Assembly: GCF_026151205.1 (NCBI RefSeq)
Contig: NC_087079.1
Location: 8,486,635-8,546,634, forward strand
DNA: 60,000 nucleotides
DNA from: Bolinopsis microptera
Taxonomy: Eukaryota > Ctenophora > Tentaculata > Lobata > Bolinopsidae
Reading direction: 5' to 3'
The position numbers were made by a program, and so were the translations under genes. This document shows positions 1-60,000 of this stretch, piece after piece. Each line of letters begins with the position of its first letter. The stretch's first letter is position 1. The notes beneath the pieces are model-generated. The model did no database searches, had not been told where the DNA came from, and was given only the letters and a program-made list of their open reading frames with translations.

Positions 1-1028
1 GGACAGCATGTGACTTGTGAGTATACTCTATGTCACCCCGGTCTGATCCAGCTCTTCCGGCACAATTATGCGTATGGTGCGGTTTGCGAAAAGTATTGAC
101 CGAGTATTACTCAGTACAACAATGCAATATACAATGTTAATATAGAGAGCGTTATACATCTCCATTTTCAAGGAAATGATACATTTTCAAGTCAGTGGTC
201 CCCCCACGTGATTATAATGCTTTGTGCAGTAAGCTATAAAAAGTTGTACATCACAATCTGGTATTAATAACATGAACCACTAAAGTTTGAGTATACAATG
301 GTGTAATGGTAAGTGAGGTAAGACTTAAGACTCTTACAAAAATAATAAATTAAGATAGAAACGATCGTCCATTATATCTTTCATGGACATAGGACATAAG
401 AAGTTGTTAATAAAAGCTGTACTTAGTCTCCTTATACAGTTTTAACTTTAAAAGTTATATTTGTAACTTTTTAAAAAATATTTGCTGTCGGAGTGTCGCT
501 CTGCATTTCCAAAATAAGTTTGATTCCATACTTTTTTACTACATCTCATGTAACAGCTTGTCAATATATTAACGACGGGCAGAAAGTCAATTTGTCTCAT
601 TCACACAGGCGGATCTGTACGCTGTAGCGATTTGATGGCGCGATCTACATGTAGCTTTACATGTTGCCATACACACGTTTTAGCGTGCAAACAAAGCGGT
701 ACTTACCAAGCTTCTACAATCTTTATTTACAAGCATTAACTACCTTCTTGTGATTGAGTTTGATGAAGATTATAAAATTTTGGCTCTCTGTCAGGTCACA
801 TGATGCTTGTAAAAGGAATTTTTTTTTTAATTCTGTGACAAATACTAAAAGTATCTTCAGCTTTATTGTGCTATGAAACATGGATACAGTATTATTACGG
901 TGTGTTGTTTTATGATTTCAACTAGGACACTGTTGACTGCGCTAGGGTGTCATGTTAAAAGCTGATGTGTACTCTTAATGGAGATATACCTGATTATAAG
1001 TGTTAAAATGAGCGTGTTAAAATTAAAA

Positions 1029-1080
1029 TGACAAGCATTACCGACAAGCATTACCGACAAGCAATACCAGCAAGCATTAC
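1029..1080. repeat. Short tandem repeat, about 13-14 bp unit
   Basis: Four imperfect copies of a unit resembling GACAAGCATTACC follow each other. The copies differ by one or two bases. No function is suggested. Confidence 0.75.
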
Positions 1081-1613
1081 CTAACCTTACGGCAGAAAAG
1101 CCAATATTTTTATTGTATCTCCTGACTTGTATCTTATCATTATGCTTTAAAAAGTTAAATACCGTATCTGAGGTCTGTAACGTCATTTTGCATGACGCCA
1201 CAGATTACAGATAGCACCGAGTTGCAAAATTTTTAGCAAAGGACTATTGGCTATACAAGAAAGGCTATAAAAGAAAGAAGGGATTAGTCCTATTTCGCGC
1301 TGAGCTTTATTATTCAACCTCTGTAATATCATAAATGAAGGATTATTTGTTAGGAGGATATAAAATATAAAAATATAAGGTATAGAAAATGAACCTTATT
1401 TCTTGGTAAGAGAATAGTGCCCCATACCATTACAATTGTACTTCTTAACAATAGTCACATAGAGCCCAGTGTATGGGGTCACGTATGTATAACACATATG
1501 CACTCAATATAGTATACTTTTACGAATAATATCACTGACGGCTTTTCTAAGGTCACGAACGATTGTGATACTGATTTTAGCCTATTTTATGAGATATTCA
1601 TTCTAGTTTGATA

Positions 1614-1662
1614 GGATGTTATCTAGGATATTATCTAGAACGTTATCTAGGGTGTTATCTAT
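1614..1662. repeat. 12-bp tandem repeat next to a splice acceptor
   Basis: Four imperfect 12-bp units of the form GGATGTTATCTA lie directly upstream of the acceptor CACATTTACAG that opens the exon at 1674. Confidence 0.75.
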
Positions 1663-1673
1663 CACATTTACAG

Positions 1674-4600
1674 GTCAAGTAGTGTATCTGGGAGACGAGA
1701 TAGAGAAACATAAGATGACGCATCGTACCAACGCCGAACAGATGCGAGCTCTCAGAGCTAAAGAGAAAAAGTAGGTTTCGTTGATATGAATGCTTTTACT
1801 CATAGTCTTCAAGAGTCAATATCCCAGGGCTAAAGTAAGAAAGTCCGGTAACTTTAATAATTTTAAATGTTTCACCCTATAATCCGAGCATCTACTGTTC
1901 GTTTTTTAAAAAGAGAAACTCGTAATTTCTTGAGAGAAGTTGTACTAGTACTGCCACAGGACTGTACTACTTCCAGTACCAGTTTTTATTAAATTAACTT
2001 ACCCCACTTATAAGTTTTCCTAAACTCAATAAATTGGTTTATGTCTGGCATAGATGTGCGACATGTCAAAAATAACAAGTACTAAAAAAGTCCTACTAGT
2101 CATGGTCAGCTACGTATCAGCTACTTTTCGTCGCATACTTTTGTAAAATATAAAAATGTACATAAGACACTGAACTGTTGCTGGCATTTTTACATGTGGA
2201 ATCTTTAACAAAGTTTTGTTGGTAACGAGGCAGGTACAAACCCGCAAACCACCCAAATTATAGTCATAATCAGCACCGGCATCTGATTATCAGAAGATTT
2301 GCTCCTTAAATTATATTATCATCCTTAAATTATATTATCATTTTCTTTCATCTGGTTGTAGTGAGGACGACATTCGACTGGTAAGGTATTTGCTCGCAAA
2401 TACTAAACTGAAGATCAAAGTGAACTCAACAATATCGGGAGAGTTTATTGTCACGATTGGAGCTTTTCAAGGCGACAGTTTGTCTGGAAACTTGTTCACT
2501 CTATATCTGGCAGCAGCACTTTACCACCTGCGTGCTGTTATGTCCTATCTAAGACCTAACCCTCCCATAGCTGAGAATCTGTTACCCCTCGAGTGGGAGT
2601 ACGCAGATGATGTTGATTTTACTGATGAGGATAAAAGCAATTTGGAGTCTTTGTTGCCAATATGTAAAGAGATATTGGAAGAGTGGAATCTTTTTGTCAA
2701 TGAGTCAAAAACCGAGTTCACCCACTTCTATCTGGCCGGCAAGAACGAGGTTGATAACAAAGGAGAGACACTCAGAGGTAGAGAACCTTGGAGGTCATCT
2801 ATCTCTTTAGGCTCTAAGTTGTGTAGCATCGAAGATGTCAAGAGACGATGTATACTTGCTAACATTGCTTTTCAGAACTACAAAAAAGTCTGGGAACAAG
2901 GTAGACGTATACCCTTGAAGATTCGACTCAAGATATATGAAGCACAAGTTGTTTCAATACTGATGTATAATTGCAACAGTTGGGCAACATCTAAACAACT
3001 CCTTCAAAAACTTGATGTCTGCCACAGGAATCATCTCCGTACGATCATCGGCATGACCTACCCTAATGTCATACGAAATGTGACTCTATACAAACGCTGC
3101 GAAGTTGTTCCACTGAGTGAGCGTGTTGCTCGTGCACGGTGGAGAATGCTCGGTCACATCCTCCGCAGTGATAATAACTCACCTGCCCAGCTTGCCTTAC
3201 ATTTTGCTGTAGAGAGTCAGAGTTTGATGAGAGGTAGAGTCGGACGACACCAGTCAAACTTGTTAAAAACTATTTTGAACGATTTAAGTGACAGAAATTT
3301 TAGACTTGTAAATACAGACGATTTATACCATTTAAGACTTTTTGCAACAGATAGAAAAGCATGGAGAGAGTTAAGCATGATTTAGTTTATTCTGTGTTAT
3401 TTTTCTCTTGGTGACTTATCAGGTCATCAAGATGTTCTTTATGTTCTATTTTTGATTTGAATAAAGTTATATAATATAATAAATTTCATCTAAAGAGACC
3501 TCGAAGAGCTAACAGAATGTCTCAATGTACAGACTACTGTGTAAATATGTTAATCTTATTCCAACCAGCTGAAACACTAAGTACCACACTTTGATACACT
3601 GATAGTGATACTCTGAACACTCATTGTAGCTGTGTACACATCTGTTGAAACTTCCCATTATTTAACACCGTTCTCTCAGTTTTGAGGCCGACTACAGAGA
3701 CCTGGTCCAGGAAATATGTCAGCTACAAAAGGAGATGGGCGAGTTAAAACAGAGGGAGAACAAAGCTACAGGCCTCATGTTAGTAACTAGTAACTATTTT
3801 TCATTTTAACTGTTTCATGTGGAACAATATCTATTGTTGTTAGAACTGTGCTATTAGTCTGAATTTGTAAGTAAAACTCACAAAACTTTGGAAGGGCGGT
3901 GGTTTTATTTGCCACCTCAGATTGGTTTGGGTTAAACCTGCGAGTTTACAGTAGAAATTGTAACTCTTTGTTTACAAATTCAACTTAAAGCGACCAAACA
4001 ATAGAATTTGTAACGTTTTAGCATACTTCCAATTGGTATTACTATTACAATGAATGATCAGCAGCCTTATAATTTTATCCTCAGAGAGCTGAACGAATCG
4101 TTACGAAATAGTTATGAACAAAAGCGAATGGAGCTGCAAGATATTCAGCAAGTGTATCAACACACCAAGGCTGAAAACAAACAGGTTAGTCACCAACTAA
4201 CATATTTAATACAAATTATTTAATATATATATTAACTGTATCCATTTATTGCATACCTCTATTTTACTTTTCTTAAAGAGCACTGGTCGATGGTAGATTT
4301 AATACTAAAGGCTCTATCTGCATTGATACGTTGGCTCTTGCATCCAGAACATTACGATGTAACGTAGTCTCCCATTGGTTCTCTCATGATAAGTCACTTA
4401 TTCTTCTTATTTCAAAACTTCACCATTATTTTACTTTCAATTTTCTTCGCAAAAGTTATTTATTTGGTCAAATCATGTTCATCACGAACCATAAATATAT
4501 AAGATCTGTGCAGTGAATGCATGATGTTTAAAAATAAGACCTCGCCAATATATCGTGAACACTCTGTATATACAGGGGGGGCCAAAAGTCAGTACCCATA

Positions 4601-7600
4601 CGCGTACGTTGGCCTTGATAGCTCAATCACTGAGTGCCTAATTGAAATAATTCTTTTTGGTATGACTTACTACCACCACTGGTTCGAGGAATTTGTCAAA
4701 TCGAAAAATATTCGTGTTCATTTTCTTCAAATGAAGGTTCATTTTCGCATTTATTAGATAGTTTGGATAGTCGGATCGAGCCAAGTTTTATTGAATGGTG
4801 TTTGGCCATTTGAATTACGTTTGTCCTGAAAAATGAGAGTTCTAGCTTCTCAGATGACCGAGATATGAAGCATAACGAGTTCGTTCATGACGTATGATCA
4901 GGTGATTGGGCTGAGGCTAGATCCGCATTACGGGAATCGTGCAGAGAGCCCAATTACGGTGTCGTAATTGGGTAATCAATGAGTACCCAATCAATTTTTC
5001 TAACGAGATAAACCAATTGCTTGGTAACTTCGTCATTTTATATCCGTTTCGCACCATCTTTTTAGATTATATTCCGGATTAAATGACCTATTGCAATATG
5101 TTACAATGGAGTCTCCAACATGTTCACAAACACCAGTATAAGCAATTCAATGTTGATTGGGCGTGGCCCCAAAAAATCGAATTTTCAAATTTTGGTGACG
5201 GAATCCTTGAACAAGTAGGTACAGTATGCCATCTGCAAAGCAACAACTCTCAAATATAAAACACGGCGGTGGTATAAGACCCAACGTATGGGTACTGACT
5301 TTTGCCCCCCCCCCCCCCCTGTAGATTATATTATATATTGATTAGTTTTTAAATAAAGTCGTACGGCGAATGAATCAGACGTGATGTAATGTTCTTACAC
5401 TAGTCACTACATTGGTTCCCCGCCACTTGAAATAGCAACAAATTATTGCACACATTCTGTGATTCATAACTTACAAATTAGCACCTCTCACAATTTGACG
5501 ATTCCTCAGCCGTAAAGCGCACTGACATGTTGGCTGTTTGATCTTTAGTTGATGATAATGGATTCTTAATTTGATCTTATTTTGTTTCGATACAAATGTC
5601 TGATAATTTTAATAACGTCCAATGATTGTATCGTCCTGTAGCGCTTCGCCGCAGTAAAAAACGATGAGTACTGCTGAGTTTCGTGTATCTTTATCGTAGC
5701 TTTCTTTATTCATATAGATCATTAATTACTGTTAACGGTAGAACGATATTACTATGATCGAGTATTGTAGTCTTGGGAGTCATTACTGTTTGTTTTGTTT
5801 GCCGTGCAGCCCGCGGATACAGACAGATAATTGCTCATTTAAGAAATTATGACCATACGCCACATTTGTATGGAACGCGCGAAAGCCAATTTTATATTTT
5901 AACATTTCAGCGTAAATACTAAAACATGCTTGCGCGGCGTATTTTATGCATGCTGAATTAACGCATAATAACGAATAAGATATAAAGATACAGCACAATT
6001 TATTGTCATAATATACATAACAGTGTAAATAATGTAAACAACCGGGTCCCCTTGACGCTTCACAACTTGATCGATTTTACTCTACGATCATGATCATAAT
6101 ATGTCAAAATGTCTCCGGCTACAGCATACAGGAAAATGTCTTCCAATATATGAAATAGATACCGCCTAGTCTCATTAAACTTTTTTGGTTTCAAGACTTT
6201 AACCAAATGACAATCTGTAATCGATTCCGTGGAATTGAGCGGGTTGGCTTCGACTGATCGAGACATAGTCATTGGTTAAAACATTGGTTAAAACAGTCCT
6301 GTATGGCATGTCCAGCCACTGGCATGGTGTTAATACATCGAGCAAACTAGAATTCCATGGAAACGTCAAAAGTGACTAAATTTCCCTCAGTTATTGGCAG
6401 CCCTGGATGCTGAACGAGAAGCTAAAGAAGTGTACCAGTGCAAGTTCGAAGAAAGCATACGGAGTGATGATACAGATGATGATGTCAGCGAAATACCTAC
6501 CAAAATATTGGGATCTCCACACAGGGTTTGACCATAAGAGTACGAGACTATTGTCCAAGCGTGAAGAGATTTAATATCAGTAAATGTGTCATTTTGCGTA
6601 GGTTTATCAACAAAACAACCGTTTTCATCGTACTATTTACAGATGAGCAGTCCACCACTATCGAGTGTAGCCCACGAGTTAGAAGCGGAGTTAGAGCAGA
6701 GTATCCACTTGTCTCTGATAGATCTGGAGGAGCAGCTGGAGAATGTAAACGATGAGAAGTCTAGACTGTCAGACATTGTAGAGCAACATAAACGGGTACC
6801 AAGTTTAACTTCATCTTCACTTTGAAGAATGTTTTAATTTGGTTCAAACTGAGGTTGGTTTCAGATAACAAGGGTCTCTCAGCAGACATTTTTTTGTAAA
6901 AAGAGGATGGCAGGATGCTTTTTCTTGCCAAATTGGTTTTGCCACTGTTACTGTTACCTTGACCCTTTTTTATACAGGAGTTATCGAATTCGCAAGAGTT
7001 GTTATCGATAAAAGATCTGGAGTTCCAAAAGTTAGAGATAACTCTCCAAAAAAATATAAAACAATTAAGTGAAAAAGAGGTCAGTTTCTATCTTAAATTA
7101 TAAGTGTTGTATATTAATTATTAATGAATGCCAATTCTGACATCATCCTATTTACGATGCACCTGCAATAAACTGATAATAGTAATAAGAGTCGAATAAA
7201 AACTTATAGTTATGTTTTAACTGTTTTGCTGTCAGTCACCTGTCAAGCCCAAAATACATTTTCACTTTCTGAGTACCTACTGGCACTGCGATAACAATTA
7301 TATTTTATTGGAGATCCACTAATATTCACTTTTTACGACAGGAAATAGAACGAAGATTCTACGTGATACAAGAGTCCCATCAGAATATGATGAATGACCT
7401 CAGCAAGGATATTATCAGGTTAAAACAGAACAACAATTCCCTGAAAACTGCAGAGTTTCTCAGTCACGAGACTATTATGCAGCTGGTAAGATAGGCAAAT
7501 AGCTAATTTATTTGATTCAAAAGATCGGCCACGATTTACATTTTAGATAATTTTAAAACTGCAAAAAATTTTGTGAGTTAGGTGTTGATGATGAATACTG

Positions 7601-10600
7601 AGTTTTAAACGTTGCTATGATCACCATAGCAAGATAATGAAAACAGTGCACGTTACCAATTGAAGCACCATTAATCAGGTTTAAACTTTGATAATTTATT
7701 CACATGCATCCAATTACAGAGATCAGATATTGACAGAATGGAGGCGAGATATTTTGAGTCAAATAGTCAGGGTCTAATCAACGATCTACGGAATGAGTTA
7801 CATATCTTAAGAGATCGAGAAAGAATGCTTCTTTCCACCATTACAAGTAAGTTTCTAACTGTCCTGGAAATCATTTAGCGAATATGATACTTGGTCGTCT
7901 AACAAATCATTCCGTCACAAACCGTTAAAAGTTTCTCATTATAGTTAATAGCAAATTACTCGTAAACACTCCATTTAATGACAGATAATAATTATTGTTG
8001 AAAGGTTGAAAAGTTATTTGAACAAATTCAAACTTTCCAGGTTTAAAATCAGATTTATCACGTGAGAATGACGAAAAACTAACTGCAATGTACATTGAAC
8101 TACGAACTCTCTTCAAAGATCTGTGCGTTCTAAAGCGATTCTCTTCATCACAGGTGTCTGATAAAATACAATTGAATTCTAAACTGATAACTTTCAAATA
8201 TTTGTAAAATGAGTAAAACTAAGTTACTGAGCCGGTTTATTTTCTAAACATGCACTAGTCCTGCACTAGAATTGCACTATAATCAGCTGACCTATAAAAC
8301 CCAGAAACTGTCCGACGAATCAGAGGAGACTGATGAAAGTTGGCTGCTTGCCCAACACATAAACACGGACAAGGTTGTAGCCCTGCTCAAACAACAAGTT
8401 GCCCAAGTTAAAAGCACCATAAACAGCATCCTCATGTCCCAAGTCTTAGATTCGGGACTTATCAAAACGGAGCACGATTTGGAGAGTTTCAAGGAAATTA
8501 TATTGCTGCAGAATGAAGAACAGAAATCTATCAGCGAGGTAAGATATTTGCGGGATGCGGTGGAGAATGTACAGTTATAATTACAGTCAGCGTATGTTTC
8601 GTTAAATTTGAATGTGATCACGTATAATACATTAAAATAAATGTTAATACATGAAAATTGATTTAATTTTAGATACAGAATTTTTAAAAGTCGCTTTAGA
8701 AATGGATGTTGGTCAAGAATTCCAATTCATATTCTCTTGGTCTATTTACTCTGAACCAAACAAATTATCATTAAAAGCACTATTACTAAAGTATTCATCT
8801 TCACTCAGAACCTCGATAATCCACGCCACCCGCAAAATAGTATATTTCATAAATATTTTCGTTACAAAACGTTGCCCATCGTTATCCTCGACAGAGCTAT
8901 TGTCGATAGTAAGACGGTTATTTCCAGCAGCAGTTCTGTAAATGTTATTTTCAGTGGGCGAGAGTAAAAAATCATTTCCATCAATCACCCGATACCAATT
9001 TGTAGGGAAGTTCTTCGGGTTAGCCACTATCAGTTCAATTGGTCTTCCCTCAACCACTCTCACTTCTTTTTTTAAGTGTGACACCACCATGCCGTTTTCT
9101 TCGATAAAGTCCGTGACTTCAACCACGATATTTTCTGGCTCGGCGCTTCTTTTGCGCCATCTTTTCGGCCTGCACCGTATTTTTTTGTGTTCATTTGGGC
9201 AATAAAGACCTTTGCTATTTGGAGGCATCTCGATATATCTGGATTTAATTCTATAACCGTTTTTACAGTCTGACCATCCACTCCACGGACCCACTATGCA
9301 ATCAGGGTTCCATCTCCACATCTTCTTAGTTTTCCCCTCAGTATCATTTGTTGAACTATTAGTTGAATTATCAGTTGAATTATCAGTTGAACCCTCAGTT
9401 GAACCCTCAGTTGAACCCTCAGTTGAACCCTCAGTTGAATCCTCAGTTGAACCCTCAGTTGAACCATCAGTTGGACCCTCAGTTGAACCCTCAGTTGAAC
9501 CCTCAGTTGAACCCTCAGTTGAACCCTCAGTTGATTTACCAGTTGAACTTTCAGTTAATGTTTGAGTGCTACACCCATACCAACGTTTCAGAGATTCATA
9601 ATCCTGCTCATCTAACAAATAATGTCCATAATCTTTGAGCTTAACTGTACTATTCAAAGCGCGAAGGCTTGGCACACTTTCTTTTACATTAAAAGCATAT
9701 GCAGGATAGTGCATGGCACTTTTGTAGTCATACTCCCCGTCGGAAGGGCTAACATCTCCTACTTTTCTGTAGAAACTGTGAGCTGCTGCTTTATCGATGT
9801 TGTCCCAGTTAATCTCCACGAAGTTATCCCGATCTGGCCTATTCTGGGTGTGTATTGCTCCTAACACATGAAACACTTCATGCATTGCCAGTCCGTAGTT
9901 ACAGTATTCACCTATATTTACCATGGCTTGAATACCGGGCATGAAGCCTAATGTATCTGAGGAACACTGTGCTATATTGTGGCTTGTGTGGATTATAAAT
10001 TGTTCTGAGTTTTCATCAGCGGGAACGAACTTGACGCATGGGACCCTATCACCAATTTCTTTGAACGCTTTTAACAGTAAGGATTTTGGTTCGGAGTGCA
10101 TTCTATGATCAAATACATAGGTATATAGTCCGTCTGGCCAAAGATGACTTTTCCCTCCAATATTGAAAAATGCTCGTCTATGTCTCACAATTTTTGGGGG
10201 CTTTTCAACAATTATTTCCATTAGATCATCTTCGTCCTGTGAGTCTACCTTTCCTGCTAATGACAAATCTATTTGAGAAGCATCCATATGACAACTTGAA
10301 GACAGCTTTTCACTGTCCAAGTGTTCTGGATCTTCTAATGACCGTTTGTTAATCCTAAGACTTAATATATCACAGTTGCTGGCGCTATGTGCGTCTCTTG
10401 ACTCTACATGTTCGTCGTTGTCATCATTAGCATCTTTTGAGGTTTTCTTTGGCATTATCGTTTCATGTCCTGAAAAAGCACCTAGAGATTGACTTGTGGT
10501 ATACGAGAAACGGTGATTTAGCAACAATTGCAAATTTATCACGCAGCTTACAATTTAACAAAATATCGACCTATTCAGAGCTTTTCCTTACATAAAGTAT

Positions 10601-12903
10601 TTGACTAATTTAAATTCTACGAAGAACAAAGTAAACTAAAAGCTAGAGCTTTTAGTTTTCCATACCTGGAGGGTCATCATGGTAGCGTTCGTCATGCTCC
10701 ATCAGTAGAGCATTCTGGGTATAAATCTCCATGGGATCCACTGTAACCAATGGATTTCCCTCATTGTCAAAAGTTAAGTTTCGATTCACGTCATCGCCCA
10801 AACGTAAATGTTGTTTTGCACTGGTAGTAGAAACATTCTGTTTGATGTCCGACACCATGTTATTTATCGTGACGTCATGATCCACCACGTGTGTAAATTG
10901 GTTGCCATCCTCCTTTTTAATCGCTTCAAATTCGCAACTTACGAGGAAAACCTTTGTCATCAGAATAGCTACTATCAAAACCTGATGTTCAGAAGAATGA
11001 GGATCAATATACCAAATTGCCGGCCCATTCCTTAATAGTCACTAGTTTTAAACGATCGTTGAATTTCAAAAGCAAAACAAACGAATTCATTTTTAAGATG
11101 CTTGTCTAATGTATAAGGAATCGTAACTGTTAACCATTTATTTGGACATTTGGAACTTACCACCGGCTGCAGGAACATACTGCCCTTCTGTGTTTCCAAT
11201 GTCTTAGGTCGATCGTATGACAGTTGAAAAATATAACGCTGATATGGCGATTTCTACTCGGTACCTACACTTTCCACGAGTCTGTTGGTATCAATATGTA
11301 TTACTATTAGTATTATGTATTAAAAAGTCACTCCGCTGCCCGGAAGGCGAAATTGCAAAAAGGCTGGTTCGTTCAATCAAAAGTGAGAGCGACAAAGCCG
11401 GCCAAAGTCAAACTGTATCTTCATCATATCGTGGCACACACTAGTATGTCGTCGAGAAATGTTACGTTTGCGCGCCTAAATGCGCGCGGTGTAGCTCCGT
11501 CGCAAAGTTAATATTATTCTATCTTCACAATTTGATTTTAAATCGCGCGGCGAAGTTGCATGTGCCATTTCACGTCCCGTGGTAAACGATACAGCACGCG
11601 ACGCGTCCGCCGTGAAGATTTGAAACATCTTTTTTAATGATGTAAGCTTCCTCTGGCTCTAAATCAATATGTATTGAAATGTCGAGTTCCGTACGCTTAT
11701 TGCTTATGAACATGCTCATGAGAAATAAAGGCCCATTTCTATAAACATTTGATTAATCTGCATCATTTATTGTATATTTGAATATGGAATTTACCTGAGG
11801 ACTTCAGGCTTGGTTGTTACATGATCGAAGATTCGGCGGAAAGAGAGGCCGGTGCCGCTCAGTAAATATATTTATGATCGACGCATTTTGGGACGCCTAT
11901 GCATGACTGTGATTTTTATATCGTATATTCAATTTTGAGTGGCGAATTGCCCCATATTGCATATTATTGCGAGTTTAAAATGGTTACTTTTTGGTGTAAG
12001 TTGGGCTATCTTCCATTCAAGCCCATATCTATTGAAGCATACTGATACAGTGCATTTTAATTTATTAAATTGTATTATATTGCAAATGAAAAATTAATGT
12101 CACACCTCCAAACTATACATCATTCAGGTTAAATCAAACTACGAACGGGACATATCATCTCTTCGGGAATACAACACCGAGTTAAAGTGTCGAAACAAGC
12201 AGCTTGAGCGCGATAAACTAGAATGGGACAGTCTCAGGAAAGTTTTTGATATGAAATGCGAGGAATACATCGTTGAGGTAATTTTAATTGTTTTTCATAC
12301 AACATGCTGGAAATGAAACAAACACTGCTATAATAGGCAAAGCCAAACTGTCAGCATTTAGCTTTTAGTATCATTCGTGATTCGGTGTATCAAAGTTTCT
12401 TACTACTACTTTGCTGACAAAAACATTTCTTGAAACGTTCATTGATTATAACATTATATAGAATTTCATCAATTCTACAATTAGTTTATTGACTCACATA
12501 TTGCGATCGTTTGGGTTTAATTTAACTGTTAACACATTAAAAATGTAATTATATCGTATCCCAGGTCGGCATAATGGAGAAGAGGCTACGAGAATCTGAA
12601 CGTGAGCGTAACACGTTACAACAGCTTCTCCAGCAAATCATCCAAGACAAGATCGAATTAAAGCAAAAGATAGAATCTTTCGAGATCGACCTTGAAACGA
12701 CTTGGACTAAAAATCAGTCCCTTTATGCCAAATTTGACTCGAATCAAACCACTGGGTCCAATCCTTCTGACTCTAATCACGATACTACGACCAATTCGTG
12801 TGATTCAAATCACAATACCACAACCGATTCGTTCGATACAGAAAGCTGCGGTGATTTTCCAGTTAAGCAGCTTGAAGAGGCTTCAAATAGTTCTGAGGTT
12901 TGA
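1674..12903 (+). CDS. Long coiled-coil protein, 12 exons, 5' end missing
   Basis: Twelve exons read in one consistent frame: 1674-1770, 3680-3778, 4085-4184, 6391-6525, 6643-6795, 6978-7079, 7342-7485, 7720-7846, 8041-8153, 8287-8538, 12128-12277 and 12565-12903 (TGA). All are bounded by AG and GT and every phase agrees, giving about 602 residues. The sequence is rich in E, K, Q and L in heptad-like order, so it is mostly coiled coil. An acidic, Ser-rich break encoded near 6450-6680 (DDTDDDVSE, then SSPPLSS) separates two coiled-coil blocks. The C-terminal tail is a low-complexity N/T/S/D-rich stretch. I do not recognise the family. A centrosomal, Golgi or motor-adaptor role is possible but only by analogy. 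The first exon starts in mid-codon, so the N-terminus is absent. The intron after 8538 contains a complete gene on the other strand. Confidence 0.8.
2354..3491 (+). mobile_element. 5'-truncated LINE with reverse transcriptase fragment
   Basis: The open frame up to TAG at 3385 starts at the 5' break, before the first in-frame start-like codon at 2390. It carries the late RT blocks: FQGDSLSG (motif B region) and EYADDVDF (catalytic YADD, motif C), then a thumb and a C-terminal part with [10 protein letters not shown]. The endonuclease and the start of RT are missing. The 8-bp sequence TTTCATCT flanks the unit at 2346-2353 and 3484-3491 as a target-site duplication, and the 3' end is A/T-rich after an AATAAA-like signal. 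The style resembles RTE/RTEX-type elements, which is a guess. The frame has no stops, so the insertion is recent or the intact frame is chance survival. It lies in an intron of the coiled-coil gene. Confidence 0.8.
4571..5323. mobile_element. Mariner-like MITE, 753 bp
   Basis: Inverted terminal repeats of about 40 bp start TACAGGGGGG and share CAAAAGTCAGTACCCATACG. The left copy begins at 4571 and the right copy ends at 5323. Ends of the form TA-CAGGG...CCCTG-TA fit a TA target duplication, as in Tc1/mariner elements. The right repeat carries a run of at least 15 C. There is no transposase frame inside, so the element is non-autonomous. It lies in the coiled-coil gene intron 4185-6390. Confidence 0.8.
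8746..11178 (-). CDS. Secreted astacin metalloprotease with TSP1-like and Ig-like tail
   Basis: Three exons: 11178-11161 (MFLQPV), 10981-10666 and 10469-8746. Phases agree and the protein is about 685 residues. Exons 1 and 2 together give a clean signal peptide, [19 protein letters not shown], which is why I chose the ATG at 11178. A long acidic propeptide ends near the basic site RHRR (about residue 208). The peptidase domain follows to about residue 411, with the zinc site [19 protein letters not shown] (His308, Glu309, His312, His318) and Met-turn SAMHYP. Next come a TEGS-repeat linker, a TSP1-like segment (GPWSGWSDC), a basic RWRKR stretch and an Ig-like region (about residues 570-640). 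Astacins cleave extracellular proteins, and all catalytic residues are present, so an active secreted zinc protease is expected. Substrate unknown. The gene lies wholly inside an intron of the coiled-coil gene, antisense. Confidence 0.9.
9352..9561 (-). repeat. Coding minisatellite, 12-bp unit (TEGS)
   Basis: About 16 copies of a 12-bp unit (plus strand CAGTTGAACCCT) encode TEGS and variants (TEDS, TDGS, TDNS) between the astacin domain and the TSP1-like segment. The unit keeps the frame. The product is a Thr/Ser-rich linker suited to O-glycosylation, so copy number probably varies between alleles. Confidence 0.9.
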
Positions 12904-13374
12904 ACGGAGATTATGTCCATCAACTGCCAGAGGTCATTTTATAATTGTTAAAAGGTTTTTACTACGAATACGATAAGTCAGTAACATCAATATTCAATAT
13001 CTTCGAGTTCACTGTTCAGTGTTCTGACCTCTGTCAATATATCAGACTTTTCCAACTAAAGAACTAACAAGGCTTCCGGTTGAATTAAAGATAATAAGTA
13101 AGATTCAAAACATTGAGAATCATCAGTCAGACTATGTAGCTGAGCAATCTACCCCTACAGAATTGTTTATTTATTTTGCATCAAAGGCAGTGATAAACTT
13201 TAGAAAATAGAAATGTAGTCCTACAATTGCAGGGCTTTGATAAGCTCAAAGCTGTATTAAATTGTGATATTTAAAAGTAAAGATATTTGAGTTATTTAAG
13301 ATTTAAATTAAAGAACATCACTTGAAGTGACAGCACTATAAATTATGACCTCAAATCTACGACTGGCTATTATA
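12904..13374. other. 3' region of the coiled-coil gene
   Basis: AT-rich DNA directly after the TGA, presumably 3' UTR and flank. No further coding or structural signal was seen. Confidence 0.4.
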
Positions 13375-13473
13375 CCGGACAACTGAACCCAATTTAGACT
13401 AACCCTAACCATAACCAATTAAACTGATTGGTTAGATAGTGGAACTAGGTTCAATTGGGTTCATTTGTCGGTC
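13375..13473. repeat. Foldback element, about 100 bp
   Basis: Outer arms GACAACTGAACCCAATT (from 13378) and AATTGGGTTCATTTGTC (to 13469) are inverted with one mismatch. An inner pair, AACCAAT and ATTGGTT, sits between them. It is probably a small MITE remnant. Confidence 0.7.
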
Positions 13474-13596
13474 ACCCCTACGACTACAGTTACACACTAA
13501 TACTCATTACTGTAGCTGTAATGAGTCATATTACTTGATTATACTTAATGATTATTATCGAACCTATTTTAATATATTTGAATACACGTCATTAGT

Positions 13597-13753
13597 GGTC
13601 GTTCACATATTACGTAATCAGCTGAGGGGGGGGGGTTTCCTAATGATTACGCTAGTGTAATTTTGACACAATAGCTATATGTAAAACTGATTACGGAGGG
13701 GGCCGGGGGGGTAAAAATGTTCCAAAAAATGATTACGTAATATGTGAACGACC
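13597..13753. mobile_element. MITE with perfect 24-bp terminal inverted repeats
   Basis: The left end starts GGTCGTTCACATATTACGTA (13597-13620) and the right end (13730-13753) is its exact reverse complement. The 157-bp unit contains G runs on both sides of its middle and no ORF. The type is common in animal genomes; its transposase superfamily cannot be assigned from the sequence alone. Confidence 0.85.
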
Positions 13754-15548
13754 CCTTACTATATTAATGTTCCCAAACAGTTTCACTTATAGAATAAGTG
13801 AACACAGACCAGTTTTCTTGGTTAATTTGTATCAAAATCAGATTTCAGATGTTTTAATTTTATTGTCAATTGTGGGTGTTAATATCATGTAACTGTTCAA
13901 ACTGTTGTAGATATTTTATGACAATTATTTCCTAATAAAAACGCCTATTTTACACGGTTTACAGCGGAAAGACCATCAGTGATACTTTTGGAAAGTCCCA
14001 GGATTAAGTTTTATTCATCCTATGCTGCCAAGAATCTAAAATTTCCAATTAAGACAAAATTGAAATTCGAGATGGCGAAATTTTTCCAGGGATCGGAAAG
14101 CTCTCAATTATGTTCTGTTTTTTTAAACCATTAAAGCGACTACGAATCCAGATTCGTATGTTAGTATGTTAGAGTAGCTGTTCAATCGAACCGTCCATTT
14201 ACGCAATAAATCGTTCTGCAGATTTATACAGAATGATTTAAAGTCCTCAAATCGATTTGAAATGGAACCAGTTCCAAAAGTATGAGACCAGTGAGTAAGA
14301 CTGAAGCTACCCCAGTCTCCAATTATTAATAGGGGATCAGTCACATACGTATTAGCAAGCCTGGGGGTTGAGGTCTGTAAATGTTAACGCTGGTGTAATT
14401 TCTTAACAATAGCTGGCTCGAAAATGGCTAGTTTCAAGCTTCGCGGTACTTCGGTTTCCTAATACTTTGCGAATAAATTCAATATGTACACCAATTTGCA
14501 ATTTGCATGTTCAGTAAAAAATCAAAATGCTTTAGACGAGGTTATATCTTCGAGTACAATATTTGTGGGCTGATTTCTTGGGATAGTTTAGAATATTTCT
14601 AACCTCTTCATTGCGATAGTGAACATACACTGCACTCGACAAAGCACACATTCCCTTCCCTATCACAATAGCAATTTAATGCTGATTTGGCTCATTTCCA
14701 AGAGTTCTGTTTGCGCGCGCACAACGCGCATAACAACGGTTGTTCACAATGAAAACTTTACATGTGAACCATCAAGAATTTGAAGCCTATTTTTAGCAAG
14801 ATAAGATCACATCACGAGTGGCATCTAATTCATTTCGCATAACATAGACTGATCGTATGTCAGATTATAGAATGATCAGTGGTATCAAATGATGTGCAAT
14901 TGTAGTACATATAAAAAGTAAAGAAATGATTGGAAATGAATCGATCAAACAATTTACAGTTGGTATTATCGTTGAACAGATAGGATTAATATTATGATAT
15001 TGCCAAACAAGCATTTCTTGGCATCAATTTCATCATTTACATGTAACAACAAACACTGTGAAATATATACCCAATAAACAAATTATTCGCTTTTAAAATC
15101 AATTAAGTATTATACTTGTGCCAACCTTTCTAATAAAATCGGCCAAAACGCTTGTTTTGCACACAACAGAACTACGGTGATTATCATTTCAATTCAGTTT
15201 TTAAATCACGAAGAAATTATAATGATATTTTACGTTTTATAATTTTTCTGGCATATTTTATACGATAAAGTCATGTGAATAGTACACGTAGAATTAAAAT
15301 GTAAGTCTTGTTTTTTAATCGTTTTTCATTTAACACAGTATAGAAGAGAAAAACTTCTACAAAGTTTCTTTAAATTCTAAGCTCTCAAGCCTGGACACTC
15401 CAATTGAAAAATCACTGAAATGTCTATGTCATTCAACCCCAAAATAATATAATACATTCTACTACATCACATGTCCAAGCTTGAAGAGCAACAGGAAGCA
15501 CCACAATCCGAAAGATAACATCACGAAGAAACGATACCTTCACTCTTT
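13754..15548. other. Intergenic DNA between convergent genes
   Basis: AT-rich sequence between the 3' ends of the coiled-coil gene (plus) and the LC3 gene (minus). The right part should include the LC3 3' UTR. Nothing else was recognised. Confidence 0.4.
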
Positions 15549-29497
<13,949 letters not shown>

Positions 29498-30234
29498 TAC
29501 ATAACAATCCTTCTCACTGGTTCTTGGTGAAACTTTAATAATGGTGGTATTTGCTATAATAAGAGTTGATGTTAGTAAATTAGACTGTGTGTAGCATATA
29601 TACTGCATTAGCATTATACTGCTTTAGCATATCATCTCTATGGAGATTTATCAATAAATCACTCATAATTATGATTTTATTCTTAGTATACAAGAGAGGG
29701 GGTGGGTCCCTGACAATAGATCATTATCTTGTAGACCATAGGCATAGGGCCAGGGGGCCCTTTATTTACTCAGTCTAGGGGAACAATTATCCAATATTTA
29801 TACTGTACAAGTTACATTGGAATGTACAGTCAATAATTTATACCATTAAAGAATTTTCCTTGCCTCTCCAAGCTTATTGTATAAGTTTAGATTAGGATGA
29901 CTCAATATAGGGTGTTTCAACTCTCAATATGGTCACTCATGGAAATTGATCTTTAAGATGTTTTCTGAAAGAGTAGAGATAGATCTACCAAATGATCTTT
30001 CAACGCAACAATAAGTTTTTCAATGAAACAATAAGTTTTATTTTACATTCCTTTCATAAATAAAATAAAAGCTTAAACCACGAATTAGTTAACTAGAAGT
30101 TAACTTGAGGAAATATTCTTTAGTGGTTGAATATAATTATTTTAAAAACTTTATTTGTTAGTATTTTATTATGGAAAGTGGTTGAATTTAGTGAGACAAG
30201 GTCAGTTTCTCTATTGTCTTAGAAAAATTTCTAC
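29498..30234. other. Region upstream of LC3, promoter presumed
   Basis: The LC3 promoter and 5' UTR should lie here on the minus strand. I see no clear TATA box or CpG cluster. No coding signal. Confidence 0.35.
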
Positions 30235-31170
30235 TTTGCAGTAGGCAATGCTGAGTGGCAGGAATGAGGGACCAAAACGCTTGGGGCTAACAATGGCCCA
30301 TTTACAAACCACTTCAGACATGGCAATGATGTCATTTATGCTTAATTCGTCTGAAACTGACCCTACTGCACTTCTAACATTCTATAAAAATCTCTTCTAA
30401 AATAGGTATAAAGATGCATAGCACAAAACACACAAACAAAAATGTTTATAATCCATATATAAATAAATTTCTATAGAACTTTAAAATTTCTATAAAACTG
30501 ATAAACCTATAATTTATATATATATATATCTATTCATTTTGCACCCAGAGAAAGATGTGATCACAGAGGTAGTATCGATATTATGTTCATGACAAGGTAT
30601 GGGGCTGCTGCAAGTTATATTTTGCTAAGATATTACAGCTTTTGTAAGCTTAAGTAATCTAGGCAAGGTCAATTTTAAAGTTTTTGAATTTTGTCGAACA
30701 CTGTTTAAGGCTAAGTTCCAGTCATTTGGTTCTCCTTCCTTTTGAGTGTGAGCGATGGTTATTTTTATGGATGATTTGAGGTGATATGGCTTACTGTACA
30801 GGTGAATACAGTAGTTAACATGAGATTTTGTCGTACTGTGTTCCAGATTGTCCCTGCTCTGTATATGTAGCTGTCTGATGGTTTAGGTGTGAGAATGAGT
30901 GTCTCTTTGCCAAGTCTGCCAGATGTTTCAAAGAGGGAGTAAAGTGATATAGGGGTTCTATATTTCAAGACCTTGAAGATGTCATTAATACAGTGGTAGA
31001 AGTACAGATTATGCACATTCATGATTTCATGAGTGTTGAATCGAAGAGGGGTTTAGTATGCTCTTTTCTGTAGAATTCGTTGCCTTTAATTCTATTTAGC
31101 ATGCCACAGCAGCTGGCTAGTTTTTTTGCTAATTTCTTTCTATGTGCGTTCCAGTTTCTTTATTAAAATC
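30235..31170 (-). pseudogene. Decayed 3' end of a LINE related to LINE B
   Basis: Minus-strand reading matches the end of LINE B ORF2: HRKKLAKKLASCCGMLNRIK, then FYRKEHTKPLF, a broken frame, and VHNLYFYHC.NDIFKVLKYR with GKETLILTPKPSDSYIYRA (compare [20 protein letters not shown]). A segment between the first two blocks is deleted, a TGA interrupts the frame near 31022, and a frameshift follows near 30815. The 3' UTR also matches LINE B (GGGCCATTGTTAGCC near 30300, compare GGGTCATTGTAAGCC at 48782). It is a 5'-truncated, inactive copy. Confidence 0.8.
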
Positions 31171-32214
31171 TTAGAAAAAAATATTGATCCTCATCAATGT
31201 AATGGTTAGAGCACATGTGTAATTCTATAGCAAACACACTGAACTTCAATTGTGATTTCCTACAAATGACCATTTCGTTACCCCTTTTTTTGGATTGTGC
31301 CAACAATTTTTATGGAATCACTCTGAAAAAATTCACAAGCATGAACAGAATTTACAGAGTTAGGCCTTTAAAAATAAAATGCTGACAATTGTAATGTTCA
31401 CAGACTTTCTGTCATAGTTGTTAAATATAGGACATTAATTAAAGCCCACGTCAAAATTCTAAAATGGTGAAAGTTACTAAAATGTGTACTGTCTAGATTA
31501 TGCTTGCCAAGTTTCAGAATGAAGTCATGATGTAAGCAGAATCTGGGAAACAAGTTGACAAAATACTTATTTGTTTCTTTGATTTTCAAGAAATCGTCGA
31601 CGTCATTAAAATTTGCGTGTGCAACAGAATAAGTAATTACACTTACAGTTTACACGCTGACCTTTGATCGAACTTTGGTCAGGAAAAACTTAACTGAGGT
31701 ACTACTAGCAAAACTGCGCGTTTTGATCTAGGAACACACTTTTTAAAAGATTTTTTCCTCTAAAATCACCTAATACATGTCCAATTTTAGGGACAACTGT
31801 TCGGCTGGCTAACAGTGAGCTATATCTAAGCTAATCGGAGTTCTAGAATTACGCGGGAAATTACGCGGGAGTAATTGTAGCTTGGGTCAGTTCGTTTTAT
31901 GACGTGTCGACTACGTTTACTTAGTTACTTTATCCCTACCGTTTTATTACATTTTTTACTTTATCTACCTATCACTATACAGTATACATATTTAATCTTA
32001 AATGGAGAACGAAAATATTCAAACAATATACACATAATATAGCAATGACCCTATATAAAAATAATTATAACTATAAAAATTCTGTAAAAATGGTACAAAT
32101 TTAAAAACTGAGGTAAAAATAAAACCCTTTGTAATAATATATGTAAAATCCACTAAATCACATCACAACAATAAGTAGTTTAGACCCCCCATCCAACAAG
32201 CACTCCATGACCTT
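31171..32214. other. Intergenic DNA and 3' UTR of the next retroelement
   Basis: The right part is probably the 3' UTR of the minus-strand retroelement ending at 32215. Nothing else was recognised. Confidence 0.35.
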
Positions 32215-34338
32215 TTAGGGTTTAAAAGTGTTGATCAGGTTAAGGTCCAAATCACTTATTGCCGTGGGTGGAAGGGTTCTGGTACCTCTGTACCCCCTGA
32301 TAGAGATTATACAGGTTCTGAGTAGATCAAAACGCAGTCTGCGTCTGACAAATGACATCACATCACAATACCGTTGGCCTTTCTTTAGGCTGATCTTTTC
32401 AGCGAGATGTTTTAGGAACTGTGAAGCCTCAGTTGCCATTCCTTCTGTAGTACTGAACACCAGTGGCGTGAAGGAAGCCTTTTCGACATTTAGGACTCTG
32501 TCATTGTACTCACGTTTTTTGTTTTTCTCGTGAGATTGGTACATCTGTGAGATGCTCTTGTCACTGTTGGACTGGGCTTGAGGGTGAAGTACCCTTACAT
32601 CTGTGAATGCCCTGTCCAGCGGCGACCAAAACGATCTCGCACTGATGTCCAGTCTTGCACCATCCTGTCTATTTGTTCCATTAGATAGTTCAAGTGTGTG
32701 AGGAACGGAGAGAAGCTGGGGTTCTGTTTCAACGTCTTTGCAAACAGTGGTTAGGAGTTCAGCTATTGTGTCTCTTAGTGAATTGTGTCTAAGTGAAACG
32801 TAGCCTCCGATTTTGCAGGTTAGAGTATGGTTGATATGATTTTGTTTTCCACATACACATAGGGGACTTCTGTTAGCTGTAGACAGTGTAAGATTATATC
32901 TGAGTGAGAGGGCATCAAAGAATTCCTGTTTGTTAAGGACGTACCCACATGCTTTTAGAGGGAGTGTGGATAACCAAATGGATGCTCCTTTTTCACTAAG
33001 GAGTTCTAATTGCCTTTGTGTTGATGGGGATACCTCATTCATAATAGTTTCACGTTGGTGTTTGTAAAGCTCTTCCTTACGCTTCTTTACTTCACTTATG
33101 ATGTCATGCTGCAGTTCTTCGTTTAGTTGGAAAGTAGTTAGCTGTTGAAAAACTGCTTCTGTGAGCTGTTTTGTAGCATTTACTGAGTTAGTGTACTCCA
33201 TCTCTGCTGTTGATGTACAGTCTGGAACGCTCAGCCCGCCCATTCTTGCGGGAAGTGAAGCTATTTTTCTGATTTGATCAGGCACAAAACTTTTGCCCAT
33301 AATGGCTGGTATAAAATCTTCCTTGACACAATATTCCAAGAGTTTCAGATGGTCGGAAATCCCTGGGGTTGTACGGCAAACAAAGTTCCATCTTTTGGAG
33401 GTTCCATATATGAAAGCGGAGTAGGCTAGCTGGGGTTCGTTTGCAGCTATTTCGACGAGTCCAAGAATGTCTGCTTTCCAACTTTCGGTTTCCTTTAGTA
33501 TGAACTCTTTTAGCCCTTCATCTGATCCGATATATGACCCAAGATATCGGTGGCCTTTGGTAGTGATCTGAACATCTGGAAAGAGTTCCTTAGCTTTGGT
33601 TGCATGCTCTGGTTTCACTATCAACCATGTCTTGCTGGGTTTAGGGTAATACCCATACATGGGACCATGATCTTTAAGGTCCTCCCACCATTTCGTGAGT
33701 TGATCAAGTTTACCCCCTGCTGCAGAGTCGTCAGCATACCAAACTTGTTTGGGATAAGTGTTGGGTTCCCTGTCTGGTTCTAGTTCTGTTTCAGGTTCTG
33801 TCTGTTTAACCTGGACTTCTCTGAGCAGAGGCATTAGGCTCAGTGCATACCATCCGAGTGCACAGGTATCTCCCTGTGTTGTTCCTTCCTGAGATTGTAA
33901 GAAGTCATCACTGTTGGGAGTGTTGGCAATGAATAGATTAGCTTCTTGTCTGTATGTGTTTAGGATGTAAGTGAACAGCTCTGGACAGGTGTATCGAAGA
34001 TTCCTAAGGGCTGTGTTGCGATTTAATGCATTGAAGGCGTTTTCAGCATCAACAAGCAAGATCGCTTCTGTGGATTCCTCTTCAAAGATCTTTCTGACTG
34101 CATGAATGGCCGCTTCCACTCCTCCTTGTAAGCCACCACACAGTTGCATGGGTGCTGTGTTCATGATAATGTCCTGTTTCAATGTGGTCATCACTGCTTT
34201 TCCGACTATTCTTCTAAGGACTTCACCAATCCCAATGGGTCTAACCCCTGGGTCTTTATCAAGGGGGATGAGGCGACCTGCTATGTATGTTTTTAGGTGG
34301 TCGGGCTGTATCTTTTGGCAACACAGCTTTCTGAATTA
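32215..34338 (-). CDS. 5'-truncated retroelement ORF: reverse transcriptase plus restriction-like endonuclease
   Basis: The frame is open from a stop near 34337 and enters RT directly (GRLIPLDKDPGVRPIGIGEV), so the N-terminal part is missing. RT blocks: LLVDAENAFNALNR (A), SQEGTTQGDTCALGWYALSL (B) and VWYADDSAAGG (C). The C-terminus has a Cys/His cluster (CVCGKQNHINHTLTC), then RLDISARSFW, FTDVRVLHPQAQ and HEKNKKREYNDRV, which I read as a PD-(D/E)xK-like nuclease (Asp, DVRV, Lys). This suggests the restriction-like-endonuclease group of non-LTR elements, possibly CRE-like, but the RT is far from the R4-type one in this window. About 700 codons without a stop imply recent insertion or selection. 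The 5' break is near 34339. Confidence 0.75.
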
Positions 34339-35000
34339 AATTAAATTATCATTTTAGTGGAACTATGTAAATAAAATATGTAAATAAAATAAAAAGGGGA
34401 TCGTTGCTAGCGTTAAAACTGTTTTAACCCTGCCATAGTCAGTTGAAAGTCTGATAGCATATGTTCCGTTTGATTTGACCAAACTAATGCCTTTCATTGC
34501 TTTATAATCGTTCAAAAGAAATCCTGAAATCGGCTAAAATAATCTAAATTCTTGATTATAATCTAAATTCTTTAGAAAATTGGGGACCTGTTTGGCTCAA
34601 TCATCAAATATCAATCATGAAATGATAAAGTAAGGTAAAGTAAAGTAAATAATAAAGTAAAATTTATGACATCATATCATATCACACATGAATGATGCAG
34701 ATGCGAAGACACTTTTGGAAAAATAAGGATTGGATCAGTTGCAAAACACTTGCACGTACGTAGTTACCAGAATTCTCTTCAAATTTTTGGAATAAACACA
34801 ATAGCGCTCAATTTTAGATATAACACTTTCATGATCTGGGCATTTAAAATGCGCGGCACACAAAAAATTGTAGATTTATAACCTTGAACCTCGTGCGCGC
34901 GACAAGTTGGAACAAATATTTTACAAGGTCACCCCTTAAACAATAAACAAAAATTATAACTTTTCTCCAATATTAATTTTTTTAAAAGCTTTAAAGATTT
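34339..35000. other. Intergenic DNA, no gene seen
   Basis: AT-rich sequence flanking the truncated retroelement. No coding signal. Confidence 0.35.
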
Positions 35001-35065
35001 TGGAGGACTTCGCCGCTTCGACGCGCAAACTAACATGAACATTTGCATTCTTGCTTTATTCGCAG
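35001..35065 (+). repeat. Dispersed ~95-bp repeat, copy 1
   Basis: Starts TTGGAGGACTTCGCCGCTTC and shares CATTCTTGCTT with the copies at 35324 and 49570-49662. It is probably a MITE or short interspersed element. Confidence 0.65.
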
Positions 35066-35323
35066 TTCGCATCGAATTGACATACGTTGCATGCCACGTT
35101 TCGCGCGCGAAGCGCGCGCCGCCGAAGGCGGAAAATATATATCTCTGATATTTGGGATACGTAACATGTATCAAGCATCGAATCGTTGCTTGACGATCGT
35201 TGCTCTGCGAAGCAGAGCAACAATTTTGATCATTGATGGGTTGACATTGTCAATCAATATATAGATCGAACTATTTTAAAATAAATTGAATATGAATTAA
35301 AAATGAAAACTTTAGATTTTACA

Positions 35324-35420
35324 TTGGAGGACTTCGCCACTTCGACGTGCCGCGCGAACTAGCATTCTTGCTTCGCAGAGCAAAGATCTCGATGGGTTGA
35401 CATCGTCAACCAAAATTTTA
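35324..35420 (+). repeat. Dispersed ~95-bp repeat, copy 2
   Basis: Starts TTGGAGGACTTCGCCACTTC, contains GCATTCTTGCTTCG and ends GATGGGTTGACATCGTCAAC. A partial copy of the right end (GATGGGTTGACATTGTCAA) lies at about 35236. Confidence 0.65.
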
Positions 35421-37342
35421 CAGTACGCAGCAGTTGTTTTTTTAAATTTTACAAAGGTAAACTACAAATATAATTCAAAACTAATTTATATTAGCTTCAT
35501 TTTGGTATTTGTGATTTTGAATTTGTGGCATAATTAATTTTTGTAACCATTGTGATTTTGAAATTGGCTAGTACACCGCGTGCAGTACTTTCGTTACTCT
35601 AATTCTCCCTAATATCAGTATATTAACATACATTACATTGACATTGTTACAGTATAATTGTACGAAGTTTGCACTTTTTGTATGCATCATCCTATTAATT
35701 TCCTCGTGACGAATTTTTGCAAAAGGTATTTACTTAACTTGCTTATATATTGCTTTCTTTTCTCATTGCTCATGAAGAAGTTGATCAAAGTGAAACAAAT
35801 TTAAAATTTTATCCTTTATTTTACAATCATAATATAATAATATTTATAAGCCTCCGTTTTGAAAGTTTTAAATTTTAATACATTCACATTTCTATTTAAA
35901 ATTCAATTTTATGTTCAAGTCAATAACTGGCCGCCAAAGCCGCGCATTCTTGAAAACAGGATTAACTTGATTATAGTTATACGACTATGTAAATTAAAAA
36001 CTATCCGTGGTTTTTCTTTTAAATAAATAAATTATAATTTTACCTAAGTCCAAAGCCAGCTTTGAAAAATTTACTATTAAATCATAATATATCGTCAACT
36101 TTAAATATTTACAATGCAACAATTCATTAATCTGTAAACACGCGTACTCCAGCCCCTAAACGCATAAATTGTTATGCGGCGCGGCTCAAGCCGCGCACGC
36201 ATTTATTATTTTATACTGTTTGCTTTCTTATAAATATCGTGCCAATGTGTACGTCTAAATTGTAAACGTTCATGTTTTGTGTAAAGTGAATCCAATTGGG
36301 ACTAGTGACAAGGATAAGGACCCAAGTGCCTGTACGGCTTTTTCGGGCCCCTGTGGACCACTACTCTTGAAATCACTCTACAACATTGAACATCTATATC
36401 CACTACGTCATTTGGCAATTATTGTCATTAATCTAACTTTCTAATTAATTGCCGAGGGGGAAGAGTAAACGCTTCACATTAAAATTCAATATACAAAATT
36501 CAAAACCATCAATACGGTATTAAATATTATGGACAAGTCTATAGATCTATTTCGTAGTCATATATTCACATGATTTGCTTTATAATATATTATCTTAATA
36601 CTGTAATGAAGTACAGTAGGATTTGTGTTTCGAGAAAGAAAGGTTGCGGTCAAATTATTAACAAAAGTAAACAAAAGTCCATCAGGGACTCCTTGGAGTC
36701 GAAAAAGGTACACGGCTGCTGTCTGGTGCTGCTAGGCATTTATTGATCAAGATGTTTTATTGTATTGATTTATAATGATTCTATTGTTCGTGACTAATCA
36801 AGTTCTAAGTGGAGGTATAAAGTGCTGCTCAAGATACTTCGTCATCTCATGTCCAGTATAATGATTAAGATAGTATACAATGCAGTTTTAGTAGTTGACC
36901 CATACAGTTAAGTCCGTCATAACTCACAATCGTTAAGTCGTCGGTCAATTGTCAAAGTCGTTGTGTGTTTATTCGTTGAGATAGCAGTAAGATAAGATGT
37001 TACGCGCGCGCGCGTTTAATCCCGTCGACGTGAAATGTGACAATGAAAACGCCATAGAATTATTATTTTCGCGCGTTACGTAGAGTTTACCAGTGTGTAA
37101 TACTAGTTAACACTGGGTGTACACTGAGTGTAAGTGTAAGTTTCATATACAAGCCGTTGAATATTTCCAATTTTGAGTGTATCGTGAGCATGTTTTACAG
37201 TGCGATTGCTCGGTACTAGTGTGTTTGTGTATATATATATATATATCATTTGTGGAGTATGGTGTAAGTAATGTTTTTGGTTGGAGTGCAGTGGTTATAT
37301 GTATGAGAAAAGATATATGGTCATTTTAGTAACTCACATAAA
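35421..37342. other. AT-rich DNA and 3' UTR of LINE A
   Basis: The right end should be LINE A 3' UTR (minus strand); its end was not found. A CGCGCGCGCGCG run lies near 37003 and an (AT)n run near 37232. No gene was seen. Confidence 0.4.
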
Positions 37343-40300
37343 TCAGAACTTGAGCTCATTTGTGGCAAAATTAAGCTCACACCAATCAAGTGTATCATGC
37401 TTGAATTGCAATTCTCGTAAGGCAATTTTCAATATATTCTTAAACCCGTTTGTCGGAGTATTAAAACTCATCTTACTTGATGTTTGTCGACAGCTGTTCC
37501 ACATGTAGGATGATTGGTAGATGAATTGTGAGGATGGTTGTGATGTAATGAAATAATCCTCTCGTCGTGGTGACCTGTTAAATGATGAGTACAGTGATAA
37601 TGGTTCCTCTAACTTATTAATTTTGAATAGTTCTAAGAGACAAGTGTACTTGTACAGATTGTGGACCGTCAACAACCTGTGGGTTTTAAACAAGGGCTTG
37701 GAGTGTTCTTTTTGGTAAAAGTCCACCCCCAGTCTTTGCTTATCAACAGGTCGTGTTCGGGCACACGTTTTAAACTTCTCTAGGTAAGCTTCTCTATCCC
37801 CAAACAGAATTCTTATACACTTTTTCTGTGTTTTAAAGATAGGTTCAAGTCGGTTATTGCTAATACCACCCCACACAGATATTCCAAATCCTAAATGTGA
37901 TTCAAATAGAGTATGATATAAATCCTTATAATACTGCTTTGGGACAATGTGTCGTATTCTGCACAGCTTTCCTACTTCGCATTTAAGTTTTGAGTTAAGT
38001 GACTGCGTATGTGATTTCCAGTTAAGTTGGTCGTCAATAATAACGCCTAGAAATTTAGCTTCTTGAACTCTTTTAATAACTACATTATTTAAAGTTAGTA
38101 TGTTCTCGTCATTTTCTACTTCCTCTTTGGCCCGTGAGGGTTTAAAATGAATAAAACAACATTTCTTAATGTTAATATGTAATAAGTTTAGTTTCATATA
38201 CTTGTACACAAACGATAGAACTTCATTTCCTTTTTCGTATAGTCTTTTGACACATGTGTCTTCTATAAATATGTTAGTGTCGTCGGCAAATAGTATAAAC
38301 TTTCCTATAATTGATGAGTTACGGATGTCATTAATATAAATAATAAAAAGTAAGGGACCAAGACAGCTCCCCTGCGGCACTCCATAGACTACTGGAAGTT
38401 TCTCGGATTCTTCACCTAATACCGAGACATACTGGTATCTGTTCGACAGGTAACTTGCTATAAGGTTATTTGCATTTCCACGGATTCCATAATTTTCTAA
38501 CTTATGCAGTAACTTTTCATGTGATATTGTATCAAAGGCTTTACTAAGATCAATAAATATTCCAAGAACGTGTTGTTTTTTCTTGAGGCAAGATTCTACG
38601 TGGTTCACTGAGTAATTTAGGGCATAACTGGTCGAGTGATTTTTACGGAATCCGTACTGGTTTTCATATAAGGAGTTCTGTGAATGAAAGAAGCTGTATA
38701 ATCTATTGAATATAATCTTTTCAAATATTTTACCAAACACAGCTAGCGTTGATACAGGTCTATAGTTTTCAAGGAGTTCCTGGTTATCTTTCTTGTAAAT
38801 GGGACTAATCCTTCCAACTTTAAGGTCATCTGGAAATATGCCATCTTTCATACATTCGTTATACAGTACAGTGAGTAAAGGAGTAACTATTTTAGAGGAC
38901 TGCTTAATTACATGAATCGGTATGTCACTTGCCTTGCCATTTTTAAGTTCAGATATGATTTTGCTAACCTCGTCTGTTGTGCAGTCATGCATGTAAATGC
39001 TGGAAGTGTTTGAAAGCGGTAGATAATCATAGAAACTAGGTATACTGTTTATGTTAATTTGTCCAAGATCATTGTAAGCGGTATTTAGGTCAGAGGCTAA
39101 TGATACAAAATATTTATTGAATTCGTTTGCTATGATCCTTCTATTTGTTATCTTAACGTTGTCTATGGTGAACAGCGGCTTTATTTCACGCCGCCGTTTA
39201 CCTCTTATACGATTTATTAGTTCCCAGGTCTTTTTACTATCACCGCTATTTTCAGCAAATTTACCAGAGAAGTATTCTGTTTTCACAGTTTGACGTGTTT
39301 TCTTTAGGACTTTTCTGTATTCTTTGTAGATAAGGTAGCGACTACGTTTTAGTGAGCATTCAGGGCACTGGCAAATGCCGCCCTTGTTATCAGTTTCCCC
39401 GAGTTTACATTTTCTATTTCTTATCTCAACCCAATTTTCGTACAGTTTATGCTGATTATTAATTGAGCAAATGAGACCGGGAGTTATCCAAGGGTTAACC
39501 TGAACAGTTCTCTTAGAGGTTTTCGGGGTCTCTAATTTAAACGATTTTTCGACGCAGTTTTTGTAAGTGTCATGGAATTCAGTAAAGTTATGGATTGTTT
39601 TAGTTTTAAGCTCATCTTCAAGATCCACTAGGAAGCCGTTAACATTTGATTGACAGAAGTCGTAATACTGTTTAAAAGAAGTTTTTTCAGAGTTGACTTC
39701 AACATTCCAGTTAAATGTGTTAAAAATAGGTGAGTGATGAGTTATTCGTTCTTTTAGGGTGCCTGAAGTAATCACATTCTCAATATCGTTAGTAATAATG
39801 TTATCTATGCAGGATGCTTTACAGCCTGGTTTTTCGTGGGTAACAATAGATATTAACGGACAAAATCCTTTACTGAATAATATTTCTTCATATTTTTGAA
39901 CATTTTTGTTATCTTTATCATGAAGATCGATATTAAAGTCTCCAGCTAGATAACTAAACTTCGGCATGTGATCAAGAAGGTTAGAAAGTTCAACTAGAGC
40001 TTGGGAAATACAGCCACTTGGTGGACGATACAAAACACCTACATTAACAGGTTGATCTTCGTTACTTAATGATAAGACAAGTATTTCTAGATGTTCTGTG
40101 ACTTGTGATATATTCTCAATTACAGTAGCATTTAATTTATCGTCAACATAAAGGGCTACTCCAGTGCCCTTTTGTTTGTTAGGTGCTGTGTCCTGATAGT
40201 AACTATTATAACCGTCGAGCTGAAATAGATTGCTTAATTCTTTTCCAGTGTTGGTTTCAGCTAGGGCTATTACGGAGAATTTTGTTTTGTACCTACAGGT

Positions 40301-40696
40301 TTCAATGGCAAGGTTGTCAAAATTTGATTTATTTCCATCAATATTTTGAAAGAGAATAGATGATTGTTTCTTTACTTGGTTGCAGAGAATATTTGTAAGG
40401 TCAGATGCAGTGTATGAGTTACAATCATTTAAAGTATTTGAGATTTTGGTTGTGTATTCGTCTAGGTTGTTGTCGTCGTCGTCATTGTCAGTGAGTAGTT
40501 TAAATGGGTTGTATTTAACCTTGTCTAAATGGATACAACGAGTACAGTAAAACTCATTAGATTGGCTATTTGGATTTGATTTGCGATAGCATTTATGGTG
40601 CATTATGCAGTCACAGTGAAAACATTCAACTATTGTTTGGCCGATGACTATGTTCTTAGAACAGACAGGACATACCTCCTTAATGAGGGGAGTCAT
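37343..40696 (-). CDS. LINE A ORF2: PHD-like finger, endonuclease, reverse transcriptase
   Basis: 1117 residues. A PHD-like Cys/His finger (CPVCSKNIVIGQTIVECFHC to FYCTRC, residues 9-55) opens the protein. The APE-type endonuclease follows ([43 protein letters not shown]); the usual Ser-Asp-His motif reads THH. RT blocks: [37 protein letters not shown] (A), [13 protein letters not shown] (B), [12 protein letters not shown] (C) and KFLGVIIDD. This fits the CR1/L2 superclade. The ATG overlaps the ORF1 stop as ATGA (40693-40696), which suggests termination-reinitiation. No internal stops. LINE B at 45123-48524 is a clear relative. Confidence 0.9.
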   Translation of the reverse strand: MTPLIKEVCPVCSKNIVIGQTIVECFHCDCIMHHKCYRKSNPNSQSNEFYCTRCIHLDKVKYNPFKLLTDNDDDDNNLDEYTTKISNTLNDCNSYTASDLTNILCNQVKKQSSILFQNIDGNKSNFDNLAIETCRYKTKFSVIALAETNTGKELSNLFQLDGYNSYYQDTAPNKQKGTGVALYVDDKLNATVIENISQVTEHLEILVLSLSNEDQPVNVGVLYRPPSGCISQALVELSNLLDHMPKFSYLAGDFNIDLHDKDNKNVQKYEEILFSKGFCPLISIVTHEKPGCKASCIDNIITNDIENVITSGTLKERITHHSPIFNTFNWNVEVNSEKTSFKQYYDFCQSNVNGFLVDLEDELKTKTIHNFTEFHDTYKNCVEKSFKLETPKTSKRTVQVNPWITPGLICSINNQHKLYENWVEIRNRKCKLGETDNKGGICQCPECSLKRSRYLIYKEYRKVLKKTRQTVKTEYFSGKFAENSGDSKKTWELINRIRGKRRREIKPLFTIDNVKITNRRIIANEFNKYFVSLASDLNTAYNDLGQININSIPSFYDYLPLSNTSSIYMHDCTTDEVSKIISELKNGKASDIPIHVIKQSSKIVTPLLTVLYNECMKDGIFPDDLKVGRISPIYKKDNQELLENYRPVSTLAVFGKIFEKIIFNRLYSFFHSQNSLYENQYGFRKNHSTSYALNYSVNHVESCLKKKQHVLGIFIDLSKAFDTISHEKLLHKLENYGIRGNANNLIASYLSNRYQYVSVLGEESEKLPVVYGVPQGSCLGPLLFIIYINDIRNSSIIGKFILFADDTNIFIEDTCVKRLYEKGNEVLSFVYKYMKLNLLHINIKKCCFIHFKPSRAKEEVENDENILTLNNVVIKRVQEAKFLGVIIDDQLNWKSHTQSLNSKLKCEVGKLCRIRHIVPKQYYKDLYHTLFESHLGFGISVWGGISNNRLEPIFKTQKKCIRILFGDREAYLEKFKTCARTRPVDKQRLGVDFYQKEHSKPLFKTHRLLTVHNLYKYTCLLELFKINKLEEPLSLYSSFNRSPRREDYFITSQPSSQFIYQSSYMWNSCRQTSSKMSFNTPTNGFKNILKIALRELQFKHDTLDWCELNFATNELKF

Positions 40697-42810
40697 GGTT
40701 GGTAACCATCCACGTGACCCTGACTAGCAGCAGCAGGAACAACAGGACCAGTTTCTCTTCCAGCAGTCGCATCCCTGTAGGATCTATCGTCTACCCTTGT
40801 GGACCTCCTCTTCCTTTTGTCGATACCACCGTTAATCCTGAGAAGAACAGTGTTACGAATAAATTGACCTAACTTTGCTAGTCCCCTCCAGTTGAGGTGA
40901 AGGAAGTCCGGTTTTTGGTATTTGTTGAGGTCGCGAGAGAGAGAGCGGTCAAGGAGACCATCCCTATCACAGAACTCATCAAATCCATCCACATAACTGA
41001 CACCAAAATTGGACGGGAGCAGCCTACATCGAATCAAACTGTTAAAGTATATAAGCTTTCTATTTAAATCAGCACGTTTAGAAGGAATTGTTGGACAAAC
41101 ATATACATGCACACCCGGATTAATAGATTGAATCTGGGCAATTTTTGAAACTAGATGGTTGTAGATTATATCAATATCGTTTTGGCTTTTTACATCTGTT
41201 TGTTTCAGGTCATTAACCCCACACAATATAACACAGTTTCTATAGCCACAGGACACATAAGGATCAATGCTATCGACAGTTGGGGCAAAGAATCGTTTTC
41301 CAGGAAGCCATTTGCCGAATGACTTGGCAGGATCAGAACCGAATTTCAGTCCGCCGGTGTTCGAGTCCCCAATGATACATGTAGCGTTTCTATTCAGGGA
41401 ACTGACTGATCTCAATGTTATACTGTAGCGCAGCCCAGTTATCTCGCCTGCATCGATACGATGGTGGAACAGTGCTTGGCTACGACGAGTCATTACATAT
41501 AATGATCCTGGGCCACATAGTTGCTTGTGCTCATCAATACCTGTACTAGCATCAGAGAAAGAAACATGACATGCAGTACCAAGAGAGACTGTAAAGATAC
41601 TTGATTCCGGGTGGATAGAAGGCTCGTTATCAGAGTGTCTAGGCAAGGTGCTGCTTGTGCCGTCAAACCGATTCACCAAACAGCTGTTAACCTGAGGTTG
41701 GTCACCTGAACAAAACTCACTGTTGATTCTGTCGATGAGTTTTCTCAAGGGTGGTGGTATTGCCTTTGGTGTCTTGGACGACTTAGATCCAGGATAATCG
41801 TACCGTTCCCCATATGATAGGCAGGAGCGTTCGTTTTCAATTTTGAAGTCTGTGCTGCTCAAATCAAATAGGTCAACTAGTTCTTCCGCAGTCTTCTGAT
41901 CTATAAAATCGTTTTTGAACAGTTCCACAGGTTTCTGCTCATGATGAGGTGGCTGCAAAAGGACAGGTGGTGCTGGAGGACGAGGATGCTGTGCAGGAGG
42001 TAGGTTGGGAGGAATGCAAGGACCAGGGTTATGCAATGGCTGTATAGAACTTATAGACTGTTTTAGTTCAGCAATGCCTGCAGCTACAGTGGGCTCATTT
42101 GCAGAAAGTGCGGTGAGTTGTTCTGAGATGCTCTTCAGAAACTGCTCAGATGAGTCTGTAGATGGGGATGATTCAGGGGAAGGTCTAGATGCTAAAAGTT
42201 TAAGGTCCCTCTGTAGTTCAGCAATGTTGGTATTTATTGATTCTAATGATTTGTCATGGAGCTTTATTTCATTATTTAGGCCATTAAGGGAGTTCTCTTT
42301 AAGAAGCAGGTGTTGAAGGTGAACGTCGAACTGGGAGAGAGTGTCAAGGTTCCTAGAGAACTGTTCGAAGTCAAATTTTTCAAGAGCTGAGCCTGCTGAG
42401 CTTGCTGATGCCACAAGTGCACTGACAGCTTCAAAATCTGAGTTGGCCTGTTGCAAAGCCCTTGTGTTCCTGCAGCTGTAACAAAATTCGTCTCTCTGTT
42501 TCTTCAGTGTTGATACTGGTGCCACGAAGCAGTATGGGCACAGCCATTCTACCATGGAGTTGATAGCTGACCTCGTTATACCTTTCATAGACAGGCAGTC
42601 CACATGCCACTCTTGATGACACTTAGAACAGTCAATGAGGTAAACTTTACCGTTAAAAGAGCGTTGACATGGACATTTCTTCTTGTCCCTATGTTTCCTG
42701 TTTACCTGATCTTCATTGTCCACTGTAGATTCGGCTAAAATGTTGCGAGACAAGCTATTAGATGTTTTAGGAGTACCTGAAGCCTTCCTAGAATTTGACG
42801 CCATTTTCAA
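40693..42810 (-). CDS. LINE A ORF1: PHD-like finger, coiled coil, AlkB-like dioxygenase, SGNH esterase
   Basis: 705 residues. A PHD-like finger (CPCQRSFNGKVYLIDCSKCH to LCPYC, about 46-113) is followed by a coiled-coil region (140-255) and a Pro-rich linker (258-292). Residues about 298-470 match AlkB-type 2-oxoglutarate/Fe(II) oxygenases: NSCLVNRFDG, HSD at 392-394 (iron His and Asp), distal His449/450 in ALFHHRI, and LRYSITLRSV with Arg461 and Arg467 (2OG site, compare RxSxTFR). Residues 476-655 match an SGNH esterase: GDSN (Ser483), GVND (Asn533), DFLHLN (Asp635, His638). PHD and esterase domains are known in CR1-type ORF1 proteins; the AlkB insert is the odd part. It is translated before ORF2, with the stop and start overlapping. 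Confidence 0.88.
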   Translation of the reverse strand: MKMASNSRKASGTPKTSNSLSRNILAESTVDNEDQVNRKHRDKKKCPCQRSFNGKVYLIDCSKCHQEWHVDCLSMKGITRSAINSMVEWLCPYCFVAPVSTLKKQRDEFCYSCRNTRALQQANSDFEAVSALVASASSAGSALEKFDFEQFSRNLDTLSQFDVHLQHLLLKENSLNGLNNEIKLHDKSLESINTNIAELQRDLKLLASRPSPESSPSTDSSEQFLKSISEQLTALSANEPTVAAGIAELKQSISSIQPLHNPGPCIPPNLPPAQHPRPPAPPVLLQPPHHEQKPVELFKNDFIDQKTAEELVDLFDLSSTDFKIENERSCLSYGERYDYPGSKSSKTPKAIPPPLRKLIDRINSEFCSGDQPQVNSCLVNRFDGTSSTLPRHSDNEPSIHPESSIFTVSLGTACHVSFSDASTGIDEHKQLCGPGSLYVMTRRSQALFHHRIDAGEITGLRYSITLRSVSSLNRNATCIIGDSNTGGLKFGSDPAKSFGKWLPGKRFFAPTVDSIDPYVSCGYRNCVILCGVNDLKQTDVKSQNDIDIIYNHLVSKIAQIQSINPGVHVYVCPTIPSKRADLNRKLIYFNSLIRCRLLPSNFGVSYVDGFDEFCDRDGLLDRSLSRDLNKYQKPDFLHLNWRGLAKLGQFIRNTVLLRINGGIDKRKRRSTRVDDRSYRDATAGRETGPVVPAAASQGHVDGYQP

Positions 42811-43113
42811 ATCAAATGTAAGTAATACTGACCAAATAGATCCGACTTGGGGTCGGCTCCCGTTAAGTGTTTTGTTTTGGAGGAGATTAGGACTTCAGAG
42901 TTGATGACCCTAGTAAAGTGTAGATGACCCTAATAGAGTGTAGAATGTAGATGACCCTTAGCTTAGTACGCCCCTTCGGGGGAGTTGTAACATACCATTC
43001 CTGAACACTCAAATTATTTGTTATATAGTAGTGTTGAAAGTATTAAAACAAAGAAAGCGCCACACATAGCTGAATAGGCGCGCGTCCACCGGCTGCCCCC
43101 GCCTCTACTGATA
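42811..43113. promoter_or_regulatory. Spacer between head-to-head LINEs A and B (5' UTRs, promoter candidates)
   Basis: Both LINEs start from this 303-bp stretch and read away from each other. It contains three copies of GATGACCCT (about 42904-42958), a C/G-rich patch at 42970, one copy of the 38-bp shared motif (minus sense, 43008-43046) and CGCGCGTCC at 43079. I saw no TATA box that settles a start. Internal promoters are usual in LINE 5' UTRs. Confidence 0.5.
43008..43046 (-). repeat. 38-bp shared motif, copy 2
   Basis: Identical over its core to the copy at 26278-26316. In minus sense it lies 198 bp upstream of the LINE A ORF1 ATG. Sequences on both sides differ from the other copies. 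Confidence 0.9.
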
Positions 43114-45117
43114 ATGGTTAATAAGCAAACAGAAAACAACAAGAAGAAGCTCAGCCTGAATAGCCCGAAGTTCAAGACGCCTGAAATCCGGAGTCCAATG
43201 TACGGCAAATCCCAGGGTAGCACCACACGGAGTAGATCCAGGAGTGAAGGTGACCAGAAGAATGTTAACTCAACATTAGCTACCACACCGACAAGTTCAG
43301 AGAACCGAAGCCTTCTGCAAGTATCCCTTCTCAACCGCACGGGAGTATCACCAGGAATATCACCACTAGCAACCCCCTTCTCAGATACTGAAGCAGAGAC
43401 CTCAGCCTCAGACAGCAACAGTGCATCACCGAAACCCAAGCCCAAGAAGAGCAAATGCCCCTGCAAGGCAACTTCAGGCGGGAAGTCTTGGCTCTTGACA
43501 TGTTCGCGCTGTAACCAAGTCTGGCATTCTGCTTGTGCAAACCTTAAGGGCAGTGAACTAGCTGGCCAGAAAGCCATTGATGAAATACTTAAGAGTTGGG
43601 AATGCCCTTGGTGCTACACATGCCCTCATCCCTGCCCAAAAACACATAAGTCTGCCAAACTTGCATTAAAACTGGAGTCTTTATCAGAAGCAAATCAGGT
43701 GTCAGCATCAGTTATTGAATCTCTTGACGGCATGCTTAAGGCAAGATTTGCAGAAATCACCCAACCATCCAACAATCTGATTGATAGTATCCAGAAACAA
43801 CTCAGCTCCCTGTCAGATCAGGTAAAGTCCATGCAGATCCCTCAGGCACCACCCCCACCACCCTCTGATATGCCCTCCACGTATGGACAGCAGCATCATC
43901 CAAGAGCACCTCCATCAGTTCCAAGGATTGAAGTAAAGGATACCCCCCTTACTCATAATTTTAAATGCATAGAAGGGATAAAGGAAGATTTCTTAACTCC
44001 TGATGAAGAGATGGAGCTCACAGACTTTCTCAAAGCTGAGAGTTTCACTAAAGAAGGTAAGCATGCCACAATCCAGTATGGCCAACATTACCACTACATG
44101 GGTGCAAAATCGGAACCAAAGCCCATGCCCACCCTGATTGGCAACATCATGAAACGTCTTAACACTGAATTCTCCTCCACACACCCCCAGAAACAGTTCC
44201 ACTATGACCTAAACTCCTGCCTGGTTAACAGGTATGCAGATGGGAATGAAGCACTTCCTGAACATTCAGACAACGAGGGAGACATTAATCGGGTGTCATC
44301 GATATTCACAGTTTCCTTAGGCTCATGTCGAACACTTAGCTTTCGTGAAACTTCTACAGATAAGATTACGGAGATAAAATGTCAGGGTAGAAGCATGTAC
44401 CATATGACAAAAGCAAGCCAGGAGTTTTTTAAACACTCAATCAAGCCTGAAACGTCTGATGAAGTAGGAATGCGATATAGTCTAACCTTTCGCTCAATCC
44501 ACTGGTCAAATTTTAACTCCACAGTGCTTGTTGGAGATTCAAACTTTGGACAAATCAACTTTGGTACAGGTCGTGGAAAGATGGGACAAGCCACCCCTGG
44601 AGTTCGCCTCTGGGCAGCTACGGTTGAGGAGATCGATCCCTTGTCTTGTGTAGGTTACAGAAACATTGTCATCATGGAAGGAACCAACAATTTGAAAGTA
44701 GATGGAACGGATGAGAGAGAGTTGTATACCAAGTATAAGAACAAAATCGCTCAGATTAGGAAATACAACCCACGTTGTAAACTGATAATCTGTCCTGTGC
44801 TGCCAACAAGGTCGCATAAGATCAATCGAAAAGTTAATGTTTTTAACCAGTATTTGTACAACGATCTCAGTCAATCTAATCTTAAAGTTCTAATTGTTGA
44901 TAGCTTTTTGACATTTCTAGATAAAAGCACCAACCTGCTTAAGAACAGTCTAGCTAAGTCTGATGTGAATGATATTCTTCATATTAATGGCAAGGGCGTT
45001 GGTGCACTAGTCAAGTTAATTAAGAACTGTATTTTTACATCCAAGGATCATAACAAGTTAGTAGGTAGTAGATTGTACAGCAACACACTAAGAGGAGGAC
45101 CGCCAGATGCAGTCTGA
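43114..45117 (+). CDS. LINE B ORF1: PHD-like finger, AlkB-like dioxygenase, SGNH esterase
   Basis: 667 residues with the domain order of LINE A ORF1. PHD-like finger: CPCKATSGGKSWLLTCSRCN to WECPWC (115-175). Short helical region (185-240), then a Pro-rich linker. AlkB-like domain about 285-462: QYGQHYHYMG, NSCLVNRYADG, HSD at 384-386, His441 in EFFKHSI, and MRYSLTFRSI with Arg454 and Arg460. SGNH domain about 470-640: GDSN (Ser476), GTNN (523-526), DILHIN (Asp620, His623). The two proteins differ clearly outside the motifs, yet both keep the metal, 2OG and Ser-His-Asp residues, which argues for use. If active, the first domain would oxidatively demethylate a nucleic acid or peptide. Substrate unknown. 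Stop lies 5 nt before the ORF2 ATG. Confidence 0.88.
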   Translation: MVNKQTENNKKKLSLNSPKFKTPEIRSPMYGKSQGSTTRSRSRSEGDQKNVNSTLATTPTSSENRSLLQVSLLNRTGVSPGISPLATPFSDTEAETSASDSNSASPKPKPKKSKCPCKATSGGKSWLLTCSRCNQVWHSACANLKGSELAGQKAIDEILKSWECPWCYTCPHPCPKTHKSAKLALKLESLSEANQVSASVIESLDGMLKARFAEITQPSNNLIDSIQKQLSSLSDQVKSMQIPQAPPPPPSDMPSTYGQQHHPRAPPSVPRIEVKDTPLTHNFKCIEGIKEDFLTPDEEMELTDFLKAESFTKEGKHATIQYGQHYHYMGAKSEPKPMPTLIGNIMKRLNTEFSSTHPQKQFHYDLNSCLVNRYADGNEALPEHSDNEGDINRVSSIFTVSLGSCRTLSFRETSTDKITEIKCQGRSMYHMTKASQEFFKHSIKPETSDEVGMRYSLTFRSIHWSNFNSTVLVGDSNFGQINFGTGRGKMGQATPGVRLWAATVEEIDPLSCVGYRNIVIMEGTNNLKVDGTDERELYTKYKNKIAQIRKYNPRCKLIICPVLPTRSHKINRKVNVFNQYLYNDLSQSNLKVLIVDSFLTFLDKSTNLLKNSLAKSDVNDILHINGKGVGALVKLIKNCIFTSKDHNKLVGSRLYSNTLRGGPPDAV

Positions 45118-45122
45118 TATAA

Positions 45123-48100
45123 ATGTTTAAGATTAACTCAACTAAGGAGAAATGCGGATGCTGTAGCAAAAACATTAATATTGGCCAAAGATTTCTTGAG
45201 TGCCAAAGTTGCCAAAATATTATCCACAAAATTTGTTTCAAAACATCTGAATTTAAGCTGACTGATTCCATACTTCTCTGTAAAGTTTGCTCAAAAAGAG
45301 AAAACCTAATTTACAACCCGTTTAAGGACCTTTGTACCACAAATGAGGATCTCTTCAAGGATAGCGAGAATGACAAATTTTACTCCGAAAATTGGTCTGA
45401 GGCTATTGGAAGTCTTCAGACTGCCTCCTCTATCTTGGACAAATGCAGCTATTATAGATTGAAATCCTTACACCAGCACACCCCTGAAAACTCTGGCTTA
45501 AAAACTTTATTTTACAACATTGATGGTAATAAATCGAATTTCGACTTATTCCTCTCGGAACTTGCCACTCAAAAAACGAAATTTTCTATTCTAGCTTTAG
45601 CGGAAACAAATACAGATGCTGAGAACTGTGATGTTTATGCACTTGATGGATATTCACACTTTTACGGAGATAAACTCCAAGGCAAAGCTAAAGGCTCAGG
45701 CGTGTGCTTGTATATTCATGATTCCCTAAATGCAACAATTAATGACCAACTTTGCACAATCACACCAAATTTAGAAACCCTATATGTAACTATCAACCAT
45801 GGAGATAGCAAACTCAATGTTGGGGTGTTGTACAGATCTCCAAACGGAGACTCAGTCAAATTTGATGAAGAATACACACAATTAATGTCCAAATTTCCAA
45901 AAAATGCAAAAACTATAACTCTTGGAGATTTCAACTACGATTTGCTTAAAAATCAGAGTAATAAGAAACAGGTTCAGAATTTCGAGAACACTATGCTCTC
46001 TTATGGTTACTTTCCTCTTATATCTCGTCCCACTCACTCAGTAAATGTAGGCCAAAGCTCCTGCATTGACAACATTTTTACTGATGAGATTGACTTGGTA
46101 ACCCTCTCTGGAGTTATTGAAGACACTTCTTCCCATCATAAACCAATCTTTGCTTTCTTTGACATCAGTCATTTAACTTCTAGGAAAACTCCCCCTAAGC
46201 CTAAGCAATTGCAAAGCTATGATTTCTCAAACCGAAATGTTGAACTACTAACAAAAAACTTGCTATCTAAGAAATGCATACTAACAAACAATGAAAATCC
46301 AATTGAATTTGACGAATTTTTTGAAATTTTTAGCTCAGCTATTGACTCATGTTGTAAACTCGACAAACCCAAACTCACCAAACGAAATCCTATAAGTAAT
46401 CCCTGGATATCCGACAGCATAATTGAAGCAATTGAAAAGAAAGGTCAGCTGTATGATAACTGGGTGAACTCAAAAAAGCTCCCTGACTTCAAGCCAGTTG
46501 GAGATCTGAAACTCCACAAAATTTTTCGTGATTACAGACGCTGTCTTAAAAAGATAATAAAAAACCAAAAAGATACCTATAACTGTAACAAAATTCTTGA
46601 AAATTCTGATAGTTCTAAAAAGATGTGGGAAGTAATAAATGAGATAAGAGGGAAAAGGAAAAAAACCATCAAACCCCAATTTATGGTAGATGGAGTCCGT
46701 GTTGTTGAAAGACGGGTGATAGCCAACAAATTTAATGAGTATTTTGCCTCTATTGCCTCAAAAATGAATGAAAATACTCAAAATGGCCTTCTTTTAGAAC
46801 CTCTTCCCTCTTTCCTCGAATTCATGCCACCAAAAACTCTCGATTCAATTTACTTCCATGACTGTAGTGAAGATGAAATTTCTGAGATTATAGCCAACTT
46901 GAAGAGTGGGAAAGCTAGCGACTTTCCCATAAGAGTAATCAAAAAACTATCGGGTATTCTTAGCCCAACTCTTGTTGTTCAATTTAATCGCCTAATATCT
47001 CAAGGGATATTTCCGTCAGTTCTGAAGCTTGGCAAAATAACCCCAATATACAAAAAAGATAACGAAGAACTGATTGAGAACTACAGGCCTGTTTCCACAC
47101 TTCCAATTTTTGGCAAAATTTTTGAAAAGATAATATACAAACGTCTTTACAGCTTCTTGGTTAGTCAAGGAATCCTTCACGACAGTCAATTCGGATTCCG
47201 AAAGAGTCACTCAACATCACATGCACTTAACTACTCAGTTTTTCACATCCAAAAGGCCCTAAAGCAAGGTCTGCATGTTCTAGGAATTTTTATTGATCTA
47301 AGCAAGGCCTTTGACACAATAGACCACACAATTTTGCTTGAGAAACTTGAAATATATGGGATTAGAGGAGTGCCACTTAAGTTACTGGAAAGTTACTTGT
47401 CGGACAGAGAGCAGTGTGTGTTCGTCCTGGGCGAAGTATCAGACAGACTTCCTGTTCTCTATGGCGTTCCACAGGGGAGCTGCCTTGGGCCTCTCCTGTT
47501 TTTAATATACATAAATGACTTAACAAACTCTCAACTCGATAACACTAGCTATGTCCTATTTGCTGATGATACAAACATATTTGTAGTTGCCAAAACTAGA
47601 GCAGAGGCCTACAATAATGCAAATAGGGTCCTACGATCAGTCCACGAGTACACATTGGCTAATAAATTACATGTTAACGCCAAGAAAAGTTGCTACATAG
47701 AATTCAATACAGCTAAAAGAAAACTTGATGATCAATCTTTATTAATTGAAAATAGACTTTACCTCAACGGCCTACCTCTCTCAAAGGTGCAGGAAACGAA
47801 ATTCCTGGGAGTAATTGTCGACGAAGGCCTAACTTTCAATCCCTATAGAGACAAACTAGTTAGAAAACTCTCGTCCTGTTCTGGGAGGCTATACATGATT
47901 AAGGATAAAATTCCATCATCTACCCATAAGGACCTGTACCACACACTTTTTGAAAGTCACCTATCTTATGGCATTACCGTTTGGGGAGGTGCAAGTAATA
48001 ATAAACTTCAACCACTATTTGTAGCCCAGAAAAAGTGTGTTCGTATCATGTTTGGTGACAAAAAAGCATACCTTGATAAATTTATGACATGTGCTAGGAC

Positions 48101-48524
48101 TAGACCTATCAGTGAACAGAAACTTACTAGCAAATTCTTTGAGAGAGAGCACACCAAGCCAATTTTTGCCCGTCAATCACTCATGACATTGCATAATTTA
48201 TACGCGTATCACTGCTGCAATGAACTTTTTAAAGTCTTTAAATATCGAACACCAATTGCACTATTTGAACTTTTCTGTTTGTCTAAAAGACCCGGCAAAG
48301 AAACTCTTCTTATAACAACCATGCCCTCAAACAGTTTCGTTTACAAATCTAGTTGCCTTTGGAATTCATTCCGTCAGATGTTGGCACTGAACGACCTTGA
48401 AATCACTCATGGTGTATTCAAATCAAAGGTAAAAAAAGTCATTCTCTCGTCTCAGGGTAAAGGTGACAAGAATACCTGGGCCCCTTTGGCAAACTTTCTG
48501 AACTCAGGCAGCTTGAACGACTAA
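45123..48524 (+). CDS. LINE B ORF2: PHD-like finger, endonuclease, reverse transcriptase
   Basis: 1133 residues. N-terminal finger [20 protein letters not shown] to LLCKVC, as in LINE A ORF2. Endonuclease: [35 protein letters not shown] and SSHHKPIF, again with His where Asp is usual in the last motif. [39 protein letters not shown] (A), [16 protein letters not shown] (B), [10 protein letters not shown] (C) and KFLGVIVDE. The C-terminal block [20 protein letters not shown] is also found in the decayed copy at 30.2-31.2 kb. No internal stops, so the copy could be active. The 5-nt gap to ORF1 (TGA TATAA ATG) suggests reinitiation. Confidence 0.92.
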
Positions 48525-48969
48525 ATTTGAAAAAATAAAACTTCTTGTCTGAATGAACTATTAGAACCTCAAGAAGCTGATCCGCATGTCTCCGCTACTA
48601 AAATGTTTAATGAGCCCAATCACTCATCACTTAACAGTTTAATCTTCAAAGTGAGTTGTACAATCTAGGTTGTTTTAAGTAGCTGTTGATAGTGTAAAAC
48701 AGGAGTGACTTGATCGTTTTCATAACTTCGATTTACAATTTGTACCATAATAAAACTAGCACTGCCATGGGGTTCAAAAAGGGTCATTGTAAGCCTCCAG
48801 CGTAATGGTCCTAAGTCTCTGCCCCATGCAGTGCCTGTCAGCATCAGCTAACAGAATAGCCCTAACATAACGATCAAGCCACAAATTAGGTTCTATAATG
48901 ATTTAATATTGTTGAATAAAGAGATTTGAATATAATATTTGTTTTATTCTGAATATTTGTTTTATTCTG
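48525..48969 (+). other. LINE B 3' UTR and tail
   Basis: The 3' UTR ends with AATAAAGAG and two copies of an 18-bp unit (ATATTTGTTTTATTCTGA, 48936-48969). CR1/L2-type LINEs typically end in short tandem repeats rather than poly(A), which fits. Part of the UTR is recognisable in the decayed copy near 30.3 kb. Confidence 0.65.
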
Positions 48970-49569
48970 CCTAGTAGAAAGTAAATGTGATATGCCAATT
49001 GTTTGTTATTTCTACTGTAGGTTTGGTTAATAACCTTCTAAAAATCCAAAATATGCAATGAGTTGGACTCGTTGACTACAGACTATGGAATCGGAAAATT
49101 TGGTTTTTACTGTCTAAGTGTTAAAGCAGGTGAAAAAAATCATACTCACAGAGTTGCTCTAACCAAAGCCCTCTCGCTTGTAGTAGCGCGTATACACATG
49201 GCTATATGTGAACTCACAGAGCAAAGCTAGAAAAAGTGATCTTAACACTATTACTGTTCTATACACTGTACTATAGCTATATCGGATTTATCACTACCAT
49301 GACATACTTTGAACCTAGCTGTGAACTTTTGTAGTATGTATGATGTAATAAACTCTAGATGTGATAATAAAATATCCGTGACGTATTTTAATACGTCACC
49401 AAAAATTAATCACTGACGATATTAGGGAGTTTCACTGAGCGATATCCTGGTTTTATCCTCAAAGTCTATTAACTAGTAAAAATATTTTTGATCGTGTTCA
49501 TTGTTGTTGAATGGTCGAAGGAATTATACTAATTTGGCATTGTTATGAGATAAGATATAACTATTGTGT
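48970..49569. other. Intergenic DNA, one perfect palindrome
   Basis: No coding signal. It contains the palindrome at 49378-49399. Confidence 0.35.
49378..49399. repeat. Perfect 22-bp palindrome with two TGACGT sites
   Basis: GTGACGTATT and AATACGTCAC face each other over TT. Each arm carries TGACGT, the core bound by CREB/ATF factors, so it could be a regulatory site or a hairpin. Nothing nearby shows which. Confidence 0.6.
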
Positions 49570-49662
49570 CTGGTCCCAAGTTTTGGAGGTTGATTGATGA
49601 TGTCAACCCTTCGATGTGAAGCAAGAATGAAAGTTCATGTGGAACCTCGAAGCTGCGATGTC
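49570..49662 (-). repeat. Dispersed ~95-bp repeat, copy 3
   Basis: On the minus strand it reads TTGGAGGACATCGCAGCTTC, then CATTCTTGCTTCACATCG and GGGTTGACATCATCAATC, matching the copies at 35001 and 35324. Confidence 0.65.
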
Positions 49663-49930
49663 CTCCAAGGTAGTACACGATATCTGGGTTAAGAGGGCCA
49701 TTTCACATGGTTATTTTCGTGGGATTGGCAGTAATTGCGCATTAGGAACAGCATGTTCAAATGAGACCCAGTCTGTTATCACAACTGGAACACGCCCACG
49801 AAGTACTTCTTTTACAACCTGCTCCACACGCATTGCAATAGAAGTACTGCTTTTTTCAGAATCATAAAAGCAACATAATTTATTCAATACCTTTTTTAAG
49901 TGTACTTACTGGTAATACTGATGAGATATT

Positions 49931-50618
49931 TCATGTGGAGTGAACTCCCATACTGATAAAAAGGGTAACATATTCCAATTCCTTCGACCATTTCTCGTTA
50001 CATCCTGGATAATTAGGCTGTCTGTCACTGGCAAAGTTAAAATCCAGGACCTCCACTCCGTTGCAAAGTATCCTCAGATTGGTGTAGGAGAGCTTGACTT
50101 TCTGCACCTTTTTCTTCTTATCTGGAACACTGCTCAGGAATCGAGTATAAAAGTGATTAGTCATACATTCAGTTATGATGTAGCTCCACTGGCTTGTGTT
50201 TGGGTCCGAGAGCTGTATTCCAAGTCTTGTGTAATGGCTTGGTCCAGTGAATCTGAAGATGGATACGATTTTTCCGTAATTACTCTGACCGACAGTTTTG
50301 AATTCAAGGGTTTGGTTGAGATACATCTGGTACTTCGTGAAGTCCTCCTCTGGGACATTGATCCACCCTGAAATAAATCCAGTATATAGGAACCTATTTA
50401 CTTGTTCAGGTATAGCAGTAGTTGTGCGCATGAGAAATTTATACCCGACACTTTATGGAAAGATTTGGGAAAGGACTAATAATAATATAATATCTATGGA
50501 GGGGTAGTTTGGGGTTTTGATGGATATTGGAGATCTGCTTACCTCGCTTTACGTCTAGTGCAGGGAGGGCACCACGGTATCCTTTAAGCAGGAATAAGCT
50601 GGTAAGAAGTATCTTCAT
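49931..50618 (-). CDS. Small secreted protein of unknown family, two exons
   Basis: Exon 1 (50618-50543) encodes a signal peptide, MKILLTSLFLLKGYRGALPA. Exon 2 is 50367-49931. They join in phase (76+437 nt) to 170 residues. The mature part, about 145 residues, begins near WINVPEEDF and alternates beta-strand-like segments (KIVSIFRFTG, WSYIITECM, KVKLSYTNLRILCNGVEVLD, LEYVTLFISMG). It has three Cys and one N-glycosylation site (NQT). I do not recognise the family. The pattern resembles small beta-sandwich, lectin-like extracellular domains, which is only an impression. Splice sites (CGAG/GTAAGC and TTTCAG) are good. Confidence 0.75.
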
Positions 50619-51786
50619 TGATTTGACGGTTCCAGTATGGTTTACATTTTGTTTTCTTACTATAGATAATGATACAAATTATAATGGAAAACAATTTCAA
50701 CTCTAAATATAGCCGGACTCTTCGGGCATTCATATCATATCATAAAATCGTTAACAGCCACTTTAAGCAGGAGCAGCAACTGCAGACACCACGGTAATTG
50801 CTTGCAAAAAGGGTAAAAATAAAATATAATGTAATAAGCTACAGTAGTGCAATTGTAGCACTAGGTGATTCCTAAACTTATGTTGCACAGTTTAGAAGAG
50901 ACTGTGGGTCCTCCCCCAGCGCAAACACCTCCTTAGCCATTGTGCTACTGATACTTGAGTTGGATCGCTTAATCGATATCTGCACAAAGGATTTGCAAAT
51001 TAAGGATCACCACTGGCACTAAGAACATTAGCCCAGAAACCTGGCATGGGTTCTTGAAATTACAAAGTGAATTGAACGGGAAGATTTGCTAGAGAATACT
51101 ATAAGAAGAACAAATAATTTTGTTACTATCGCTCAATAATTGGTTTGGTATTGACGTTACATATTTTTCATTTCCGACCTTAAAGCTGGTTAAAGCAACC
51201 ATTAAATTGAAATTTCGCAAGATTACATCTGAAAAATATATCAATAAATGTTATCTAGGATATTATGGATATATCACTCTGTTTGCAACGTTCCAGTACA
51301 TTCTGCAAAATTTTGGGATAAATCTAAATTTTGGAAGTATGTAGGACACGCAGGGGTCGATATTAGAGGAGTGAAAACTACACTATACAACTTTAGGGCA
51401 GACGTTTGTCACACGAATCTCTCAAACCGCAGTATTCGTGAAATTGAATCAAGGGCTGTCCTGGCCAGTGTGTGTCCGTTAAATTTGAGTGCAATTATAC
51501 CACTATTTTGATGTCGACCTAAATTATTTCTAAATATTGTCTCTCAATTGTAATTGCAGTTTTACAGAACTGATAATATAAATATTAATTAATAAATACC
51601 CTTGTAGGTACTCGGTACCACCCGTATTTACACTCAGTACTGAGTTGGATCGTTTTCCGTTACGAGATCAAAAAACGAACAATCAATAAAACCCCACAAC
51701 CACCTTTTCGTGATCAAATTTATTTCTCGAGAAAGTGTTAATTCCGATCGACCAGTATTCGATCGACAAAATATAGCCATCTCTAA
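50619..51786. other. Intergenic DNA, no gene seen
   Basis: Upstream flank of the secreted-protein gene and left flank of the Penelope-like element. Open frames here are short and without recognisable motifs. Confidence 0.35.
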
Positions 51787-53523
51787 AATTACTTTTCGTG
51801 TGTGGCCACAATATGGCATAGTAACGTTAAGGAACCATTGCGGGAAAACACAGCTTGTGTTAATGATATACTACGTCAACTAGAAAGGGATTTTTGCGAA
51901 GACCTTCTTATTGATAATAGAGACGCCTTAGTCTGGCTCGACAACATCAACAATACCCTGGACACAGAACTCAAAAGCAACATTAAAGCATTCACATTTG
52001 ATTACAAAGCTTTATATGATTCATTGAGTCCCCACCTCACACTCCAAGCTTTGAAGGTGGCCATGGAAGAAAAGAGACCAGAATGGTCCGCCAAATTTAA
52101 GGAGTGGTTGATAAGAAGTGTTGAACTCAGCTATGAGTCGTCTATAGGCAAATTCAACGGAGAGTGGTACAGACAAAAACGAGGAGTACCGACAGGAGGC
52201 AGTATCTGTGTACAACTTGCAAACATAGCAGTATACCATGTCATGCGTGAGCAAGTCTATTCAGACACGGAACTAATGGAACCTGTAAAATCGGTCAAAA
52301 GATACATAGACGACGGCTGTGGAGTATTCCATGGTACGAAAAGACAGTTTTCAAAATTCATCGCGACTGTCAATACAAGGCTAGCAGAACTTGGCCTCCA
52401 CATTGATGAGAACATCATAGAAGATAACAATGTTTATGTGGCGTTCTTAGACATAAAATTTTGTTTCGACACCGCAGGTGACCTTCAGACAGACCTCCAT
52501 GTTAAAGAGACTGATGCTCGCTCTTACCTGTACTTCGGTTCCCACCACCCGAACCATACATTCAGCAGCATAGTCTATAGTGCATGCCTGAGACTCCGGC
52601 GAATCATCAATGATAACGACAGACTCCGAAAACAAATTGATGAATTAAAAACCTTTTTCTTCCAATCCAACTACCCTAAAACTATGGTAGATAACATCAG
52701 TGAAAAAGTCAAAGGCTTTGAAAGATGCCTCAAACCACTGGACAACTCAAACAGCAGTGTCCTGGTCCCAAAGTCTCCAGAACCAGCAGTCCGCGTTATT
52801 TCAACATTTGGCAGCGATCAAGAGTTAGTAGAATCGGTAAAAAGATTGGAACCAGAACTCAGTAGAACCAGGAGCTTCTCAGGATTATCTGGTTCCCATA
52901 CAAGTGGAAACACCCCAGGCTCCCCAATATCATCTAGAGCCGGTACATCACGCCCTATCTTCAAATTCGTCAGACGTACTGGAACATCATTTAGAAGGAA
53001 GTTAGTTAAAGCAAAACAGTTTGCGGATGACTTAACCCAACCTCACACAAGACCATGTGGGGGCAGACACTGCGGTACCTGTAACATCATATCTCCACAT
53101 CCATCAATAACAGTCAATGGACAGCGAGCCAAAGCAGTGTCTGGTACATGTGTCAGCTACAATGTTGTATACATCTTCAGTTGCCAACTTTGTAATATGT
53201 GTTATGTAGGAAGAACGGTGCAGCCCCTAAGGGCACGAGTAAACGAACATCGCGCCCATTACTACAAACTCATTTCGGACAATACGTTTGTCCCTGAAGA
53301 AAACGACGACGGATTCAGCTTGGGTAAACACCTTGTAGAAGTTCATAACATGAAACAACGTGACAATTTCAACCAGGCTTATAAAGTGTCAATTCTCAGT
53401 AATAGTAGTCCAAGAACTCTAGAAGTAGATGAACACCGTTATATTCAGAAACTAAGAACTATACGTCCATTGGGGCTCAATGCCGTGGACCCGTTTGGGA
53501 TTCCATTATTGGATTTATCTTAA
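51787..53523 (+). CDS. Penelope-like element: reverse transcriptase with GIY-YIG endonuclease, 5'-truncated
   Basis: The open frame begins after a stop at 51784-51786 and has no ATG near its start; a GTG lies at 51802. About 575 codons. RT: FTFDYKALYDSLSPH (A), RGVPTGGSICVQLANI (B), KRYIDDGCG (C) and VYVAFLDIKF. YIDD and this order are typical of Penelope-like RTs, which are related to telomerase. After a Ser-rich linker there is a CxC-type cluster (CGGRHCGTC) and a GIY-YIG nuclease: VVYIFSC, MCYVGRTVQPLRARVNEHR, and a late VDEHRYIQKL with the metal-binding Glu. The RT fingers upstream of motif A, usually about 200 residues, are missing. The remaining frame is unbroken. Confidence 0.88.
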   Translation, partial: NYFSCVATIWHSNVKEPLRENTACVNDILRQLERDFCEDLLIDNRDALVWLDNINNTLDTELKSNIKAFTFDYKALYDSLSPHLTLQALKVAMEEKRPEWSAKFKEWLIRSVELSYESSIGKFNGEWYRQKRGVPTGGSICVQLANIAVYHVMREQVYSDTELMEPVKSVKRYIDDGCGVFHGTKRQFSKFIATVNTRLAELGLHIDENIIEDNNVYVAFLDIKFCFDTAGDLQTDLHVKETDARSYLYFGSHHPNHTFSSIVYSACLRLRRIINDNDRLRKQIDELKTFFFQSNYPKTMVDNISEKVKGFERCLKPLDNSNSSVLVPKSPEPAVRVISTFGSDQELVESVKRLEPELSRTRSFSGLSGSHTSGNTPGSPISSRAGTSRPIFKFVRRTGTSFRRKLVKAKQFADDLTQPHTRPCGGRHCGTCNIISPHPSITVNGQRAKAVSGTCVSYNVVYIFSCQLCNMCYVGRTVQPLRARVNEHRAHYYKLISDNTFVPEENDDGFSLGKHLVEVHNMKQRDNFNQAYKVSILSNSSPRTLEVDEHRYIQKLRTIRPLGLNAVDPFGIPLLDLS

Positions 53524-54026
53524 AGGTTTTCCATTGCATTGGGGCACAAAAGTTATGTTTTTAAAAATATTCATAGGTATCGTTTTTAGTTGTGTCATTT
53601 CATTTCCAATGTTACACTTTGTAGGAACTGATATTAACCGAGTTTCTGATTCAGGATGTTACTGAAGATAGTAATGAAAATGTTTTAACACCTCAGTACT
53701 GTGTTTTACTACAGCTCAACCTGCTCAGTCTGATTATTTGGGAATTTAAACTAATGATATACAATGTAACGGAAACTATCAATGATTCACTTCTTTTGAA
53801 GTCATGGATAAAAATTATTGCATGCCATAATATAATGTGTTATAGTATCATGAATCATGTTTTTTACTCATTTATGTCTATCTGTTTACAGTGTGCTTCG
53901 AATTCTCAATTGATTACTCAATAATATATATTAGTGATCAAGAGAATGTTTGTATATATGATTATACTGAGGTTCTGTCAAATTGTATGATCTTCCTAAC
54001 TCGTAATAATAGAACTGTTCTAGCGA
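53524..54026. other. Flank between the Penelope-like element and SMUG1
   Basis: Likely Penelope-like 3' UTR on the left and SMUG1 promoter on the right. No specific element was recognised. Confidence 0.35.
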
Positions 54027-56720
54027 ATGCCAGATAAAATGATAGGATTGGAAGACTCGTCAGTGGCACATCAGATACTAGCCTCAGAGGCGCAGTTATG
54101 CGCGGCGCTAGAACGTCCCGACAAGGGTGATCTCACGTAAGTTTTGTTTATTATTATCAGCGATCATTTTTATCAATAGTCTAACTTGACGGTGGTTCAT
54201 GTGGTACATCAGAGGGCATCTCTGTGGTCGGTTAAAAACCAATCTCAGAGAAAGCTTATTATAGTGATCGGTTATTTTTCAAAATACGGCTATCATACTT
54301 TTTTCGATAGTCTAACGTGATGGTGGATGATGCAGATTGTGGTACATCAGAGAGAATTTTTGTGATCAGTTAAAAACCAATCTCATACAGCGTGATAGCA
54401 GTCGGTTACTTTGCCAAGTAGCGCGACCATAACGCATAAGTATGATCGTGATATCAAATCTAACAAATAATATTGATCGGGAAAACGATTCAACAAAACG
54501 AAGTAACCAATATGTTAATTTCAGGATGTATAACCCGCTGATTTACGCAGTTGACTCCCACTGCTCCTACGTCTGCAAATATGGAAACGCGGAGAAGCCC
54601 ATACTGTTTGTTGGAATGAGTGCAACTCCGTTTGGTATGGCTCAGACAGGGGTTCCTTTTGGTAATCTTAAACACGTCAGGGACTATCTGAACTTGTCAC
54701 ACTTTGACGTCCAGTTAGTTGATATGTTTTATAATGAAATATATGAATTTCTCTTGTTTGTGTCAATAAACTGGGAATACTTTCCAGCCGATATTACTAA
54801 GCACACTTAAATGACGCGTCTTTTAATTTTTGACATGCATAATTACATCATTAGTCAAATTGCCAAATATCAATGGACTTAAGCACCAAAATTAACTCCA
54901 GGGAACCAAAAGATTCGCACCCCAAACTACCAGTAACTGGATGGGAAACTCTCCGACCTGATCCAGAAGGAAGCAAATTCTGGAGGTTCTTTGAGTCTCG
55001 TTATAGTGTGAAAGAGTTCACCAGAAAGTGTTATGTAACTACATATTGTCCTATGCTCTATGTTGATAAGAATGGGAAAGAGGTTTGTTTAGAGGCCTTG
55101 TTTCAGGCCTTGTTACAGGTCTTGCATCAAATCTATGAAAACGTTAGATGTTAAAAGTCAAAAGATAAGTAATATTGGGTAATTTTTACCCTACAGAGCT
55201 ACCTGCTCAAGAAAGAAGAATTGACTTAAAATATAAATGAGTTATTGTAAAAATATTATTCCCAGGTACCACCTCCCTGCCTACCACATGGTTTGAGAAA
55301 CAAGATTATTAGTGTTTGTGATATGCACATCATTGATATAGTGGATATTGTCAGGCCCTCTATTATAGTTACTGTTGGGGGATTTACACACCAACAGGTG
55401 ATTTGTTAACTTATTATACAATTCCTATTACCTTTTTACTAAGTATAATATTGTATTCTGATTGATTTTAGTTAAACTCAGTAAAGACTAAGGACTGAAC
55501 TTTCATAAATATAGCTTGTGAAATTGTCATTCACGACCAAAGGTGCATGAAAATATGTACTTGTCAATTACTACTGTTTTGTAATTGCATTTTCCTTGCA
55601 ACTTTAAAAATTGCTTTCAAGTGGCTTGTAGTCTTACGTCTAGTTTTTATGAACATGTTATTGGGAAGTGATAAATAGAATTTTAATACTTTCAACACTA
55701 CTATATAACAAATAATTTTGAGGTAGCGATGTAACAATAATTAGCCAATATAAATATCTAGCCTCCCACCGATCAATTAACTAATTACCTAATTACAGGT
55801 GGGAAAGTTGTTCTGCAGTAGAGAAGTAGGACCAGTAGTGTTCCCTCTTCTCCATCCCGCTCCAACTAACCCCATCTCCCTAAAACGCTGGACTAATGTT
55901 GTTAACGAACAACTCGTGTTCGCTGGAGTGCCACAGGTACGTTAATTAGTGGGGTTAACTAATATGTAAGGTTAAGTAATATATAAGGTTAAAAGTGATA
56001 TGTAAGGTTAAGTAATATATATGGTTAAGTAATATATAGTTTATATTATTATACATATAATATGGAGTATACTACAATCATACAATGTAAGTTGCTCCTT
56101 ATACGGGCTATGTAATACATTAGGCCCCTCTTTACTTGAGCTGGCTCTACAAATTGTACAGCTGTTGATAACGCGGATTACAATTTCCCTGGTGATCTAT
56201 ACAATGTGTAAGGTGTAATTCCGAACGTTTTGCACAAAAGATATCTTATAAAGTACAGCTCACCATTGATACTGTCTTTTAAAACCTTTCTACAGTATAT
56301 CACAATTTAACGTGTAACAAATCGTGCTGTAGTATAGAATGCTTGACAACTTGTGCAAATGCAACTAGATTCCAGTGATTCTGTACGATGTTACATTTTC
56401 TGTCCCTCCAGTCAAGTGAAAACTAATATTTACCAACGAAGCTTGGCCGCCGGCCGGTAAATGAATTGTTTTAAAGTTTTAAAACAGTATGTTAACAAAA
56501 CACTATAATATGATATACTCCAATATTGTATTCTAATGGATGTCTCACTGCAAGCTAAATGATCAACGTCACACCTGTGCTATATTTAGCCTGTTTGCAA
56601 GCACTTAGAGGATATATTATCGAAAACTTTCAATTTCAACTCTTTCAGATGATAGCTGGGACGGACTATGTGCCTGAAAATAAAAATGAAAAGAAGAAAA
56701 AGCGCTGCAGTAAAGATTAA
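54027..56720 (+). CDS. SMUG1: SMUG1-type uracil-DNA glycosylase, six exons
   Basis: Exons 54027-54136, 54525-54713, 54902-55082, 55266-55397, 55799-55936 and 56649-56720 join in phase to 273 residues, the usual SMUG1 length. Family landmarks: YNPLIYAVDSH, PFGMAQTGVPFGNLKHVRDY, HPKLPVTGWE, a Phe-rich FWRFFESRY, CPMLYVDKNGK, and HPAPTNP for motif 2 (usual HPSPRNP). SMUG1 removes uracil and oxidised pyrimidines from DNA to start base-excision repair in the nucleus. Motif 1 reads GMSATPFG where GMNPGPFG is expected: the Asn thought to help activate water is Ser here. The motif 2 His is kept. The last exon is Lys-rich (NEKKKKRC). The donor at 54713 (CCA/GTTAGT) was chosen by phase and alignment length. 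The ORF and splice sites are otherwise intact. Confidence 0.9.
54157..54430. repeat. Diverged tandem duplication in SMUG1 intron 1
   Basis: Two units of about 135 bp share ATAGTCTAACTTGACGGTGG / ATAGTCTAACGTGATGGTGG, GTGGTACATCAGAG and GTTAAAAACCAATCTCA. Confidence 0.7.
55683..55722 (+). repeat. 38-bp shared motif, copy 3 (SMUG1 intron 4)
   Basis: Same sequence as the copies at 26278 and 43008 with one extra T. It continues GAGGTAG, like copy 1 (GAGGTAT). No LINE ORF lies next to it. Confidence 0.9.
55948..56035. repeat. Tandem repeat in SMUG1 intron 5
   Basis: Five imperfect units of the form AAGGTTAAGTAATATAT lie just after the exon 5 donor. Confidence 0.75.
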
Positions 56721-56870
56721 GAGCTCAATAGCATTTATCAGATCTTTGTGTCTAATAATTGAAACTCTAAGTCGTAAAGAGAGACGAGACTGAGAGCCAA
56801 CTCTCTGTATTTGAGCCTCGTGAAAATGTGTCAGATAAACATAGAATTTTAGATACTTGCTTGGGATACA

Positions 56871-57710
56871 TTAGTTCCCAAAAATTTGTGTGCCATTATA
56901 TTGAGCACAATTTATTTGAGCCCGAAAAATTTGGGCAGAAAATTTGAACTCATTTGGGCGACCGAAAATTTGGGCACAAATTCTTCGAAAAATGAACGGT
57001 TTTCCACTAAAATTTCAGTTAAATATTTGCCTTAGTTCATTATTATTCCTTATTATTCCAGTCATTTTGCTTTCAATTTTAAGCATGAAGGTGGTAGTCT
57101 GAGTTGTTTCACATTATGAAATTTACGATCTGCCCAGTAACTACTAAAAAATACAGTGATGATGGCACAGTACAAAATGATAGATATACAATAGTGATAT
57201 TTAGTCTCTCAATCAGATAGTTTAGTCTACTTACACTTAGCATATCTTATCATACCCCTTTCACATACAATGATCATTATGACGCCTCACCAGATAAGGA
57301 AAGGCTTTGAGAAGTCGGGTATAACTGATGCTTGTAGATCAGACTTTACGGTTGATGATAATTCATTTGCAGATCTTGTTTAAATCTCTAGCTATCCGTA
57401 CCTCTAGCCATTTGTTTTATTAGTAGCTGTTAGCTATTCCTGTTATTTCTATTCATTTAAAATATAAGCCTTTTTACTTGGTCAAGCCATGAATGACAGA
57501 TTAGAAAACTAAAATTTCAAATATTATTTCACTTGGATATGAAGAAAAAGTCATCTTTCTATAGATTTCAGGGCCACAGGCCAAATGCCAAAAGTTTGGT
57601 TAGCAACAAATTTAGCAGACGGAAAAGATTTATGCAATTAATTTGGTCTGCAAAAAATTTGGGCGAGAGGCCCGCTCAAATTTTTTGTCGCCCAAATTTT
57701 TGGGAATTAA
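56871..57710. mobile_element. Probable inverted-repeat element, about 840 bp
   Basis: The left end starts TTAGTTCCCAAAAATTTG and the right end finishes CCAAATTTTTGGGAATTAA, its near-perfect inverse. Several ATTTGGGC words recur inside both flanks. No transposase frame. The TTA/TTAA ends could be a target duplication. Confidence 0.6.
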
Positions 57711-59019
57711 GGTAGATATTTAAGGGTGAAAGAGGTTATGGAATGTATGGAATGCAAGGTAATCAGCTTGTTATTTATGTGTCAGCTCCTTGTCTGAGTG
57801 ATCCGAAGTTCACTGCAGTTATCTGGAAAAATGTTTATATGGCGCGATTTCTTGAAATGTACTGTTTTGATCTGCAGCCTGCTGCCTGGTACGTATGTAT
57901 TTTGAACCATGAAATGGTGCGAACTTTGCTATTTGTTAAGAATCAAAAGTTATTTAAGTGTTGAATTATTATGGAATTCACGTCTGACTTAAATAAAAGT
58001 CAGGCAATGCATGGTTATTACATACTACGTATTAATTTTTATTCGAGCCTGAATTTGTGTTGTTCATTTGATTATTTAATGTTTATGGGTCGCTAAAATA
58101 AAAAAATGACTCAGAATTTTTGAGACGGTCAAAGTATCCATTTTCACTTCTTGAAAAATAGTTTAATATTTTAATAAAAAAGATCTATTTAAGTCTTTTA
58201 ATATGCGCACAAAAATTACGACTTTTGTGTAACGCGCAATAATAATTTATGTTGGTAGCAAGCTACTAAAAGTGTCCAGTAAAGTATATTATAATATATT
58301 TGTTTGACGCGCACGTACGTCTAGTTTCACAAATACTAGAGTATGTAGTGACCGATTGCCAGTTCTTCGTTATGAACCTACATTCTACAACTACCACTTC
58401 GTTAAAACCTACCATGACATACTAACGATGTTCATGTTAAGCCGGGATTTACTGTAAATAAGATTGTGGTTTTAAAAAGTCGCTATCGTGACTTTTTGGG
58501 CAAAGATGTGTATTTAATTGTGTAGTTTGGACAAATTTGGGATGCTTTTTGGAAATCGATGTGAATGTCCCTTGTTGGAACCGCTTTGTTTTTTTAATCA
58601 AAGAAATGTAACTATCCTGAATGACATTGAAGAAGCTGGTTCTGTGTCTCATTTTGGGATGATTTTAACTTTTTACAACGAAAACGAGTAATTTTAAACA
58701 ACAAATAAATCATATACATCGTACATGTACATCGTAGGTACAAGTTTCAAATTTGGTGCTGAGGCCTGATGCACCATCCTTGGAGATCATTCTGGAAAAA
58801 AACCTTCAGCATAAAATTTATATTTAAATATCTTAACAGGAAATTGTCATACATAAGAAAAGTTCTCAGTGATTCATATCCCTCTGTACAAAGCAAGTCT
58901 ACATATAAATCAAATTGAGTTGAAAGTGTCTGTTTATAGTGCTCATGAGGTCCATCACTGTATGTGAGCAACCATTTAAATTCATTTTAAGATGGACTAT
59001 ATTTGAATTTTGCTTCAGT
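57711..59019. other. Intergenic DNA, no gene seen
   Basis: AT-rich with only short frames lacking recognisable motifs. Confidence 0.35.
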
Positions 59020-59182
59020 CAATAGATCTGAATACTGGAGGGTAAATGAAATACGCGTGTATTTGTTTCGGTTTTTCATGTTGAAATTTGATTGGTCAAT
59101 GCAAGAAACTAATCAGTTGACTGCTGTCATGAGTAAAATTTAACATGGCTCACCTCCCAGTATTCCGGAGTCTAGATCTGGT
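59020..59182. repeat. Imperfect inverted repeat, about 160 bp
   Basis: AGATCTGAATACTGGAGGGT on the left is mirrored by ACCTCCCAGTATTCCGGAGT plus CTAGATCT on the right. It is a possible MITE remnant. Confidence 0.5.
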
Positions 59183-59313
59183 TACAAATAAAATATTCCG
59201 CATACGATCGATCAAAAAACATAAATCCGCCGATCTATTCAGCACGTGCTCTCTTGTCTCGACAGAGTCAATGCCTAAACTAAATCCCTAGTAAATGGAA
59301 CACATTGGGTCGT

Positions 59314-59655
59314 CTAACTGAACTGGGAGAGGTTACTCTGGAAGTGGGTGGCGTATAGTTGGTGAGTTGAGTTATCACCCACACTGCTCAACATACTTTG
59401 AGGGAGGGAACCTGAAAGAAGATAAGATGGTAAAATTATTGATAACGTTGTTAATGTGTCTTAACAAGAGACAATACGTTACCGTGGTTTTTTAAAGCGT
59501 CTAACTGCATAGGCATGTTTGAAGAGCTCAAAATATAACGTCCTTGCAGACATTCACACCGAACAGACTCTTACCCCACTGTGTACTATTGGCGTAACGA
59601 AGGCCTGTGTACACCGCTAGACTCTGGAGAAGTACTTTCCGCCAAATTTTCGTTG
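59314..59655 (-). CDS. Possible 3' exons of an unidentified gene at the right edge
   Basis: A likely terminal exon, 59411-59314, follows a good acceptor (TATCTTCTTTCAG) and reads SLPQSMLSSVGDNSTHQLYA to a TAG. An upstream piece ending at 59575 before GTAAGAG reads VLLQSLAVYTGLRYANSTQW and joins in phase. The start of that piece, about 59655, is uncertain, and more exons would lie beyond the window. The family is not recognised. Phase agreement and splice signals are the only evidence. Confidence 0.35.
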
Positions 59656-60000
59656 TTTACGAGAACAAAGAGCTGGGTCGGTTCAATAATACATAATTCC
59701 CTAACTGTGCTAATGAATGGTAATCCGTAGAATTAAAGTGACACACTAATTTACATATTTTCTTTTAGTCTATACCCAAAATATGTGAGATAAGAATTAA
59801 CTTGTCACTTGTGCATCTAACATGCTGGCAGATTCCGATCTGGCCGGAACATAACATCCAGGCGTGGGAACACGATATAAATTTGAGTAATAGCTCAATA
59901 AAAACGTACGTGCGCGCGGCGCGCGCAAGAATCAAAGTTCAGCGCAGACGTGTCTATAAAATGTTGGTGTGTCTGTCAAAAAGCCGCGACTTTGGTGAGC
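59656..60000. other. Right edge, no feature assigned
   Basis: Contains a GC-rich GTGCGCGCGGCGCGCGC near 59911. No supported coding signal. Confidence 0.3.

Follow-up and report, generated by a model that had tools for sequence, protein, structure and literature searches.

The Two LINEs of the Window

The window, a stretch of 60,000 nucleotides from the genome of the ctenophore Bolinopsis microptera, contains two jumping genes (LINEs), elements A and B, in head-to-head orientation. Both are recent LINEs, and the ORF1 protein of each joins three parts: a PHD-like finger, an AlkB-family domain that resembles ALKBH3 and ALKBH2 most closely, and an SGNH esterase.

Element A lies on the minus strand. 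Its ORF1 (40693–42804, minus) was listed mechanically as 42810 to 40693 with a TTG start; counted from the first ATG, two codons downstream, the protein has 703 amino acids, in the order PHD-like finger, linker, AlkB, SGNH. The C4HC3 finger (42526–42675, minus) matches PF00628 at 8.6e-4, below the Pfam cut-off. The AlkB-like 2OG/Fe(II) dioxygenase domain (41386–41913, minus) was delimited by PF13532 (4.7e-16) and alignments. Motif search placed in it HSDNE (41623–41637, minus), which holds the first iron ligands and the Glu of ALKBH2/3 type, and RYSITLR (41410–41430, minus), the 2-oxoglutarate motif RxSxTxR. The SGNH esterase domain (40831–41379, minus), with GDSN, GVND and DFLH, was assigned from these motifs and an SGNH profile, the PF13472 match of 5.3e-6 being below cut-off. 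ORF2 (37343–40696, minus) encodes a zinc-finger-like N-terminus, an endonuclease and a reverse transcriptase, and its start ATG overlaps the stop of ORF1 (ATGA). Counting the window's own copy, at least 10 of the matches listed for A ORF1 cover its full length at 99% identity or more and contain no stops.

Element B lies on the plus strand. Its 5′ UTR is slightly truncated in this copy (5′ end at 43084–43113, plus): homology to other copies begins at 43084, and further upstream sequence, beyond the 5′ end of the window copy, is common to other B copies. ORF1 (43114–45117, plus) encodes 667 amino acids in the same domain order. The PHD-like finger (43447–43623, plus; PF16866 4e-6, below the Pfam cut-off) is followed by the AlkB-like domain (43966–44505, plus; PF13532 3.7e-18), in which motif search located HSDNE (44263–44277, plus) and RYSLTFR (44473–44493, plus). 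The SGNH esterase domain (44521–45063, plus), with GDSN, GTNN and DILH, again rests on motifs and the SGNH profile, with PF13472 at 1.3e-5, below cut-off. ORF2 (45123–48524, plus) has the same three parts as that of A. In both ORF2s, RVT_1 is above cut-off (2e-36 and 2.2e-34 for A and B) and the endonuclease match is just below it.

Identity of the Domains

A sequence-only reading of this DNA had proposed two LINEs whose ORF1 joins a PHD-like finger, an AlkB-type 2OG/Fe(II) domain and an SGNH esterase, and this fusion is upheld by profile, residues, fold and selection. The match to PF13532 (2OG-FeII_Oxy_2), the profile search that had been proposed as a check, scores 60 bits in A and 66.9 bits in B against a Pfam cut-off of 31.2. 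The SGNH and PHD matches, which are below their cut-offs, are supported by motifs and by the C4HC3 spacing visible in the ORF1 translations. All of the motifs quoted earlier were found in both proteins: HSD, as HSDNE at A392 and B384 (numbered from the listed ORF start); the distal His, in HHRI (A) and KHSI (B); the RYSxTxRS-type motif; GDSN; GVND or GTNN; and DxLH, as DFLHLN or DILHIN. The SGNH profile also matched the ZfL2-1 esterase (4c1b) at E 0.0035, the weakest of seven matches listed.

A nine-row AlkB profile built from this genome matched human ALKBH3 at 1.4e-27, ALKBH2 at 1.2e-22 and E. coli AlkB at 2.4e-13. Structure prediction for the B domain (43966–44523), likewise proposed beforehand, returned an AlkB-type double-stranded beta-helix with a pLDDT of 75.3. 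Bacteria contributed 10 AlkB rows to the input alignment, and the HxD of these rows is out of register with that of B; A and B sequences alone gave a model of pLDDT 41.6. The B model superposes on ALKBH3 with Z 17.4 and an rmsd of 2.6 over 165 positions, and AlkB domains of plant RNA viruses and giant viruses also turn up among its fold matches. Together, the Pfam, profile and fold results rule out a chance motif match. Neither of the outcomes named beforehand as refuting the fusion, a lack of significant AlkB matches or a predicted fold without the double-stranded beta-helix, was obtained.

Of 67 uncut element AlkB ORFs, a set that includes many near copies and B twice, 66 retain the iron ligands and both arginines, the 2-oxoglutarate residues. 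All 66 intact ORFs have Ser in place of the Asn of RxNxTxR; the ALKBH2/3 sequences compared, three from the host and two human, have Asn. The acid of HxDxE is common to the elements and the compared ALKBH2 and ALKBH3 sequences, while the position between D and E is variable among the elements (N, D, R or S).

No RRM or CCHC match was obtained in the ORF1s scanned, which makes the AlkB domain the likeliest nucleic-acid binder. It is conceivable, then, that the AlkB fold is kept mainly for binding single-stranded nucleic acid in place of the RRM or CCHC of other ORF1s, with catalysis secondary or lost; the ZfL2-1 esterase, which is reported not to bind oligo-A RNA (PMC3905857), points in the same direction. 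We consider this improbable, as the intact iron ligands and arginines just described extend over very diverged lineages.

Spread through the Genome

Beyond what had been noticed in the window, the module is genome-wide, in several LINE lineages and one Helitron lineage. There are 151 AlkB matches in the Bolinopsis microptera genome, and those listed are all above the Pfam cut-off. The matches examined belong to LINEs of at least three diverged reverse transcriptase lineages and to one Helitron lineage, and an SGNH domain, sometimes weakly matched, accompanies most of the element AlkBs examined. In the Helitrons, the AlkB and SGNH pair lies within the protein that carries Rep and PIF1. Helitron_like_N and PIF1 were found in both relatives, L017 and L028 (PIF1 in the next frame in L028), and the HUH motif of the Rep was recognized by eye in the Rep stretch as SPHLHM or SPHFHM. 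AlkB–SGNH is a cassette of several LINE lineages and one Helitron lineage in the same genome.

A, B and some relatives have a PHD-like finger in ORF1, and this finger may aim the enzyme at targets in the host (RNA, nucleic acid bound to chromatin, or protein) to the benefit of the element. The Helitron AlkB proteins and some of the LINE AlkB proteins scanned gave no PHD match, so targeting by this finger is not general, and we regard a host target as highly doubtful.

Selection, Exchange and Phylogeny

The comparison of related copies that had been suggested earlier gave AlkB dN/dS values of 0.04–0.33 in 22 of 35 pairs, those with dS of at least 0.1, and neutral evolution of the domain was rejected in all eight pairs tested. 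The catalytic residues of AlkB are maintained by purifying selection, as judged from these comparisons. A binding role would likewise select for the fold, less obviously for every catalytic residue. Purifying selection on AlkB and the full-length, stop-free copies at 99% identity or more also argue that the ORF1 match is not due to chance. A decayed passenger is ruled out by the open frames, intact residues and dN/dS.

ORF1 has been swapped between elements. In a tree rooted on ALKBH2, the elements (93/82) adjoin ALKBH3. When the outgroup is bacterial, ALKBH2 joins ALKBH3 (86/55) and the elements (87/65) stand alongside; a clade of ALKBH3 with the elements is not rejected (AU p 0.339). A bacterial origin was dismissed, since the element AlkBs join animal ALKBH2/3 apart from the proteobacterial AlkBs with 100/100 (six bacterial rows compared). 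No relative of the element domain was met in viral contigs, scanned with E. coli AlkB and two element AlkBs, or in prokaryote contigs, for which a single element AlkB served as query; the reach of these scans covers close relatives. The Helitron AlkBs are nested in the LINE AlkBs (96/79) in one tree, yet the AU test does not reject LINE monophyly (p 0.375), so a transfer may have run in either direction.

Comparison with Known Systems

The closest solved relatives of the element domain, by profile and by fold (Z about 17), are ALKBH3 and ALKBH2, with which it shares HxD...H, the distal Arg pair and the acid after HxDx. It differs from them in having RxSxTxR for RxNxTxR, in an identity of 19–22% to the human proteins (structural alignment), and in its residence in a transposon ORF1 or a Helitron protein.

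ORF1 types III and IV of CR1/L2-type LINEs are described, in PMC4120745 and PMC3905857, with a PHD-like finger and/or an SGNH esterase upstream of an ORF2 with endonuclease and reverse transcriptase; here, AlkB is placed between finger and esterase. The words AlkB and dioxygenase are absent from the text of PMC4120745. In bdelloid retroelements, accessory ORFs (GDSL, DEDDy) likewise form enzyme cassettes common to several element types, and the text on them (PMC5408684) has zero occurrences of AlkB or Helitron. Among AlkB-bearing selfish elements, flexi- and closteroviruses of plants and giant viruses are named in PMC9289625; the viral domains sit in replicases or stand-alone proteins, not in transposons.

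A parallel in a retrotransposon, according to the same paper, is an orchid Ty3/Gypsy LTR element, reported there only in Phalaenopsis, whose separate ORF encodes an ALKBH5/9-like m6A demethylase. Ours differs in being an ALKBH3-like domain, fused in LINE ORF1, accompanied by an esterase and present also in Helitrons. The activity of the orchid protein on m6A RNA in vitro raises the alternative that the ctenophore domain erases regulatory marks (m6A in RNA or 6mA in DNA) to counter host silencing and not for repair. FTO does appear, at Z 14.6, when the B model is matched to known structures; ALKBH5 is absent among the 50 matches shown, which carries no exclusion weight. On the other side, the sequence groups with ALKBH3/ALKBH2, no ALKBH5 or FTO chain was listed at E ≤1e-5 in the profile search, and the HxDxE acid is of ALKBH2/3 type. 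We judge erasure of regulatory marks rather unlikely. As to AlkB in LINEs or Helitrons, the supposition that the fusion had no established description agrees with the matches listed from the open literature, in which none was found.

Proposed Function

ALKBH3 and ALKBH2 are demethylases of m1A and m3C. Marks of this type block the reverse transcription of RNA and the copying of single-stranded DNA; LINEs transpose via RNA, and Helitrons are thought to do so via single-stranded DNA. The role suggested from the sequence alone, stripping off methyl marks or alkyl damage, fits the intact ALKBH3/2-like active site. The likeliest reading, to which we give about even chances, is an active demethylase of ALKBH3 type that works on single-stranded RNA or DNA of the elements themselves. 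The AlkB domain would be carried within the element's own nucleoprotein, and its active site (HxDxE, RxSxTxR) predicts substrates methylated on the base-pairing face, e.g., m1A and m3C. Demethylation of LINE RNA ahead of target-primed reverse transcription, and of the Helitron single strand, would yield more full-length copies. The PHD-like finger may work at chromatin, while the esterase might anchor the particle to membranes or free it from them, by analogy with the proposal for ZfL2-1. Features that speak against such an ALKBH3-like demethylase are the variable residue between D and E, the Ser for Asn, and the m6A eraser role published for the orchid element.

More tentatively, and with the balance somewhat against it, we propose that unrelated mobile elements of this genome, several LINE lineages and one Helitron lineage, share an exchangeable AlkB–SGNH cassette. 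Its demethylase, ALKBH3-like, would act on the element's own single-stranded intermediate, where it would repair or strip off methyl groups on the base-pairing face. This would be a self-encoded repair step of transposition, previously undescribed.

Implications

To our knowledge, transposons do not usually carry repair or epitranscriptome enzymes, and the present findings suggest that mobile DNA has acquired an enzyme of its own for repair or for erasing marks. The poorly understood ORF1 gains a candidate enzyme activity that is assayable in vitro, and the sharing of AlkB–SGNH points to cassette exchange between element classes. With an intact, predicted ALKBH3-like demethylase in LINE ORF1, present in many copies and shared with Helitrons, a direct test becomes possible of whether transposition is limited by methyl marks on template RNA or single-stranded DNA; the same system could show whether the host uses methylation as a defence.

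Elements A and B in the Window

A and B are LINEs arranged head-to-head in the window. The ORF listing places ORF1 of A at 42804–40693 (from its ATG) and its ORF2 at 40696–37343, both on the minus strand, with the stop of the first overlapping the start of the second in ATGA, and places the ORFs of B on the plus strand at 43114–45117 and 45123–48524. Pfam scan of both ORF2s gave RVT_1 and an endonuclease match below cut-off. The N-termini of these ORF2s (within 37343–40696 and 45123–48524) hold a zinc-finger-like stretch with weak PHD/C1/RING matches. The sequence-only reading had assigned a PHD-like finger, an AlkB domain and an SGNH esterase to ORF1 of both LINEs, and this assignment stands: the finger is of C4HC3 type, AlkB is the sole domain above the Pfam curated cut-off (PF13532, 60 bits for A and 66.9 for B vs 31.2), and PHD and SGNH lie under theirs, the motifs of both being nonetheless seen.

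For ORF1 of A, 10 full-length stop-free copies at ≥99% identity, the window's own included, were found among the matches listed (63 of 1504 candidates scored). Homology of B to other copies starts at 43084; three copies sharing this start (L002, L003, L005) are 99.5–99.8% identical to B over the aligned stretches and have a common sequence farther upstream, which is absent from the window copy. The junction of L003 with its flank lies at or next to a pyrimidine tract ending in AG, splice-acceptor-like, that is read by L002 and L005; the element RNA might be spliced or trans-spliced before insertion. A stretch of 42–43 bases directly upstream of B (43008–43050) recurs, identical and inverted, upstream of the copies in L003 (1391–1433) and L005 (835–876), and may represent a genomic repeat or a preferred insertion context.

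Identity and Conservation of the AlkB Domain

The AlkB domain of the element ORF1 is real. In single-sequence phmmer searches, ALKBH2 was the top match of the B domain (2.9e-5) and a weak match of that of A (0.039), while the AlkB of an L021-type LINE and that of a Helitron matched ALKBH3 (1.6e-14 and 1.8e-12, respectively). Beyond the Pfam HMM search suggested as a check in the earlier reading, a profile of nine element AlkBs matched ALKBH3 (1.4e-27), ALKBH2 (1.2e-22), E. coli AlkB (2.4e-13) and ALKBH8 (2e-11). Structure prediction, also suggested there, pointed the same way. A and B as sole input yielded a pLDDT of 41.6, too low for use; once the alignment also contained ten bacterial AlkBs, the B domain reached pLDDT 75.3 and pTM 0.77, with ALKBH2 as best match in Foldseek (3.2e-10) and ALKBH3 in a structural second look (Z 17.4, rmsd 2.6 over 165 residues). 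Since the bacterial rows may steer this model, and their HxD is out of register with that of B in the input alignment, the fold serves as backing for the sequence evidence, not as a substitute for it.

PF13532 has at least 151 matches in the genome, all of those listed being over the cut-off (150 of 588 candidates scored). A custom profile found 71 open frames with AlkB in the window and the collected loci. Three are host-gene-like, one resembling ALKBH2 (L013, 3.9e-60) and two ALKBH3 (L014, 2.5e-39; L015, 1.6e-27), one is cut by the locus end, and the other 67 make up the element set. HxDxE, a distal His at the spacing expected and RxSxTxR are all kept in 66 of these 67; the exception, L062, is without RxSxTxR. 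The 66 do not amount to as many independent events, since a large number are nearly identical to one another and B enters both from the window and as L001. That the domain is kept for a binding role appears unlikely to us. The Ser of RxSxTxR, present in 66/66 element AlkBs vs Asn (RxNxTxR) in L013–L015, marks out the element copies by a single letter. A degenerate AlkB fragment (2e-10) was also seen in L069 (969–1457, plus strand), close to another AlkB LINE on the opposite strand.

The comparison of dN/dS over related copies, proposed in the same reading, revealed purifying selection. Among 35 pairs, which have rows in common and are not independent, AlkB dN/dS was 0.04–0.33 in the 22 with dS ≥0.1, from L028–L064 (0.04) and the L021 type (0.05–0.06) to L017–L068 (0.33); 11 pairs with dS <0.1 are uninformative (one of them, L051–L053, at 0.72 with dS 0.02) and two are saturated. 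A gave 0.13–0.15 against its sister subfamily, the direct comparison of A with B being saturated. Neutrality was rejected in the eight pairs tested (one-sided binomial, nonsynonymous share assumed as 0.76), with p values between 1e-20 and 6e-4.

Architectures and Exchange among LINEs

Pfam gives PHD-AlkB-SGNH for A, B, L019 and L026, PHD and esterase being under cut-off, and PHD and AlkB for L024, whose SGNH residues are kept in a nine-row alignment. L016, L018 and L027 have AlkB-SGNH, no PHD match and an ORF2 of 998 aa. AlkB is N-terminal in L023 and L025, with a distant, weak SGNH match, and in L021, with a distant SGNH recognized by motif. The window holds another LINE with RT/endonuclease (21510–24116 and 24413–26275, both minus); the frame beside RT/endonuclease lacks AlkB and matches a CCHC knuckle narrowly under the Pfam cut-off. 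Also present are a 1154-aa frame (17102–20566, plus) whose reverse transcriptase is very diverged, being 21% identical to the nearest RT compared, and a frame with an astacin metalloprotease and a spondin-like TSP1 match (8746–10542, minus), probably a host gene.

RT identity between the A/B, L018 and L021 groups is 22–32%, and between AlkB LINEs and the window LINE with the CCHC knuckle 20–30%. As the AlkB LINEs are about as diverged from one another as from a LINE without AlkB, the AlkB-SGNH cassette is either ancient, with some losses, or exchanged. A direct case of exchange is provided by L018 (G000 C5:18133000–18139300) and L027 (G000 C10:3982800–3989000): their ORF2s are 96–100% identical in DNA, with 90% in the interval at the border, vs 51–72% in ORF1, a clean ORF1 swap with its breakpoint at the ORF1/ORF2 border. 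A and L029 are 95–97% identical over the first 600 bases of ORF1, 74–82% over the linker-AlkB-SGNH part and 93–98% at the ORF1 end.

Helitrons with AlkB

L017 encodes SGNH, AlkB, DUF6570, Helitron_like_N and PIF1, in that order, in a single frame. In L028, one frame encodes AlkB, DUF6570 and Helitron_like_N, and PIF1 follows in another, the next; no SGNH is found there by Pfam, GTNN and DKLHLS motifs nonetheless lying upstream of AlkB. L020 and L022 have SGNH and AlkB; the L020 frame ends without Rep, and L022 is cut by the locus end ahead of Rep, which the genome search reports in a frame of equal length. The LINE SGNH profile matches L017, L020 and L022 weakly (2e-6 to 2e-4). At least eight of the 41 Helitron_like_N matches genome-wide (51/51 candidates scored) have an AlkB, among the AlkB matches listed, 3.6–4.5 kb away on the same strand, both matches being reported in a frame of equal length in six. 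Two further Helitron loci, L074 (6.5 kb covered), which shares 45% identity with L017 over Rep, and L075 (6.8 kb covered), gave no AlkB or SGNH with custom profiles, so AlkB was observed in a single Helitron lineage only.

In a 58-row AlkB tree rooted on ALKBH2, elements fall on one side of a branch (93/82) adjoining ALKBH3. Adding bacterial rows gives the elements a support of 87/65 and places ALKBH2 with ALKBH3 (86/55). Helitron AlkBs are nested within LINE rows (96/79) in the 58-row tree, the eight rows so labelled here and in the dN/dS analysis being assigned by Rep (L017, L022, L028, L064, L065) or by AlkB similarity alone (L020, L066, L068); monophyly of LINE AlkBs is not rejected (p 0.375).

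Relation to Known Elements and Possible Function

Published work describes PHD and esterase domains in ORF1 (PMC4120745) and accessory ORFs common to different retroelements (PMC5408684). The nearest case among the matches listed is an orchid Ty3/Gypsy element with AlkB (PMC9289625). The sequence-only reading knew of no established description of the AlkB-SGNH fusion; likewise, among the matches listed in the open full-text literature, no description of this fusion or of AlkB in LINEs or Helitrons was found. ORF1 proteins are presumed to package element RNA (PMC3905857).

The invariant acid of the element HxDxE is the same as in the ALKBH2 (HRDDE) and ALKBH3 (HSDDE) sequences. In AlkB enzymes acting on m1A and m3C, marks which block reverse transcription, the residue at this position touches the base; ALKBH3 prefers single strands, and Helitrons move via single-stranded DNA. 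Erasure of m6A/6mA marks by the domain is possible, though we hold it to be clearly less probable than self-repair, and action on host targets seems the least likely of all, behind even a binding role. Together with the presumed packaging of element RNA by ORF1, the ALKBH2/3-type acid and the preference of ALKBH3 for single strands favour self-repair, to which we would give an even chance: the predicted demethylase would repair or clean the element's own single-stranded intermediate.
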